DNA from: Bifidobacterium asteroides
GTDB lineage: Bacteria; Actinomycetota; Actinomycetes; Actinomycetales; Bifidobacteriaceae
Length of the DNA: 64,000 nucleotides
Assembly: GCF_019469425.1 (NCBI RefSeq)
Contig: NZ_CP048272.1
Coordinates: 1,116,001-1,180,000 of the forward strand
Reading direction: 5' to 3'
Below, piece after piece: positions 1 to 64,000 of this stretch (position 1 is the stretch's first letter; each line of letters opens with the position of its first letter). The notes below the pieces were generated by a model that saw only the letters and a list, made by a program, of their open reading frames with translations, was not told where the DNA came from and did no database searches. The position numbers were made by a program, and so were the translations under genes.

Positions 1-44
1 GGTATTTGTCACAAAACGACATTCGACCGCGAGGTCAGGTTTTA

Positions 45-1646
45 TCAGTGGAAGAAGTGGCGGGTTCCTGTCAGGTACATGGTCAGATCGGCATCCTGGG
101 CGGCCTTGATCACCTCGGGATCGCGGATGGATCCTCCTGGCTGCACCACGGCCTTGATGCCAGCCTGGATCAGGTACTCCAGACCATCTGCGAAGGGGAA
201 GAAGGCGTCGGACGCGGCCACTGAGCCCTCGGCGCGCTTACGGCCCTCATCCAGGGTATTGGCCCTCTCGACCGCCAGGTGGCTGGAGTCCACCCTGTTG
301 ACCTGGCCCATGCCGATACCCACGGTAGCTCCCTGCTTGGCCAGGAGCACGGCGTTGGACTTGACCGAGCGGATAGCCCGCCAGGCAAAGGTGAGATCAT
401 CCATGGTCACCTGGTCGGCGGGGTTTCCGGAGACCAGACGCCAGGTGGACGGGTCGTCTCCCGGGGCGTCGATCAGGTCGGGTGTCTGCACCAGGGCTCC
501 CCCGTCGATGGGACGGATGACCGGACGAGGACGTGGACGGCGTTCCACAGAGAGGATGCGCAGGTTCTTCTTGGTTCGTAGCAGGTCCAGGGCCTCCGGC
601 TCATAGCCTGGTGCCACGATCACCTCGGTAAAGACCGGCTTGATCTGCTGGGCCATGGTCAGGGTGACCGTGCGGTTGGCGGCGATGACCCCGCCATAGG
701 CGCTCATGGGGTCGCAGGCATGGGCGCGGCGGTGGGCCTGGGCGATGTCCGCCCCTACGGCCAGACCGCAGGGGTTGGAATGCTTGACCACGGCCACCGC
801 GGGCAGATCGGCAAAGTCCCATACCGACCGCCAAGCCGCGTCCGCATCCACATAGTTGTTGTAGCTCATTTCCTTGGCTCCCCTTAGGTGCTCTGCCGCG
901 GCGAAGCCGTCCCGGTCCAGCGGATCCAGGTAGAGGGCTGCCTTTTGGTGGGGGTTCTCCCCGTAGCGCAGCTGGCTGGCCAGGCGCCAGGTGCGAGTCA
1001 ACGCCTGAGCTGGGCCCGGATCGTCAGCTTTGTCCTGCTTGTTGCCAACCCATGTGCGCGCTGTCCACTCGGCGATGGCCGCGTCATAGGAGGCGGTCAC
1101 CGCGAAGGCTTTGGCAGCCAGACGTCCGCGCTCAGCCAGGCTGAAACCGGTGCCGGAAGCGGTGCGCTCGGCGGCCAGGGCATAGTCGTCCGGGTCGGTG
1201 ATCACAGCCACGCTAGCGTGGTTCTTGGCAGCGGCCCGGATCATGGCGGGTCCGCCGATGTCGATGCGTTCCAGGCACTGATCAGCATCGGCGTCCTCAA
1301 GGACGGTCTGTTCAAAGGGGTAGAGGTTGACCACCACGAGGTCGAAGGGGGCTATGCCGAGATCCTTGAGTTGCTGGGCATGGTCAGGGTCGGTCATGTC
1401 GGCCAGCAGCCCGGCGTGGATGTGTGGATCCAGGGTCTTGACCCGGCCGTCAAGGCTCTCGGGAAAACCGGTGACCTTTTCCACCGGAGTGACCTGGACA
1501 CCCAGATCCTGCAGTGTTTTGGCCGTACTGCCGGTGGAGACGACCTCGGTGCCTGCCTGCCGGAAGGCCGATGCCAAGGCCTCAAGGCCCTGCTTGTGGT
1601 AGACCGAGACAAGCGCTCGGTTGATGGTTCGATTCGTGGTGACCAT
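45..1646 (-). CDS. purH: Bifunctional AICAR transformylase / IMP cyclohydrolase
   Basis: Catalyses the last two steps of IMP synthesis: 10-formyl-THF-dependent formylation of AICAR, then ring closure. The 533-aa product has the family's usual length. An MGS-like cyclohydrolase domain fills about residues 1-195. The transformylase domain carries RYGENPHQ (227-234) and the K-H-x-N-P-C-G motif (K288, H289). The frame is open for 64 more codons upstream, but the ATG at 1646 has an AGGAG box 6-7 nt before it and begins at the conserved N terminus, so I start there. It is the last gene of the minus-strand run that begins upstream at thrS. Confidence 0.95.
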
Positions 1647-1698
1647 GGAAACTCCTACTCCTATGCTTGAATGCCGAGGCGCCCCGCCACCTTCGGAC

Positions 1699-3071
1699 CT
1701 ACTTGCCTGGTCTGCGGGTGGACGAAACCTGTCGTGGTGTGTCTGCTCGGTCGGTTGCCTTGGGCTCCTTTCCCACCTGCAGGCGTGATTGGTTGTGTTT
1801 TTCCTCGTTCTCCGCCTTGGCGGAAGTTTTTTTGTCAACTGCCTGGCGCAAATAGTTGATCAGAGCGTCCTTGATGATGGCCAGCGCAGCAATGACAAGG
1901 GACAGCAACCATACTCCCAGCAGGCCGACCCCCAGGGAGGTCCCGATCATGCGCACGGAGGAGGCTATGGGCACGCCCACCCCGGCCAGTCGCTGACGGC
2001 CCAAGGCCCCGTTGGATAGCTGGAAAAGCAGGGCAAGTCCAAGCAGGGTGACCAGCCAGACCAGGACCATGGCCAGGGTTGCCATAAGGAAGCAGACTGC
2101 TGTATCTCGGGATCTCAGTCCTGCTTGTCGCACGGCAGCGAGTATTCTGACCCCCCAAGGCCCCGTCAGCAAGAGAACACCTGCGACTACGCCGAACAGC
2201 AGGGGTAGGTTGAGCAGGAGCATGCGAACCTCCTGCCTGGAGACCGGCTCTGGGAAAAGCCCAAAGATTGGCAGAGAGGGTAGACTTGAGGCGTGGCCGG
2301 ACCAGAGGGTGAAGGTGGCCAGCTGGCCTATCTTGAAACCGTCCCCGAAGAGCCAGGAGGCAGCCCAGATAATCAGATTGGGCAGCCATGCCAGGGACGC
2401 CAGGCTAGTCGTTACAGCCGAGGCAGTGCCCATACGCGTCAGTTTGAACAGGCGGCCCACGTCTGCGTGATAGAGGGCGATCCAGACAATCAGGGCGATC
2501 AAGCCTGCGGCCAGCATGGCAGCCAGGAGCATCAAACCGGCCGTGAGCCCGAGCCGAATGGTCCTGCGGACCTGGATTGGCAGAGCCTCTTTGATTCGTT
2601 TGGCAAAAGCCTGTCGGAATGGTTCAGAGCGGGCCCAGGCCCAGCCATAACCCAACAGGAAAACCAGGCTGGTCCGCAAAAGAATGACCGGGGAGGTGTC
2701 CGCCTGGATGGTCTGGCTGCCTTGCATGAGGATGAGGCTGCACAGCATCCAGACGACCAGGCCGGCGATGCAGCCGCCGACGGACATGCCCATGCGGCCG
2801 ACCAGGGTGCGGATCACCCATATCAGCAGGCCAGTCAGCAGCAGCGGGATGATGGTTAGGGTCAGGGCTCCGGCTGTGAATCCACAGCCTTGGGTGAGCA
2901 GGGTGATGGTTTCTGTCAGGGCCACGGTGGCCATGGACAGTGATGGCCCGCCCTCCTCAATGGAAATCATGAGCAGGAGCAGTGCCATGCAGGCACCGAG
3001 GGCGACGGTGTAAATGAGTATGGCTAGAAAGGCCTCTAGGGCTCCCCGGAGCCATGCTTTCACCCTGTCGG

Positions 3072-3075
<4 letters not shown>
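1699..3075 (-). CDS. DUF6350 / PerM-like multi-pass membrane protein
   Basis: A 458-aa hydrophobic protein with about ten predicted membrane segments and a charged, Lys/Glu/Gln-rich cytoplasmic C-terminal tail (roughly the last 50 residues). I recognise it as the DUF6350 family that includes mycobacterial PerM, a membrane protein tied to cell division and envelope stability. The main support is synteny: in Mycobacterium tuberculosis perM also lies between sucCD and purN-purH, and here it lies between sucD and purH. The ATG at 3075 overlaps the sucD stop by 4 nt (ATGA), which suggests translational coupling and rejects the longer upstream reading. The precise role in this organism is not shown by the sequence. 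Confidence 0.75.
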
Positions 3076-3991
<916 letters not shown>

Positions 3992-3995
<4 letters not shown>

Positions 3996-5206
3996 CGTCC
4001 CGTCTCCTTTCCTGCTTGATCGGCCAGGGCCACAGCCTGGTCTGCCGCCTCCTCCATGGTGCGGGCCACCCTGAGCCTAGGTTGCTGGGCCTTGGCCAGG
4101 AGGTTCAGTCCCTCGGCAGCCTCATTTCCGTCGAATCGGACCACGATGGGTCGCTCGTCGTCCTGATCCTGCTCGCCCGCAGCGTTTACGGCGGACAGGA
4201 TGCCCTGGGCCACCTGCTGGCAGGAGGTGATGCCTCCATAGACATTGACCATTACCGAACGGACCTGAGGGTCAGAGAGGACCACGTCCAGGCTGCTGCG
4301 CATGACCTCAGGCGAGGCGCCGCCGCCAATGTCGAGGAAGTTTGCGGGTCCAATACGAACGTCCTGTCGGCGTCCTGACCCGGCGACCGCATCCAGGGAA
4401 CTCATGACCAGTCCTGCGCCGTTGCCGATGACGCCCACCTGGCCGTTCAGATGGACGTAGTGCAGGCCTGCAGCTTTGGCTTTGGCTTCCAGGGGGTCGA
4501 CCTGCGCCGGGTCTGCGAACCTCTTCCAGCCGTCGTGCCGGAAGGCCGCATTTCCGTCCAGGGAGATTTTGGCATCGAGGGCGTCCAGGTGCTTGGTGGC
4601 CTCGTCATCCGGGTCGCCCACCTTGGCCAGAGGGTTAATCTCGACCAGGGTCGCGTCGCTGTCCTGGAAGGTGTGCCACATGCCTAGAAGTATCTGCGTA
4701 GCCTGCTCCAGATCCGCATGGTAGAAGCCGATGCGCTCGGCCATGGTGCGGGCAGCCTGCCTGTCGAAATCCTCCAACGGGCCGATGTGCAGGCGCCGGA
4801 CTGATTCGGGGTGCTCGCGGGCGATGGTCTCCACCTCGGTGCCGCCGCTGGCTGTGGCCAGGACGTCATAGTCCCGGGAGGTGCGGTCCACTGAGATGGA
4901 CAGGTAGTACTCGTGCAGGATGTTGCGGGCTTCGGTTACCAGGATTCCACTGACCGGATGGCCGTCGATGTTCATGGGCAGGATGGCCTCGGCCAAGGCC
5001 ACAGCCTGCTCGTGATTCTCGGCTCGTTTGACGGCTCCCGCCTGTCCCCTGTGACCGATGGTGGCCTGGCCCTTGATCATGCAGGGGTAGCCGATAACGT
5101 CGGCTGCCTGGCCGGCCTCTTTTGCAGTTGAGGCATAGACGGCCCTGGGCTGGGAGATCCCATGCTCAGCGAGCAGCTGCCTGGCCTGGTATTCGTACAA
5201 ATCCAT
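3992..5206 (-). CDS. sucC: Succinyl-CoA synthetase (ADP-forming) beta subunit
   Basis: A 404-aa ATP-grasp protein that provides nucleotide and succinate binding for the SucCD heterodimer. It opens with the typical MDLYEYQARQLL start, has ATP-grasp lysine-rich strands near residue 45, and a glycine-rich segment (INVYGGI-like, near 320) that forms part of the phosphate-binding site. A G-rich ribosome binding site (GGGGGGACC) precedes the ATG. It overlaps sucD by ATGA, the usual arrangement for a stoichiometric complex. apt ends only 23 nt upstream, so transcription probably runs on from apt. Confidence 0.95.
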
Positions 5207-5229
5207 GGTGAAGGTCCCCCCAATCGTGC

Positions 5230-5814
5230 TCAGGCGGGCATGTTCATCAGGCAGCTGACCGGGTAGGCGCCCAGGGCCTTGCGACCGTCCAGACCGTTGA
5301 GTTCCATAACGAAGCTGAAACCAGCCACTTGGCCTCCAGCCTGCTCCACCAGACGTGCCGCTGCCTGGGCGGAACCGCCGGTGGCGATCAGGTCGTCAAC
5401 AATCAGGGCTCGCTGGCCAGGGCGCAGCGAGCCCTGCTCGATTTCGATACGGGCGCTGCCGTATTCAAGGGCGTATTCCTGGCTGTAGGTGGGCTCAGGG
5501 AGCTTGCCGGCCTTGCGCATGGGCAGGAAGCCCTTGCCTAGATCGCAGGCCAGCTGGGGGCCGATCAGAAAGCCGCGCGCCTCAAGCCCGGCTACCAGAT
5601 CGAAGTCCTCTGGCTTGACGGGCAGAGTGCGTTTCATGGCATCGAGGATGATGGACAATCCTCTGGGATCCGACATGGCGGGAATGAAGTCCCTGAAAAG
5701 GATCCCCTTCTTGGGAAAGTCCGGAATGGTACGGATCAATGAGATCAGATAAGCGGCGTCATCATCGCCCACCTGCTCAAGTTCTCCAACCTTGATATCG
5801 TCCGATTGAGCCAT
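5230..5814 (-). CDS. apt: Adenine phosphoribosyltransferase
   Basis: Salvages adenine with PRPP to AMP. The 194-aa protein has the PRPP-binding motif of type I phosphoribosyltransferases (ALIVDDLIATGGSA, about residues 130-143) and the Apt-type 'GLEARGFLIG' segment that contacts adenine. I use the ATG at 5814: it has an AGAAAG/AAG-type binding site just upstream. The alternative ATG pair at 5862 lacks one and lies inside a long inverted repeat. In many actinobacteria apt follows yajC-secD-secF; here it follows yajC directly. Confidence 0.92.
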   Translation of the reverse strand: MAQSDDIKVGELEQVGDDDAAYLISLIRTIPDFPKKGILFRDFIPAMSDPRGLSIILDAMKRTLPVKPEDFDLVAGLEARGFLIGPQLACDLGKGFLPMRKAGKLPEPTYSQEYALEYGSARIEIEQGSLRPGQRALIVDDLIATGGSAQAAARLVEQAGGQVAGFSFVMELNGLDGRKALGAYPVSCLMNMPA

Positions 5815-5860
5815 GATCTTCTTTCTGTTTTGCTCCTTGAAAGCGGTTGCCGGGGCCATC

Positions 5861-5917
5861 ATACGCGCGCCGGGTTTCCGCTCAGAGTCAGCCTGACGGA
5901 AGGTGTGGCGCGCGTAT
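5861..5917. repeat. Long-armed inverted repeat between yajC and apt
   Basis: Two perfectly complementary 11-nt arms, ATACGCGCGCC (5861-5871) and GGCGCGCGTAT (5907-5917), enclose 35 nt that contain a second nested stem (TTCCG ... CGGAA). The structure sits just after the yajC stop and before the apt start on the minus strand. No U-run follows, so it may be a processing or attenuation element rather than a simple terminator. Confidence 0.6.
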
Positions 5918-5922
5918 AAGTT

Positions 5923-6558
5923 TCAGGACTTGGCGGAAGCCGAATCCGAAGCCTCGGAGGCAACGGACTCTTTAGAGGGGTCAGGATCCTTGGACGCATC
6001 CGATTCGTCAGCGTCATCTGGCTTCTCAGCATTCTTGGCCCTGTCCGATTCGTCTTCAGGCTCCGACTTGGATTCGGCCTCACTCTTGGGCTCTTGCTCG
6101 GCGGATTCCTTGCCCTCTGAGGCGGCAAAGCTCTGTGCGGCCGTATTGTCGGCGGCGGTGTCTTCACCATCGGCATTATCATCGTCTTCAGCGTCAGTGA
6201 CCTCGGCGGGGGCATCCGCATCTTCGGACTGGCCCTCCACCTGCGTGGGCAGGGGGTTGCCGTTTTCGTCAACCTCGTCATCGTGGATGTAGGCCGGGAC
6301 GATGGGCGGCTTGGTGATGGCCTGAATGCGCCAGCGGGACTGCGAACCCTCGGAGTCGATGACTACCTGCTCCTTCTCCAAATCAACGGAGACGACCTTG
6401 CCCAGAAGACCGGTTGTGGTGGCTACCTCGTCACCGGGCTGCAGGGACTGGCGGAAGTCCTGGACGGCGGCCTGCTGTTGCTTGCTCTTCCGGGAGCTTC
6501 CCCACATCATGGCGATCATCAGGGCAATGATGACGATCATGAAAAGCATGGATCCCAT
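5923..6558 (-). CDS. yajC: Preprotein translocase accessory subunit YajC with a long acidic tail
   Basis: YajC is a single-pass protein that associates with SecDF-YidC at the Sec translocon. This 211-aa product has one N-terminal membrane helix (about residues 4-20), then the conserved segment with QPGDEVATTTGLLGKV. From about residue 100 the remaining half is a highly acidic, Ala/Ser/Glu/Asp-rich, probably disordered tail. That makes it about twice the length of typical YajC (85-120 aa). I start at the ATG at 6558 because an AAGGAG box fits it; the in-frame GTG at 6570 abuts the box. secD and secF are not beside it, unlike in many actinobacteria. Confidence 0.88.
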   Translation of the reverse strand: MGSMLFMIVIIALMIAMMWGSSRKSKQQQAAVQDFRQSLQPGDEVATTTGLLGKVVSVDLEKEQVVIDSEGSQSRWRIQAITKPPIVPAYIHDDEVDENGNPLPTQVEGQSEDADAPAEVTDAEDDDNADGEDTAADNTAAQSFAASEGKESAEQEPKSEAESKSEPEDESDRAKNAEKPDDADESDASKDPDPSKESVASEASDSASAKS

Positions 6559-6624
6559 GGTTGTTTCCACTCCTTGTTTTGACGGGCATTAAACGGCGAT
6601 GTGCATTACTGTGAAGTCAACAGT

Positions 6625-7701
6625 CTAGAACAGCTTCATGACATCCTCAGGCGGTTTGCGGCCCAGATGCTCCCAGGCCTTGGAGGTGGCCACACGCCCC
6701 TTTGGCGTGCGTATCAGGAAGCCTTCGCGCACCAAGTAGGGCTCACAGACTGTCTCGACCGTCTCCGCCTCCTCGCCCACCATGGCGGCCAGGTTGTTCA
6801 GGCCCACGGGTCCGCCGTCGAAACTGTTGACGATGGCCTTGAGTACAGCCAGATCCAGGCGGTCCAGTCCCTCGGAGTCTATCTGGTAGAGGGCCAGGGC
6901 CTGCTTGACATCGTCAGGGCCGACCTCGGGAAGATCGTGGACTATGGCCCAGTCGCGCACACGGCGCAGCAGGCGGTTGGCAATCCTGGGCGTGCCACGT
7001 GAGCGCAGGGCCAGCTGATGGGCAGCGTCATCCTGCAGAACGATGCCTAAGACCTTGGCTGAGCGCTCGACCAGCTTCTCCAGCTCCTCCTCCGGGTAAA
7101 AATCCAGGTGAGCAGTGAAACCGAAACGGGCCCGCAGGGGCGAGGGCAACATGCCCTCGCGGGTGGTGGCGCCAATGACCGTGAATCTGGGCAGGGTCAG
7201 CGGAATGGAAGAGGCACCGGGGCCCTTGCCGACCATGACATCCACCCGGAAGTCCTCCATGGCGATGTAGAGCAGCTCCTCGGCGGCCCTGGGCAGGCGG
7301 TGGATCTCGTCGATGAAGAGCACCTCACCGGCCTCCAGGGAGCTCAGAATAGAGGCCAGGTCGCCGGCGTGCTGAACTGCCGGCCCCGAGGTAACACGGA
7401 TGGGCACCTCCAGCTCGTGGGCGACGATCATGGCCAGGGTGGTCTTGCCTAGGCCTGGAGGACCTGCCAGCAGGATGTGATCCGGAGCCACGTCCCGCTT
7501 TTTGGCGGCCTTCAGGAAGAGGCCCAGCTGGGCCTTGAGCCGAGGCTGCCCGATGAATCCGTCCAGGGTTTCCGGACGCAGCTCCTCGTCGCTGACCGGT
7601 TCGCCTTCGATGGGCTGGGCCGAGACCATCCGCAGGGATTCCTCCTGGGCGTCGGCATTTTGGGAATCGATGTACCCCGTAGACAGCTGCTTGTCAGCCA
7701 T
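6625..7701 (-). CDS. ruvB: Holliday junction branch-migration ATPase RuvB
   Basis: Hexameric AAA+ motor that, with RuvA, drives branch migration of Holliday junctions. The 358-aa protein shows Walker A (GPPGLGKTT, about residues 80-88), Walker B ([10 protein letters not shown], about 131-140), the GATTREG sensor segment, and a C-terminal winged-helix DNA-binding domain that reads KGRVAT near the end. The N terminus has an extra acidic stretch of about 35 residues before the conserved '[12 protein letters not shown]', normal for actinobacteria. It starts 3 nt after ruvA ends. Confidence 0.96.
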
Positions 7702-7704
7702 GGG

Positions 7705-8316
7705 TCAGCGCCCCCTGTCCAGCCGGGTCAGGGCCTGTTTGAGCACCTTGGGAATGTCGGTCGACTGCAGTGGCAGGGTGTAGCCGCCCTCGCTGCAGGT
7801 CTGTTCCACGGCCTGCTCGGCATCATGCTGTAACCAACCCAGGGAGAGCAGTCCCTCGACCACCTGGTGGGCGCCATCGTCAGTCCGGGTGGGTCCCTGT
7901 TCGCCCCTGCCTGTGTCCAGATCCAGCTTGCCGGAGAGTTCGAGGATGATCTTCTGAGCGCCCTTTTTGCCCAGGCCCGGCGCCCGGGACAGGGCTGCAG
8001 CATCGCCATCGGCCACAGCCTGGGCCAGCTGGTCCGAGTTCAGAGTGGCGAGAATGGACAGTGCCACGCGGGGACCGATGCCGCTGACCTTCTGCAACTG
8101 GGCGAAGAGGGATTTGGAGGTGCGGCTGAGGAATCCGTAGAGGGTCAGCGCGTCCTGGGTCAGAGAAAGGGCGGTGTAGACGGTGACTGTGGACTCGGCC
8201 CGCATGGAGGCCAGATCCGACTGGGGCATGCGTACCTCGAAACCCACCCCCGAAACATCAATCACGGCAGAGCCCGTTTCGATGGCGGCCACCCGCCCGG
8301 TCAGCATTGCCAGCAT
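7705..8316 (-). CDS. ruvA: Holliday junction DNA-binding subunit RuvA
   Basis: RuvA tetramers hold the four-way junction open for RuvB. The 203-aa product has the N-terminal OB fold (MLTGRV... GFEVRMP), two helix-hairpin-helix motifs in the middle (VSGIGPRVAL and APGLGKKGAQKII, about residues 77-122), and a flexible linker followed by domain III that contacts RuvB (EGLLSLGW). The start has a good AAGGGGTG site. It belongs to the ruvC-ruvA-ruvB cluster. Confidence 0.95.
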   Translation of the reverse strand: MLAMLTGRVAAIETGSAVIDVSGVGFEVRMPQSDLASMRAESTVTVYTALSLTQDALTLYGFLSRTSKSLFAQLQKVSGIGPRVALSILATLNSDQLAQAVADGDAAALSRAPGLGKKGAQKIILELSGKLDLDTGRGEQGPTRTDDGAHQVVEGLLSLGWLQHDAEQAVEQTCSEGGYTLPLQSTDIPKVLKQALTRLDRGR

Positions 8317-8358
8317 TTGATCACCCCTTGACGGAATCGAACGTCTGTTCGAATCAGC

Positions 8359-8940
8359 TTACATGTCTCGCTGGACTCCCCGGTGCTTGCCATACTTGGC
8401 GGAAGCCTGTGCCCACTGGCGCTGGGCCTGGGTCAGATGCTCTTCGCGCTCCCCGCCCTGAATGGCTCCGGCGGGCCTTAGGGCGTGGCAGATGGCCTGG
8501 GCCAGAGCGTCGGCGGCATCTGCGGGTTTGGGCAGCTGGTTAAGACTAAGAATTCGGGCCACCATCCGCTGCACCTGGATCTTGTCGGCTTGGCCGTTGC
8601 CGGTCACGGCCATCTTGGCTTCGGTGGGTGTGTGCAGGGCCACGGGGATCCCTCGCTGTGCCGCACCCAGCATGGCCAGTCCGGCTGCCTGTGCGGTTCC
8701 CAGCACGGTGTTGTGATTGGACTGGGCGAAGACCCGCTCGATGGATACCACGTCGGGGCTGTAACGGTCCAGTGCGGCCGTCAGCCCCTGGTAGATGGTC
8801 AGCAGCCGCAGGTCCTGGCTCTGTTCGGGGTCTGAGCGCACGACGTCCACATGAACAAAGGAAAGCCGGCGCGATGCACCGGCTTCAATGATGCCAACGC
8901 CGCATCGGGTGAGCCCCGGGTCGACGCCGAGAACAATCAT
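8359..8940 (-). CDS. ruvC: Holliday junction resolvase RuvC
   Basis: Dimeric endonuclease that nicks Holliday junctions symmetrically. The 193-aa protein retains all four acidic catalytic residues expected for the RNase H-like fold: D7 (GVDPGLTR), E68 (SIERV), D141 and D144 (DAADALA). It begins 4 nt after yebC and precedes ruvA by 42 nt, the standard actinobacterial yebC-ruvC-ruvA-ruvB order. The last 30 residues are charged and Gln-rich and are probably unstructured. Confidence 0.95.
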
Positions 8941-8944
8941 AAGG

Positions 8945-9700
8945 TCACTCGTCGTCCAGCTGGGCCATGACCTCGTCGGGCGCTGTCCAGTTGCTGTAGA
9001 TCTCCTGCACGTCGTCCAGGTCGTCCAGGTTGTCGATCAGCTTGGAGACCTTGCGGGCGGATTCCAAGTCCAAGGTGACCTCGCTCTTGGGATTGAGGAC
9101 CAGGTCGGCGGAGTCATAGTCCATGCCCGCCTCCTGCAAGGCCTTGCGGACGTTGACCATGTCGCCGGGGGCAGTCAGCACGGTGTAGCTCTCGCCGTTG
9201 TCCTGCACGTCCTCGGCCCCGGCCTCGGCGGCCTTCTCGAAGACCGTGTCGTAGTCCAGGCCCTCCGAGGGGACGATAATCTGACCCTTGCGCTCGAAGT
9301 TGAAGCTGACTGACCCGTTCTGGGCCAGGGATCCGCCGCCCTTGGTCAGGGTGGAACGGACCTCGGCGGCCGCACGGTTGCGGTTGTCGGTCAGGCATTC
9401 GATGATGATGCCCACGCCGGCGGGAGCGTAGCCCTCGTAGACGATAGTCTCGTAGTTGGCTGCTCCGGCCTCCTCGCCCGAGCCGCGTTTGACGGCCCTG
9501 GTGATGTTGTCTGCGGGTACGGAGGACTTCTTGGCCTTGACGATGGCGTCGTAGAGTGTGGGGTTGCCGTCGGGGTCACCGCCGCCGGTGCGGGCAGCGA
9601 TCTCGATGTTCTTGATCAGCTTGGCGAAGAGCTTGCCACGCTTGGCGTCGATGGCTGCTTTCTTGTGCTTGGTGGTCGCCCACTTCGAATGCCCTGACAT
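8945..9700 (-). CDS. yebC: YebC/PmpR (TACO1) family protein
   Basis: A 251-aa member of the YebC/TACO1 family, described in different bacteria as a transcriptional regulator or as a ribosome-associated factor that relieves stalling. The N-terminal signature [15 protein letters not shown] and the three-domain length match the family exactly. An AGGAG box lies 5 nt before the ATG. It heads the ruvCAB cluster, as in many actinobacteria; the cluster position does not establish that it regulates those genes. Confidence 0.93.
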
Positions 9701-9761
9701 ATGTCTCCTGACGGTACGAATGCGTAAACGAATGGAATTCTAGTTCCGCTCTTCGACAATT

Positions 9762-11048
9762 TTACGAGTTTTCAGGCCCTTCCGTAGGGGCTTCATCGTA
9801 AAGAGAACCAGCCTTCCGGCCTACCAGTCTGCCCAACAGGCCACGGCGATGATCAGGCCGGGCCGCCAGGGCACGGGCATAGACATTTAGAACCTGGTCG
9901 GTGACCCGCTCCCAATCGTAGTCGCTGGCCCGACGCATTCCGTGCGAGGCCAGATCCAGGCGGACACTTCGGTCGTCCAGCAGTCCAAGGACCACCCGGG
10001 CGCAGTCCAAGGGGTCTCCGTTGGCGAACAGACGCGCGTTGTGGCCGTTCTGGGAGACATCCTTGAATGCTGGCAGGTCCGAGGCCACCACCGGGCAGCC
10101 TGCAGCCATGGCCTCGACCAACACGATGCCAAAGCTCTCTCCCCCGGTCTGCGGGGCTACATACAGGTTCAGGCTGTGGTAGAAGGAGGCCTTGTCCTCG
10201 TCGCTGATCCGACCCAGGAAGGTGAAGTGCTGGGCCAGTCCGGGATCGACAGTCTCGAGTATTTTCCGGGCCTCCCCTTGGCCGTCTCCCGCACATAGGA
10301 AACGGGCTCCCGGCACGCGCTGCAGAATGGCAGGTGCTGCCTGGGCCAGAATCTTGAAACCCTTGCGCTCCTCCTTCATCCGTCCCAGGAATCCGATGGT
10401 GGGTTCCTGCTCGCTCCCCTGCCATTCCGGGCGCGGCCGGGCATTGCGCAGGACTTTGGTCTCGATGCCGTTGGGGATGATCTGGCTGGGTATGCCCGGC
10501 TCCAGCAGATTCTGGGCAGTCTGCATGGCCGATGGGCTGACGAAGATGGCCTGGCTGATGCTGGCCAGGTACCTCCGCAGGTAGCGCCTGGTCAGCCTCA
10601 GGGCCAGAGGCGTCGAATCGAAGGCTGCATGGAAGGTGGCCACATAGGGGCAGGGAACAAATCCGGGCCTCAGAGGCTTGTGGCTCAGGGATGGCACCTC
10701 GGGCTCGTGCAGGTGCAGGATGTCGAAGTGGCCCTGTCTGACCCACTGCCGGGTCTTGTGGCCGGCCGCGCCGAAGTAGCTCAGGTTGGCCACGGATCCG
10801 TTGTATGGAATGGAGAAGGAGGAGCCGGTGGTGTGCACCCAGAGGGGCATGTCCTGGGTGCGTCGGCCCGGGGCCAGAACCTGCACCTGGTGGCCACGGT
10901 CCATAAGATGCCTGGCGAAGTCGCGGATGTGCAGTTGGACGCCGCCCGGGGTCTCGAAGGAGTAGGGCGAGATAATCCCCACCCGCAGAGGCGCCTTGAT
11001 TGCGGCTCGCTCTGGCTCCTGCTCAGGTCTTTGTTCGGGTGCCTTCAT
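9762..11048 (-). CDS. pimA: GDP-mannose-dependent phosphatidylinositol alpha-mannosyltransferase (PimA-type)
   Basis: A GT4-family glycosyltransferase of 428 aa, predicted to add the first mannose to phosphatidylinositol at the inner face of the membrane. It has the PimA-like opening (VGIISPYSF..PGGVQLHI, about residues 20-40), the NGIE motif, the FLGR-x-DE/EERKGF segment, and the ESFGIVLVEAMAAG nucleotide-sugar motif with the paired glutamates. The ATG at 11048 has a GGGAGGTGA box located inside the preceding acyltransferase gene, which it overlaps by 26 nt. Together with the two upstream lipid genes it makes a PI to PIM cluster like that of mycobacteria. Confidence 0.85.
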   Translation of the reverse strand: MKAPEQRPEQEPERAAIKAPLRVGIISPYSFETPGGVQLHIRDFARHLMDRGHQVQVLAPGRRTQDMPLWVHTTGSSFSIPYNGSVANLSYFGAAGHKTRQWVRQGHFDILHLHEPEVPSLSHKPLRPGFVPCPYVATFHAAFDSTPLALRLTRRYLRRYLASISQAIFVSPSAMQTAQNLLEPGIPSQIIPNGIETKVLRNARPRPEWQGSEQEPTIGFLGRMKEERKGFKILAQAAPAILQRVPGARFLCAGDGQGEARKILETVDPGLAQHFTFLGRISDEDKASFYHSLNLYVAPQTGGESFGIVLVEAMAAGCPVVASDLPAFKDVSQNGHNARLFANGDPLDCARVVLGLLDDRSVRLDLASHGMRRASDYDWERVTDQVLNVYARALAARPDHRRGLLGRLVGRKAGSLYDEAPTEGPENS

Positions 11049-12033
11049 GCCCGTCACCTCCCTTGTTCTTGGATGCCTGGGCCAGGATGAAGTCCGGCAG
11101 GTCGTGCATCCGAGAAAGATCCAGATCCTCGAGGAAAATCGGCTGGAGCATGTGCCAGTCCTCGGGATGCTCACGAATGCCCTGGGCCCACTGATCCACC
11201 CAGGCCTGTGTCAGAGAGTTGATCGCCTGCTCCCGGGGCATGTCCAAGTAGGGCTCTATGGCGATGGGCCCGTCCACCTGGCATATATAGCCATAGGGGG
11301 ACTTGGCCTGCCGACGACGCTCCCTCGTCAGCCTTTCCCTGTGCATGTTGACGGTATACAGGGGCAGACGGGCGTCCAAGGCAATGACGGCAGGACCTGC
11401 GGCCACGCGAATCCAGGAGTCGAAGGCCTTGGCGAAGACGCCTCGGCGGCTCAGATCACGGTCGGCCAGCAGGGGCACCACCTGGTCCGGCTCCCGCAGC
11501 ACGGTTGTCAGACGACCGGTGATGTCCGGCTCGCCGGTCAGCAGGATGTTCATGCCCAAGCGGCGACGGATGTCTGCGAAGGTGTTCAACATCTCCTGGT
11601 CCCGCAGTCGCTCGGCAACCGTGGTGACCTGGCCGACCGTGGAGCTGGCCCAGAATCCGGCATAGTCCCAGTTGCCCTGGTGGCCCATGCCGATGGGCAG
11701 GGAGCACAGGCCGATGTCGCGCTTGGCCGGATCAGGATATGCGCTGCCGCCCCCGTGTATGCGTGCCAGCAATTGCTCCTTGGTGCGGGCACCCACTGTC
11801 AGGGCCTCGACAAAGTAGACGAAGTAGGAGCGCATGCCCTGGCGCGAGGTGTGCCGCAGGCTACGACGGTCGGCCTCTGGCATGACATGGGCCAGATTGC
11901 GCTCCAGCTGTCTGACGCCGCCCATCCGCAATAGCCAGCAGAGGTCGGCTGCTGCCAAGAAGAGGCCGCGCACCAGCCGCTCGGGCACCAGACGCGCGTG
12001 CTGCGCCAGAAAGATGAGCAGTCGGTCCGGCAT
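11023..12033 (-). CDS. LpxL/HtrB-family acyltransferase, PatA-like (PIM acyltransferase)
   Basis: A 336-aa membrane-associated lysophospholipid acyltransferase-like protein. In mycobacteria the homologue PatA acylates the mannose of PIM1/PIM2. The HxxxxD-type active site appears as GHQGNWDYAG (about residue 115-125), followed by the RLRD..M segment and the LLADRDLS motif of the family. It lies between the CDP-alcohol transferase and pimA, the same order as the mycobacterial pgsA1-patA-pimA cluster, which supports the PIM assignment. Substrate specificity cannot be read from sequence. Confidence 0.82.
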   Translation of the reverse strand: MPDRLLIFLAQHARLVPERLVRGLFLAAADLCWLLRMGGVRQLERNLAHVMPEADRRSLRHTSRQGMRSYFVYFVEALTVGARTKEQLLARIHGGGSAYPDPAKRDIGLCSLPIGMGHQGNWDYAGFWASSTVGQVTTVAERLRDQEMLNTFADIRRRLGMNILLTGEPDITGRLTTVLREPDQVVPLLADRDLSRRGVFAKAFDSWIRVAAGPAVIALDARLPLYTVNMHRERLTRERRRQAKSPYGYICQVDGPIAIEPYLDMPREQAINSLTQAWVDQWAQGIREHPEDWHMLQPIFLEDLDLSRMHDLPDFILAQASKNKGGDGHEGTRTKT

Positions 12034-12037
12034 AGGC

Positions 12038-12712
12038 TCACTCGTGGTTGGGGTTGGCGGGCTGTGGGTTGCGGCTCATGTCCTTGCCGACGTGGCTGAT
12101 CCGCTGCCAGACGGTGACGATGCCCAACAAGGCCAGCAGGACCAGGAAGCAGCTGAGCACGGCTAGGGGCAGCCCGGCTCCAGTCAGGGCCATGCCAACC
12201 AGGATGATGACCAGCCGATCCGACCTGGTGGCAATGCCATTCTTAGCCTCGAACCCCTCGGCCTCGGCCCGGGCCCGGGCGTAGGAGGTGACGAAGGAGG
12301 TCATGATGGCGAAGAGCGCTGCAGCCATGCCAACCTGGGCCCAGATGTCTGGACCCTGGTGGCTGCCATCTGCCACCCAGGCCAGCTCGTGGCGGCGCAG
12401 GTAGATGATGACCCCGGTCAGGACGGCCCAGTCGGCTATCCGGTCAAGGGTGGAGTCCAGAAAGCCTCCGAACTGGGTGCCCCCGCCGGTCAGCGCGGCC
12501 ACGGAACCATCCAGGGAGTCGAAGGCCACCAGGATGGCCAGGACGATGGCCCCGGGCAGGAGCCAGCCGGTGAACCCGGTCACGATGGCGACCAAAGTGG
12601 TGCCTACGGCTCCGCTGATCGTGACACCGTTGGCACTCACGCCCAGACGAACCAGGCCGCGGGCGATGGGGGCGATGATGCGCTTCCAGGGGCGCCGTAG
12701 ATGCTCGAACAT
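12038..12712 (-). CDS. CDP-alcohol phosphatidyltransferase, probable phosphatidylinositol-phosphate synthase
   Basis: A 224-aa integral membrane enzyme with about six helices, predicted to join CDP-diacylglycerol to inositol-1-phosphate. The metal-binding signature D-x2-D-G-x2-A-R-x8-G-x3-D-x3-D is recognisable at D65, D68-G69, G82, D86 and D90. The usual Arg after Ala72 is Ala73 here. Position directly before the PatA-like and PimA genes favours the PI branch over phosphatidylglycerol or cardiolipin synthesis. It starts 3 nt after thrS ends, so it is probably co-transcribed. Confidence 0.82.
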   Translation of the reverse strand: MFEHLRRPWKRIIAPIARGLVRLGVSANGVTISGAVGTTLVAIVTGFTGWLLPGAIVLAILVAFDSLDGSVAALTGGGTQFGGFLDSTLDRIADWAVLTGVIIYLRRHELAWVADGSHQGPDIWAQVGMAAALFAIMTSFVTSYARARAEAEGFEAKNGIATRSDRLVIILVGMALTGAGLPLAVLSCFLVLLALLGIVTVWQRISHVGKDMSRNPQPANPNHE

Positions 12713-12715
12713 CGG

Positions 12716-14761
12716 TCAGTCCTGACTGCAGGAGGTGTTCGCTCGGAAGTCGTCTGCCGAGTTGATCTGAGCACGGACCTTGATGGCCTCGTTGATCCAG
12801 GCGCGGGCCTGCTCCACGGGCACGCCGTTGAGCTGACTGCCGTCGCGGAAACGGAAGGAGACCGCGTTCTTGGAGACATCCTCCTCGCCGGCGATCAGGA
12901 TGAAGGGGGCCTTGGACTTGGCCGCGTTGCGAATTTTCTTGCCGAAACGGTCGTCGGAGCGGTCGATCTCGCAACGGACCATGTCATCGCGCAGCTCGTC
13001 CAGCAGATGCTCCAAGTGGGGGGCGAATTCGTCGGCCACGGGCACGGCTTGCACCTGGACCGGGGCCAGCCAGGCTGGGAAGGCGCCGGCGTAGTGTTCC
13101 AGCAGGATGGCGAAGAAGCGCTCAATGGATCCGAAGAGGGCCCGGTGGATCATGACCGGCCGCTGGTGGGAGCCGTCGGCGGCGATGTACTCCAGCTGGA
13201 AGCGCTCGGGCAGGTTGAAGTCCAGCTGGATGGTGGAGACCTGCCAGGTGCGCCCGATGGCATCACGTGCCTGGACGGAGATCTTGGGCCCGTAGAAGGC
13301 GGCGCCCTCGGGGTCGTCAACCAGTTCCAGCCCGGAGTCCTTGGCCACCTCGGCCAGGGTGTTGGTGGCTTCCTCCCAGACCTCGTCGGATCCGACGAAC
13401 TTGTTGGGATCCTTGGTGGACAGCTCCAGGTAGAAGTCGTTGAGGCCGAAGTCCTTGAGCACCTTGAGTACGAACTGGAGCAGGTTGGTCAGCTCCCCCT
13501 TCATCTGGTCCCGGGTGCAGTAGATGTGGGAGTCGTCCTGGGTCAGGCCGCGCACACGGGTCAGGCCGTGGACTTCGCCGGACTTCTCGTAACGGTAGAC
13601 GGTGCCGAACTCGAACAACCGCAGGGGCAGCTCCTTGTAGGAGCGTTGGCGGGACTTGAAAATCAGGTTATGCATGGGGCAGTTCATGGGCTTCAGGTAG
13701 TAGTCGAAGCCCTGGCGGGTGACCTTGCCGTTGGAGTCCTTTTCCTCGTCCAGGTGCATGGGCGGGTACATGCCGTCCTTGTACCACTGCAGGTGGCCCG
13801 AGATCTCGTAGAGGTGGCCTTTGGTGATGTGCGGGGTCTGCACGAAGGAGTATCCGTTGCGCCGGTGCATCTGCCGGGAGTAGTCCTCCATGGCGTTGAT
13901 GACGGCTGCGCCCTTGGGGTGGAAGACTGGCAGGCCGGGGCCGATTTCATCCGGGAAGGAGAAGAGGTCCATTTCGGCCCCCAGCTTGCGGTGGTCGCGG
14001 CGTGCGGCCTCCTCCAGACGGGCGGTATAGGCCTTCATGTCGTCCTTATTGGCCCAGGCGGTGCCGTAGATGCGCTGAAGCATGGGGTTCTTCTCGTCCC
14101 CGCGCCAGTAGGCGGCGGCCGTGCGCATGAGCTTGAAGCAGCGGATGTAGCGGGTGTTGGGCAGGTGGGGGCCCCGGCAGAGATCCTTCCAGACCGTGTT
14201 GCCCTCGCGGTCCAGGTTGTCGTACATGGTCAGCTCGCCGCCTGTGGCCACCTCGGTGGCCTCTTCGCTGTTGATCTCGGCCTCCTTGGCACCGATCAGC
14301 TCCAGCTTGTAGGGCTGGTCGGCCTCCTCCTTGCGGGCCTCCTCCTCGGTGACGACGCGCCTGCGGAAGCTCTGGGAGGACTTGATGATCCGCCTCATCC
14401 GCTGTTCGATCTGCTTGAGGTCGTCGGGGGTGAAGGGCTTGTCCACGTCGAAGTCGTAGTAGAAACCATCCTTGATGACGGGGCCGATGCCCAGCTTGAC
14501 GTCCGGGCGGATCTCCTGGACGGCCTGGGCCATGACGTGGGTGGCCGAGTGCCGCATGATGGCCAGTCCCTGGTCGCTCTCCAGGGTGATGGGCTCGACC
14601 TTGTCGCCTTCGTGCAGAGGTGTGTAGAGGTCGCGTGGCTGCCCGTTGAGGTCGACGGCAATGATGTCCTTGTCGTCAGCAAAAAGCTGGACGCCAGTCT
14701 GATCCGCCGCCACCTCCTTCCGTTCGCCCTTGACGATGATGGAGATGCTCGACTGTGTCAT
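12716..14761 (-). CDS. thrS: Threonyl-tRNA synthetase
   Basis: A 681-aa class II synthetase that charges tRNA-Thr. It has an N-terminal TGS domain (residues 1-70), the SAD editing domain with [10 protein letters not shown] (about 85-95) and GF..D.., class II motif 2 around the FELGTVYRYE-like segment, and a C-terminal anticodon-binding domain ([12 protein letters not shown]). The ATG at 14761 has an AAGGAC site; the frame extends 17 codons further but without support. The 76-nt leader is far too short for a T-box riboswitch. A long open frame on the opposite strand is a GC-codon artefact. Confidence 0.95.
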
Positions 14762-14837
14762 GAATGCCGTCCTTGCTATCGGAGCCCGCGTTACAGGGTG
14801 CAGGCTGGACATGGTTATCGAGCCACAGCCTAAGTCG

Positions 14838-15668
14838 TCACTCAGACAAGGAGGGGCCTTTGTTGCCCATGGAACGCAGGTAGTCCTCGGCTTCCCGGAT
14901 CAGCTCTTCGGCGGCCGGCTCGTCCATATGGGCCTGGTCGGCATCAATCTCCAGACGGTGGACGTAGTTGGCCAGGTCGTCATTGCAGCGCAACAGCATT
15001 CCGGCCTGGGCCTTCCACTCGGCTGCCTTGCGGGGCAGCTCCCCCTCGTCAAGGTGGACCCCAAGCATGGCCGAGAGTCTTTGCAGCAGCTGCAAGGTAC
15101 CCTGGGCGCACTCGTCGCTGCCCAGATACTGTGGCACAGATACCCATATAGACTCGGTGCTGTAGCCGTCCTGGGTGGCAAGAGCATCCAGGACGGTGGG
15201 GATGCCTATTGGGCCGGAGTGGCCGTCGGTGTCGGTCTTCGGCTGGTCGCCAGCCAGATCGTCGATGGGCAGGGGCCTGGTATGGGGGCAGTCGGCGAAC
15301 ATGGCACCCAGGGTGATGATGGCCTCCGCCTCATCGTCTTCGGCCCAATGAATGCTGCGCCGGCAGAAGTCGCTCCAGTGGTAGTTGGGCTCCGGGCCCA
15401 TCTCCAGCAGGAGGGTGTGGGTGTCATCAATCTGCACACGGTAGATCTTGGTGGAGGGCCAGATAATCCGCCGCCTACCCTGCACATGGCAGAGCATGGG
15501 CCTTGACATCTGGTAGTCGTAGAACCCGTCGCCCGGAATGCTGCCGATCTCGTGGGACTCGTAGACGTTCAACAGGTGGCGGATGACGTTGGTCGAGGCT
15601 GAGCACGCATCGTTCCAGCCATCGAAGGCGGCCACCATGGTGCTGTGCTGCCTGGCTTCTTCACTCAT
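14838..15668 (-). CDS. PAC2 (proteasome-assembly-chaperone-like) family protein
   Basis: A 276-aa soluble protein with the PAC2 opening '[14 protein letters not shown]' and the segment '[13 protein letters not shown]'. Actinobacterial PAC2 proteins are widespread and not biochemically defined; the name comes from distant similarity to the eukaryotic 20S assembly chaperone. No proteasome genes are in the window. It heads the long minus-strand run and is divergent from the tRNA cluster, with the intergenic region holding the tRNA promoter on the plus strand. The start at 15668 or a GTG at 15677 are both possible. Confidence 0.78.
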
Positions 15669-15755
15669 ACCTCTCACCCTACCGGTAGGAAGCCTTGTAT
15701 TTCGCGGCTTTGCCGTCAGCGGAGGGTGGCTCTATGACGCGGCGACACGCGCTCT

Positions 15756-15784
15756 TTGCCAAGTGCGAGGGTCTACGCTACAGT
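15756..15784 (+). promoter_or_regulatory. Sigma70-type promoter of the tRNA cluster
   Basis: TTGCCA (15756-15761) and TACAGT (15779-15784) are separated by exactly 17 nt, close to the housekeeping consensus. The first tRNA begins 46 nt after the -10 box. No gene intervenes. Confidence 0.7.
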
Positions 15785-15830
15785 AGTGCAACGTGCTTCG
15801 GCAGTCACCGCTAGGGTGAAAGTTGAATGT

Positions 15831-15903
15831 GCGGGCATAGCTTAGTTGGTAAAGCGCGACCTTGCCAAGGTCGAGACCGCGGGTCCGAGTCCCGTTGCCC
15901 GCT
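15831..15903 (+). tRNA. tRNA-Gly (anticodon GCC)
   Basis: Full cloverleaf of 73 nt: acceptor GCGGGCA pairs with TGCCCGC, the anticodon stem CGACC/GGTCG encloses loop TTGCCAA with anticodon GCC, and the T-loop reads GGTCCGAGTCC. The 3' CCA is not encoded. It is the first of four tRNAs behind one promoter. Confidence 0.95.
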
Positions 15904-15930
15904 CGAGGTTTCGAGCAGTTTAACCAATAC

Positions 15931-16001
15931 GGTGGGTTAGCCAAGCGGTTAGGCAGCGGCCTGCAAAGCCGTATAGACGAGTTCGACTCTCGTACCCACC
16001 T
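15931..16001 (+). tRNA. tRNA-Cys (anticodon GCA)
   Basis: Full cloverleaf of 71 nt: acceptor GGTGGGT pairs with ACCCACC, the anticodon loop is CTGCAAA with anticodon GCA, and the T-loop contains GTTCGACTC. It lies 27 nt after tRNA-Gly. Confidence 0.95.
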
Positions 16002-16022
16002 CTCTCGAAACGAGAATGACCC

Positions 16023-16094
16023 GGGCGGTTGGCGCAGAGGTAGCGCACTTCCCTGACACGGAAGGGGTCACTGGTTCGAATCCAGTATCGCCCA
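16023..16094 (+). tRNA. tRNA-Val (anticodon GAC)
   Basis: Full cloverleaf of 72 nt: acceptor GGGCGGT pairs with ATCGCCC (one G-U pair), the anticodon stem CTTCC/GGAAG encloses CTGACAC with anticodon GAC, and the T-loop is GGTTCGAATCC. Confidence 0.95.
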
Positions 16095-16125
16095 CGAGGA
16101 TCACTTCGGTGGTCTTTCCCAATCC

Positions 16126-16198
16126 GGGCGATTGGCGCAGCGGCTAGCGCACTTCGTTCACACCGAAGGGGTCGCAGGTTCGATTCCTGCATCGCCCA
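16126..16198 (+). tRNA. tRNA-Val (anticodon CAC)
   Basis: Full cloverleaf of 73 nt: acceptor GGGCGAT pairs with ATCGCCC, the anticodon stem CTTCG/CGAAG encloses TTCACAC with anticodon CAC, and the T-loop is GGTTCGATTCC. It is close in sequence to the preceding tRNA-Val and probably arose by tandem duplication. No clear terminator follows. Confidence 0.95.
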
Positions 16199-16505
16199 CC
16201 TGGATGCATAGTTTCTCCCCCATCTTCTCTCTGAAAATCCATTAGTAGGCAGGGATGTTTGATCCGCTTTTTGTCCTATCGGGCTCTTCTGGTCATGGGC
16301 TTTTTGGCTAATAATTTATTTGTGGTGGTTCAAACCGGTTTTCTCAATGCCGCGGCACGGCTTTGGCCCCCTGTCTTGGGCGTCTCCCATCGACGGACAT
16401 CCGATATTCCCCTGTTTGAACCAGATCGTGCGCTCTATTTCCTGACTGCTGCGAGTTCGGACGATGAACATCATTCGTATTAGGTTCAGACTTTGAACCG
16501 AACGC
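16199..16505. other. Intergenic stretch without a supported gene
   Basis: About 300 nt after the tRNA cluster, with lower GC content than its surroundings in the first half. A 74-codon frame from a TTG at 16259 is open and has a hydrophobic start, but I see no convincing binding site or family resemblance, so I do not call it. Confidence 0.5.
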
Positions 16506-16534
16506 TTGGCATGTCCGTGGCTTTGTGATAATTT
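16506..16534 (+). promoter_or_regulatory. Putative promoter of the small transcription unit
   Basis: TTGGCA (16506-16511) is followed by a TGTGATAATTT region (16524-16534) that offers a -10 box at 15-17 nt spacing, with an extended TGn element. Transcription would start near 16540, just before a perfect hairpin. Confidence 0.55.
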
Positions 16535-16544
16535 ACTCTTATCT

Positions 16545-16562
16545 GCAGGTCGGGGGACCTGC
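16545..16562 (+). promoter_or_regulatory. Perfect 5' hairpin in the leader of the small transcript
   Basis: GCAGGTC (16545-16551) and GACCTGC (16556-16562) form a 7-bp GC-rich stem with a GGGG loop. It lies a few nt from the predicted transcription start and 8 nt before an AGGAG ribosome binding site, so it may stabilise the mRNA 5' end or limit initiation. Confidence 0.55.
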
Positions 16563-16583
16563 CAGAAACAGGAGTAACCCGAG

Positions 16584-16601
16584 GTGTCCTTAACGAGGTG
16601 A
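16584..16601 (+). CDS. Putative 5-codon leader peptide
   Basis: A GTG-started frame encoding Met-Ser-Leu-Thr-Arg then TGA. An AGGAG box (16570-16574) lies 9 nt upstream, the best ribosome binding site in this unit. Its TGA stop overlaps the GTG start of the next frame in a GTGA arrangement. This is the classic geometry of translational coupling. Function inferred only from geometry. Confidence 0.35.
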   Translation: MSLTR

Positions 16602-16777
16602 TAGCATGCAGAAAGGCCGGGGCCTATGAGGGCAAGTCGTTGCCGTGGCTGAATCTGTCATTCCCCCCACAGCTTGAGGAAACCGTGGACTCTTTGTTCT
16701 ACCTATGTGATACTTGCGTGGCCCGCGTGTCGGGTCGCGTTCCGGTTGTCGTGCAATTCACGGCGGCCGTGATGTAA
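16598..16777 (+). CDS. Unrecognised 59-aa protein in a stand-alone transcription unit
   Basis: A 59-codon frame starting at GTG 16598 and ending TAA four nt before a strong terminator. The product starts MIACRKAGAYEGK, contains LPWLNLSFPPQLEETVD, three cysteines (C4, C37, C40, the last two as CDTC) and a hydrophobic end (VPVVVQFTAAVM). I do not recognise a family. It is preceded by its own promoter and hairpin and by the 5-codon leader whose stop overlaps its start. Its codons are G/C-ending at roughly the local rate. The alternative is that the transcript is a non-coding RNA and the frame is chance. Confidence 0.4.
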   Translation: MIACRKAGAYEGKSLPWLNLSFPPQLEETVDSLFYLCDTCVARVSGRVPVVVQFTAAVM

Positions 16778-16781
16778 AGCT

Positions 16782-16830
16782 CCCCCGGCGGCGCAGAATT
16801 ATACCCCCCTCTCCTGCCGCCGGGGGTTTT
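16782..16830 (+). terminator. Strong Rho-independent terminator
   Basis: CCCCCGGCGGC (16782-16792) pairs perfectly with GCCGCCGGGGG (16816-16826), followed by TTTT. The 23-nt loop is A/T and C-rich. It closes the small plus-strand unit. The next gene lies on the minus strand and ends at 16852, so the hairpin may also act for that side. Confidence 0.85.
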
Positions 16831-16851
16831 ACTTATTAGCTGTTTTGGTCC

Positions 16852-17505
16852 CTATTTCAAGGCCTGCAAGTACCGGTAGAGGGTGGGAATGGATATCCTG
16901 AGTTCGGGTGCCACAATTCCTACCGCGCCCTTGATCAGGAAAATGCCTCGGTCCTTGATGTTGCTGATGATGTTCAGCCTGTCCTGTTTGGTCAGCTTAT
17001 CCATGGGAATGTTGAACTGGCGGACCGCCTCCCTGGTGATCCTGCGGATGTTCTCCTGAGGCTCTTCAGTCATGTGGCTGCGGGAGGCTTCTGTGGAGAT
17101 CTGCACATCGTCGGAGTCGGTTTCGGTCAGAGTCTGCAGCACATGGGCCGCCTGCTGCAGCTCGGTGATGTTGATGCTGATGCAGAGCAGGCCGATGACG
17201 GTTTGCTGCCTGTCGTGTATCAGGTATGAGGAGACGCGGAACTCGTGCATGTTCAGGCGGCGCCCGCGGTAGTCGGAGACGAAGTCGGCCCCATCACGTT
17301 CGGCCCGCATGGCCAGTTGGCGGGTCTGGTTGGTCACGGTGTCGCCCAGGGTGCGTCCGGAAAGCTGACCATTGCGAATAAACACTATGGTATTCTCGAG
17401 GCGAGTGATGTCATGCACGGCGATCTCGGCCATGGGGCCGAAGGAATCGGCCATGAATTCTGCAAGGGGAAAAATCTCTTCAAGGTTGTCAACTGTGAAA
17501 TGCAT
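16852..17505 (-). CDS. YheO-type transcriptional regulator (PAS_6 + HTH_22)
   Basis: A 217-aa regulator. The N-terminal half is the YheO-like PAS domain (IAVHDITRLENTIVFIRNG, then L..G..VT, and LLCISINIT at about 108-116). The C-terminal half is the helix-turn-helix that reads 'FLIKGAVGIVAPELRIS.PTLYRYL' at residues 190-215. The family is common in Proteobacteria and Firmicutes, and its ligands are unknown. The ATG has a GAGGATC site. It is monocistronic and convergent with the small plus-strand unit, and nothing adjacent suggests a target. Confidence 0.85.
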   Translation of the reverse strand: MHFTVDNLEEIFPLAEFMADSFGPMAEIAVHDITRLENTIVFIRNGQLSGRTLGDTVTNQTRQLAMRAERDGADFVSDYRGRRLNMHEFRVSSYLIHDRQQTVIGLLCISINITELQQAAHVLQTLTETDSDDVQISTEASRSHMTEEPQENIRRITREAVRQFNIPMDKLTKQDRLNIISNIKDRGIFLIKGAVGIVAPELRISIPTLYRYLQALK

Positions 17506-18228
17506 GGCTGATCCTCAACATCCTAACAGGGCGGTTTGTAGCCGCCGGTTGGTGCTGCGGGAAGCGAAAGGCTTGGGAGGGAGTGATATGTTCCATTACT
17601 TCTATACCTGCCAGACGGCTTCCTCTAGTTCCGTATACTAGACCTTCTCTTTTGCACTTCGGCTCCCGGTCCGCCGTCCATGGCCCAGCTGATCCACGGG
17701 GGTAACCAAGCGCCGAGGGATTTTCATGTTAACGCAAGATGATGGTTAAAAGCTGCTTTTGCTGCCCGGCTGGTCGTCCGGGGCGGGTGCCCTTTATGAC
17801 CGATATTCCTGAATCGGGCATGTGGAGTAAGCACAGATTCCCAAAAATCCCGGGAAAGTCAATGATTCCGGAAGCTGATTGCTGGTCCTCGTTATGGATT
17901 TCAGGCAGGATGTGAACTCAATGTGAGCCTGATCACGTGTGTCGATGTCAGAAGGCCCTGAAGCCTGCCATGCCCTGGATGGCCTTGTTTGCCATTTACT
18001 ATGAGGAGGGGCATCAGCACCAGTGCCGTCATGAGCTATTACAGGCCAAACCTATATGGCACAACCGTTGCAAATCTCCCAGAAAAAATCGGGATCCCCG
18101 TTGGCCGCGCAATGCATGCAGGTCTGTGTGCTGACTCCACTGCCGCGAAACCACGGGCAGTACATGAAAGAATGCTGTCACGCGGCATTGGGATCGTCTG
18201 ATCCTCGGCGAAGTTCTTCATCAGGGGG
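17506..18228. other. 723-nt gene-poor region
   Basis: No convincing gene on either strand. It holds a C/G-rich structured-looking segment at about 17665-17850 and an open frame of about 66 codons (ATG 18001 to TGA 18201, ending RAVHERMLSRGIGIV). That frame lacks a well-placed binding site and resembles no family I know; it could be the tail of a decayed gene. The interval carries the upstream region of the YheO-type regulator and the downstream region of uppP. Confidence 0.5.
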
Positions 18229-19104
18229 TCAGCTGGCTGCAACGCCGCCCACGGCAGGCAGGGCGCCGACCATGAGCATGATGGCCACGAAGATTGCCAG
18301 GCCGATTCGGTAGATGACAAATCCCCGGTAGGAGAAGCGTGAAACGATCTTCAAAAAGGCGATGATAACGATGTAGCCCAACAGAAAGCTGACCACGGTG
18401 GCGCAGATGGTGGCCCCCCAGCCGGGGAAAGCAGCATCTGCATTGATGTTTTTCAAGGACTTGACCGTCTCTAGGATTCCGGCGCCGAAGACAGCGGGAA
18501 TGGCCATGAGGAAGCTGACCCGGGTTGCGGCCTCGCGGGTATAGCCCAAGCCGCGGCCGAAGGTCATGGTGCCGCCCGAACGGGATACGCCGGGGATCAG
18601 GGCCAGCATTTGCCCGATGCCGAAGAGCAGGGCATCACGGGCGTTCATCTGCCGGATCTCCTTGGTCTGACGGCCATGGCGGTCGAAGTAGTCCAGCAGC
18701 AGGCCAAAGACGATCAGTACCACCACGGTAATCCAGAGATTGCGCAGCTTGGTCTCGATTATCTTCTGGAAGAGCAGTCCCGCCACGACGATGGGCAGGG
18801 TTCCCAGAATGATGTACCAGCCCAATGCTGCGTCATGGTCCTTGGAGCCCATCCGCTCCCGCCAGGAGGAGCCGTCCTTGCCAGCCAGGCAACGGAACCA
18901 GTGGGTCAATATGCGGACAATGTCATGCCGAAAGTAGAGCAGAACCGCCAGCTCGGTGCCGAATTGAATGATGGCTGTGAAGGCCGCGCCCGGGTCCTGG
19001 CCCAGCAGGCCGCCCACGATGCGGATATGGGCGCTGGATGAGACGGGAAAATACTCCGTCAGGGCCTGCACCAGGCCGAACAGAATGGCTTCGAAGAAAT
19101 TCAT
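18229..19104 (-). CDS. uppP: Undecaprenyl-diphosphatase (bacitracin resistance protein)
   Basis: An integral membrane phosphatase that recycles undecaprenyl pyrophosphate for peptidoglycan synthesis. The 291-aa protein has about eight helices and both signature regions: the Glu-rich first motif (ALTEYFPVSSSAHI, about residues 14-27) and the second phosphatase motif (PGVSRSGGTMT, about 168-178, with the catalytic serine/arginine). Length and order are typical. No obvious terminator follows. Confidence 0.94.
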   Translation of the reverse strand: MNFFEAILFGLVQALTEYFPVSSSAHIRIVGGLLGQDPGAAFTAIIQFGTELAVLLYFRHDIVRILTHWFRCLAGKDGSSWRERMGSKDHDAALGWYIILGTLPIVVAGLLFQKIIETKLRNLWITVVVLIVFGLLLDYFDRHGRQTKEIRQMNARDALLFGIGQMLALIPGVSRSGGTMTFGRGLGYTREAATRVSFLMAIPAVFGAGILETVKSLKNINADAAFPGWGATICATVVSFLLGYIVIIAFLKIVSRFSYRGFVIYRIGLAIFVAIMLMVGALPAVGGVAAS

Positions 19105-19249
19105 GGACCCCTCTTGCTATGTCGGACAACAATGGCAAGCATAGCCACCGCGCAGGGCAGGAAGAGCCAAGGGGCGGGCATGTCTCGCAGAATGCCCACA
19201 ATGGATCTTGTCGGAATCGACGACTCGACGATTAGGGGTGTGGATCATC

Positions 19250-20044
19250 ATGGCCAAGACCTACAGAAAATCCAGGGGCGGGGCCCCGGCGGGATTCTTC
19301 GAGTGCGAAGGGCGCGGTCTGCAATGGCTGGGCCAGGCTCAGGCGCAGGGCGGTCCCCGAGTGGTGGATGTCTACGATTGGGGCCCGGACTATTTGGACA
19401 TTGAGGAGGTAACCTCCGCCTCCCCCACGTCTGGCGCGGCCTACCGCTTTGGCGCCCAGCTGGCCCATATGCATGATGTCGGGGCCGACCACTTCGGCTC
19501 TGCGCCCGAGGGCTACACGGGCACCTGCTACTTCGGGCCCCTGCAGGATCCGCTGCCCATGGACGTGGGCGCCTGGGACGACCCGGCCACCTATTGGGCC
19601 AAGGGACGGCTGGAGCCCATGGTGGGCATGGCCATGGATCGGCGGGCGCTGAACCGCGAGGACATGAAGATGACCCAAGAAGTGATCCAGGCCCTGCCGG
19701 AACTGCTGGGTGCCGCCGCCGATGACAAGCCCGCCAGGGTCCACGGGGACCTGTGGAGCGGCAACGTCATGTGGGCCAGGAAAGACGGGCAGACACAGGC
19801 TGTCCTGATCGACCCTGCGGCCCACGGAGGCCACCGTGAGGAAGACCTGGCCATGCTGCAGCTGTTCGGCATCCCCTACCTAGGGCAGATCCTGGACGGC
19901 TACCAGAGCGTGCATCCCCTGGTGGCCGGCTACCAGAACCGGACTACGCTCTGGCAACTCTACGCCATCGCCGGGCACTGCGCCTTCTTCGGCGGCGGCT
20001 ATGTGAGCGAATATCGGTCCATGTGCCGGTCGCTGCTGGGATGA
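19250..20044 (+). CDS. Fructosamine kinase family protein
   Basis: A 264-aa APH-fold kinase of the fructosamine-3-kinase/ribulosamine kinase family, which phosphorylates sugar-amine adducts so that they decompose (protein deglycation or metabolite repair). The catalytic loop VHGDLWSGNVMW (about residues 165-176) and the metal-binding IDPAAHGGHREEDLAM (about 187-202) are intact. The ATG at 19250 has an AGGGGTG site; the frame is open 14 codons further. It is convergent with dnaJ, with 1 nt between their stop codons. Confidence 0.85.
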   Translation: MAKTYRKSRGGAPAGFFECEGRGLQWLGQAQAQGGPRVVDVYDWGPDYLDIEEVTSASPTSGAAYRFGAQLAHMHDVGADHFGSAPEGYTGTCYFGPLQDPLPMDVGAWDDPATYWAKGRLEPMVGMAMDRRALNREDMKMTQEVIQALPELLGAAADDKPARVHGDLWSGNVMWARKDGQTQAVLIDPAAHGGHREEDLAMLQLFGIPYLGQILDGYQSVHPLVAGYQNRTTLWQLYAIAGHCAFFGGGYVSEYRSMCRSLLG

Positions 20045-20045
20045 C

Positions 20046-21182
20046 TCAGCTGAAGATGTCCTTGAGCTTGCCGAATATTCCCTTGCGGCCTCCGGCTCCG
20101 GCAGGCTTGGCGCTCTGCGGGACCTGCTTGGCTTCGGAGTCGTGGCTGTCGGCGAAGTCCTCAATCAGGCGGCGCTGATTGTCGTCCAGCTTGGTGGGGA
20201 TCTGGACCAGCACGTGGACAATGATGTCGCCGCGCTCCTCCCGGTTGCCCAGTCTGGTGACACCTAGGCCCTTGATGGTGATTTCCTGGTCGGGCTGGCA
20301 GCCGACGGGAATCTCCACCTGTCGCTGGCCGTCGAATGTCTCCAGGTCCACCTGGTGGCCCAGCACGGCCCAGGTCATGGGCACGGCGATCCAGCAGTGC
20401 AGGTCCTGGCCACTGCGAGTGTAGTGCTTGTCGGGCTTGATGGCGATGTCCACGTACAGGTCGCCGGCCGCTCCGCCGCCTTCGCCCACCTCGCCTTGGG
20501 AGGCCAACCGCAGGCGTGAGCCGTCGGCCACGCCTGCCGGCACGTTGACGCCCACCTCGCGGCGGGTGCGTACACGGCCGTGGCCGTTGCAGACCGGGCA
20601 GGGGTGCTCGATGACGGTGCCGTGGCCCTCACACCGCTCGCAGGGAGCCTGGCTCATCATCTGCCCCAGCAGGGTCCGCACCACCTTCTGGGCATAGCCC
20701 TTGCCATGGCATACAGGGCAGGTCACTGGTGAGGTCCCCTTCTGGGCCCCCGATCCGCCGCACTCCTGACAGAGGCCATAGGTGCTGATGGGGGTGCGTA
20801 CCACACCGCCGAAGATGGCGGTCTTCATGTCCACAGAGACCTGGGCCAGGGCATCCCGACCGGGTTGGGTGCGCGGAATGGGTCCCTGGGTCGTGCCACC
20901 GAAGCCGCCGCCGAAGAACTGGTTGAAGACGTCGCCCATGTCGAAGGGGCCGGCTCCCTGGGAGGCCTGGGGGTCATTGGGGTCCACGCCCGCGTCGTAC
21001 ATGCGCCGCTTCTCAGGATCCGAGAGCACCTCGTAGGCGCTGTTGACCTCCTTGAACTTGTCCTCGTATTCACGCCCGGCGATGTCCGGGTGGTACTTGC
21101 GGCTCATTTTGCGATAGGCACGCTTGATGTCCTGATCGCTCGCGCCGCGCTCGACTCCCAAAACCTCGTAGTAATCTGCCAC
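20046..21182 (-). CDS. dnaJ: Chaperone DnaJ (second-type, zinc-finger containing)
   Basis: Hsp40 co-chaperone of DnaK. The 378-aa product has a J domain with HPD (about residues 33-35), a Gly/Phe-rich linker (about 75-100), four CxxCxGxG zinc repeats (CQECGGSG, CPVCHGKG, CERCEGHG, CPVCNGHG), and a substrate-binding C-terminal domain. It starts at GTG with an AAAAGG site 7 nt before. It lies 84 nt downstream of hrcA under the CIRCE-controlled promoter, matching the actinobacterial hrcA-dnaJ2 pair, separate from dnaK-grpE-dnaJ1. Confidence 0.93.
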   Translation of the reverse strand: MADYYEVLGVERGASDQDIKRAYRKMSRKYHPDIAGREYEDKFKEVNSAYEVLSDPEKRRMYDAGVDPNDPQASQGAGPFDMGDVFNQFFGGGFGGTTQGPIPRTQPGRDALAQVSVDMKTAIFGGVVRTPISTYGLCQECGGSGAQKGTSPVTCPVCHGKGYAQKVVRTLLGQMMSQAPCERCEGHGTVIEHPCPVCNGHGRVRTRREVGVNVPAGVADGSRLRLASQGEVGEGGGAAGDLYVDIAIKPDKHYTRSGQDLHCWIAVPMTWAVLGHQVDLETFDGQRQVEIPVGCQPDQEITIKGLGVTRLGNREERGDIIVHVLVQIPTKLDDNQRRLIEDFADSHDSEAKQVPQSAKPAGAGGRKGIFGKLKDIFS

Positions 21183-21266
21183 CGATCATCCTTTTCGTTT
21201 GATGCCCTCTCGACCCATAGTTGCATGGGCCCACGATACCTATGACTTATGCCGCTGCCTTAACGG

Positions 21267-22340
21267 TCATGGCTCCCCGTCGCCGGCCAGGAAACCGGTC
21301 AAATACGAGGCCACGGCACGAACCGCGCTCATGGTCGCCGGATAGTCCATATGGGTCGGGCCGATGGAGCCTACGAAGGCCACTGGCTCGTCGGCTTCTG
21401 AGCCGTCGGTCTGCCTGGACCTGGCATGTCCGTATCCACTAGTGACTACCGAGGCGTGGACTAGCTCGGGAGTCCGGGTCTCGGTGCCGATTGCCACGCT
21501 GACCCCGTTGCTCTCGCGCGAAAGCTCGCTCTGGGCCCGCATGAGCCGCATGAGCACCACCTGCTCCTCCAAGGCGTCCAGCAGCGAGCCCAAGTCCCCC
21601 AAGGAGACGGCCTGGCTGTGGGTCAGCTGGGAGGTGCCGGCCATGTAGAGGCCACTGGTCTGCTCTCGGGTGGCCATCTCGTCGAAGACCGCAGCCACCA
21701 GGCGCAGCGTGGACTTGTCGCGGCCCTCGGTAAGGGAGTCGGCCAGTATGCGGCAGCGGTCGGCTGCACGGTCCAGGGGCAGGTCCTGGCACTGCCGGTT
21801 GATCTGGTCGGACAGGTCCGCCAAGGCGTTCGGGTCCTCCTGCAGGGGCCCGTGCAGGGTGCGCTGGACCACCCGGCCGGTATCGGTGATTACCACCATA
21901 AGTACGGTCCCCCGGCTCAGTCCTATAAGCTCGGCCCGGCGCAGGTTCGAGCTGGCCAGGGAGGGCGAGGCCACCACGGCGATCTGCCCGGTAATCTGAG
22001 CCAGAAGCTGAGCGGCGTGCTGCAGGGTGTCCTCCAGGTTGACCGACCCAGACAGAAAAGCGTTGATGCCCCGGCGCTGGGCTGCGGACAGGGGCACGAT
22101 GGTGGCCAACTTGTCGACGAAGTAACGGTAGCCCTTCTGGGTGGGGATGCGGCCGGCCGAGGTGTGGGGCTGAACCAGGTAGCCCTCGCTCTCCAGGGCC
22201 GCCATGTCGTTGCGCACGGTGGCGGAGCTGACTCCAAGCTGATGACTTCTGGTGAGCGAACCCGACCCTACCGGCTCACGAGAACGAATGTAGTCCTCGA
22301 CGACCGCGCGCAGCACCAGCATGCGTCTGGTATTAGGCAA
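21267..22340 (-). CDS. hrcA: Heat-inducible transcription repressor HrcA
   Basis: Repressor that binds CIRCE elements and is kept active by GroEL. The 357-aa protein has the winged helix (VSSATVRNDMAALE, about residues 35-48) followed by PHTSAGRIPT.KGYRYFVD, and a C-terminal GAF-like domain ending GFLAGDGEP. I start at TTG 22340, which has GGAAGGAG 5 nt upstream and gives the N terminus MPNTRRMLVLRAVVEDY, aligned with other bifidobacterial HrcA proteins. An ATG at 22358 is the alternative. A CIRCE element lies 29 nt upstream, so the operon is autoregulated. Confidence 0.93.
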   Translation of the reverse strand: MPNTRRMLVLRAVVEDYIRSREPVGSGSLTRSHQLGVSSATVRNDMAALESEGYLVQPHTSAGRIPTQKGYRYFVDKLATIVPLSAAQRRGINAFLSGSVNLEDTLQHAAQLLAQITGQIAVVASPSLASSNLRRAELIGLSRGTVLMVVITDTGRVVQRTLHGPLQEDPNALADLSDQINRQCQDLPLDRAADRCRILADSLTEGRDKSTLRLVAAVFDEMATREQTSGLYMAGTSQLTHSQAVSLGDLGSLLDALEEQVVLMRLMRAQSELSRESNGVSVAIGTETRTPELVHASVVTSGYGHARSRQTDGSEADEPVAFVGSIGPTHMDYPATMSAVRAVASYLTGFLAGDGEP

Positions 22341-22368
22341 TGTCGCTCCTTCCGTCATGATTTCATTA

Positions 22369-22395
22369 TTAGCACTCGGGCCATGAGAGTGCCAA
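22369..22395. promoter_or_regulatory. CIRCE operator (HrcA binding site)
   Basis: TTAGCACTC, nine nt, then GAGTGCCAA matches the consensus TTAGCACTC-N9-GAGTGCTAA with one mismatch. It lies between hrcA (minus) and tkt (plus), 29 nt from the hrcA start and 130 nt from the tkt start. Confidence 0.92.
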
Positions 22396-22524
22396 AACGT
22401 CGCGCGAAGAGCCGAATTGTGTCGTCTCAAACCGATACGATGGAAACGCATTGTGAAGGTAATCGAACATTTTCGACACAAGTCGAACATGAAGACCTCT
22501 AGATTGGAAGGAAAGCAGCACCAT

Positions 22525-24627
22525 ATGGCAGATTTCACATGGTCCGAACTTGATGAGCGGGCTGTCAAGATGGCCAAGGTCCTCTCGGCCGACGCGGTCG
22601 AGAAGGCCGGAAGCGGCCACCCTGGTTCCCCTATTTCGTTGGCGCCCATCGCCTACGCGCTCTACCAGCACTTCATCCGTCACGATCCCAACGACCCCGA
22701 CTGGGTTGGGCGTGATCGGTTCATTCTTTCCGGCGGCCACGCCTCGCTGACCCAGTACGTGCAGCTCTACTTCTCCGGATACGGACTGACCCTGGACGAT
22801 CTGAAGCGCTTCCGCACCGCAGGCACCCGGACCCCCGGTCACCCCGAGTACGGCCTGACCCCCGGCATCGAGATGACCACCGGCCCGTTGGGCCAGGGTC
22901 TGGCCTCGGCTGTGGGCTTCGCCTATGGTCAGCGTTACGAGCGTGGTCTGCTGGATCCTGACGCACCCGAGGGGCAGTCCCCCTTCGACCATAAGGTCTG
23001 GGTCATCTGCGGCGAGGGCGACGTCGAGGAGGGCGTCTCCTCCGAGGCCAGCTCCCTGGCCGGCGACCAGCGCCTGGGCAACCTGACCGTCATCTTCGAC
23101 GCCAACCACATCCAGATCGAGGGCGACACCCGCATCTCCCTGGGCGAGGACATCCTCAAACGCTACCAGGCCTACGGCTGGTACACCGACGAGTTCAGCT
23201 TCATCCAGCCCGACGGCTCTTACAAGGAGGATGTCGAGGGCCTGGCTGCCGTCCTGGAGAAGGCTGAGCAGGTCACCGACCGGCCCAAGTTCATCAAGGT
23301 GGACACCCTGATGGCCTGGCCGACCCCCGGTAAGACCAACGATCCTTCAGCCCATGGCTCTGCCCTGGGCCCTGAGGCCGTCGCCGCCCTGAAGAAAACC
23401 CTGGGTTACGACCCTGAGCAGAGCTTCCAGATCGACGAGGAGGCCCTGGCTCACGCACGCGAGGTCGCTCAGCGCGGCCTAGCCGCCCACAAGGACTGGG
23501 ACGAGAAGTTCCAGGCTTGGCGCAAGGCCAACCCCGACAAGGCTGCCCTCTACGACCGCATCCATGCCGGCAAGCTGCCCGAGGGCTTCGACAAGGCTTT
23601 GGACGACTTGGAGGCTGGCTTCGAGCCCGGCTCCAAGGTGGCCACCCGCAAGGCTTCCGGCGCAGCCATCAACGCCTTGGCCCCCATCATGCCCGAGCTT
23701 TGGGGGGGATCCGCTGATCTGGGCGGCTCCAACAACACCAACATCAACGGTGCTGTCTCTTTCGCTCCTGAGGCCGACGAAACCGTCCAGTGGCCCAAGG
23801 CCAGCAAGTACGGCCGCCAGCTGCACTTTGGCGTGCGCGAGTTCGCCATGGGCGCCATCACCAACGGCATCCTGCTGGGTTCGGACACCAGGCCCTACAA
23901 CGGGACCTTCTTCCAGTTCAGCGACTATGAGCGCCCCTCGGTGCGTCTGGCGGCTCTGATGGACATCCCCAACTTGTATGTGTGGACCCACGACTCCGTG
24001 GCCCTGGGCGAGGATGGCCCCACCCACCAGCCCATCGAGCACCTGACCGTCATGCGTGCCATCCCTCAGATGGAGGTTGTGCGCCCGGCCGACCAGTACG
24101 AGACCGCTGAGGCTTACCGCGCCTTCTTCGAGAAGGGCAACACCCATCCCACAGCCATGATTCTCACCAGGCAGGGCGTGCCCACCTTGAAGGAGACCAA
24201 GGCCAAGGCCCGTGAAGGCGTTCGTAAGGGCGCCTACGTGCTGGTCGACACCGAGGGCCAGCCGGATGTACTGATCATGGCCACCGGCTCCGAGGTGCAG
24301 CTCGCTGTGGCTGCCTCCAAGACCCTGGCTGAGCAAGGCGTCAAGGCCCGCGTCATTTCCGTGCCCTCGCTTGAGTGGTTCGAGGAACAGGACGACGAGT
24401 ATAAGGAAGCTGTTCTGCCCGCCTCCGTCAAGGCTCGCGTCTCCGTTGAAGCTGGCCTGGCTACGCCCTGGTACAAGTACCTGGGCAGCTATGGCAAGCC
24501 CGTCTCCATAGAGCAGTTCGGTCTGCAGGGCAGCGGCGACGAGAACATGCGCGACCTGGGCATCACCGCCGATCATGTGGTCGAAGCAGCACAGGCCTCC
24601 CTGGAGGAAGTCCGTCGGGCACGCTGA
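22525..24627 (+). CDS. tkt: Transketolase
   Basis: Thiamine-diphosphate enzyme that moves two-carbon units between ketoses and aldoses, a core step of the bifid shunt. The 700-aa protein contains the TPP motif (GEGDVEEGVSSEASS...N at about 153-190), 'SGHPGSP' near 26-33, the pyrimidine domain FGVREFAMGAI..G (about 435-447), and a C-terminal domain with the EA-G sequence. The ATG at 22525 has an AAGGAAAG site. Codon use is strongly biased to C-ending codons, as expected for a highly expressed gene. Confidence 0.96.
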   Translation: MADFTWSELDERAVKMAKVLSADAVEKAGSGHPGSPISLAPIAYALYQHFIRHDPNDPDWVGRDRFILSGGHASLTQYVQLYFSGYGLTLDDLKRFRTAGTRTPGHPEYGLTPGIEMTTGPLGQGLASAVGFAYGQRYERGLLDPDAPEGQSPFDHKVWVICGEGDVEEGVSSEASSLAGDQRLGNLTVIFDANHIQIEGDTRISLGEDILKRYQAYGWYTDEFSFIQPDGSYKEDVEGLAAVLEKAEQVTDRPKFIKVDTLMAWPTPGKTNDPSAHGSALGPEAVAALKKTLGYDPEQSFQIDEEALAHAREVAQRGLAAHKDWDEKFQAWRKANPDKAALYDRIHAGKLPEGFDKALDDLEAGFEPGSKVATRKASGAAINALAPIMPELWGGSADLGGSNNTNINGAVSFAPEADETVQWPKASKYGRQLHFGVREFAMGAITNGILLGSDTRPYNGTFFQFSDYERPSVRLAALMDIPNLYVWTHDSVALGEDGPTHQPIEHLTVMRAIPQMEVVRPADQYETAEAYRAFFEKGNTHPTAMILTRQGVPTLKETKAKAREGVRKGAYVLVDTEGQPDVLIMATGSEVQLAVAASKTLAEQGVKARVISVPSLEWFEEQDDEYKEAVLPASVKARVSVEAGLATPWYKYLGSYGKPVSIEQFGLQGSGDENMRDLGITADHVVEAAQASLEEVRRAR

Positions 24628-24647
24628 ACCCGGCATCGTGATTAATC

Positions 24648-24673
24648 GGGGGCCGTCCGCGACGCCGGCCCCC
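24648..24673 (+). terminator. GC-rich hairpin between tkt and tal
   Basis: GGGGGCCG (24648-24655) pairs with CGGCCCCC (24666-24673), with a 10-nt loop. No U-run follows, so it may only attenuate read-through from tkt into tal. Confidence 0.45.
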
Positions 24674-24783
24674 TCCCCTGCAGAGCACGTCCGAAACGCG
24701 GGCCTGGGGGAATACAGAAATAGACTTCCCGGTAGAGCATAGTGAATGTGATTCCATCGGGAACCCAAATAAGGAGTGACAAG

Positions 24784-25893
24784 ATGGCAGAAAATGCAAA
24801 CACCCAGCGCACCAGCGATTCAGGTGTCTCGATCTGGCTGGACGACCTGAGCCGCACCCGCATCGAGTCGGGCAATCTGCAGCAGCTGATCGCCGAGCGC
24901 AATGTGGTGGGCGTGACCACCAACCCCTCGATTTTCCAGAAGGCCTTGAGCCAGGTGGGCCCCTATGACGAACAGCTCAAGCAACTGGGTCGCATACCCG
25001 TTGAGGAGGCCGTCCGCGAGCTAACCACAACCGACGTGCGTAACGCCACCGACATCTTCCGCGAGGTTGCTGAGAAGACCGATTACGTGGATGGACGCGT
25101 CTCTATCGAGGTCGATCCTCGTCTGGCCCACAACACAGAAGAGACCGAGAAGCAGGCCGAAGAGCTCTGGAACAAGGTCGACCGGCCCAACGCCATGATC
25201 AAGATTCCCGCTACCCTGGAGGGCCTACCCGCCATCACCGCCACTCTGGCCAAGGGCATCTCAGTCAACGTGACCCTGATCTTCTCCCTGGAGCGCTACA
25301 AGCAGGTCATCGACGCCTTCATAGAGGGTATGGTCCAGGCTGACAAGAACGGCCATGACCTGAAGCACATGGGCTCGGTCGCTTCCTTCTTCGTCTCCCG
25401 CGTGGATACTGCGGTTGACAAACTGTTGGAGGCCAACGGATCTGACGAGGCCAAGTCCCTGGAGGGCAAGGCCGCTGTGGCCAATGCCCGCCTGGCCTAT
25501 GAACTCTTCGAGAGGGCTTTTGACAGCGATCCTCGCTGGGCTGGCCTGGAAGCCAAGGGCGCCAAACGTCAGCGTCCGCTCTGGGCCTCCACCGGCACTA
25601 AGAACGCCGCCTACTCCGACTGCAAGTACGTGGACGAGCTGGTGGCCCCTGACGTGGTCAACACCATGCCAGAGAAGACCCTGAATGCTCTGGCTGATCA
25701 CGGCAATGGCGCTCCCTCGGTCAAAGGCACCTATCAGGAGAGCCACCAGGTGATGCAGAAGCTGGCTGACCTGGGCATCAGCATCAAGGACGTGACCGAC
25801 AAGCTGGAGGCCGATGGCGTCGCCGCCTTCATCGACTCCTGGGATTCGGTCCTCTCCGACGTACAGAAGGGCATCGATCGCGTCAACGGCTGA
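24784..25893 (+). CDS. tal: Transaldolase
   Basis: Transfers a dihydroxyacetone unit from fructose-6-phosphate or sedoheptulose-7-phosphate via a Schiff base. The 369-aa protein has GVTTNPSIFQKAL (43-55) and the catalytic lysine K140 in MIKIPAT. Length matches the actinobacterial/cyanobacterial subclass, longer than E. coli TalB. An AAGGAG box lies 8 nt before the ATG. It works with tkt, 156 nt upstream, in the bifid shunt and pentose use. Confidence 0.96.
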   Translation: MAENANTQRTSDSGVSIWLDDLSRTRIESGNLQQLIAERNVVGVTTNPSIFQKALSQVGPYDEQLKQLGRIPVEEAVRELTTTDVRNATDIFREVAEKTDYVDGRVSIEVDPRLAHNTEETEKQAEELWNKVDRPNAMIKIPATLEGLPAITATLAKGISVNVTLIFSLERYKQVIDAFIEGMVQADKNGHDLKHMGSVASFFVSRVDTAVDKLLEANGSDEAKSLEGKAAVANARLAYELFERAFDSDPRWAGLEAKGAKRQRPLWASTGTKNAAYSDCKYVDELVAPDVVNTMPEKTLNALADHGNGAPSVKGTYQESHQVMQKLADLGISIKDVTDKLEADGVAAFIDSWDSVLSDVQKGIDRVNG

Positions 25894-25923
25894 GCGCCTG
25901 ACTGACAGCCGTCGCGAGCGACT

Positions 25924-25967
25924 ATCGATTGTGCCCCGCCGGTTCAAACCGGCGGGGCACAATCGAT
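25924..25967. terminator. Perfect 44-nt palindrome, probable bidirectional terminator
   Basis: Two perfectly complementary 21-nt arms with a 2-nt centre (CA at 25945-25946). The outer 7 bp of each arm are A/T-rich and the inner 14 bp are GC-rich. It lies between the convergent tal and hemH, 31 nt after the tal stop and 45 nt from the hemH stop. Confidence 0.8.
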
Positions 25968-26011
25968 ATCTCAACAAAATTTCAAGTAGATATGTGACTA
26001 CTCTTATACGA

Positions 26012-26935
26012 CTACTCTGTCTTGGTCTCTTCGACCACCTGCTGCAGGGCGCCAATCAGGGCGGAGCTGTCGTTGGGCAAGTTCAACCTGGTCAGGGTGC
26101 CGCCGGCTGATTCAATGGCCTTGGTCAGCTCAATGTCCACGTCATAACAGATTTCCAGGTTGTCGGCGATGAAGCCGATGGAGGCGGAGACGATGGTCTT
26201 CATGCCGCTCTTGGTGATCAGATCCTTGGCCACCTCGACGAAATCAGGACCGATCCAAGGCTCTTGGGTGCGGCCTGCAGACTGCCAAGCCAGTATGTAC
26301 TGCTCCTCATTGAGGCCGGCGGCCCGAGCCACGGCATTGGATAGGCCGATGACCTCATCCTTGTAGGGGTCCCCTCCCTGGATGATGCGCAGGGGCAGGG
26401 AGTGGGCGCTGAAGATCACCTTAGCGTCTGGCCTGTCGGTCAGATGCTTCTTGGCCACCAGCTGATCGCTCCAGAAGTGGATCAGTGCCTGGTGGTTCCA
26501 CCAGGACCGCACCGGCAGATATTCCATGCTCGGATGGGCCTCGATGGCCTTGCGGGCGCGGTTGTGGTAGTCCTCGCTCGAATAGGAGGAATACTGAGGG
26601 GCCAGCGGCAGGCCAATCACCCTGGTGATGCCTTCGGCGGCAATCTGGTCGACTGCATCCTTGATGAAGGGTGCGATGTATTTCAAACCTTCGTAGACCT
26701 TGTAGGCGCCGGGATGGGCCTTGTCCAGCGCAGCCTGAAGACCGTCGCGCTGGGCTCTGGTGATCCTGGCCAGGGGCGAGGGCAGGCCGATGGCCTTGTA
26801 GCGGCCGATCAGCTGGTCCATGAGCGGCTTGGGTGGCTCCTGCCCGTGGCGGATGTTGGTGTAGTACCCCTTGATGTCTGACTCCTGGTAGGGGGTGCCG
26901 TACGCCATGAGGAGGACAGCTGTAGGTTCAGTCAT
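26012..26935 (-). CDS. hemH: Ferrochelatase, probably coproporphyrin III ferrochelatase (CpfC)
   Basis: Inserts Fe2+ into a porphyrin. The 307-aa protein resembles the monofunctional soluble enzyme of Bacillus. It has MAYGTPY (Y12, equivalent to B. subtilis Tyr13), the catalytic histidine H178 in FSAHSLP, and E261 in GFIADNLEICYD (equivalent to Glu264). Many actinobacterial ferrochelatases carry a [2Fe-2S] cluster with several cysteines; this one has a single cysteine (C263), which fits a Firmicutes origin. It ends an operon with chdC and an MFS gene (8-nt overlap with the latter), so coproporphyrin III rather than protoporphyrin IX is the likely substrate. Confidence 0.9.
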   Translation of the reverse strand: MTEPTAVLLMAYGTPYQESDIKGYYTNIRHGQEPPKPLMDQLIGRYKAIGLPSPLARITRAQRDGLQAALDKAHPGAYKVYEGLKYIAPFIKDAVDQIAAEGITRVIGLPLAPQYSSYSSEDYHNRARKAIEAHPSMEYLPVRSWWNHQALIHFWSDQLVAKKHLTDRPDAKVIFSAHSLPLRIIQGGDPYKDEVIGLSNAVARAAGLNEEQYILAWQSAGRTQEPWIGPDFVEVAKDLITKSGMKTIVSASIGFIADNLEICYDVDIELTKAIESAGGTLTRLNLPNDSSALIGALQQVVEETKTE

Positions 26936-28325
26936 CAGCGACTTCTTTCTGTGAAAATGGAATGCAGTTTGTCAGGCCGATATTGACCAGGGCTATGACG
27001 ATGACCACCAGGAACATGTTCCTGTAAGAGGCCAGACCAGCCTGTCCGCCCACCTTGCCAAGTTCAATGGCCGAGGCGAAGAGCAGGGGGGCGATGGTAG
27101 TGCCGATCTTCTTGCAAGCGGACAACCCGCCTATGGCCTGCATACGGTTCTCGAGTCCGGCCAGCCTTCCGGCGATGACCTGGAGCGGCGAGGACATCAT
27201 CGAGCCCATGCCGACCCCCATCAGGAAGGACATGAGCATGAAGAGCTGCAGGTCATGAAGGGTCAGTGTGATCACCAAGGCCATCAGGCCTATCAGCGAC
27301 GATGAGAGGACGAGCGTCGTCCGGAAGCCGAACTTGTCGACCAGGAGCCCGCCCAGCCAGGATCCGACCACGGAGCCGAGCCCAACGCCGACCATGACCA
27401 TGCCGGCTGAGCGGACCGGAAGCCCGAATACGGAGTGTACATAGGTTGGGATGTAGACGAAGAGGGAGAAGAACATGCCTCCCAGCGTTCCCAGCAGCAG
27501 GGTGATCCCATAGGAGGGCAGCTTCAGCAGGCGGATGGGCAGGAAGGGCATGGTCTCCTTGGAATCGCCCAGATTACGTTCATGCACAAGGAAGACCGCG
27601 CCGGCCGCCACTGCGATCAGGAGGCATCCGATGATCAGGGCCAGATAGGTGGTTCCGTACTGGAGGAAAGTGATCGCCACCATCAGCAGAGCCAAAGCGA
27701 TGCTGAAGGAGCCCAGGCCCAAGTAGTCGATCTTCCAGGCACGGTCAGTCTGGGAGTCGCCCATCATGAACCAGGCCAAAATAAACAAAATGGCCAGGAA
27801 GGGCAGCATCATGAAGTAGTAGGCCCGCCATCCGTGGGTGACGCCCAAGAGCCCGCCAGACAGGACCGGGCTGACCATGGCGGAAAGACCGGCGATGATG
27901 CCCACCGTGGATACCCTCCTGCCTTGGTCGTTCCTGCGGGCGCGCTGCAGAAGGACGTTCATGGACAGGACCATGATGCCGCTGTCTCCCAGCGACTGGA
28001 TGAACCGGCCCAGCAGCATGACCGTATAGTTGGGCGAGACCGCAGTCATCAAACATCCAAGGAACCAGAAGGCCAGCTCCCAGAGGAAGACCTTCCTGGT
28101 CCCGTGGGCATCGGAGAGGTTGGAGGTGATGGGGGTACCCACCACCAGGCCCAGGGTGTAAAGTCCGACCACCCAAGAGGAGCCCATGGTGGTCAGGCCG
28201 AAGGTCCGGGTGATGGACGGCAGCATGGTCGGCACTGCTCCCCCATCCAGCTGGGTGATGAAGACGATGACCATGAAGAACCATATGGGCGTGGAAAGGA
28301 TCGATCTTCTCTCCCCTGTCGGCAT
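26928..28325 (-). CDS. MFS transporter (DHA2-like), candidate porphyrin/heme transporter
   Basis: A 465-aa major-facilitator protein with about 14 predicted helices, as in the DHA2 drug:H+ antiporter subfamily. It has the loop motif 'NLSDAHGTRKVFL' (motif A-like, about residues 69-81), a long central loop near 200-210, and a short polar C terminus. It lies between chdC (4 nt upstream) and hemH (8-nt overlap), so it is almost certainly co-translated with two heme-maturation enzymes. I infer transport of a porphyrin or heme; direction and substrate cannot be read from sequence. The in-frame start 13 codons earlier overlaps chdC and lacks a binding site. Confidence 0.8.
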   Translation of the reverse strand: MPTGERRSILSTPIWFFMVIVFITQLDGGAVPTMLPSITRTFGLTTMGSSWVVGLYTLGLVVGTPITSNLSDAHGTRKVFLWELAFWFLGCLMTAVSPNYTVMLLGRFIQSLGDSGIMVLSMNVLLQRARRNDQGRRVSTVGIIAGLSAMVSPVLSGGLLGVTHGWRAYYFMMLPFLAILFILAWFMMGDSQTDRAWKIDYLGLGSFSIALALLMVAITFLQYGTTYLALIIGCLLIAVAAGAVFLVHERNLGDSKETMPFLPIRLLKLPSYGITLLLGTLGGMFFSLFVYIPTYVHSVFGLPVRSAGMVMVGVGLGSVVGSWLGGLLVDKFGFRTTLVLSSSLIGLMALVITLTLHDLQLFMLMSFLMGVGMGSMMSSPLQVIAGRLAGLENRMQAIGGLSACKKIGTTIAPLLFASAIELGKVGGQAGLASYRNMFLVVIVIALVNIGLTNCIPFSQKEVADD

Positions 28326-28329
28326 GGTG

Positions 28330-29088
28330 TTACTGTCCAATCTGGTCCGTGAACAGTCTGTCAATGCGCTCAGGATCAGCCCGAGTGCCTACCAGGAAGT
28401 AAGGGAATTCGCCGTAGATGGAGCTGGCTTCGATGTAGCGCATCTCAGTGACAATTTTCTTGAACTCGAGAGGATCGTCAGCGAACAGGGTGACACCCCA
28501 CTCGTAGTCATCCAGGCCGATGGATCCTGTCAGGATGATGGAGACCTTGCCAGCGTAGGAGCGGCCGATCTTGCCGTGGTCATGCATGTAGGCCTTGCGC
28601 TGGTTGTAGGGCAGCGTGTACCAGTTGGCGCCGGGGACGCGGGTCTTCGACATTGGGTAGAAGCAGATGTAGCGCTTGTCGGGAGTCTTGGGGTGAAGGC
28701 TCGCATTGACGTAGGACCAGCCTCGGTCTGTGGTTGGCTTGCCCGAGTAGAGGCCCACCTCAGTGACGGAAACATAGGAGATGGTCGGCTCCAGATAATC
28801 GGACAGGCGCAGCTTCTCCAGGGAGGTCTCGACCCCCTGCAGCTGGTCCAGGGTCTCCCTGAGGACCATCAGGCCCAGGTCGGCCTTTTGCCCGTTGACC
28901 TGGAACCAGTAGTGGCTTCCCTGGCCCTGGGACTGCACCGCTTCCAGCTGTGCGGCCAGGGCTTTGAACTCTTTCAGACATTCCCGGCGTTCGTCCTGCG
29001 GCACTCGACGCCACTTGGCCCAATCGATTTTCCAGAAGAGGTGGAGACAGAACCAGCCCTCCAGGCTCGGTGCAGCTTGCTCAGCCAT
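28330..29088 (-). CDS. hemQ: Coproheme decarboxylase (ChdC/HemQ), Firmicutes-type
   Basis: Converts coproheme III to heme b by two peroxide-dependent decarboxylations. The 252-aa protein has the catalytic tyrosine Y144 in FYPMSK (S. aureus Tyr145), K148 at the partner position, and the proximal heme ligand H171 in DHGKIGR, 27 residues later exactly as in the Staphylococcus and Listeria enzymes. Downstream YAGK, GSIGLDDYEWGV and YGEFPYFLVG are Firmicutes-like rather than actinobacterial. The distal glutamine found in KVxQ of those enzymes appears to be Ile184. The ATG at 29088 has an AAAGGAAG site. First gene of the operon. Confidence 0.9.
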   Translation of the reverse strand: MAEQAAPSLEGWFCLHLFWKIDWAKWRRVPQDERRECLKEFKALAAQLEAVQSQGQGSHYWFQVNGQKADLGLMVLRETLDQLQGVETSLEKLRLSDYLEPTISYVSVTEVGLYSGKPTTDRGWSYVNASLHPKTPDKRYICFYPMSKTRVPGANWYTLPYNQRKAYMHDHGKIGRSYAGKVSIILTGSIGLDDYEWGVTLFADDPLEFKKIVTEMRYIEASSIYGEFPYFLVGTRADPERIDRLFTDQIGQ

Positions 29089-29323
29089 GAGCACTTCCTT
29101 TCGCTTGCTTAGCTTGCACGACATTGTGTGATGCGCCGCTCGTTGGGCACACCATTTTTTACTCTATCCTTCAGGCGGCTGATTCGTTGGATTATCGCTG
29201 CATTGTGAATGACATATTGTGGTAATGGTCAAGGACTATGAGCCTCGCGCTATTGCTGGAGAAAACAGTTATAAAGAGAGCAGTTAAAAAGAAGCAGTCA
29301 TAGGAATAGGACACCCGGATAAG
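29089..29323. promoter_or_regulatory. Upstream region of the heme operon
   Basis: About 235 nt between the chdC start and the secG terminator, more A/T-rich than the surroundings. It must hold the heme-operon promoter on the minus strand; I cannot assign clear -35 and -10 boxes. The hexamer ATTGTG (CACAAT on the coding strand) occurs three times, at 29123-29128, 29202-29207 and 29216-29221, the last two 14 nt apart. These could be regulator half-sites. Confidence 0.4.
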
Positions 29324-29348
29324 GAAAAACCCCGGTCACTGCCGGGGT
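29324..29348 (-). terminator. Rho-independent terminator of the secG transcript
   Basis: On the minus strand ACCCCGG and CCGGGGT form a perfect 7-bp stem with a 6-nt loop, followed by TTTTTCC. It lies 29 nt after the secG stop and separates the uvrA-to-secG run from the heme operon. Confidence 0.88.
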
Positions 29349-29376
29349 CAGGTATTTCATGTATTGGTTGCTGAAA

Positions 29377-29625
29377 TCAGGCCAACTTGTACTTGGAAAT
29401 GAGGTCCAAGGCGATGATGATGGCCACCCAGATCAGAGCCACAATAATGGTCAGCCGATTCAGGTTCTTCTCGGCTGCGCCCGAGGTGCCGGCGTTGGAG
29501 CCGATTCCGCCGCCGAACATATCGGATAGGCCGCCGCCCTTGCCCTTGTGCAGCAGAATCAGCATGGTCAGCAGTATGCTGGCGATGATGACGACGACTT
29601 GAAGCACAATCTTGACAATGGTCAC
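29377..29625 (-). CDS. secG: Preprotein translocase subunit SecG
   Basis: Small SecYEG subunit. The 82-aa product has two membrane helices (about residues 3-24 and 56-76) joined by the Gly-rich loop KGKGGGLSDMFGGG, the family's signature. I use the GTG at 29625, which has GGAGG 8 nt upstream; the ATG five codons earlier has no site. It ends the pgk-tpiA-secG cluster, common in actinobacteria. Confidence 0.92.
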   Translation of the reverse strand: MTIVKIVLQVVVIIASILLTMLILLHKGKGGGLSDMFGGGIGSNAGTSGAAEKNLNRLTIIVALIWVAIIIALDLISKYKLA

Positions 29626-29685
29626 GGCACATACCTCCATGTAAGGAACTCGGGACTAGTATACATACACCCGAGGAAAAACGCA

Positions 29686-30468
29686 TCAGCCCTTAGCTGC
29701 CAGTCGCACAATCCGCGCGAACTCCTCCACATCCAGGGAGGCGCCACCCACCAGAAAGCCGTCCACGTCCGGCTGGGTGATCATCTGGGAGGCATTCTTG
29801 GAGGTGACCGAGCCGCCGTAGAGGATATGTACGGCCTGGCCGGCAGGCTCTCCAAATGTGCTTGAGATATGGTCGCGAATTGCCCGGGCGGCCTGCTGGG
29901 CCGTGTCAGGAGTGGCCACCATGCCGGTGCCAATGGCCCAGACCGGTTCGTAGGCCACGATCAGGTTTTCCATGTCTTCCTTGGCCAGGTCACGGGTGAC
30001 GTCGTTGACCTGACCAACGGCGAAGTCAAGTTGGATGCCCTGACGGCGCTCCTCGTAGCTCTCCCCCACGCAGAGGATGGGCTTCATGCCTGCAGCCAGA
30101 ACGGCTCGGACCTGGTCGACGATGTTGGCATCGTCCTCGGGATGGTACTTGCGCCGCTCTGAATGGCCCACGATGACATAGTTGCAACCCAACTGAGCCA
30201 GCATGTCGGCGGACACATCCCCGGTGAAGGCCCCTTGGGCAGTGACGGAGACAGCCTGGGCCCCATACTCGATGGGCAGGTTATCGGCCTCAACCAGCAC
30301 CTGCACGGAACGCAGGGCGGTAAAGGCGGGCATCAGAGCCACCTGGCAGCGCCTGCGGTCGAAGTGGGCGTCGCGCAGGAGCCAGGCCAGCTTCTGCACG
30401 AAATAGGTGGCTTCCAGGTGGTCGAAATTCATCTTCCAATTGCCGGCCACCAGGGGAATGCGTGCCAT
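29686..30468 (-). CDS. tpiA: Triose-phosphate isomerase
   Basis: Interconverts DHAP and glyceraldehyde-3-phosphate. The 260-aa TIM barrel retains K12 in GNWKMN, the catalytic histidine in IVGHSERR (about residue 100) and the catalytic glutamate in AYEPVWAIGTG (about 170). The flexible loop and the YGGSV phosphate-binding segment follow. The ATG at 30468 has an AAAGG site. It lies between pgk and secG. Confidence 0.96.
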   Translation of the reverse strand: MARIPLVAGNWKMNFDHLEATYFVQKLAWLLRDAHFDRRRCQVALMPAFTALRSVQVLVEADNLPIEYGAQAVSVTAQGAFTGDVSADMLAQLGCNYVIVGHSERRKYHPEDDANIVDQVRAVLAAGMKPILCVGESYEERRQGIQLDFAVGQVNDVTRDLAKEDMENLIVAYEPVWAIGTGMVATPDTAQQAARAIRDHISSTFGEPAGQAVHILYGGSVTSKNASQMITQPDVDGFLVGGASLDVEEFARIVRLAAKG

Positions 30469-30558
30469 ACCAGACCTTTCCATCCGCGTACCAACAGCAA
30501 TGCCGGGCCGCCGGATGCGAAACCCGGTGACCCGGCATTGCCCGCTTGTCTGCCGATT

Positions 30559-31755
30559 TTACTCCAGCACCTTCAGACCCGGAAGCTCCTTGCCCTCAAG
30601 GAACTCCAGCGAGGCACCGCCACCGGTGGAAATGTGCGAGAAGCCGTCCTCAGGGAAGCCGAGGTTGCGCACGGCCGAGGCAGAGTCGCCGCCACCGACG
30701 ATGGTGAAGGCTCCAGCCTTAGTGGCATCGACCAGGCCCTGGGCCACAGCCCGGGTGCCATCGGCGAATGCCGGGAACTCGAAGACGCCCATGGGTCCAT
30801 TCCAGACCACGGTCTTGGAGTCCACAATCTTGTCATGGAAGAGCTTCTGGGAGTCAGGGCCGATATCCAGACCCATCTTGTCTGCAGGGATGCCATCGGC
30901 GGGAACCACCTGGTGGGGTGAATCCGCCTTGAACTCGTCAGCCACCACGATGTCGGTGGGCAGGACCAGCTCCACGCCTTTCTCGCGTGCAGTGGCAATG
31001 TAGCCCTTGACAGTGTCGACCTGATCCTCTTCCAGCAGTGAGGAGCCGACCTCATAGCCTTCAGCTTTGAGGAAGGTGAAGACCATGCCGCCACCGATGA
31101 CCAGACGGTCGGCCTTGCTGAGCAGGTTCTCGATGACGCCCAGCTTGTCAGAGACCTTGGAGCCGCCCAAGACCACAGTGAAGGGCCGGTCGGGGTTCTC
31201 AGTCGCCTTGGATAGTGCCTTGACTTCCTTCTCGACCAGCAGGCCTGCTGCGGAGGGCAGGAACTTGGCCACGGAGTAGTTTGAGCCCTGGGCGCGGTGG
31301 ACTACGCCGAAGCCGTCTGAGACGAAGACGTCGCCCAGGTCGGCGATCTTGCGGGCGTAGGCGTCACGCTCGGCCTCGTCCTTGCTGGTCTCCTCGGGGT
31401 TGTAGCGCACGTTCTGCAGCAGAACCACGTCGCCGTCGTTCATGGCGGCCACCTTGGCATGGGCATCTGGGCCATAAGTGTCCTCAGCCAGAGGAACCTG
31501 CACGCCCAGCAGCTCGCTGAGGCGAGCGGCCACGGGGGCCAGGCTCAGCTCGGGAACGACCTTGCCCTTGGGCCGACCCAGGTGGGCCATGAGGATAACC
31601 TTGGCGCCCTGGTCACGAAGCTGCTTGATTGTTGGCAAGGCGGCGCGGATGCGGCCGTCGTCCGTAATGGTGGTGCCGTCCAGCGGCACGTTAAAGTCCG
31701 CGCGGACGAGCACGCGCTTGCCCTTGAGATCACCGAGGCTCTTCAGTGTTTTCAT
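30559..31755 (-). CDS. pgk: Phosphoglycerate kinase
   Basis: Makes ATP from 1,3-bisphosphoglycerate. The 398-aa product shows RADFNVP (residues 18-24), the substrate-binding MAHLGRPKG (about 54-62), and the nucleotide-binding GGGDSASA..R near the C terminus (about 360). The ATG has AAAGGATACGC upstream. It is downstream of whiA and 90 nt upstream of tpiA. Confidence 0.97.
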
Positions 31756-31834
31756 GCGTATCCTTTCTGACCGCGGGTCAATGCGCCCGCTCCCCTGCCA
31801 TGGTACTCAGGCAGACCGACCTGTGTGAGCTATC

Positions 31835-32794
31835 TCACTCTTGTTTGGCCAGTTCCTCGGTCTTCTTCTTTTCGACTTTGGTGGCCAGCTGCAGCAGACG
31901 GCGGATACGTCCGGCGATGGCATCCTTGGTGACCGGTGGGTCGGCAAGGCGGCCCAACTCTTCGAGGGAGGCCTCTCGGTGATCCAGACGAAGCTGGCCG
32001 GCCGCACGCAGATTCTCAGGTATGTCGTCGCCAAGGATTTCGAAAGCTTTGGTGACTTTGGCGCTGGCCTCGACGGCAGCCTTGGCCGACCGGCGCATAT
32101 TGGCATCGTCGAAGTTGGCCAGGCGGTTGGCCTTGCCGCGGGACTCCCCATCGCTGCGCTTGCCGGTCCACTCCCTGGAGGACTTGGGGGCGCCCATCAG
32201 GTTGAGCATGCGCTCGATGACGTCCGGGTCGCGCAGGGTGACGCGCTCGGAGCTGCGCACCTGACGGGCCTTGGCGTTGATGCCCAGGCGGCGGGCGGCG
32301 CCCACCAGGGCCAAGGCGGCTTCGGATCCAGGACAGACGATCTCTAGGTAGGAGGCCTTGCCCGGGTCGGACAGCTCCCCGTGGGCCAGAAAAGCCCCTC
32401 TCCACGCGGCCTTGACCTGGGCGATGTTGCCGGAGACGATGTCGGCGGGAAGACCACGAACCGGATGCTTGCGGCGGTCCAGCAGTCCGGTCTGCAGGGC
32501 CAAGGCGCCGCCCGCCCGTAGCACACGGACCGAGTAGCGGGTCAGGTTGCCGGTAGGGGCCTGCCTCTTGACCTGGATCAGATCGGAATCATGGCCGTAG
32601 ACGTCCCTGATGGTGTTCTGCAACCACTGCGCTGCCAGCAGGGAGTCGAATTGCGCTTCCACCACAATGTGGCGTTGAATGATGTGCAGACCGCCACCGA
32701 AGCGGATCATGGCCGCCGATTGTGCTTTCTTGGCAGAGGGGGGTTCGTTGTCAATCGCGGCCAGCTCGCTTTTGACATCATCAAGTAGGGCCAA
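31835..32794 (-). CDS. whiA: DNA-binding protein WhiA
   Basis: A 319-aa member of the WhiA family: an N-terminal LAGLIDADG homing-endonuclease-like domain without nuclease function (about residues 1-200) joined to a C-terminal helix-turn-helix ([24 protein letters not shown], about 280-305). In Streptomyces WhiA controls sporulation with WhiB; in non-sporulating Gram-positives it is linked to cell division and chromosome segregation. It lies between rapZ and pgk. The gene for YvcK, usually between rapZ and whiA, is missing. Confidence 0.92.
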
Positions 32795-32914
32795 GAGCCG
32801 TCCTCCTACGAAAAAATACTAAAAAATGAATACTTCTTGGCCGCGCGACACACCTGCCACGCCGACCACCGGATTACTGTGATACCGAATATCTTGGACA
32901 AATTGCGCCTTTGG

Positions 32915-33814
32915 CTATCCGCGGGAACGGTGCGGCAGCTCGCGGGCCGAGACGGTCACCTCCATTCCGCAGGATCGCAGACGGGCGGCCAGAGCGTCGG
33001 CCATGGCCACTGAGCGGTGCTGTCCGCCAGTGCAGCCAAAGGCGATGGTCACATAGTGTTTGTCCTCGCGTGCATAGCCTCCAAGTGCGGTCAGAATGGC
33101 GGTGGTGTAGGCAGCCAGGAACTCCTTGGCGCCCTTGCTGGCCATCACATAGTCCCGAACCGGGCCGTCATGACCGTTCAAGTCCCGCAGTTCAGGGACC
33201 CAGTAGGGGTTGGGCAGGAAACGTACGTCGGCCACGAAGTCGGCATCGATGGGTAAGCCGTACTTGAACCCGAAGCTCATGATGTGCACGCCCACGGTGG
33301 TCGGGCCGGAGCCCAGGACCATTTCGTACAGGCGGGTGGAAAGCTGATGGATGCTCAAGTTGGAGGTGTCGATGACCATGTCGGCACGCTCCTTGAGCCC
33401 GCTCAGCAGGCGGCGCTCCTCCTGGATGCCGTCGATCAGGCGGCCCGAGCCCTGCAGGGGGTGGGGTCGGCGGACGGACTCATAGCGCTTGACCAGCACC
33501 TGGTCGGAGGCATCCAAAAAGAGGATGCGGCAGCGCACGCCGAGGTCGTCCAGATGGCTGAGCACGGCCGACAGGTCGTCGAAGTAAGAGCGGGAACGGA
33601 CGTCGATAACCGCAGCCAGGCGGTGCAGGGAGCTTCTGGCCGAGGTCATCATGTCGACCAGGGGCACCAGCAGGCGTGGGGGCATGTTGTCGACCACATA
33701 CCAGCCCATGTCCTCCATGGAGTCGGCAGCGCGGGAGCGGCCTGCGCCGGACATGCCCGTGATCAGCAGTACCTCGAAGCCTGCGAAAGGCGGTTTTTCC
33801 GTCGTCACCGTCAT
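32915..33814 (-). CDS. rapZ: RNase adapter RapZ family nucleotide-binding protein
   Basis: A 299-aa RapZ/YvcJ homologue with an N-terminal P-loop (GMSGAGRS, residues 20-27; Arg replaces the usual Lys, normal in actinobacteria), then WYVVDNMPP, and the C-terminal domain with SFGFKYGLP and the GCTGGQHRSV motif. In E. coli RapZ binds sRNAs and UDP-GlcNAc pathway metabolites; in Gram-positives the role is less defined. Its ATG overlaps the aroE stop by 4 nt. Confidence 0.92.
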   Translation of the reverse strand: MTVTTEKPPFAGFEVLLITGMSGAGRSRAADSMEDMGWYVVDNMPPRLLVPLVDMMTSARSSLHRLAAVIDVRSRSYFDDLSAVLSHLDDLGVRCRILFLDASDQVLVKRYESVRRPHPLQGSGRLIDGIQEERRLLSGLKERADMVIDTSNLSIHQLSTRLYEMVLGSGPTTVGVHIMSFGFKYGLPIDADFVADVRFLPNPYWVPELRDLNGHDGPVRDYVMASKGAKEFLAAYTTAILTALGGYAREDKHYVTIAFGCTGGQHRSVAMADALAARLRSCGMEVTVSARELPHRSRG

Positions 33815-34854
33815 GCCTCCCTCAAGGCTTGGTCCATAGCGGACACCGGAATAGTGGCCAAGGGTCTGTCGGTCATCAGTGCCACCTGACGCACGGCTTG
33901 ATAGAGCAGCATTCGTTCACCGCTGATGGTCCGGGCGCCAGGCCGGCGGCAGAAGGCCTTCATAAGCGGAGTGGGCCGAGGGTCATAGACCACATCCAGC
34001 AGGACCGGGCCCAAGCGTCCGCCATCATCAGCTTCCTTGGCCTCGGGAGCTTCAGCTGTACTGAGCAAATCGGCCAGGGGGTCTGCTGCACCCGAGGGCA
34101 GGGTGGAGACGACAATGTCGGCCCTGGTCAGGCCCTTGTCGGCTGCCTCAGCCTGGCCCATGGCGATGACGGTTGGTTTGGGCAGTTCCAGTCGTGAGGC
34201 AAGGTCGAGCAAGTGGTCGCAGTGTTCTGGGTTGCGAGCCAATAGATCTACACGTTCGACCCCCAGCACCTTCAAGGCGCAGAAAGCGGACTCGGCTGTG
34301 TTCCCGTTGCCGATGACCAGGGCCTGCGCTCTCCCGTACGGTTGGCCGGGAAGCTGGCCCTGCCGACCCTGACCGGCTGCCTCCAGCAGGGCGGCCAGAT
34401 CCTCAGGGTCTTCATCGGCCCGGCAGCGGTCGGCAACTTCCAGCAGGGCGGCCACGATTCCCTCCACGTCGGTGTTGTAGAGGGACAAGCCCTTGGCGTG
34501 GCCGCCCTGCTGGAAGACTGCTGTGTTGGCTACTCCTAGGGTCTTAGACCAGCAGTCGCAAAAGCCGCCCAAGGGGCCGACAGCACTCTTCAAGGGCATG
34601 GTCAGGCTGAGACCGGCCCAGGACGGGTCAAGGCCGTGGATAAAATCTGCCAGGTCGTCAGCGTCCATGCGCACACGGTCGTAGCGCCAGCCGTCCAGGC
34701 CTAGTGCCGCATAAGCTGAACGATGCAGGAGAGGCGAAAGGGAGTGGCTGATGGGGTCGCCCAGGACGGCACAACGGTGATCAGGCCCATTCATATCTGC
34801 AATCACGCACCAATCAGGATCAGGGCACGGCTCTTTGCCAGCCTCTTGAGCCAT
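33811..34854 (-). CDS. aroE: Shikimate dehydrogenase (NADP+)
   Basis: Reduces 3-dehydroshikimate. The 347-aa protein has the substrate-binding DPISHSLSPLLH (about residues 31-42), the catalytic lysine in LTMPLKS (about 84), and a Rossmann NADP domain with a modified GNGNTAESA (about 178-186). It is longer than the usual 270-290 aa because of a 20-residue N-terminal lead and a 40-residue central insertion. Start 34854 lies 1 nt after the uvrC stop. An ATG at 34794 would give a more usual N terminus but has no binding site. Confidence 0.88.
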   Translation of the reverse strand: MAQEAGKEPCPDPDWCVIADMNGPDHRCAVLGDPISHSLSPLLHRSAYAALGLDGWRYDRVRMDADDLADFIHGLDPSWAGLSLTMPLKSAVGPLGGFCDCWSKTLGVANTAVFQQGGHAKGLSLYNTDVEGIVAALLEVADRCRADEDPEDLAALLEAAGQGRQGQLPGQPYGRAQALVIGNGNTAESAFCALKVLGVERVDLLARNPEHCDHLLDLASRLELPKPTVIAMGQAEAADKGLTRADIVVSTLPSGAADPLADLLSTAEAPEAKEADDGGRLGPVLLDVVYDPRPTPLMKAFCRRPGARTISGERMLLYQAVRQVALMTDRPLATIPVSAMDQALREA

Positions 34855-34855
34855 T

Positions 34856-37156
34856 TTATCGCCGGCTGCCCCCGGCCTGATCCTGGTCACTGTGCAAGGC
34901 CTGGTAGATGGCCTCGGCCTTGGCTGAACCGATGCCCTTGACGGCCTCCAACTCCTCCTGGGAGGCCTGACGCATGCGTTTGACTGAGCCGAAGTGATTG
35001 AGCAGCTTCTTCTGGTAGGCGGGGCCGATGCCCGGAATCTCATCCAGGGCCGACCGCAGGGCACCCTTGCGCCGGGTCTGCCGGTGGTAGGTGATGGCGA
35101 AGCGGTGGGACTCATCCCGCACCCGCTGCAGCAGGTACATGCCCTCGGACTGACGCTTGAGGATGATGGGATAGTCGTCGTCAGGCACCCAAACCTCCTC
35201 CAGGCGCTTGGCCAAGCCGCACAGGGCCACATCGTCCACACCACAGTCGTGCAGGGCCCGGGCTGCAGCGGTCACCTGGGGCTTGCCACCGTCGACCACG
35301 ACCAGGTTGGGCTTGTAGGCGAAGTGGCGGGCGGCGGCGTTCTGCTGGACGATGGCCCCCTCCTCCTGCTCCACCAACTCGGGTGCCTTGCCGCTGGCCT
35401 TTCGCTCGGCCTCCATGCTGTCGCCGCTGTCGCCCGCGATGTTGCCGTGACGAAAGCGCCGGGTCAAGGTCTCGTAGATGGCGCTCATATCGTCCACAGC
35501 GCCCCTGCCGTCTTCGCCGCGAATGGCGAATCGACGGTATTCGGACTTCTTGGGGACAGCATCCTCGAAGACCACCATGGAGGCCACCTGGAACTGGCCG
35601 CCTACGGTGTTGGAGATGTCGTAGCACTCGATGCGCAGCGGGGCTCGGTCCAGGCCCAGTGCCTTGGCCACGTCGTTCATGGCCTGGGTGCGGGTGCCCA
35701 TGTCGCTCATGCGGCTGAGCTTGCTGCGCTGCAGGGCCTGACGGGCGTTGGCGTTGGCCCGGTCCATCAGTGACTTCTTCTCGCCCCGGCTGGCCACTCG
35801 GATGGTCACTGCTGACCCGCGCAACTGACGCAGCCACTCCTGCAGGTCGCCGGTCCGGTCGGGCTGGACTGGGACAATGACCTCGGGAGGCACTGGCGAG
35901 ATGGGGGCCAGCAGGTCGGCACGTCCGGTCAGGTCCTGATGGCGGTGTCGGCTCCTGGTGGCCTTGGCCCGTGACTCGGCATCCAGGGCTGTGACCTTCT
36001 GGGTGGACCCCATGGCATCCCTGTCCTGGCTGATGGAGACGGGCGTATCGGAATTCCCGGGTAGCTTGTGCAGCTCGCTGTCGTTCTCATTCATCAGGTC
36101 CGAGTAGACCTGCACCAGCAGGTCGCTGATCAGCTCGCTGTCAGAGACGTCCTCGACCCGCTCCACGCTCCAGTTGCGTTCGCCGCGGATGGCTCCAGAG
36201 CGGACGAAGAAAGCATGGACCGAGGCCTCAAGTTCGTCCGAGGCCACGCCGAAAACGTCTACATCCACGTTGGATGCGAAGGCCACGGCGTTCTGCTCAA
36301 TGACCGTGTCCAGCATGGCAATCTGGTCGCGCAGGCGGGCGGCCTTCTCGAAGTCCAGATCCTTGCTGGCCTTCTGCATGTTTCTGGTCAGCCCGGCCCG
36401 GTAGCTCTTACCCAGTCTGCCGGTGATGACCCCGGTCAGCTCCGTGCACAGACGACGGTGATCGCTGGCGCTGATCCGGCCCACACAAGGGGCCGAGCAC
36501 TTGCCGATGGAGGCCAGCAGGCAGGGACGGCCGCTGAGCTTGGCCCTGCGGAAGACGCCGGGGGTGCAGGTGCGCACCGGATAGGTCTTGAGCAGAGCGT
36601 CCAGGGTGTGCTTCATATCCCAGACCTTGGCGTAGGGGCCGAAGTAGCGGGTGTCGTGCCGCTTGCGCACACGGGTCATCCAGACCCGGGGGAACTCCTC
36701 CCCCACGGAGACGGCCAGGTAGGGGTAGGTCTTGTCGTCGCGCAGCTTGACGTTGAAGCGGGGGTCGAACTCCTTGATCCAGGTGTATTCCAGGGTCAGG
36801 GATTCCAGGTCAGTGCCCACCACGGTCCACTCCAGGCTCCGGGCCGTCAGCACCATGGTTTGGGTGCGTGGATGCAGGTTTTCCAGGGGCTGGAAGTAGT
36901 TGGTCAGACGGTTGCGCAGGTTCTTGGCCTTGCCCACGTAGATGACCCGGCCGTCGCCGTCCCTCCACTTATAGACGCCCGGCTGGGCGGGAATGTCCGA
37001 GGTCTTAGGGCGGAAGAGGTCCCGACTGTCGCCCAGCAGGGGTGCGCCGTTCCTGTTGACGCCGGTCGTGGTGCCGGTGGCGGACTCCTCCTCCAGGGCT
37101 TGGGCGGTGCGTCGCCATACCTGCGGCGTGTGCCGCTCGAAGCAGCTGCGGGTCAT
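34856..37156 (-). CDS. uvrC: Excinuclease ABC subunit C
   Basis: Makes both incisions around damaged DNA in nucleotide excision repair. The 766-aa protein has an extra 45 residues before the conserved [15 protein letters not shown], a GIY-YIG nuclease domain (59-140), the four cysteines of the reported [4Fe-4S] site (C197, C212, C220, C224), a UVR motif (about 260-290), an insertion of roughly 70 polar residues (357-424), an RNase H-like nuclease domain, and tandem HhH motifs at the end. ATG 37156 overlaps the uvrA stop by 4 nt. Confidence 0.95.
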
Positions 37157-40131
37157 GATCGTGTGGCCTTGGCTACCTTGGCTGGATCCAGCATGGGCTT
37201 CAGGTACTTGCCGGTCCAGCTGTTCGGATTGGCGGCCACCTGCTCGGGAGTGCCCTTGGCCACCACGGTGCCGCCGCCGTCGCCGCCCTCGGGTCCCAGG
37301 TCGATGATCCAGTCGGCGGTCTTGATCACGTCCAGGTTGTGTTCGATGACGATGACCGTATTGCCCTTGTCGACCAAGCCGTGAAGAACCTTGAGCAGCT
37401 TGCGGACATCCTCGAAGTGCAGGCCCGTAGTGGGTTCGTCCAGAATGTAGACGGTCTTGCCGTCGGAGCGCCGCTGCAACTCGGTGGCCAGCTTGACCCG
37501 CTGGGACTCGCCTCCGGACAGGGTGGGCGCCGGCTGGCCCAGGCGGATGTAGCCCAGGCCTACGTCCACCAGGGTGTCCAGGTAGCGGGCGATGGAGGGA
37601 TAGGCCTTGAAGAAGCGCGCGGCCTCCTCGATGGGCATATCCAGCACATCCGAGACGGTCTTGCCGTTGTAGGTGACCTCCAGGGTCTCCCTGTTGTAGC
37701 GCTTGCCGTGGCAGGTCTCGCACTGCACGTAGACGTCGGGCAGGAAGTTCATCTCGATCTTGATGGTTCCGTCACCGTGGCAGGTCTCGCAGCGGCCGCC
37801 CTTGACATTGAAGGAGAAGCGGCCAGGACCATAGCCGCGCACCTGGGCCTCCGGGGTCTTGGCGAAGAGCTGGCGAATCTTGTCCCAGACGCCGGTGTAG
37901 GTGGCCGGGTTGGATCGCGGGGTGCGGCCGATCGGGTTCTGGTCCACATGGATGACCTTGCGCACCTGGTCCACGCCCTCCACTCGGGTGTGCTTGCCGG
38001 GCACGATGCGGGCATTGTTGAGCTGGTCAGCCAGGACGGGGTAGAGGATGGAGTTGACAAGGGTGGACTTGCCGGAGCCGGAGACACCGGTTACCAGGGT
38101 CATGACCCCCAAGGGGAAGGAGACCTTGAGGTTCTTCAGGTTATTCTCCCGAGCCCCCACCACGGTCAGCTGGCGGGTGCGGCTGGTCTTGCGGCGGCGC
38201 TTGGGCACCTCGATGGAACGGCGACCGGCGATGTAGTCAGCGGTGATTGAGCGGGAGGCTTTGGCCAGATCTTGCGAGCGCCCGGAAAAGATGACTTCAC
38301 CGCCATGTTCGCCTGCTCCCGGGCCGATGTCGACCAGCCAGTCGGCCTGGCGGATGGTGTCCTCGTCGTGTTCGACCACAATCAGTGTGTTGCCCAGGTC
38401 GCGCAGCCGCTGCAGGGTTTTGATTAGCCGGTCGTTATCCCGCTGGTGCAAGCCAATGGAAGGCTCGTCCAGCACGTACATAACGCCCACCAGGCCCGAG
38501 CCGATCTGAGTGGCCAGACGGATGCGCTGGGCTTCACCGCCGGAGAGGGTGGCTGCCGCCCGGGACAAGGTCAGGTAGTTCAGTCCCACGTCGTTGAGGA
38601 AGCGCAAGCGGGCGCGGATCTCCTTGAGGACTTCCCCGGCGATCTTGGCCTGGGCGCCCTCCATGTGCAGGCTCTCAATCCACTTCAGACTGACGGACAC
38701 GGCCATGTCGCAGACCTGGGCGATGGAGAGCCCGTCCACAGTCACGGCCAGGACCTCGGGCTTCAGACGCTTGCCTTGGCAGACCTGGCAGGGCACCTCG
38801 CGCATATAGGACTCGTAATACTGCTTCATAGGCTGCGAGTCGGTCTCGTCATGGCGACGCATCAGGGTGCGGACCACGCCCTCGAACCCGGTGGTGTATT
38901 CGCGCAGCCGGCCCCAGCGGTTCCGGTAGGAGACGTCCACCTTGAAGTCATGCCCGTACATGACGGCGTGACGAACGTCCTCGGGCAGGTCCTTCCAGGG
39001 AGTCGAGGTGGAGAAGCCCATCTCTTTGGCCAGGCCGTCCAGCAGGTGGCCGTAGAAGCGCTGCTGGCTCTTGGTGCCGCTCCAGGGCTCCACAGCACCG
39101 TCTTTGAGGCTCTTCTCCGGGTCGGGCACCACCAGCTCAGGGTCGATCTCCAGGTTGAATCCCAGACCGGTGCAGGCCGGGCAGGCTCCGTAGGGGGCGT
39201 TGAAGGAGAAGGTCCGAGGCTCGATCTCGTCCAATTCCAGCTCGTGGCCGTTGGGGCAGGACCGCTTCTCTGAGAACGGCTGGCGACGCTCGGGATCCTT
39301 GGCATCCAAATCCACGAAGTCGGCCACCACAGTGCCCTTGGCCAGTCGCAGGGCGGTCTCCACGGAGTCGGTCAGCCGCTGGCGCATGCCTTCCCGAATA
39401 ACCAGCCTGTCCACTACCACCTCAATGGTGTGCTTTTTCTGCTTGGTCAGCTTGATGGAGTCGGACAGCTGGTGCATTTCTCCGTCGATGACGGCCCGGG
39501 AGTAACCGTCGGAGCGCAGAAGCTCCAGAGTCTCCACAAACTCGCCCTTGCGGCCCTTGACGATTGGGGCTAGCAGCTGGAAGCGGGTCCCCACGGGTCT
39601 GGACATGAGGGTGTCGACGATCTGCTGCGGCGACTGGGCGCGCACCTCGGCCCCGCAGACCGGGCAGTGGGGAATGCCTGTCCTGGCGAAGAGCAGACGC
39701 AGGTAGTCGTAGACCTCGGTAATGGTGCCTACGGTGGACCGGGGGTTGCGGTTGGTGGTCTTCTGGTCGATGGAGACCGCCGGGCTCAGGCCCTCGATGA
39801 AGTCCACGTCAGGCTTGTCCATTTGGCCCAGGAACTGGCGGGCATAGGCAGAGAGGGACTCCACATAGCGGCGCTGACCCTCGGCGAAGAGGGTGTCGAA
39901 AGCCAGGGAGGACTTGCCGGAGCCCGACAGGCCGGTGAAGACCACCATCCGGTTGCGGGGTATGGACAGGTTGACGTTCTTGAGGTTGTGCGCCCGGGCG
40001 CCTTGGATGACTATTTTGCGGTCGTTGGGCACCATGGACAGGTCCGCCACCAAGGACCCCTTGGATTCGATCATGCGCGGGTTCTCGATGGCCGCGTCCA
40101 CTGTCGATTTAGGCTTGTTCTGCTGCTTCAC
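37153..40131 (-). CDS. uvrA: Excinuclease ABC subunit A
   Basis: ABC-type ATPase dimer that finds DNA damage. About 990 aa with two ATPase modules: Walker [20 protein letters not shown] near the N terminus and [14 protein letters not shown] near residue 680, zinc modules ([40 protein letters not shown]), and signatures [12 protein letters not shown] and [12 protein letters not shown]. The start is uncertain: GTG 40131 has a GGGAAG site and is used here, with ATG 40074 and ATG 40035 as alternatives. It leads the uvrA-uvrC-aroE-rapZ chain. Confidence 0.94.
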
Positions 40132-40236
40132 GTGCTTCCCATCCGCTTCCCTGAAGACCCATGGCCAAGGCTGAGGCCAAAGCCTGACCATGATATCGCC
40201 GGGACCGAATAATTCGAACAGGTGTTCGATGACGGC

Positions 40237-40839
40237 TTAGATGGCAGGTGCAGGCGCATCCAGGGGCGGTCGACCACAGCCGTTGAGGAAGCAGCCATTT
40301 TGATGGTCGTTGATCATGCCGGCCGCTTGGAGGAACGAATGGACCGTCACCGGACCCAGGAAGCGCAGCCCCAGGTCGCGCATATCCTTGCAGACGATGA
40401 CTGACAGGTGGTCGTAACGCGGTATGGACGGATCGTCCGGGTAGTCGTGGTTGATGGTCAGCCCGCCGGTGAAGGACCAGCAGTAGCGGTCGAATGCCTC
40501 CCCGGGAAATTGGCGGGCGATCAGGGCGGCATTGGCGACCGTGGCTTCGATTTTCCCTCTATTGCGGATGATGGCCGGATCGGCCATGAGTCGGTCGATA
40601 TGGTCGGCGTCGAAAGCGGAGACCGCTTGAACATCGAAGTTTTCGAAATCTTTGAAGAGGGCCTGGCGACGGCGCAGGACCAGCTGCCAGCTGAGTCCGC
40701 ACTGGAATATCTCTAGGGAGAGCATGGCGAAGAGCCTCTGAGAGCCGTGCAGGGGGCGGCCCCACTCATGGTCGTGGTAGCTGCGCATAAGCGGATCGTT
40801 CACCTGAGCCCAGTCGCATCGACATAAAGGTTCGGCCAT
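40237..40839 (-). CDS. tag: DNA-3-methyladenine glycosylase I
   Basis: Removes 3-methyladenine from DNA. The 200-aa protein has the zinc-binding residues of the Tag family: the cysteine of CDWAQ near residue 8, the histidine of YHDHEWG near 21-24, and a C-terminal histidine and cysteine in MINDHQNGCF. The helix-hairpin-helix core (about 35-150) contains FQCGLSW and RNRGKIEA, which form the base pocket. It lies just upstream of uvrA, so repair genes are grouped here. Confidence 0.9.
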   Translation of the reverse strand: MAEPLCRCDWAQVNDPLMRSYHDHEWGRPLHGSQRLFAMLSLEIFQCGLSWQLVLRRRQALFKDFENFDVQAVSAFDADHIDRLMADPAIIRNRGKIEATVANAALIARQFPGEAFDRYCWSFTGGLTINHDYPDDPSIPRYDHLSVIVCKDMRDLGLRFLGPVTVHSFLQAAGMINDHQNGCFLNGCGRPPLDAPAPAI

Positions 40840-41022
40840 CTCGCACTCCTCTCTCCAATATTTGGCCTCAGGCTAGCACCGGCGGACGCCCGGACCGGGT
40901 GGTCAATACCACCGGGCCAGGCTGGCCGATTTAGAGTTGGAACAGAGGCCGGTCGGCCCATGCCCGGGGCAATCCCCACGGCGACAGCAGGCTGCGGCCG
41001 GCAAGGAGAGGAAGCATGTGCC

Positions 41023-42156
41023 ATGACTGACAAGGACAATCCGCGCAGACTCTGGACCGACGATGAGGACCCGGCCGAAAGGGCCAAGCGCACCTCCCCG
41101 GCCATGCAGGGCCGCCAATCAACGTCAGGCTCGTCATCAGCAACCAGGAATTCGAGGAATGGAAGTTCGGCATCTTCTGCCGCGTCGACTTCGAATTCAT
41201 CCAGCTCAGGCCCGTCGCCTTCGGGTACCGCAGCCAAACAGTCTGAAAAAACCAGCGCCGATGGGACCGCCAATGGAGGCAAGAGTCGCTCCGATCGCAG
41301 CAGCAATGAAGCGGCGCAGGGATCAAATCAGACAAAGCAGGGTCAGTCCGAAAAGGAGCAGGAACCCTCCAAGGGTCGCGGCTGGAAGCTGTTTGAGGAT
41401 ATCCTGCTCTGGGTGGCCTGGATGGCCATGGTGGGCTTCAACGGCTATGCGGAGGTCTACCGCTTCAATGGCACGACCGTAGGCGGCCTGGCCCGCAAGG
41501 TCGACCTGTGGATCATGCCCGCCGGCTATGTCTTCGCCATCTGGGGGGTCATCTACATCGCCCTGGCCATCTGGCTCTTCCGCTTCTGCCTGGCAGGCCC
41601 CAGCCGCAAACGCCTGGGATTCCTGCCCTTCACACTGAGCGGGCTGCTCTTCGTGGCCACCTGTTGCCTGAACATCGCCTGGCTGGCCCTCTGGCACATG
41701 GAGCGCAACTTCTGGGCTCTGGTCATCATCCTCATTCTGACCGTGCTGGCTTGGATGCTCTACGCCCTGGTGCGCAGGGATGCCACCAAGGCCGGAACTC
41801 CAACCGCCGCTAAGGCTCTTGATTGGATTCCCCTATCCATCTACGCCAGCTGGCTGAGCGTGGCCACCCTGGTTAACGCCGGATACATGGTGGTCGCGGG
41901 GCACAGGGTCGGCAATGCCGTTCAGGGATTCGCCACCATCATCGTGGTCGGCGCCCTCCTGGCCGTCGCATACCTGATGAACAGACATGGCAATGACTGG
42001 GTCTTCGGCCTGGTGGTCATCTGGGCCTGCCTGGGCATCGGCATCAGGATCTTCTCCTTCGCGGCCGCCATGGGCGTGCTGGTCATCGCTCTGACCGCTG
42101 TGGGCGCCTTCCTGGTCTACTTCCCCTGGAGCAAGTTCAGGCTGGTTCGTCGCTGA
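41023..42156 (+). CDS. TspO/MBR-related tryptophan-rich membrane protein with Ser-rich N-terminal extension
   Basis: A 377-aa protein. Residues 1-115 are low complexity, rich in Ser, Gln, Gly and Lys, and probably disordered and cytoplasmic. The rest has about eight helices. 'PAGYVFAIWGVIYIALAIW' and 'CLNIAWLALWHMERNFWAL' match the longer TspO-like (tryptophan-rich sensory) proteins of Gram-positives, and Trp content is high. TspO proteins bind tetrapyrroles in other bacteria; whether this one does is not shown. An AGAGGAAG site precedes the ATG. It is monocistronic and divergent from tag. Confidence 0.7.
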   Translation: MTDKDNPRRLWTDDEDPAERAKRTSPAMQGRQSTSGSSSATRNSRNGSSASSAASTSNSSSSGPSPSGTAAKQSEKTSADGTANGGKSRSDRSSNEAAQGSNQTKQGQSEKEQEPSKGRGWKLFEDILLWVAWMAMVGFNGYAEVYRFNGTTVGGLARKVDLWIMPAGYVFAIWGVIYIALAIWLFRFCLAGPSRKRLGFLPFTLSGLLFVATCCLNIAWLALWHMERNFWALVIILILTVLAWMLYALVRRDATKAGTPTAAKALDWIPLSIYASWLSVATLVNAGYMVVAGHRVGNAVQGFATIIVVGALLAVAYLMNRHGNDWVFGLVVIWACLGIGIRIFSFAAAMGVLVIALTAVGAFLVYFPWSKFRLVRR

Positions 42157-42177
42157 TCCATCCATGATTCATCCGTT

Positions 42178-42209
42178 GCCCCGTCAGCCGAGACGCACTG
42201 GCGGGGCTT
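42178..42209 (+). terminator. Probable terminator after the TspO-related gene
   Basis: GCCCCG (42178-42183) pairs with CGGGGC (42202-42207), extended by CAG/CTG inside, followed by TTGCTTCTTG, a weak pyrimidine tail. Confidence 0.55.
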
Positions 42210-42273
42210 GCTTCTTGCTACCATGATTCCTTGCAAGTTTTGAATCCACAAGGAAAGCGGGGTCGGAGGCGGC

Positions 42274-43875
42274 ATGGCTATTGAGGCGCAGGGACTTGAG
42301 ATCCGAATAGGTGCCCGACTACTGCTGCAAGCCACCGACTTCCATGTGACCAAGGGCGACAGGATAGGCCTGGTGGGCCGCAACGGCGCCGGCAAAACCA
42401 CGCTGACACGGGTCATCACGGGCGACATGCTCCCCTCGGCGGGCAAGGTGCGGGTGACCGGACAGCTGGGATACCTGCCCCAGTCCACCCATGCGGGCGA
42501 CTCCGAGCAGAGCGCCCTGGACCGGGTCATGAGCGCCAGGGACATTGCCTCCATCATCCAGCGGATGCGCAAGGCCGAGACCGAGATGACCAGTCCAGAC
42601 CCCAAAATCATGGAAAAGGCCATGAAACGCTATGACAAGGCGCAGCAGGACTTCGAGAACGCGGGTGGCTATGCGGCCCAATCGCAGGCCATCGTCATGG
42701 GCGAGAGCCTGGGACTGAGCCAGGAGACACTGCAGCAGGCACTAGGCACCCTTTCCGGCGGTCAGCGCCGACGGGTCGAACTGGCCAGGATCCTTTTCTC
42801 TGACGCTGACACCCTGATTCTGGACGAGCCCACCAACCATTTGGATGCCGACTCCATCGAGTGGCTCAAGGGCTACCTGCGCCGGTTCGAGGGCGGTTTC
42901 CTGGTCATCTCCCATTCCACCGAGCTGCTGGACGAGACCGTCAACCGCATCTGGCACCTGGATGCCCAGCGTTCCTGCATCGACATGTACGCCATGGGAT
43001 GGAAGGCCTACCTGCGCCAGCGGGTGGTGGACGAGGAGCGCCGCCGCCGCGAACGCGAGGTGGCGGAGAAAAAGGCCGACCGGCTGATGCGGCAGGGCAT
43101 CCGCTTGCACGCCAAAGCCACCAAGGCTGTGGCTGCCCAGAACATGATGCGCCGCGCTCAGCGTCTGCTGGCCGACACCCAGGAGGCGGAAAAGGCTGAA
43201 AAGGTGGCCGACCTGCGTTTCCCGGATCCCGCCCCCTGCGGCCGCACGCCCATCATGGCCGAGGACCTGTCCAAGGCCTACGGCTCCAACATCGTTTTCG
43301 CCGGCATCAACCTGGCCATCGACAAAGGCTCCCGGGTGGTCATCCTGGGATACAACGGCGCTGGCAAGACCACCACCCTGCGGCTGCTGGCCGGCATCGA
43401 ACAGCCTGATACAGGCAAGGTGACCCTGGGGCACGGGGCCAAGATCGGCTACTTCGCCCAGGAGCACGACACCTTGGATAACGAGGTCACCGTTCTGGAG
43501 AACCTGCAGCATGTGGCCCCTGACCTGGACAACACCCAGGCACGGACCATCCTGGGCTCCTTCCTCTTCTCAGGGGACGACGCCATGAAGCCCACCAAGG
43601 TGCTTTCGGGCGGAGAGAAGACCCGTCTGGCCCTGGCCACCCTAGTGACCAGTCGGGCCAACGTCCTGCTGCTGGATGAGCCCACCAACAACCTGGATCC
43701 TGCTTCGCGCGACGAAATACTCAAGGCCATCGCCAAGTACGAAGGGGCCATCGTGCTGGTCACCCATGACGAGGGTGCCGTCAAGGCGCTCAATCCAGAG
43801 CGGGTGTTGCTCATGCCCGACGGTGATGAGGACCTTTGGAGCGACGACTACCTGGATCTGGTGGCCGAAGAGTAA
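42274..43875 (+). CDS. ABC-F family ATP-binding protein
   Basis: A soluble 533-aa tandem ATPase without membrane domain, of the ABC-F translation-factor/ribosome-protection type. It has Walker A GRNGAGKTT (about 37-45) and GYNGAGKTT (about 359-367), signatures LSGGQRRRVELA and LSGGEKTRLALA, and Walker B ILDEPTNHLD and LLDEPTNNLD. A charged linker with EERRRREREVAEKKADR joins the two. The linker is of housekeeping rather than clearly antibiotic-resistance length. Start has an AAAGCGG/GGAGG region upstream. It is convergent with the MgtC-type gene. Confidence 0.9.
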   Translation: MAIEAQGLEIRIGARLLLQATDFHVTKGDRIGLVGRNGAGKTTLTRVITGDMLPSAGKVRVTGQLGYLPQSTHAGDSEQSALDRVMSARDIASIIQRMRKAETEMTSPDPKIMEKAMKRYDKAQQDFENAGGYAAQSQAIVMGESLGLSQETLQQALGTLSGGQRRRVELARILFSDADTLILDEPTNHLDADSIEWLKGYLRRFEGGFLVISHSTELLDETVNRIWHLDAQRSCIDMYAMGWKAYLRQRVVDEERRRREREVAEKKADRLMRQGIRLHAKATKAVAAQNMMRRAQRLLADTQEAEKAEKVADLRFPDPAPCGRTPIMAEDLSKAYGSNIVFAGINLAIDKGSRVVILGYNGAGKTTTLRLLAGIEQPDTGKVTLGHGAKIGYFAQEHDTLDNEVTVLENLQHVAPDLDNTQARTILGSFLFSGDDAMKPTKVLSGGEKTRLALATLVTSRANVLLLDEPTNNLDPASRDEILKAIAKYEGAIVLVTHDEGAVKALNPERVLLMPDGDEDLWSDDYLDLVAEE

Positions 43876-43922
43876 GTAGCCACCAGTTGGCCCGCGCCTG
43901 TGGGGAGTCTGTCGTCAGCGGG

Positions 43923-44612
43923 TCAGTCGTCTTCCCCCAGGACCTCTACGCCCTTGACCCCTGGAGTCTGGCCAATGGATTCGACCAGCTCGGTCACGTC
44001 CCCCTTGCCCAGCAGGTTGACGGTGACATCGGCGCCCTTCCAGGCATCCCGGTGCAGCTCGTGGATCGTCAGCACCCGGGACTCAAAGCCCATACGGGTG
44101 GCCAGCAACAGGGATTCGCGCAGGCAGCCGTGACCGTCCTGATATACGATGCGCAGAACCGTGTTCTGACGGTTGCGCAGGAACCACTTGAGAATGGGCG
44201 CGATGACCAGGACGGCCAGAAAGTAGAAGACGACCGCCAGGATGGCGATGGCGAAGAGCTGGACCCCACAGGCCATGCCCACGGCGGCGGCCACCCAGAT
44301 GGCGCTGGCCGTGGTCAGACCCTTGACTGAATCATGGTTGAAGAAGATGACTCCAGCGCCGATGAAACCGATGCCCGAGGCCACTCCGGCCGCAATTCGC
44401 GATGCATCCCAGGAGTAGTTGCCCACAGCAGCCTGGATGCCGTAGAGAGAGACCATGGTGAACAGGCAGCTGCCCAGGCCCACCAGAATATGGGTGCGGA
44501 TGCCAGCGTCATGCTTGAGGAACTCGCGCTCGAAGCCGATAAGGCCACAGAGGACCACCGTCAGGACTACCGCCATGATCTGGCCCTGGTTCGGCATTGC
44601 GAATCCCTGCAT
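43923..44612 (-). CDS. MgtC/SapB family membrane protein
   Basis: A 229-aa protein with about four or five N-terminal helices holding the MgtC signature (GLIGFERE at about 24-31; HILVGLGSCLFTM; AAGVASGIGFIGAG) and a C-terminal cytoplasmic ACT-like domain (about 150-229). MgtC proteins are linked to Mg2+ limitation, acid tolerance and, in pathogens, ATP synthase control. The ATG has a GGAAGGAAATC site. It is divergent from the nnr gene, with 132 nt for both promoters. Confidence 0.88.
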   Translation of the reverse strand: MQGFAMPNQGQIMAVVLTVVLCGLIGFEREFLKHDAGIRTHILVGLGSCLFTMVSLYGIQAAVGNYSWDASRIAAGVASGIGFIGAGVIFFNHDSVKGLTTASAIWVAAAVGMACGVQLFAIAILAVVFYFLAVLVIAPILKWFLRNRQNTVLRIVYQDGHGCLRESLLLATRMGFESRVLTIHELHRDAWKGADVTVNLLGKGDVTELVESIGQTPGVKGVEVLGEDD

Positions 44613-44744
44613 GATTTCCTTCCTGCCCTCGTAAGTAGGCAGACCTTATAACGCTTGCAGGACAAGGCCATCGGATAGAGTGGAGAGAGCACGTGGCCGG
44701 CTGTGCCGCCGCACGTGGACCTGTTGAATGAGGGGTGTGATGCC

Positions 44745-46652
44745 ATGAAGCCGTCACCAGATGAACGCCGCGAAGCCCGCCGGATCCTGGCCACCAGCGC
44801 TTATTCCGCCGACATGATCCGATCTCTGGAACAGCCGTTTTTGGACGACGGGGTGCCCCTGATGCGCATCGCCGCCGGGTCCTTGGCCTCCGTGGCCGAC
44901 GTCATGCTGACCCATGCCGGGCTGGAGCCGACAGGAGCCAGGATCGTCCTGTTGGCAGGGGCCGGCAATAACGGCGGAGACGGGCTCTATGCCTCGGCTG
45001 ACCTGGCCAGGCACGGGGCCGACGTGACTGTGGTGGCGGCCGGACGAAGCCTGCACCAGGGTGGGCTGGATGCACTTCTGCGCGCCGGCGGAGTGGTCAC
45101 GGCCCTGGATCCTCAGGCAGCCATCCCTGGCTGCGAGGCACCGGTTGGACCCAACCAGGCTACCGAGGAGCTGGACCAAGCCCTGGAGCTATGCCGGCAG
45201 GCGGATCTGATCATCGATGCTATGACGGGAATCGGCCTCAAGGGGGCGCTGCGCGGAATTCCAGCCGCTCTGGCCTCAGAACTGGGCATGGAGAGCGGTC
45301 TGCCCGACAGACCCGCCTGGCACGACCCCGCCGGACAAGACGGGCCCCTGGTGCTGGCCGTGGACACTCCCTCCGGCGTGGACATCGATGAAGGCACCCT
45401 GCCCGGTGCCTACATCCCGGCTGACGTGACCGTGACCATGGGAGCCATGAAGCCCTGCCTGATGCTGCCCCCAGCCGCCTACGTCTGCGGCAGAATCGTC
45501 CTGGTTGACTTCGGTTTCGACACATCGGCCCTGGCCCCCAGCGTTTCCTGCATGAACGCCGAGGACTGCGCCGGGCTTTTGCGGGCGCCCCGGGTGGATG
45601 ACACCAAGTACAGCCGAGGCGTGGTCGGCCTGGTCACCGGATCCGCCCTCTACCATGGCGCGGGGCTGCTCTCCAGCAGGGCTGCGGCCAGCAGCAACGT
45701 GGGCATGATCCGCTACTGCGGCCCCGGACAGGTGGGTGATCTGATCCTGCAGGAGCTGCCCGAAACGGTACTAGGCCGTGGACGGGTCGAGTCCTGGGTG
45801 CTGGGCTCGGGAGTGCCCACTCGGCAGGCTCAGAAGGCCGCCGAGCGTGAAGGCCAAGACGGTCAGCGGGATCTGATCGCCGACATACTCAGTCAACAGG
45901 CCGCTGACCTGGACGAGGACGAGGCAGCGGCCGATCCGCCGGTTGTGGCAGATGCCGGGGCCTTGGATCTGCTGCCGGACCGGCTGGGCCCTCGCACTGT
46001 GTTGACTCCGCATGCTGGCGAGATGGCCGCCCTGCTCAACTCGCATGGCGAGAATGTGGACGGCGAACAGGTCATGGCCGAACCCTTGCACTGGGCTGTA
46101 CGCGCCTGCCAGCTGACCGGAGCCACGATTCTGCTCAAGGGTGCCATTACGCTGATTGTCGGCGATGACGGTACCGACCGCCCCCGGGTCATGACCACCG
46201 GCTTCGGCCCAGCTTGGCTGTCCACGGCGGGGTCAGGGGACGTGCTCTCCGGAGCCATCGGGGCCATGCTGGCCCAGAACGCCGGACCGATCCAGGACGA
46301 TGCCACGCTGATGGTGGATCTGACTGCGGCTGCGGCCTTCCTGCATGGGCTGGCCGGTTCCCTGGCCAGCGGCGGCAGGCAGACCGGTTGGGAACAGCCG
46401 TTGATCTTCGATCCCCGCAAGCCCCAGGACTTTGCTGATCTGGTAGCCGAGGACAACCAACCGGCGGGCCAGGGGACCGTTACAGGACGCATGGGACAGC
46501 CGATCCGTGCCGGGCAGGTGGCCGATGCCCTGCCCAGGGCTATAGGACTGGTCATGTCCAGATCCGTGAGGGCCGCTGAACAGATTGACCAACCCATCCA
46601 AGACGGAGAGGATGCCTCTTTTTTCTTCGAGAACAGCTCGCTTTGGTTCTAA
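44745..46652 (+). CDS. nnr: Bifunctional NAD(P)H-hydrate epimerase / ADP-dependent NAD(P)H-hydrate dehydratase
   Basis: Repairs hydrated NAD(P)H. The 635-aa fusion has an N-terminal YjeF epimerase domain (LLAGAGNNGGDGL, then IIDAMTGIGLKG, about residues 1-260) and a C-terminal ribokinase-like dehydratase (about 275-610) with LTPHAGEMAALL and the catalytic GSGDVLSGAIGAMLAQNA. A polar insertion lies near 365-400. The C terminus ends with an unusual acidic tail (EDASFFFENSSLWF). AGGGGTG precedes the ATG. gpmA starts 28 nt downstream. Confidence 0.92.
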   Translation: MKPSPDERREARRILATSAYSADMIRSLEQPFLDDGVPLMRIAAGSLASVADVMLTHAGLEPTGARIVLLAGAGNNGGDGLYASADLARHGADVTVVAAGRSLHQGGLDALLRAGGVVTALDPQAAIPGCEAPVGPNQATEELDQALELCRQADLIIDAMTGIGLKGALRGIPAALASELGMESGLPDRPAWHDPAGQDGPLVLAVDTPSGVDIDEGTLPGAYIPADVTVTMGAMKPCLMLPPAAYVCGRIVLVDFGFDTSALAPSVSCMNAEDCAGLLRAPRVDDTKYSRGVVGLVTGSALYHGAGLLSSRAAASSNVGMIRYCGPGQVGDLILQELPETVLGRGRVESWVLGSGVPTRQAQKAAEREGQDGQRDLIADILSQQAADLDEDEAAADPPVVADAGALDLLPDRLGPRTVLTPHAGEMAALLNSHGENVDGEQVMAEPLHWAVRACQLTGATILLKGAITLIVGDDGTDRPRVMTTGFGPAWLSTAGSGDVLSGAIGAMLAQNAGPIQDDATLMVDLTAAAAFLHGLAGSLASGGRQTGWEQPLIFDPRKPQDFADLVAEDNQPAGQGTVTGRMGQPIRAGQVADALPRAIGLVMSRSVRAAEQIDQPIQDGEDASFFFENSSLWF

Positions 46653-46680
46653 GCACATCATTAGAAAAGGAGTCGATTCG

Positions 46681-47463
46681 ATGACCTCGCAACTCATCGT
46701 CATGCGTCACGGAGAAAGCGTCTGGACCCAAAAGTCCGTCAACCGTTTTGCCGGTTGGGTGGACGTGCCCCTGACGGATCGCGGACTGGAACAGGCCCGC
46801 CATGCCGGACAGCTGCTCAAGGAATCAGGCCTGCTGCCCGACATGGTCTTCACCTCACTGCTGACCCGCAGCATCGTCACGGCTAACACGGTCCTGGACC
46901 TGGTAGATCGAGCCTGGATTCCGGTGGAGCGCACCTGGAGGCTGAACGAGCGCCACTACGGTGCCTTCCAGGGACAGACGCGACCGGCCATGCTGAAACG
47001 ATACGGCCAGCAGCAATTTAATATCTACCGACGTTCCTACGATGTTCGGCCGCCGGCCATCGAAACCGATTCAGCCTACTTTCAGGGACAGGATCCACGC
47101 TATGCCCCGGCCTTGGCCGACGGGCTGGACAGCCAGAATCCGGCCGGGATACGTGCCGAGTGCCTCAAAGACCTGCTGCTTCGTCTGCATCCCTACTGGG
47201 GCAGCCGGATAGCCCCCAATCTGGTGCAAGACCGGACTGTGCTCGTCGTTACCCATGGTTCCGTGGTCCGCAGTCTGATCAAGGTTCTTGAGAAAGTGGA
47301 CGACAAGGACATACAATCCATCAATGTGCCCACCGGTGTGCCCATGGTCTTCAGCTTCGAGACGAATCGGCATGGCAACCCCCAGGTCCAGGGTCCGGGT
47401 CGCTATCTGGATCAGAAGGCCGCGAATCAGGGTATGGCTGAAACCGAGGCCCTAGGCCGATAG
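46681..47463 (+). CDS. gpmA: 2,3-bisphosphoglycerate-dependent phosphoglycerate mutase
   Basis: Interconverts 3- and 2-phosphoglycerate. The 260-aa histidine-phosphatase protein has the catalytic H10 in VMRHGES, the FAGWVDVPLTDRG segment, the glutamate in NERHYGAFQG (about residue 90) and the second histidine in VVTHGSVVRSL (about 187). It differs from classic GpmA in the lid and substrate loop (VNRFAGWV, QGQTR). An AAAAGGAG site lies 9 nt before the ATG. It probably shares a transcript with nnr. Confidence 0.9.
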   Translation: MTSQLIVMRHGESVWTQKSVNRFAGWVDVPLTDRGLEQARHAGQLLKESGLLPDMVFTSLLTRSIVTANTVLDLVDRAWIPVERTWRLNERHYGAFQGQTRPAMLKRYGQQQFNIYRRSYDVRPPAIETDSAYFQGQDPRYAPALADGLDSQNPAGIRAECLKDLLLRLHPYWGSRIAPNLVQDRTVLVVTHGSVVRSLIKVLEKVDDKDIQSINVPTGVPMVFSFETNRHGNPQVQGPGRYLDQKAANQGMAETEALGR

Positions 47464-47487
47464 GGCCTCGGGTATAGATTGGCCTAT

Positions 47488-48426
47488 ATGACACTGCTCC
47501 AACTGCGCTACATCGTCAAGATTGTCGAATGCGGTTCTATGAACGAGGCCTCGCATGAGCTCTACATCTCTCAGCCGGCCCTGAGTTCATCGGTCAAGGA
47601 GCTGGAGAACGAGCTGGGCATCGAGATCTTTACTCGCCACTCCCAGGGGATTGCTCTGACCGTGGACGGGGCGGAATTCCTGACCTACGCGCGTCAGATT
47701 CTGGATCAGACCGATCTGCTGGAGGCCCGCTATAGGCAGGTCAGGCCCCGCAAGCAGCTCTGCCGGGTCTCCACCCAGCACTACATGTTCGCAGTGGAAG
47801 CTTTCGTGGAGATGATTAACTCCATCGATTCCGACGAATACGAATTCACCATACGGGAGACGCGCACCAGGGACATCATCGACCAGGTGGCCACCCTCCA
47901 GTCGGAGATCGGCATCATCTACGAGTCCGACTTCAACAAACGGGTCCTGTCCAAGATGCTCCGCGAGAAGCATCTTGACTTCCATCCGCTCTTCCGGGCG
48001 GACCTGCATGTCTTCATCGCACGGACCAACCCCTTGGCCGATCGGGCCATGGTGACCATGAAAGATTTGGAGCCCTACCCCTTCCTGCAGTACGAGCAGG
48101 GTGAAGAGGGCTCCTTCTACTTTGCCGAGGAGGCGGTCTGGCCCGACTACTCCCCCAAGCAGATCACCGTGAGCGACCGGGCCACCATGCTCAACTTCAT
48201 CGTGGGGCTGAACGCCTACACGGTCTGCACCGGCATCGACAACGAGGACCTGAACAACGAGAAGATCGTCAGCGTCCCCCTAGAGTCGGACGAATCCATG
48301 CTGGTAGGCTGGATCGTCAATAGCCGGACCAAGCTGTCCAATGCCGCTGAACTCTATTTGGACAAACTGCGCCAGGTGGTGTCCAACCATGGATACTCGC
48401 TGATTGAACAGGAGTCAGGCGAGTAA
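47488..48426 (+). CDS. LysR family transcriptional regulator
   Basis: A 312-aa LysR-type regulator. The N-terminal winged HTH reads 'SMNEASHELYISQPALSSSVKELE' (about residues 15-38), followed by a dimerisation helix and a two-lobed ligand-binding domain (about 95-300). Target and effector are unknown. It begins 24 nt after gpmA. An in-frame TTG at 47479 is an alternative start. It is convergent with the DsbA-like gene and ends with a shared terminator. Confidence 0.88.
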   Translation: MTLLQLRYIVKIVECGSMNEASHELYISQPALSSSVKELENELGIEIFTRHSQGIALTVDGAEFLTYARQILDQTDLLEARYRQVRPRKQLCRVSTQHYMFAVEAFVEMINSIDSDEYEFTIRETRTRDIIDQVATLQSEIGIIYESDFNKRVLSKMLREKHLDFHPLFRADLHVFIARTNPLADRAMVTMKDLEPYPFLQYEQGEEGSFYFAEEAVWPDYSPKQITVSDRATMLNFIVGLNAYTVCTGIDNEDLNNEKIVSVPLESDESMLVGWIVNSRTKLSNAAELYLDKLRQVVSNHGYSLIEQESGE

Positions 48427-48498
48427 CAACCGAGCAAACAACAATCGAGCAAGTATCAGCGGAACAGACATCGAATTCCACAGGCTACGGTTCATCTT

Positions 48499-48528
48499 CC
48501 AGCGGCGATAAGCGAAAATCGCCGCTGG
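48499..48528. terminator. Bidirectional terminator hairpin
   Basis: Two perfect 11-nt arms, CCAGCGGCGAT (48499-48509) and ATCGCCGCTGG (48518-48528), with an 8-nt A-rich loop, lie between the convergent LysR and DsbA-like genes. Confidence 0.75.
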
Positions 48529-48542
48529 TCAGTAGCCTTGGG

Positions 48543-49661
48543 TTACATTGCTTTCAGCGCTTTTCCCTGGGCTCCGATGGATGGCATCCTCCCCTGATGG
48601 CCTACATCCTGCGATTTGAGTCCCAGGGCCTTGAGCAGGGCCCGGTCCAGATGTTCCAGCCCGCCCTGGCTCTTTGCCGCTGCAGTCAGGTCCCAGACCT
48701 TGCCGTTGATCATGATGGTGGGCGTCGAGAACTCCCCCTTGGTGTCCTTGGCATCCTTCCTGGTGATGGCGTAGGCATTGACCTTGTCAACCCATGGCCT
48801 GTAGGTGCCTTGGACGAAACGGTCTGCCAGGGACCTGGGCACCCCCGCTCCCACGGCCTGGTCGGCCAGTCGGGCATCGGAGACCGCCTGATAGGAGCTT
48901 TCATCGGGCTGGAAGTCGGCTGCGAAGACGGCGGCTGCAAAGGCCGGCAGATGATCTGGATCCTCCTGGGCCACCATGGCCAGGGCGTTGTCCACGCGGC
49001 TGGAGTACTGGTCGCTGGATGCCGAATCCAGGAAATTCAAAAAGTTGTAGGTGACGTTGATCTGACCGGCGCTGATCATGCGCTGCAACTGGGGATCGAT
49101 AACCCGGCCCACCTTGCCGCACCAGGGACACATGGGATCCATGAAGATCTCAAGGGTCGGCGCGTCGGCAACCTTCTTCTTGCTGCCGACCCCCCTGGCT
49201 GAAACGGTCAACCCTCCTTGGTCGTCGGCCACCGAAGGCTTGGCATTGACCTCTTGCAAAGCCTTGTAGGCCTTGGCATCCCCGTTGGGGCCATTTCTGA
49301 CTTGCGCGTTCGGTGCTCCTGATGAAGTCTTTTGGGCTGACAGGTTGCCTGCTGAATGATCAACCCACAGCATGTATATGCCTGCTGCAAGCACCAGCAC
49401 AAGAGCCACCGCGACCAGTATCAGCGACAGCCTCAACGACCGCCGTGCGGTAATGCGTTCTTCAGGCTCGCTCTCCCGCGACTGGCCTGTCTTCCCCGGT
49501 TTCTCTTCAGTCGACATTCGTCCATCCACGGGCTCTGCAGCCTTCGGAGATTTCACAGTGCCGGCTGTTGTGGCCGAGACGGCAGGCTTGGTCGCCTTCA
49601 CTGCGTCGACCCCAGTCTGGTCAGGTTCCTCATGACCGTTCTGCTCCAGCGGTTTCGTCAT
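48543..49661 (-). CDS. Membrane-anchored DsbA-like thioredoxin-fold protein
   Basis: A 372-aa protein with a 70-residue charged cytoplasmic N terminus, one membrane helix (about 75-99), and an extracellular DsbA-family domain with the redox motif C178-P-W-C181 preceded by EIFMDPM. The cis-Pro loop reads FSTPTIMING. This matches actinobacterial DsbA-like oxidoreductases that oxidise or isomerise secreted proteins. It lies downstream of pyrE on the same strand with a 158-nt gap; no DsbB/VKOR partner is in the window. Confidence 0.86.
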   Translation of the reverse strand: MTKPLEQNGHEEPDQTGVDAVKATKPAVSATTAGTVKSPKAAEPVDGRMSTEEKPGKTGQSRESEPEERITARRSLRLSLILVAVALVLVLAAGIYMLWVDHSAGNLSAQKTSSGAPNAQVRNGPNGDAKAYKALQEVNAKPSVADDQGGLTVSARGVGSKKKVADAPTLEIFMDPMCPWCGKVGRVIDPQLQRMISAGQINVTYNFLNFLDSASSDQYSSRVDNALAMVAQEDPDHLPAFAAAVFAADFQPDESSYQAVSDARLADQAVGAGVPRSLADRFVQGTYRPWVDKVNAYAITRKDAKDTKGEFSTPTIMINGKVWDLTAAAKSQGGLEHLDRALLKALGLKSQDVGHQGRMPSIGAQGKALKAM

Positions 49662-49819
49662 GATCCATGGCCTTCCCTTGCGACGATGATCCGTCGGCCT
49701 GCCCGTCGGACACCTACCAATCTACACGAGGGTCGGCCGACAGATTGGCCGTCCGAAGAATGTGCGTCAATGGCGGTCTGCATGCACAAGTTGGCTGCCC
49801 GTATGAGCCCGACATTTGC

Positions 49820-50569
49820 TCAGGCCCCGTAACGCTCCAGGTAGTCCCTGGCGGCATCGGCGGTGCGCTGGTCCAGAATGGGCGACCCGCCCGGGCCCTT
49901 CATGTTGGCGGCGGCATCGAAGATCTGACGGACGTTGACGATGCTGATGACCGGGAAGCGGAACTCGTCCATGATGGATTCGACAGCTGAGCCCTGACCC
50001 TGGCCCGTGCGCTCCATCCGGTCCACGGAGAGCACCAGGCCGACGATGGTCACCTTGGCCTGGGACATGATCTTGGGCACCACCTGGCGGACGGCGGTCC
50101 CGGCCGTCATGACATCATCCACCAGCAGCACCCTCATGCCGTCCCTGAGCTGGGTACCGACCATGAGCCCTCCATCGCCATGGTCCTTGACCTCCTTGCG
50201 GTCAAAGGTGAAGCCGACCGGCATCCCATGCGCCCCGCTCAGCGCGATGGCAGTGGAGACGGCCAGAGGAATCCCCTTGTAGGCCGGGCCGAATACCGTG
50301 TCGATGTCTGCGGGCAGGGTTCCCTGCTTCACGGCCTGCACGATGGTCCGGGCGTAGAACTCCCCCAGCAGAGCGATCAGCCGTCCGTCGTTGAAGGCCC
50401 CGGCGTTGATGAAGTAGGGCGAGCGCCGCCCCGACTTCAGGGTGAAGTCACCGAACTTGAGCGCTCCGCTCTGGAGCAGGAAGCTGGTGAAACCCTCCTG
50501 GATGCGGCGGGTCCGCTTCTGGGCATCTCCGTCATGCTTGGACTTGTTTTCTGCTTCGGATGCGCTCAT
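49820..50569 (-). CDS. pyrE: Orotate phosphoribosyltransferase
   Basis: Joins orotate to PRPP to give OMP. The 249-aa protein has the PRPP motif [15 protein letters not shown] (about 150-164), the [11 protein letters not shown] segment (about 92-102), and the [12 protein letters not shown] loop that closes over the active site. The ATG at 50569 overlaps the pyrD stop by ATGA and has an AAAGGGGAG site. It is the last of seven pyr genes. Confidence 0.94.
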
Positions 50570-51513
50570 CGCCAGCACTCCCCTTTCTTGAGCAAATCAG
50601 CCAGATCAGGCCGCTCGTCCAACAGATCGTCCAGCTCCCGGGCCACCCGCATGGGCGCCACAGGATCCACTAGGGCCGCAGCCCCCACCTCAACGGCGTT
50701 GGCACCCGCATAGAGAAATTCCAAGGCCGTGCGTCCTGAGTCGATGCCACCGATGCCGATGATGGGAATGTCGGGCAGTGCCCGGCGTACCCGCCAGACG
50801 AAGGACAAGGCTATGGGCAGGATGCAGGGGCCCGAGACACCGCCGGTGCCCTGGGCCAGTATGGGCCTGCCGTCATTGATGTCGATGCGCATGCCTACCA
50901 GGGTGTTGATCAGACTGAGGGCATCCGCTCCCCCATCGGCGGCAGCCCTTGCCACCTCCACGATGTCGGTGACGTTGGGGGTCAGCTTGACCACCATGGG
51001 CTTGTCGGTCAGACCCCGCAGCCGGGTGATCAGCCGGTTCAGAGCCTTGGCGTCGGTGCCCACGGACATCCCTCCATGGGAGACGTTGGGACAGGAGACG
51101 TTGATTTCCAGCATGTCCGCCGGGGAGTCGGCCAACCGTTCCACGACCGTGGCATAGTCTTCGTCGCTGTGACCAGCCACATTGGTGATCACATTGGCTC
51201 CCAGGGCCTTGAGTCTGGGCAGCTCATCCACCAGGTAATGGTCCACGCCCGGGTTCTGCAGGCCCACGGAGTTGACCATGCCGGCTGGGCTTTCGGCGGT
51301 CCTGGGCGTGGGGTTGCCTTCCCAGGGAACCGGCGAAACCCCCTTGGTGGAGATGGCGCCCATCTGGGAGACGTCATAATAGCCCCCGCAGGCATCCAGG
51401 TTGAAGGTGCCCGAGGCCGTGCCCACCGGGTTCTTCCAGAGCGTCCCGGCCACAACGGTTCCATGCCGCCAGGCGTGCGGCTCCAAAGGATCCATGATTG
51501 TCAGCCCGCTCAT
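50566..51513 (-). CDS. pyrD: Dihydroorotate dehydrogenase, class 1B catalytic subunit
   Basis: FMN-containing subunit that oxidises dihydroorotate to orotate. The 315-aa TIM barrel has [10 protein letters not shown] near residue 28, the catalytic cysteine in [11 protein letters not shown] (about 134), [11 protein letters not shown], and the [21 protein letters not shown] phosphate-binding stretch. Class 1B is shown by the adjoining pyrK, whose stop overlaps this start by 4 nt. Confidence 0.94.
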
Positions 51514-52355
51514 CGTGTCTCCTTCTTGTCCTCGTCTGTATTCCAGATCAGACGGTCGGCAGCAAAGACCGGGCCGTCCTTGCAGACCTTGAGCCTGCCG
51601 TCCACGGTGTCGACCACGCAGGCCACGCAGGTGCCATAGCCGCAGCCCATACGGGACTCCATGCAGCACTGGGTCGGCAGGCCGACTTTACGGGCCCAGG
51701 CGGCAACGGCCCGCATCATGGGTAAGGGGCCGCAGGTCAGGATGATGGTTTGCTCGGGGTTGATGTCTTCGCGAACCCGGTCCAAAAGGGTTATGACATC
51801 CCCTGAGGCGTTGTCGATGGACTCAAGCCGGTCGGTCAGCGAGCCCATGATGGCATCGGCGAACCGATGATCCCGGTAGCCCAGCAGGGCGGTGGTGCGC
51901 GCTCCAGACCGGTCTTGGAGGCACTGGGCTGCGCGGATAAGCGGAGGGACGCCCAGGCCGCCGCCCACCAACAGATAGTGAGCGGGCTTCTCCAGGTCGA
52001 AACCATGGCCCAGAGGCCCCAGCAGGTCCACAGCCATGCCTGGCCGCAGTCGGGAGAATTCAGAAGTCCCCTGACCCACCACGGCGAAGATGATCTCGAT
52101 TTGCTCGCCATCCAGAACTCGGCTGATGCCGAAGGGTCTGGGCATCATGGTTATACGGTCTGCCGAGTAGAGATTGATGAAGGCTCCTGCCGGGGCGTGG
52201 GATGCCAGGTAGGGGTCGCGGATGGCCATCCGCCAGACTTGCCTGTCCAGGGGCTCCATGCCGGTGACCAGGGCGGTGCGCCGTCCGGGTAGCCGGCCTG
52301 CCTGTTGGGCCTGCTCCTCCACCTGGCTGGTGGATATGAAGAGGTTGGGTTTCAT
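51510..52355 (-). CDS. pyrK: Dihydroorotate dehydrogenase electron-transfer subunit
   Basis: Carries FAD and a [2Fe-2S] cluster and passes electrons from PyrD to NAD+. The 281-aa protein has the FAD-binding RPFGIS segment (about residue 72), the NAD-binding LLVGGGLGVPP (about 130), and the C-terminal cysteines in MGCGYGTCVACVV and KVCKDG that bind the cluster. It overlaps pyrD and pyrF by 4 nt each. Confidence 0.93.
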   Translation of the reverse strand: MKPNLFISTSQVEEQAQQAGRLPGRRTALVTGMEPLDRQVWRMAIRDPYLASHAPAGAFINLYSADRITMMPRPFGISRVLDGEQIEIIFAVVGQGTSEFSRLRPGMAVDLLGPLGHGFDLEKPAHYLLVGGGLGVPPLIRAAQCLQDRSGARTTALLGYRDHRFADAIMGSLTDRLESIDNASGDVITLLDRVREDINPEQTIILTCGPLPMMRAVAAWARKVGLPTQCCMESRMGCGYGTCVACVVDTVDGRLKVCKDGPVFAADRLIWNTDEDKKETR

Positions 52356-53413
52356 CGGACCTCCTTGATCGCCTGATTGAGATCGTCTTTCATGGCCTGC
52401 GCGGCCTGGCGGGCATCGCGGGTGACCATGCCTAGGGCCGCTTGAACGCTGAGCTGCGGGCTGTAGCCCGGATCCTTCCGCCAGGCTCCGATGATTCCCC
52501 GTGAGGAGTTGACTACAGCGCCGCCTCCGAACCGGTCGAACATGGGCGCCACATCGGCCCCCGAACCGCCCTGGGCTCCGTAGCCAGGGACCAGGAAGAA
52601 GGTGTGGGGCATGGCCCGGCGCAGAAGGGCGCCGTCTTCGGAGTGGGTGGCGCCGACCACGGCTCCGAGCCTGGAATAGCCCGACTGACCGATGGAGGGC
52701 TGCCCCCAGGATTCGACAAGGTCGCCCAGGCGCTGATAGATGGTGCCGCCGCCCGAGTCCCTATCCAGGCCCAGTTCCTGGATCTGGCCGCCCGAAGGGT
52801 TGGAGGTGCGCACCAGGGCGAAGAGGTCACCATGGGTGTGCTCCGCCGCCTGCAGAAAGGGTTCCACCCCGTCGGAACCCAGGTAGACGTTGATGGTCAG
52901 CGCATCCTCGTACCAGGGGAATCTCCCGCCTATTCGGGCCGGGCCATCTACTGCCTGCCTTGGTGCGAAGGGCAGGGGAAGCCCATCCAGATGGGCAGCG
53001 TAGGCTTCGGCCGTGGAGCCGATGTCCCCGCGTTTGACATCCCCGATGACGTAGAGGCCACGGTCGGCTGCGGCCCGGCAGGTGCCGGTGTAGGCCCTGA
53101 TGCCCCAGGGTCCCAAGGCCTCATACATGGCGATCTGGGGTTTGACTGCGGGTACTAGGCCGGCCACGCCCTCCAGGATGGCCAGGTTGAAGCGCAGATA
53201 GGCCCGGGCCAGATGGTCTGCCCAGACGGCCTGGGCCTGCTCGTCCTGGGTCTGTTGCGGATCCTTGGGGTCCAGGCCCATCTCTGTCATGCTTCCGGCG
53301 GTACGCTGCCTGGCCTGTTCAATCAGTTGGCTGGGCAGCAGTTCCGGTCGCGGATCCAGACCAACCACGGTCGGATTGTGCTTGTCCTCGATGAGCGCGG
53401 TCAGTCGGTCCAT
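52352..53413 (-). CDS. pyrF: Orotidine 5'-phosphate decarboxylase (type 2)
   Basis: Decarboxylates OMP to UMP. The 353-aa protein belongs to the longer PyrF subfamily found in actinobacteria. It has NPTVVGLDPRPELL near the N terminus, the catalytic D-x-K-x-x-D in DVKRGDIGSTA (about 143-153), and FLVPGYGAQGG (about 270) for phosphate binding. The ATG at 53413 is 2 nt after the pyrC stop; the 53 upstream in-frame codons are within pyrC. Confidence 0.92.
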   Translation of the reverse strand: MDRLTALIEDKHNPTVVGLDPRPELLPSQLIEQARQRTAGSMTEMGLDPKDPQQTQDEQAQAVWADHLARAYLRFNLAILEGVAGLVPAVKPQIAMYEALGPWGIRAYTGTCRAAADRGLYVIGDVKRGDIGSTAEAYAAHLDGLPLPFAPRQAVDGPARIGGRFPWYEDALTINVYLGSDGVEPFLQAAEHTHGDLFALVRTSNPSGGQIQELGLDRDSGGGTIYQRLGDLVESWGQPSIGQSGYSRLGAVVGATHSEDGALLRRAMPHTFFLVPGYGAQGGSGADVAPMFDRFGGGAVVNSSRGIIGAWRKDPGYSPQLSVQAALGMVTRDARQAAQAMKDDLNQAIKEVR

Positions 53414-53415
53414 GC

Positions 53416-54840
53416 TCAGATCCTTTCCCTGGTGATGACGCGGTTTGCGGGCAGACGGGAAAAAACCAGACGCCCCTCCTTGATGTTGGCCAGGACCCGT
53501 CCGGCCAGTTCCGCCCCGGCGAAGGGGGTGTTCCTCGCCTTGGAGTGGAAACGGCTGGGATCCACCTTCCACTTGGCTGCAGGGTCCAAGATGACCAAGT
53601 CGACAGGCGGCTGGCCGGAATCGCTGTGCTGGTCGACCTCCAGCTGAAGATGACCGGTGCCGGCCTTATTGACCTTGTCAGCTGTGTGCGAGGGCAGGTC
53701 TTCGGGCAGTAGCCGATGCATGCCCATGAGCTCGGCCGGAGCCAGGGACATGAGCTCGATCAGACGGTCATGGCCGATGAGCCCGCTCTTGACCAGGACC
53801 TGGTTGCAGACCGCATAGGCAGTTTCCAGGCCGATAATGCCGTTGGGGGCGTCCTTGAGCCCCAGGGCTTTCTCAGCGGTGGTGTGCGGCGCGTGGTCGG
53901 TGGCGATCATGTCCACAGTGCCGTCAGCCACCGCCTCAAGGGCTGCCTGCTGGTCGGCGCGGGAGCGCAGCGGAGGGTTCATCTTGGCCATGCTGCCGCA
54001 GCGCAGCAGGTCCTCGTCGCAGAGGGCCAGATAGTGGGGCGCGGTCTCGCAGGTGACTGGCAATCCACGGGCCTTGGCCCGTCTGACAGCCTCGAATCCG
54101 CCGGCGGTGCTGACATGCTGCAGATGCACCCGGGTGCCGGTGCGCTCCGCCAGGTCGATGTCGCGATTGATGACGGCGGTCTCGGTTGAGGCGGGAATCC
54201 CCTCCAGCCCCAGTTGGCGACTGACTGATCCGAGGTTGACCTGACCGTGCTCGTGGTGCTCACAGTGATCCAAAACGGGCAGGTCGAAAGACCGGGCATT
54301 GGCGGCCACAGCCTCCAGGGTTTGGTCGGTCACTGCCGAGCCGTCGTCGCTGATGGCCACTACAGGATGTGTCCATCCGTGGCCGGCCAGGTGCTTCGAC
54401 CAGTCGTCTGGGTTTGAGGCCTGGCGGCCAGTCCGGTCTACGGTGGCAGCCACACAGAGGGCGTAGTCCACCGGCAGGCTCAGCCCACGGTCCCGCTCGT
54501 AGGACTCCAGATAGTCGATAACTGTGCGCCCGTCGGCCATCCTGGTGCGGCCGTCCATGGCGGGCTGGGTGTTGGGCATGAGCAGTATCAGCCCGTAGCC
54601 TCCGGCCGCTGCGGCAGCCGTACCGCTGACCATGTCCTCCTTGTCGGTCTGCCCGGGGTCGCGCAGGTGGACGTGGGGGTCAACCAGAGCAGGAGCCAGC
54701 ACCAACCCCCGGGCGTCTATCTGATCCACCTCTGTCGACATGGCACCGGTCTCGTCAACCAGCGTACTGTCAATGGTCTGGGGAAGTACCAGATCGACCG
54801 CCCGGCTGCTGCACCAATCAGTCAACCCCAGCAGCCGCAT
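53416..54840 (-). CDS. pyrC: Dihydroorotase
   Basis: Zinc amidohydrolase that closes carbamoyl-aspartate to dihydroorotate. The 474-aa class I enzyme shows the metal-binding DPHVHLRDPGQTDKED (about residues 56-71), HHEHG and 'VHLQHVSTAGG' histidines, and the catalytic aspartate in IATDHAPHT (about 335). It begins 1 nt after the pyrI stop codon. Confidence 0.93.
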   Translation of the reverse strand: MRLLGLTDWCSSRAVDLVLPQTIDSTLVDETGAMSTEVDQIDARGLVLAPALVDPHVHLRDPGQTDKEDMVSGTAAAAAGGYGLILLMPNTQPAMDGRTRMADGRTVIDYLESYERDRGLSLPVDYALCVAATVDRTGRQASNPDDWSKHLAGHGWTHPVVAISDDGSAVTDQTLEAVAANARSFDLPVLDHCEHHEHGQVNLGSVSRQLGLEGIPASTETAVINRDIDLAERTGTRVHLQHVSTAGGFEAVRRAKARGLPVTCETAPHYLALCDEDLLRCGSMAKMNPPLRSRADQQAALEAVADGTVDMIATDHAPHTTAEKALGLKDAPNGIIGLETAYAVCNQVLVKSGLIGHDRLIELMSLAPAELMGMHRLLPEDLPSHTADKVNKAGTGHLQLEVDQHSDSGQPPVDLVILDPAAKWKVDPSRFHSKARNTPFAGAELAGRVLANIKEGRLVFSRLPANRVITRERI

Positions 54841-54841
54841 G

Positions 54842-55255
54842 TCAGTCTTCAGCCTTCTCGTCGCAGTAGTCACAACGGTAGACCCCAGCATCATCCAGGT
54901 GGAAGCGTTGGTCCACGCCGGTCTCCACCGTGGTGACGCAACGAGGGTTGACGCAGGTGATGACGTTGACCAGGCGGCTGGGGCGGTCCGGCTGATGCTT
55001 GCTGACGATCCTGCCCTGCCGGACCACATTGACGGTGGCCTCGGGGGCGATGAACCCCAGGGCGGTCAGGTCCAGGTCCCCGGTCTGCTCGATCTTGATG
55101 ATGTCCTTGGATCCGTACTTGAGGCTGTCCGTATTCATGATCAGGGCGAGCCGGGTCTTCGACGGGTCCACACGCAGGTAATGCAAGACCTTCAGGGCTG
55201 TGCCCGCACGAACGTGGTCGATGATGATTCCGTCAACAATGCTGGTGACCTTCAT
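54842..55255 (-). CDS. pyrI: Aspartate carbamoyltransferase regulatory subunit
   Basis: A 137-aa allosteric subunit of aspartate transcarbamoylase. It has an N-terminal nucleotide-binding domain beginning MKVTSIVDGIIIDHV and a C-terminal zinc domain with four cysteines (CVNPRC and CDYC). It overlaps pyrB by 4 nt. Presence of PyrI implies a dodecameric, nucleotide-controlled enzyme. Confidence 0.93.
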   Translation of the reverse strand: MKVTSIVDGIIIDHVRAGTALKVLHYLRVDPSKTRLALIMNTDSLKYGSKDIIKIEQTGDLDLTALGFIAPEATVNVVRQGRIVSKHQPDRPSRLVNVITCVNPRCVTTVETGVDQRFHLDDAGVYRCDYCDEKAED

Positions 55256-56259
55256 GCCGCCACCTCCTTCTGCTTGCGGTAACCGGGCAGCTCGTCGCCC
55301 AGCAGGGCGCTCTCCAGGGCCATCCTGACCAGCATGCCGTTGCGGACCTGCTGGAAGTAGGCCGCACGCGGATCATCGTCCACCTCCACGGCGATCTCGT
55401 TGACCCTGGGCAGAGGGTGGAGGATGGCCATGTCGGAGCGCGCAGCCCGAAGCTTGTCAGTATCCAAAATGTAGGTGTCGCGCAGCCGCAGGTAGTCGTC
55501 CTCGTTGAAGAAACGCTCTTGCTGGACACGGGTCATATAGAGCACGTCCAGGTCGCCGATGACCCCGTTCAGGTCTCCGGTCTCCCGGTAGGTGCAATCG
55601 GACGAGGAACGAATCCTCTCCAGGACGTATTCGGGGGTGCGCAGCTCGTCGGGGCTGATCAGAACAAAATCCACGTGGCCCAGGCGGCAGAGGGTGGTGA
55701 TCAGAGAGTGGACGGTGCGTCCGAAGGTCAGGTCCCCGCACAGGCCGATAGTCAGGTGGTTCAGCCGACCCTTGCGGGCGCGGATGGTGGCCAGGTCGGT
55801 AAGGGTCTGGGTGGGATGCATGTGCCCGCCGTCGCCAGCATTGATGACAGGGACCGTGGCCGCCTGGGAGGCCACCAGGGCGGCACCCTCCTTGGGATGG
55901 CGGATGGCCACGATGTCAGCGTAGTTGGAGACGGTCTTCAGGGTGTCGCTGATGGACTCCCCCTTGGAGACGCTGGCCAGTTGAGCGCCGGCGAATCCGA
56001 TGACCTGGCCGCCCAGACGGAGCATGGCCGTCTCGAAGCTGAGCCTGGTTCGAGTGCTGGGCTCATAGAAGAGCGTAGCCAGAACCCGGCCGTCGCAGGT
56101 GTGGGCCACCTGACGACGATGATTGTCGATGTAGGCCGCCCGGTCCAGCAGATCCAGGATCTGGGTCATGGGAATGTCGTCGAGGGTTACCACACTTCGC
56201 CCACGAAGCGGAAAGACGGCGGAAGAGGTGTTGGATGCGTGATCAACTTGTTGGGACAA
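55252..56259 (-). CDS. pyrB: Aspartate carbamoyltransferase catalytic subunit
   Basis: Joins carbamoyl phosphate and aspartate. The 335-aa protein has the carbamoyl-phosphate loop FYEPSTRTRLSF (about 64-75), the SxxKGES motif as SVSKGES (about 97-103), and the HPTQTLTDL loop (about 152-160). It starts at TTG with GGAAGGTG 6 nt upstream. First gene of the pyr operon; a short palindrome lies just ahead. Confidence 0.94.
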   Translation of the reverse strand: MSQQVDHASNTSSAVFPLRGRSVVTLDDIPMTQILDLLDRAAYIDNHRRQVAHTCDGRVLATLFYEPSTRTRLSFETAMLRLGGQVIGFAGAQLASVSKGESISDTLKTVSNYADIVAIRHPKEGAALVASQAATVPVINAGDGGHMHPTQTLTDLATIRARKGRLNHLTIGLCGDLTFGRTVHSLITTLCRLGHVDFVLISPDELRTPEYVLERIRSSSDCTYRETGDLNGVIGDLDVLYMTRVQQERFFNEDDYLRLRDTYILDTDKLRAARSDMAILHPLPRVNEIAVEVDDDPRAAYFQQVRNGMLVRMALESALLGDELPGYRKQKEVAA

Positions 56260-56274
56260 CGGCTCACCTTCCTC

Positions 56275-56288
56275 AAGGTGGCCACCTT
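56275..56288. promoter_or_regulatory. 14-nt perfect palindrome before pyrB
   Basis: AAGGTGGCCACCTT, self-complementary, lies 15 nt before the pyrB TTG and directly before its ribosome binding site within the 70-nt glnE-pyrB gap. It could be an operator or an mRNA structure; no PyrR-type attenuator is seen. Confidence 0.45.
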
Positions 56289-56329
56289 ATGTGACCTGAA
56301 CAAGCATACGACCGCGGATGGACCCAGGG

Positions 56330-59300
56330 TCAGCCTCCGTAGAAGAGCCGTTCCATGACCTGCCTGCAGCGGCGCATGGCAGCCAGCAGCTCGTTGACAA
56401 AGTGCTGTCCTCGGCGGGCCGGGTAGCCCAGACAGACTGCGATGCCCCCCAGAACCTGACCATCGTCAGGTAGGATGTCCGCCTGGGATACCCTTCCAGA
56501 CCAAAGGAAATTGGCGTTGCGGGCTGCAGTGCACAGCACCCAGCCGCGGCGCAGGGCCTTGGCATCCTTGGCTTCTATGAATCCCGCAGCCTCCAGGGCG
56601 TCCAGGGCGGTCATCGTTCCGGTGACCTGCAGCTCAGGCAGATCGTGGGCGTGACGCAGTTGGAGAAGCTGGACCGTCCACTCCACGTCAGACAGCCCTC
56701 CCCGGCCCAGTTTCAGATGCCGGTCCCGACGCACCCCGCGCGGCAGCCGCTCCGCCTCCATCCTGGCCTTGAGACGGCGAATCTGCCCCAGCTCCTCCTC
56801 GTTGGGCGGCTGCTGAGGGTAGCGAAGCGGATTGGCTATGCCCACCAGAAAGTCCTTGGCCAGGCCGGCATTCCCGGCTGCGAATCTGGCCCGGATCAGG
56901 GCCTGATGTTCCCAGGTTTCAGACCAGTCGCGGTAGTAGCGCTGGTAGGAGTCCAGGGAACGCACCAGAGGCCCCTGGCGTCCTTCGGGGCGCAGGTCGA
57001 AATCCAGGTCAATGCCTGGCTCCAGACTGGCCCTTCCTGCCAGGACGGCCCGCAGGTCGGCGGTCACTCCACGCGCGAATTCCGCCGCCCGGTTCTGGTC
57101 GACGCCTGACACGGGACGGTAGACCAGCATGATGTCGGCGTCCGAGTTGAAGTTGACCTCTCTGCCCCCGTAGCGACCCATGCCGATCACGGCCAGATCG
57201 GCTGGTGCGCCAGCCTGTTCCAGACGGTGGTCCACGGCCCAGTCCAAGGCTGCATTGATGGCTGCATCGTAGACATCCGACATGCCTGCCAGGCAGGCCT
57301 GTTGATCGTCCACCCCGCTCATCCAGCCCAGCCCGATCCGCTCGATCTCCTGGCGACGCATGGCCCGGACCGCAGTGGCGAACTCCTCCAGCGAATCCGC
57401 ATGCCGGGTTCGATAGGCCGCGGCGCGCTTGTCCAAGGTGGCCCGATCACGGGGAATCATGTCCTGGTCATGGCCCAGCCAGGTCACCGACTGAACGGAC
57501 CGGGCCAGGGCGCCGGACAAATAGCGGGAGTTGGACAGGACGTGGCAGAGGCGACGGGCGGCCGAGGTGGAGTCCCGCAGGAAGCCCAAGTAGGTGCTCT
57601 TGCCGCCGAAGTGCTCCTCAAGGGTTCGCCAGCCCAAAAGCCCCATGTCGGGGTCCTGCCCCTCACCCAGCCACTGGAGGACAGCGGGCATGAGAATACG
57701 GTTGATCCGCGCCGACCTGGTAACTCCTGTGGTCAGGGCCGCAACGTGGCGGATGGCCGCTTCGGGATCGGCAAAGCCGATGGATGCGAACCGAGCACGG
57801 GCTGCCTGGGGGCGCAGGCTGACCTCGTCCTCGTCCACCTGGGCGTTGATGGGCAGCATGGGACGGAAGTAGATGGCCTGGTGAAGATTGCGGACCTCAA
57901 TCCTGGTGGCCTGATATTGGGCCAGCATCTGGTCGGCGTGCAGACCGAATGCCCGGGCCAGCCGCCTCAGATCGCGGTTGTTCTCCAGCTCCTGCAGGCT
58001 GGGCGGCCGCCGGCCGGAAGTGCCTGAACGGTTGGTTTTCGGAAAGAGATGGGTGCGACGCAGTTGCCACATCTGCAGTCGATGCTCCATGACCCGCTCG
58101 AATCGGTAGTCGTGGTCCAGCTGGTCGCCGTGCTTGCGTGAAATGTAGCCGCCGCGGGACAGGGCCTGCAGAGCATCCAGGGTTGCAGGACAACGCAGAT
58201 CCTGGTCGCTGGAGCCATGGACCAGCTGGAGCATCTGGACGGTGAATTCCACGTCCCGCAATCCGCCCTGGCCCAGCTTGATCTCCCGATCCCTGAGTTT
58301 TTCGGGTATATTCCGTTCCACTCTGGCCCGCATGGCCTGGCAATCATAGACGAAGTTCCTGCGTTGGGATGCCCCCCAGACGAATTGTTGGGCCATGTCG
58401 TGGTATGCAGATCCCAGCACGGCATCGCCGGCAACTGGACGTGCTTTCAACAGGGCCTGGAACTCCCAGCTTTCGGCCCAGGACCGGTAGTAGTCGGCGT
58501 GAGACTCCAGACGGCGCACCAGGGGCCCGTCCTTCCCCTCGGGCCGCAAGGCGGTATCAACCTTCCACAGGGGCGGCTCGGTAGATCCGGGAATGATGGA
58601 CTGGCAGACCTTCTGCAAAAGGATGGCAATCTTGGTGCCGATGCCGATCAGGTCCTGATCGGCAATCTCTCCGGATGGTTCAACTACGTAGATAAGGTCG
58701 ACGTCGGACACGTAATTCAGCTCCCTGGCGCCCAGTTTGCCCATTCCGATGACGGAGAAACGGCAATGCTCCGACGATGGAACCTGCTTCCTGGCAATGG
58801 TCAGCGCCCCTTCCAAGGTGGCCTCGGCCAGATCCGACAGGGACAGGCTGATCTCCGGTTGCACGGTTTCGGGATCCGCGGCGGCCAGGTCGCGAGCCAT
58901 GACTGCGACCAGCTGTGTCCGATATTCGGCGCGAAGGGCATCGACCTCTTCGGCCAGGGTCCCTTCCCCTGCTGGTTCACCCCCGTCGGCATCCAGTGCC
59001 TTGGCGAACCTTTTCTTTCGGACTTGAAGAGGGCAGTCGCTCAGATGAAAGGGATCACAGGCCGCTGTCTCGACCAGGGCGGGGCGCGAGCGCATCAATC
59101 TGCCCATGGCCTCAGAAGCCCCCAGGACGCGAACGAGTGATCTGATGGCCGGGCAGGCCAGCTCTGCCTGTCCTCGGAGAAAGCCTGGTGGTCCACCGGA
59201 GGAACGCTGGTCAAGAATCATCACCAATGAAGACAGGGCGACATCCGGATCGCAGGCCGATTCCAGGGCACCGATCAGGGCATCCTTGATCCGTCCGTCC

Positions 59301-59410
59301 AGGCCCAACCCATCCAGGCGGATCAGATCGACCCTGGCCCGGTCCAGGTCCTGCAGACCCAGCCGGATCAAGTCCGATGTCTTGAGCTGCCGCTGCTCAC
59401 CTTCCGCCAT
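56330..59410 (-). CDS. glnE: Glutamine-synthetase adenylyltransferase / adenylyl-removing enzyme
   Basis: Adds AMP to and removes it from glutamine synthetase. The 1026-aa protein has two nucleotidyltransferase modules, each with a paired-aspartate motif: GMGKLGARELNYVSDVDLIYV-like near residue 220 and GMGRYGGREVNFNSDADIML-like near 735, joined by a regulatory PII-responsive region. The ATG at 59410 has a GGAGG box 4 nt upstream. It lies upstream of the pyr operon on the same strand. Confidence 0.93.
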   Translation of the reverse strand: MAEGEQRQLKTSDLIRLGLQDLDRARVDLIRLDGLGLDGRIKDALIGALESACDPDVALSSLVMILDQRSSGGPPGFLRGQAELACPAIRSLVRVLGASEAMGRLMRSRPALVETAACDPFHLSDCPLQVRKKRFAKALDADGGEPAGEGTLAEEVDALRAEYRTQLVAVMARDLAAADPETVQPEISLSLSDLAEATLEGALTIARKQVPSSEHCRFSVIGMGKLGARELNYVSDVDLIYVVEPSGEIADQDLIGIGTKIAILLQKVCQSIIPGSTEPPLWKVDTALRPEGKDGPLVRRLESHADYYRSWAESWEFQALLKARPVAGDAVLGSAYHDMAQQFVWGASQRRNFVYDCQAMRARVERNIPEKLRDREIKLGQGGLRDVEFTVQMLQLVHGSSDQDLRCPATLDALQALSRGGYISRKHGDQLDHDYRFERVMEHRLQMWQLRRTHLFPKTNRSGTSGRRPPSLQELENNRDLRRLARAFGLHADQMLAQYQATRIEVRNLHQAIYFRPMLPINAQVDEDEVSLRPQAARARFASIGFADPEAAIRHVAALTTGVTRSARINRILMPAVLQWLGEGQDPDMGLLGWRTLEEHFGGKSTYLGFLRDSTSAARRLCHVLSNSRYLSGALARSVQSVTWLGHDQDMIPRDRATLDKRAAAYRTRHADSLEEFATAVRAMRRQEIERIGLGWMSGVDDQQACLAGMSDVYDAAINAALDWAVDHRLEQAGAPADLAVIGMGRYGGREVNFNSDADIMLVYRPVSGVDQNRAAEFARGVTADLRAVLAGRASLEPGIDLDFDLRPEGRQGPLVRSLDSYQRYYRDWSETWEHQALIRARFAAGNAGLAKDFLVGIANPLRYPQQPPNEEELGQIRRLKARMEAERLPRGVRRDRHLKLGRGGLSDVEWTVQLLQLRHAHDLPELQVTGTMTALDALEAAGFIEAKDAKALRRGWVLCTAARNANFLWSGRVSQADILPDDGQVLGGIAVCLGYPARRGQHFVNELLAAMRRCRQVMERLFYGG

Positions 59411-59473
59411 GCCGCCTCCACCCGATACTTGTAAGGAGATGCCCAAGTCATTATAGGTAAAAATCGAAACCGA

Positions 59474-59498
59474 CCGCCGGAGTCAAGGCGCCCGGCGG
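59474..59498 (-). terminator. Probable terminator after the XRE-type gene
   Basis: CCGCCGG and CCGGCGG form a 7-bp stem; on the minus strand TCGGTTTCGATTTTT follows. It lies 29 nt after the XRE-type gene and ahead of glnE. Confidence 0.55.
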
Positions 59499-59526
59499 AC
59501 GTCCGACCTACTCCTGGACGCATGTC

Positions 59527-59817
59527 TTACCTGATGCTCTCGTCTCCATCTTCCGCTGGTTGGTATTCCAGGATATCCCCCGGCTGGCAGTGCAGTTCCC
59601 GACAAATACCAGCCAGGGTGGTGAAGCGAATGGCCGAGACACGGTTGTTCTTGATCTTGGACAGGTTGACCGGGGTGATGCCCACCCTGGCGGCCAGTTC
59701 CTTTAAGGTCATCCGCCGCTCCGCTATGATCCTGTCCAGCCTCAGGACGATCCGACCTTGAGGAATGTGTTCCGTGCGCTGAGAGGGTCCGGCCTTCTCC
59801 TGTTCAGATAAGACCAT
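59527..59817 (-). CDS. XRE family transcriptional regulator (YozG-like)
   Basis: A 96-aa protein with a Cro/C1-type helix-turn-helix at about residues 24-90 (MTLKELAARVGITPVNLSKIKNNR, 36-59). It lacks any effector domain. Such small regulators are often paired with DUF2975 membrane proteins, and here the DUF2975 gene overlaps by 14 nt upstream. Two adjacent ATG codons (59820 and 59817) follow a GGGAGG box; I use the second. It probably controls the pair. Confidence 0.82.
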   Translation of the reverse strand: MVLSEQEKAGPSQRTEHIPQGRIVLRLDRIIAERRMTLKELAARVGITPVNLSKIKNNRVSAIRFTTLAGICRELHCQPGDILEYQPAEDGDESIR

Positions 59818-60481
59818 CATCCTCCCTCTGCAGCGTGATTCCGTATGCAAGAATTCGAGCCAGGGCATAGACGACGATAGCGGCCAAAACCAACAGCGCA
59901 ACGACCGTAAAGTTGTCTTCCATCGTAATGTGAATCGGGCTTTCGTATCCAGCAAGGCCGGATTCCCGCATCGGCCCGTACCGATCGGCGGAGGCCCCTG
60001 TGGCCGTATATTCGGCAGTTGCTTCCATGGCTCCTTCAGCAAATCCAATGACCATAGGCACGCCTGAAAAAATCACGGCCAGAGCAATCAGACAGCGGCC
60101 CATGCCATGGAGATGACGCAGGTTGGCCTGGTTGAAGGGGGTCACGGGTGTGCGCTCCTCACTATCGGATTTCGCATAGGTCGACATGGCGGCAAGATCA
60201 TGGAAGAACGATGCCAGCAGGACCAATATGATGGCGGCAAGAAGATAGGAGATTACCGCCTGGATCCGGATACTGGGCCCGTTCGACCGTGTAACGTTCA
60301 GCCCTACGCTATAGACGTTGGGCAGGAGGGCATCGGTACACCCCAGCAACCTGAAGGGGAGATTGGACCAGGGAAGAACGGTCATTCCCACAACGACCAC
60401 CAATGCCCCTGCCCAGTGCAGGTACTCCAGACCACGTGTCAGATTGTGCAGGAAACGATCCATCGGCTGCGGTTTATACAT
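59804..60481 (-). CDS. DUF2975 family membrane protein
   Basis: A 225-aa protein with four membrane helices (about 18-40, 70-92, 110-133 and 190-218). It fits the DUF2975 family of unknown function, found with small XRE regulators in Gram-positive bacteria. The large outside loop after helix 3 is rich in small residues. Start ATG 60481 has GAGGATGCC upstream. It is the first gene of a two-gene unit. Confidence 0.8.
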   Translation of the reverse strand: MYKPQPMDRFLHNLTRGLEYLHWAGALVVVVGMTVLPWSNLPFRLLGCTDALLPNVYSVGLNVTRSNGPSIRIQAVISYLLAAIILVLLASFFHDLAAMSTYAKSDSEERTPVTPFNQANLRHLHGMGRCLIALAVIFSGVPMVIGFAEGAMEATAEYTATGASADRYGPMRESGLAGYESPIHITMEDNFTVVALLVLAAIVVYALARILAYGITLQREDDGLI

Positions 60482-60528
60482 GTTGGCATCCTCGTCATCG
60501 AATAAAGAAGCAACGTAACGTCAGCGAC

Positions 60529-60552
60529 AGTATAACATATCGTTTATCGATA
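60529..60552 (-). promoter_or_regulatory. Promoter and possible operator of the DUF2975/XRE pair
   Basis: On the minus strand a TATACT -10 box (60534 to 60529) lies 47 nt before the ATG. Immediately upstream, in the spacer, is the inverted repeat TATCG-TTTAT-CGATA (60538-60552). The -35 position has no consensus. The arrangement fits autorepression or activation by the XRE protein. Confidence 0.45.
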
Positions 60553-60687
60553 CGCGATCAGTAGGATACGAGACGCGCCGCAAACAGTCTTCACCGAGGC
60601 ACAGCACGAACCTACGCCAATTCTCGACATTTCGAACCCGCCGGCCGTTCCAATGGATCAACGAGCATGACCCCGATCCTCCGGGGT

Positions 60688-60990
60688 TCATGCCGGCGTG
60701 GCATCCGTGCCGCCCTCACCCCTAGTCGACGAAACGGGAAGACGGCTATGCGCGTACCCCGAGATTCTCGCGAACGATTCAACGGGCACTCCGGCCTCCA
60801 CCAGACCATTTCGTCGCAGGACATACCGGGAACCATCCATACTGCCGAACCTCGGCAGGGTGCCCGCTGTGGCATCATCGTGGTTAATGTGTAGGGGTAT
60901 CATCCGATTGCTCTTGGACGAGGACCGTAATCCCCCAGCTCCATGAAGATACAGACGGGCAGCCGCTCGGACGATTTCGGACTTCCTCAT
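60688..60990 (-). CDS. Uncertain 100-aa hypothetical protein
   Basis: A 100-codon frame from ATG 60990 (MRKSEIVRAAARLYLHG...) to TGA 60688. No family recognised; the segment IPLHINHDDATAGTLPRFG stands out. A small GC hairpin (CCCCG/CGGGG, 60671-60686) follows directly. The ribosome binding site is weak, and chance openness is possible in this GC-rich DNA. The region 60553-61096 otherwise shows no gene. Confidence 0.25.
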   Translation of the reverse strand: MRKSEIVRAAARLYLHGAGGLRSSSKSNRMIPLHINHDDATAGTLPRFGSMDGSRYVLRRNGLVEAGVPVESFARISGYAHSRLPVSSTRGEGGTDATPA

Positions 60991-61096
60991 TCCTGCACTC
61001 GACTTGGACAAGGTCGGAATGAAGAATTCCGAACCCGTTATTTCCGTTTGTGCATAATACTCATCGTCAGGTCGGAAGCTGTTCGCTCAAGACGCC

Positions 61097-61345
61097 TCAG
61101 TTCCGTGACCGCGAATCCCGATTGTCCCGGCCCCCGTTTTCCTTCCCCGCCTTCCGGCCCTCCTTCCAGGCGCAAACCGCGCAATACAGGGTTACAACCG
61201 TTAGGCAGAGCGAAAAAACGATGGTGGGCCAGCTCAGCAGGCTACCATCCCTCGAAGCCTCGCTCAGGGACTGAATCAGCCAGAGGGCACACGCCGCCGC
61301 AGTCAGACCGTACAGTCTTGAACGGCCCTTTTCATCGATTTTCAT
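61097..61345 (-). CDS. Small two-helix membrane protein, unrecognised
   Basis: An 82-aa protein starting MKIDEKGRSRLYGL. An AAGGAG box lies 7 nt before the ATG, the best binding site nearby. Two predicted helices (about residues 11-28 and 39-62) are followed by a strongly basic and Asn/Arg/Ser-rich tail. It lies 109 nt downstream of mmsB on the same strand, beyond a GC-rich hairpin. The role is unknown. Confidence 0.65.
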   Translation of the reverse strand: MKIDEKGRSRLYGLTAAACALWLIQSLSEASRDGSLLSWPTIVFSLCLTVVTLYCAVCAWKEGRKAGKENGGRDNRDSRSRN

Positions 61346-61388
61346 ATGACACTCCTTGGTGGTTGCGCTGATAGTGACCTGCCGTGTG

Positions 61389-61421
61389 CCCCGGGCCGAT
61401 GACCGTTGGCCCGACCCGGGG
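61389..61421 (-). terminator. GC-rich hairpin after mmsB
   Basis: CCCCGGG and CCCGGGG arms (61389-61395 and 61415-61421) enclose a second GGGCC/GGCCC stem. There is no U-run, so it may mark an mRNA 3' end or a partial terminator before the 82-aa gene. Confidence 0.5.
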
Positions 61422-61454
61422 ACTTGCATCTGGTTGAGGTCTCCCGACCGGCGG

Positions 61455-62690
61455 TTAGCTCTTGCGGCGCTTGGACATGACATCAATAGCCACGGCCAGC
61501 AGGAGGACCAGCCCCTTGATGGTCTTGACGATGGCCGTGTCCACGCCCATGATGGACAGTCCTTGGTTGATCACGCCCATGACGAAGGCTCCGACGACTG
61601 CCCCAGGAATGGTTCCGATGCCGCCGGTGACAGCCGTACCGCCTATAAAGCAGGATGCGATGGCGTCCATTTCGAACTCCATGCCAGCCTGGGCGGTGGC
61701 CGAGGCCAGTCGTGAAAGCATGCAGATGGCTGCCACAGCCGACAGGAAGCCCATGTGGACGAAGAGCGTGAAGTCCACCCGTTTGGCGTTGATGCCCGAG
61801 AGCACGGCAGCCTTGCGGTTGCCGCCCACTGCGTAGACATGCCGGCCGAAGACGGTCCTGGTGAGGATGAAGTTGTAGATCAGGACCAATGCGGCCACAA
61901 TGACCAGCATTATGGGCGTCCCGCCCTGGTCCTCATTGCCGGAGGAAGCCAGCAGGTAGGTCACGAAAAGGATGACGGCTGCAGCCACGATGATCTTGCC
62001 GGTCATCAAGGCCTTGGGTTCGGGAACCAGACCTACAGCCAGGGTCTTGCGGCGGCGGGCAATCTGGGACCAGGCGTAGGCAAGGATGCAGATCAGGCCC
62101 AGCACCACGGTCAGGCCGTCCAAGGGGCCCCACCACCCCAGGATGTTTGGCAGGTAGTCACGGGCGATCCCCCTGAACTGCGCGGAGGTGATAGGCACAG
62201 ACTCGCCGACGATGACAGTGGCCAGGCCACGGAAGATCAGCATGCCAGCCAGGGTGGTGATGAATCCTGGAATGCCGATGACGGCGACCCAGAACCCCTG
62301 CCAGATGCCGATCAGCAGACCCACGATCAGGGACAGGCCAATGGCCACGATCCAATTGACTCCCATATGCTCCATGAGGATGGCGCATACGCCTCCGATG
62401 AAGGCCACCAGGGAGCCCACCGACAGATCAATGTGGGTGGCGATGATGACCATGACCATGCCGATGGCCAGGATGATCACGTAGGCGTTCTGTTGGATCA
62501 GCGAGACAAAACTGTTGGGTTTGAGCAGCACCCCCTTGGTCAGTATTTCGAAGACGACCACGATGACCACCAGAGCGCCGACGATGCCATACTGGCGGGC
62601 GTTGCTGGCCAGGGAGGCCAGAATACCAGGTCCTGCCTGTTCTTGTTCCACCGCCTGGGCGGTGCTCTTGTTGCTGTTGGGCGAGCTCAT
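61455..62690 (-). CDS. mmsB: Multiple-monosaccharide ABC transporter permease (MmsB-type)
   Basis: A 411-aa inner-membrane permease of the ribose/xylose (BPD_transp_2) class with about ten to twelve helices. It has the family segments 'IDLSVGSLVAFIGGV' near residue 88 and 'CFIGGTAVTGGIGTIPGAVVGA' near 345. Its length and the domain arrangement match the MmsB (ChvE-GguAB-like) subgroup rather than RbsC. It overlaps the ATPase gene by 4 nt. The sugar is not known; the substrate-binding protein gene should lie beyond the window end. Confidence 0.88.
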   Translation of the reverse strand: MSSPNSNKSTAQAVEQEQAGPGILASLASNARQYGIVGALVVIVVVFEILTKGVLLKPNSFVSLIQQNAYVIILAIGMVMVIIATHIDLSVGSLVAFIGGVCAILMEHMGVNWIVAIGLSLIVGLLIGIWQGFWVAVIGIPGFITTLAGMLIFRGLATVIVGESVPITSAQFRGIARDYLPNILGWWGPLDGLTVVLGLICILAYAWSQIARRRKTLAVGLVPEPKALMTGKIIVAAAVILFVTYLLASSGNEDQGGTPIMLVIVAALVLIYNFILTRTVFGRHVYAVGGNRKAAVLSGINAKRVDFTLFVHMGFLSAVAAICMLSRLASATAQAGMEFEMDAIASCFIGGTAVTGGIGTIPGAVVGAFVMGVINQGLSIMGVDTAIVKTIKGLVLLLAVAIDVMSKRRKS

Positions 62691-64000
62691 CTGGCTGCCA
62701 CTCCCTTCTTTTCCTGGGTCATGCCCTTCATCAGATATTTCTGCGAGAAATCCCGGCGCTCCACGTCGTTGGTGATGACCCCCTGGCTGACCGTATAGAT
62801 CCGGTCACAGATGCCGATCAGCTCAGGCAATTCCGAGGAGATGACCACCACAGCCTTGCCCTGGTCGACCAGCCGGTCGATGATCTCGTAGATCTCATAC
62901 TTGGCTCCCACATCAATGCCTCGAGTGGGCTCGTCCAGGATGAGCACATCAGGATCCGAGATCACCCACTTGGCCAGCACGACCTTTTGCTGGTTGCCTC
63001 CGGAAAGGGTGGAGACGGGCACGTCGATGTCGGTGCACTTGATGTTGAAGTCCTTGCGGTACTCCTCCACCCGTGCCCTCTCCAGGTTCTCATTCATGAC
63101 TCCATGGCGGCTCATTCTCTTCAGCGAGGCCATGGAGGCGTTTTCCCTGATGTTCTGCAACAGGTTGAGTCCGAAGACCTTGCGGTCCTCAGTGGCGTAG
63201 GCCAGGCCTGAATCGATGGCCGACTGGACGTTCGGCAGCTCGACCTGACGGCCATGCATCTCGATTCTGCCGCTGATGCGGCTGCCATAGGACCGCCCGA
63301 AGATGCTCATGGCCATCTCGGTGCGACCTGCACCCATAAGTCCCGCCAGTCCGACGATCTCGCCCTGGCGAACCACCAAATTGGCATGATCGACCACGGT
63401 TCGTGAGGAATCCTGCGGGTGGTGGACAGTCCAATCACTGACCTTGAGCACCTCCTTGCCGATGTGTGGCACGTGCTCGGGATAGAGGTTTGTCAGCTCG
63501 CGGCCGACCATCTTCTGGATGAGCAGATCCTGATCCAGGGGGTGGTCCGTGTCGATTCGCATACCGCCCACCGTGGAACCATCGCGCAGAATGGTCACGC
63601 CATCCGCAATCTGTCCTACCTCCCCCAGCTTGTGGGTGATGAGGATGCTGGTCACTCCCTGCTGGTCACGCAGCTGCCTGACCAGGTCCAGCAGATGCTC
63701 GGAATCATCGTCATTCAAGGCGGCTGTGGGCTCATCAAGAATAAGCAACCTGACATGCTTGGACAGCGCCTTGGCGATTTCCACCAGCTGCTGCTTGCCC
63801 ACTCCAAGATCCATGACCCTGGTGTCGGGGTTCTCGTTCAGCCCCACACGCTCCAACAGACGCGAGGCCTTGGCCCTGGTGGTATCCCAGTCCATTACGC
63901 CATTGTGGGCCTGCTCATTGCCCAAGAAGATGTTCTCGGCAATGGACAGGAAAGGGCTCAGCGCCAGCTCCTGATGGATGATGACGATGCCGTCGTCCTC
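62687..64000 (-). CDS. mmsA: Multiple-monosaccharide ABC transporter ATPase, 5'-truncated
   Basis: Two-domain sugar ABC ATPase; the frame runs open to the window edge, so the first Walker A is missing. Visible are the Q-loop region (IIHQELALSPFLSIAEN), first signature and Walker B (GVGKQQLVEIAKAL, LLILDEPTAAL), and the second domain with GLMGAGRTEMAM, SGGNQQKVVLAKW and LILDEPTRGIDVG. The partial product is 437 aa of about 510. Pairs with mmsB. Confidence 0.9.
   Translation of the reverse strand, partial: EDDGIVIIHQELALSPFLSIAENIFLGNEQAHNGVMDWDTTRAKASRLLERVGLNENPDTRVMDLGVGKQQLVEIAKALSKHVRLLILDEPTAALNDDDSEHLLDLVRQLRDQQGVTSILITHKLGEVGQIADGVTILRDGSTVGGMRIDTDHPLDQDLLIQKMVGRELTNLYPEHVPHIGKEVLKVSDWTVHHPQDSSRTVVDHANLVVRQGEIVGLAGLMGAGRTEMAMSIFGRSYGSRISGRIEMHGRQVELPNVQSAIDSGLAYATEDRKVFGLNLLQNIRENASMASLKRMSRHGVMNENLERARVEEYRKDFNIKCTDIDVPVSTLSGGNQQKVVLAKWVISDPDVLILDEPTRGIDVGAKYEIYEIIDRLVDQGKAVVVISSELPELIGICDRIYTVSQGVITNDVERRDFSQKYLMKGMTQEKKGVAAR

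Follow-up and report, generated by a model that had tools for sequence, protein, structure and literature searches.

A chdC–MFS–cpfC operon of Bifidobacterium asteroides as a candidate cassette for coproporphyrin salvage

Introduction

Among the closest described systems is that of Bifidobacterium asteroides PRL2011, for which final-step heme enzymes, cydABCD and catalase were reported in 2012 and three steps were predicted, starting from coproporphyrinogen III; in the available portion of that report, the additions made were protoporphyrin IX or hemin, with no coproporphyrin among them (PMC3447821). The accessible parts of other work tie an H2O2-dependent heme synthase to oxygen use (PMC9004370) and describe the release of coproporphyrin III by some bacteria (PMC6104308; Sphingopyxis as cited in PMC11139205).

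Here we analyse a window of 64,000 nt, the whole stretch of DNA under study, from B. asteroides contig NZ_CP048272.1 (assembly GCF_019469425.1; one contig, 99.98% completeness); all coordinates are positions in this window. An initial annotation had read three of its genes as a possible salvage branch that would be new for the genus. The novelty does not hold, as terminal heme enzymes, cydABCD and catalase had already been described in B. asteroides in 2012 (PMC3447821, available text), and the salvage interpretation is partly supported, namely in its terminal-only branch. With the terminal branch already known for the genus, the part that we did not find described in print, within the open-licence PMC literature, is the MFS transporter gene of the chdC–MFS–cpfC module.

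Results

The features of the locus are as follows.

28330..29088, minus strand: chdC (hemQ), predicted coproheme decarboxylase, Firmicutes-type, 252 aa
26928..28325, minus strand: MFS transporter, DHA2-type, 465 aa
26012..26935, minus strand: cpfC (hemH), predicted coproporphyrin ferrochelatase, 307 aa
29205..29234, minus strand: block upstream of chdC, possible promoter or operator (13 upstream regions aligned)
29328..29349, minus strand: terminator-like hairpin between secG and chdC (pattern scan)
25927..25964, no strand: inverted repeat without mismatches, where tal and cpfC converge (from the sequence)

The genes run in the order chdC–MFS–cpfC on the minus strand, with a gap of 4 nt between chdC and the MFS gene and an overlap of 8 nt between the MFS gene and cpfC, confirming the single tight unit that had been proposed. 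An alternative, longer in-frame chdC start is present at 29124; because a 2-base insertion lies between the two ATGs (29124 and 29088) in one relative (G009), we take 29088 as the start common to the relatives. The block at 29205..29234 is mostly conserved in the alignment of chdC upstream regions from the 13 module genomes. The pattern scan returned five terminator-like sites in the region (mean of 2.1 in shuffles) and, with a hairpin between secG and chdC, the module is probably a transcript of its own; the repeat at 25927..25964 is a probable bidirectional terminator. A scan for a sigma-70 promoter of the module gave a single site, on the opposite strand and at no more than chance level (mean 1.1).

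By composition there was no sign of recent foreign DNA: the three genes have a GC of 0.59–0.61 (0.78–0.82 at third positions), and the comparison genes for transketolase, transaldolase and phosphoglycerate kinase 0.60–0.64 (0.78–0.81). The dN/dS values, computed as ratios of means over 78 pairs from 13 genomes, were 0.087 for chdC, 0.100 for the MFS gene and 0.117 for cpfC. All three genes are held by purifying selection and, since dN/dS is about 0.1 in each of them, the module is not a chance arrangement.

ChdC scored 308.4 bits against NF008913 (cut-off 253) and remained below the cut-off of HemQ_actino (72.9 of 235); its closest solved chains are 1t0t, the HemQ of Geobacillus, and Listeria lmo2113. 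CpfC passed TIGR00109 (214 bits, cut-off 124.6) and PF00762 (234.1 of 27) and did not reach the narrower NF009095 (280.2 of 455); it aligned with 229 bits to 1ak1, presumably the B. subtilis ferrochelatase, versus 111 bits to 1hrk, presumably the human enzyme, and its motif MAYGTP is identical in 1ak1. As had been noted initially, the catalytic residues are intact in both proteins: Y144, K148 and H171 in ChdC, which we regard as the catalytic Tyr and Lys and the proximal His, and Y12, H178 and E261 in CpfC, which match an active site of the Tyr12 type that also contains a His and a Glu. Given an equivalog-level score together with the catalytic residues in the one case, and family scores together with the active-site residues in the other, ChdC is predicted to be a coproheme decarboxylase and CpfC a coproporphyrin ferrochelatase.

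The searches for upstream genes took in HemB, HemC, HemE, HemN-like proteins and CgoX. Neither HemB nor HemC had a match in the 27 genomes of the genus, HemC being found in 10 of 189 Bifidobacteriaceae genomes; HemE-family matches occur in 43 of these 189, the window genome not included, and none of the 27 genus genomes exceeded the cut-off for CgoX/HemY (TIGR00562), beneath which lie only short N-terminal matches. The HemN-like protein of the window genome passes the HemW model (240.1 of 205.4) and fails the HemN model (116.7 of 324.95), so that by NCBIfam cut-offs it is HemW and HemN as coproporphyrinogen oxidase is ruled out; a second HemN_C match (22.7 bits, under cut-off) lies inside the ORF of a DeoR-type regulator and was set aside. 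Seven of the 13 genomes with the module, that of the window not among them, have URO-D family matches of 40–57 bits; these were not taken as HemE because HemB and HemC had no match. No complete coproporphyrin-dependent pathway (HemB, HemC, HemE; CgoX) was found, in agreement with a terminal-only branch, and judging from its gene content this bee-gut B. asteroides seems to lack the capacity for de novo heme synthesis.

ChdC and the MFS protein were each detected in 23 of the 189 Bifidobacteriaceae genomes, and both together in 22. Nine genomes of a second genus keep the chdC–MFS–cpfC order (MFS identity 54–66%), and none of the nine is among the family-wide HemC or HemE-family matches. Remnants were seen in two genomes, one with a broken chdC and no MFS gene (G017) and one with an MFS fragment and no chdC (G001). 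The heme users suggested for the module, catalase and cydABCD, are both encoded in the window genome, and all 13 genus genomes with the whole module have catalase and cydA; the link between module and catalase (13/13 vs 5/14) gives a Fisher p of 0.0006 with kinship between genomes ignored. In 11 of the 27 genus genomes (11 of the 24 cydA carriers) cydA occurs without the whole module, accompanied by catalase in five. Hemoproteins can therefore persist without the module, which counts against salvage, and cydA bacteria lacking it must get heme another way or leave it unused.

These 11 genomes, and the two with remnants, fit an explanation in which ready heme or protoporphyrin IX is imported and the module is minor or a relic, with CpfC perhaps metallating protoporphyrin IX; so does the F1F0-ATPase share of PRL2011, which protoporphyrin IX raised according to the available part of that work (PMC3447821). 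As opposed to what a relic would lead one to expect, dN/dS is near 0.1 in all three genes across 13 genomes and the catalytic residues are retained; moreover, ChdC is not needed for protoporphyrin IX. We regard this explanation as unlikely.

The chdC–MFS–cpfC block was also found, IS-associated, on plasmids of lactic acid bacteria, where it may let the carriers make heme out of a precursor supplied by their neighbours. It has no internal stops on one Lactococcus and one Enterococcus plasmid (L147, L148). In the Lactobacillaceae plasmid copies examined, chdC is broken in 10 of 10, a point against salvage, while the matches to MFS and to cpfC extend over the respective genes; such an MFS–cpfC pair would end at coproheme. 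Most of these copies are followed by genes for a PAS protein and a permease of the FtsX type. A Lactococcus lactis control genome was positive for the ChdC family and ferrochelatase and had no HemB, HemC or HemE match; among the plasmid hosts, the search for upstream genes covered this genome alone.

The MFS protein passed MFS_1 (155.1 bits, cut-off 33.4) and did not reach TIGR00711 (115.7 of 230.2). Its 14 hydrophobic segments correspond to about 14 transmembrane helices, and the top Foldseek matches of its AlphaFold model (mean pLDDT 74) are EfpA and EmrB; helix number and a fold nearest EmrB/EfpA/QacA place it with the DHA2 type. In a tree that also held nine MFS rows from outside the module, the 11 from the module group together as a single clade (support 100/99). 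Six residues (Q25, D27, E83, R394, K405 and K406) are invariant across these 11 rows and each is found in at most a third of the nine non-module rows, eight of which have Arg at the K405 position. We infer that the protein is a coproporphyrin or coproheme carrier, both as to substrate and as to import direction. To our knowledge no dedicated bacterial coproporphyrin importer is known so far, and we found no published one in the open-licence PMC literature.

Because the closest MFS folds, EfpA and EmrB, are efflux pumps, which is a point against import, efflux is the chief rival: the protein might act as a safety valve exporting surplus porphyrin, coproheme or heme, the precursor entering elsewhere and both enzymes finishing it. 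Besides the nearest solved folds, all DHA2 efflux pumps, export would agree with PefAB and HatT, efflux MFS proteins described as under heme-sensing control in the accessible text (PMC12670364), and with the Lactobacillaceae plasmids, which retain MFS and cpfC beside a broken chdC and mostly the downstream permease and PAS genes. It is harder to reconcile with an MFS gene placed between both enzyme genes and overlapping cpfC, or with the lack of any other importer linked to the module. A cell that makes no porphyrin itself would, moreover, need an entry route more than a dedicated exporter. We consider export rather unlikely.

The imported substrate could also be coproheme, with iron already in, or zinc coproporphyrin instead of free coproporphyrin III, in line with coproporphyrins and zinc porphyrins being cited as growth factors of Leucobacter ASN212 in the available parts of two papers (PMC6868719, PMC12285269). 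However, cpfC adjoins the MFS gene in the window, as it does in those copies that have three unbroken genes, and its retention there fits an iron-free substrate; we judge this variant improbable.

Discussion

We consider it moderately probable that chdC–MFS–cpfC is a mobile coproporphyrin-salvage cassette for import, iron insertion and decarboxylation to heme b. To this reading the sequences contribute the operon, the enzyme families and their residues, the lack of HemB, HemC and HemE matches and of any CgoX match over cut-off, the catalase and cydABCD genes, the co-occurrence of MFS and ChdC, and the plasmid copies. The MFS protein would import coproporphyrin III, or else coproheme, that other microbes release; CpfC would put ferrous iron into coproporphyrin III, and ChdC, using peroxide, would decarboxylate the coproheme to heme b, which could then serve cytochrome bd and catalase. 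The broader proposal, that a mobile cassette, equipped with a transporter subfamily of its own, makes coproporphyrin scavengers of bacteria incapable of heme synthesis, on the chromosome of bee bifidobacteria and on plasmids of lactic acid bacteria, with the MFS protein as the first such importer, is tentative and seems to us possible, short of probable.

Should such an import-and-finish cassette exist, heme cross-feeding would take place at the level of coproporphyrin too, besides heme or protoporphyrin IX. It would explain how bee-gut bifidobacteria, which have no such pathway themselves, fill catalase and cytochrome bd, would represent a transferable trait among food lactic acid bacteria, and would provide a candidate transporter for a step without any named one in the open-licence PMC literature.

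PRL2011 belongs to the same clade as the window genome, and both have terminal heme enzymes, cydABCD and catalase; the available portion of the PRL2011 paper contains no mention that we found of the MFS gene, coproporphyrin import or plasmid copies (PMC3447821) and, unlike in its three-step prediction, the HemN-like protein is now taken as HemW (PMC9004370, accessible text; cut-offs used here). Leucobacter ASN212 and strain GP are likewise actinobacteria needing outside help: in the accessible text, GP has lost hemABCE and retained downstream genes, and the growth factors cited for ASN212 include coproporphyrins, whereas GP was not rescued by added coproporphyrin and no chdC–MFS–cpfC cassette is mentioned (PMC6868719). 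Lactococcus lactis, as presented in the available part of its report, is a heme auxotroph whose ferrochelatase likewise completes heme from outside porphyrin; there the route is protoporphyrin IX plus hemH, here a coproporphyrin-type pair plus a transporter gene (PMC4696147). PefAB and HatT are also MFS proteins linked to heme or porphyrin, but their description in the accessible text as regulated efflux systems sets them apart from the module MFS (PMC12670364). With the coproporphyrin pathway of Firmicutes and Actinobacteria, finally, the locus shares the CpfC and ChdC families and their catalytic residues, the ChdC here being Firmicutes-type; in contrast to that pathway, it comes without HemB, HemC or HemE matches and with CgoX under cut-off, and has a transporter gene between both enzyme genes.

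A compact chdC-MFS-cpfC unit with intact terminal heme enzymes

The three genes, encoding ChdC (HemQ), a DHA2-type MFS transporter and CpfC (HemH), are arranged in the window as follows.

28330-29088, minus strand: chdC, first gene of the three-gene unit
26928-28325, minus strand: MFS gene, middle gene, between chdC and cpfC
26012-26935, minus strand: cpfC, last gene of the three-gene unit

The tight operon-like arrangement proposed in the initial annotation was confirmed, with a 4-nt gap between chdC and the MFS gene and an 8-nt overlap between the MFS gene and cpfC, and every catalytic residue that it had listed was found (ChdC Y144, K148 and H171; CpfC Y12, H178 and E261). ChdC exceeded the cut-off of the H2O2-dependent heme synthase model (308.4 versus 253) but reached only 72.9 with the actinobacterial HemQ model (cut-off 235), and its closest solved relatives are 1t0t, which we take to be a Geobacillus protein, and Listeria lmo2113; judged by these sequence matches, the enzyme is of the Firmicutes type. 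CpfC passed TIGR00109 and scored 229 bits against 1ak1 and 111 bits against 1hrk, presumably the B. subtilis and human enzymes, respectively. The module lies among housekeeping genes (hrcA, transketolase, transaldolase, triosephosphate isomerase, phosphoglycerate kinase and whiA). A terminator-like hairpin separates it from an upstream gene for a small protein without NCBIfam match, which we assume to be secG, and a perfect inverted repeat occupies the interval between the module and the converging transaldolase gene. Most of a block on the 5' side of chdC, at 29205-29234, is conserved across 13 genomes.

Upstream heme genes and heme users

The genome containing the window is a single contig of 2,233,706 bases (99.98% complete), in which we searched for HemB, HemC, HemE-family, CgoX and HemN-like proteins. 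HemB, for which 11 of 14 control genomes were positive, matched none of the 27 genomes of the genus. HemC, to our knowledge unusual among bifidobacteria, had no match within the genus either; porphobilinogen deaminase (HemC) is encoded by 10 of the 189 Bifidobacteriaceae genomes, all ten in two other genera and none of them a module carrier. HemE-family matches (32-82 bits) occurred in 43 of the 189, 14 of these belonging to the genus, and the window genome had none. No CgoX match exceeded the cut-off in the 27 genomes, all of which gave short N-terminal matches. The HemN-like protein was rejected as HemN, as NCBIfam assigns it to HemW, a reading already argued for B. asteroides from motifs in an excerpt of PMC9004370. 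For the steps searched, the initial proposal of a terminal module without upstream genes thus held in the window genome.

The heme users that it anticipated, catalase and CydABCD, were both located in the window genome, where a pyridine-nucleotide oxidoreductase-like gene precedes the cyd genes (cydB-cydD-cydC-cydA). The catalase gene adjoins mntH, encoding a Mn2+ NRAMP transporter (locus L113:7807-10998). Across the genus, catalase is present in 18 and CydA in 24 of the 27 genomes, and all 13 genomes with a whole module have both. The other 11 CydA genomes, five of them with catalase, have no whole module, which counts against a strict requirement for it.

Distribution in Bifidobacteriaceae

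ChdC and the MFS protein (E 1e-80 or better) are each present in 23 of the 189 family genomes and occur together in 22, namely 13 of the window's genus and nine of one other genus. The two distributions disagree only at G017 and G001. In G017 (locus L103), broken chdC and cpfC copies lie beside tal and the MFS gene is absent; G001 (L102) has an MFS fragment and a full-length cpfC, and no chdC.

The other genus retains the chdC-MFS-cpfC order, with 54-66% MFS identity, and its nine carriers are absent from the HemC and HemE-family match lists of the family search. One of them, G121, carries a damaged copy: chdC is interrupted by an internal stop, the open MFS frame is ~22 residues short and the cpfC match spans only 53 residues. 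In B. aemilianum (G041) the module lies near the hrcA region, like the window module. In a comparison covering 15 of the 22 genomes, all three of its genes are nearer to those of the window's genus than to those of the other members of its own, which suggests that horizontal transfer may have occurred. No synteny was seen around the other eight copies, where two unrelated window ORFs matched at 23-31%. A gene for a CopA-like P-type ATPase lies upstream of the module in one genome of this genus (L104:2733-5345). Four of the nine carriers (loci L105, L106, L107 and L110) encode two more ferrochelatase paralogues, which follow cpfC in tandem and are 42-48% identical to the window CpfC. At the position of the active-site Tyr one has Phe and the other Leu, with His and Glu retained, and the two may use a new metal or substrate.

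Scanning 84,980 genome_contigs species with two short peptide patterns from the MFS alignment, which miss distant relatives, yielded 13 loci, Bifidobacterium throughout. The species include B. asteroides, choladohabitans, mellis, apousia, mizhiense, polysaccharolyticum and aemilianum, most of them presumably bee isolates.

Plasmid copies in lactic acid bacteria

In tblastn searches of 72,556 plasmids, ChdC matched 33 records, the MFS protein matched 11 Lactobacillaceae plasmids (51-52% identical across most of the protein), and CpfC matched 11 Lactobacillaceae plasmids at 58.8-59.1% and 11 Lactococcus and two E. faecalis plasmids at 41.4%. Ten of these 11 Lactobacillaceae regions were read, one each from L. 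reuteri, L. panis and Loigolactobacillus coryniformis and seven from L. plantarum. The annotated MFS and cpfC genes overlap by 4 bases in nine; in L. plantarum LS/07 the MFS gene is unannotated and was detected through tblastn only. All 10 have a broken chdC. The L. reuteri gene is full length and contains a single stop; in the others only a C-terminal piece matches, and the L. panis piece carries the annotation of a chlorite dismutase family protein of 210 aa. Downstream of MFS-cpfC, the annotation shows an ABC permease in eight of these regions and a PAS protein in nine, the record of the tenth (L152) stopping before that position; FtsX and PAS domains were confirmed in one copy. A single cpfC protein accession covers the copies of L. 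plantarum, L. coryniformis and L. panis.

Two of the 13 Lactococcus and E. faecalis plasmids were read, Lactococcus lactis pUL021C and one E. faecalis plasmid, and in both the tblastn alignments show chdC-MFS-cpfC in the same order without internal stops. On pUL021C two ISS1 transposases flank the three genes together with a multicopper oxidase gene and a further MFS gene. The lactic acid bacterial hosts of these plasmids, as far as we know, cannot make heme; in an L. lactis control genome, the ChdC family and ferrochelatase were matched, and HemB, HemC and HemE were not.

Import or efflux by the MFS transporter

In a maximum-likelihood tree, 11 module MFS proteins (six bifidobacterial, four Lactobacillaceae and one Lactococcus) grouped together, apart from nine other MFS proteins, with 100/99 support, although the tree tool flagged long branches, that of Lactococcus included. 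Q25, D27, E83, R394, K405 and K406 are invariant in the 11 and rare in the nine, and the acidic and basic residues of the transmembrane region could take part in proton coupling and in handling an anionic substrate. The best matches of the structure model (mean pLDDT 74) were DHA2 pumps, EfpA and EmrB among them (TM 0.73-0.76 for these two). This likeness to pumps favours the main rival explanation, efflux by the MFS protein instead of import, as does the retention of MFS and cpfC on Lactobacillaceae plasmids in which chdC is broken. Import is favoured because no coproporphyrin source was found inside the cell, because a porphyrin with four carboxylates is not expected to cross membranes unaided, and because the MFS protein is the only transporter coupled to both enzymes. 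Salvage is the simplest account of the module: the MFS protein is inferred to import coproporphyrin III or coproheme, and iron insertion and then decarboxylation would follow.

In the open-licence literature we found no paper on the MFS gene or its co-occurrence with ChdC, and none describing the cassette on plasmids of lactic acid bacteria. The initial suggestion that such a branch would be new for the genus did not stand, since terminal heme enzymes, together with cydABCD and catalase, were reported for B. asteroides in 2012, according to an extract of that paper (PMC3447821). The portion consulted of the 2022 survey (PMC9004370) describes heme synthase as missing from B. coryneforme, B. indicum and B. 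actinocoloniiforme, and oxygen consumption had not been detected in these strains.
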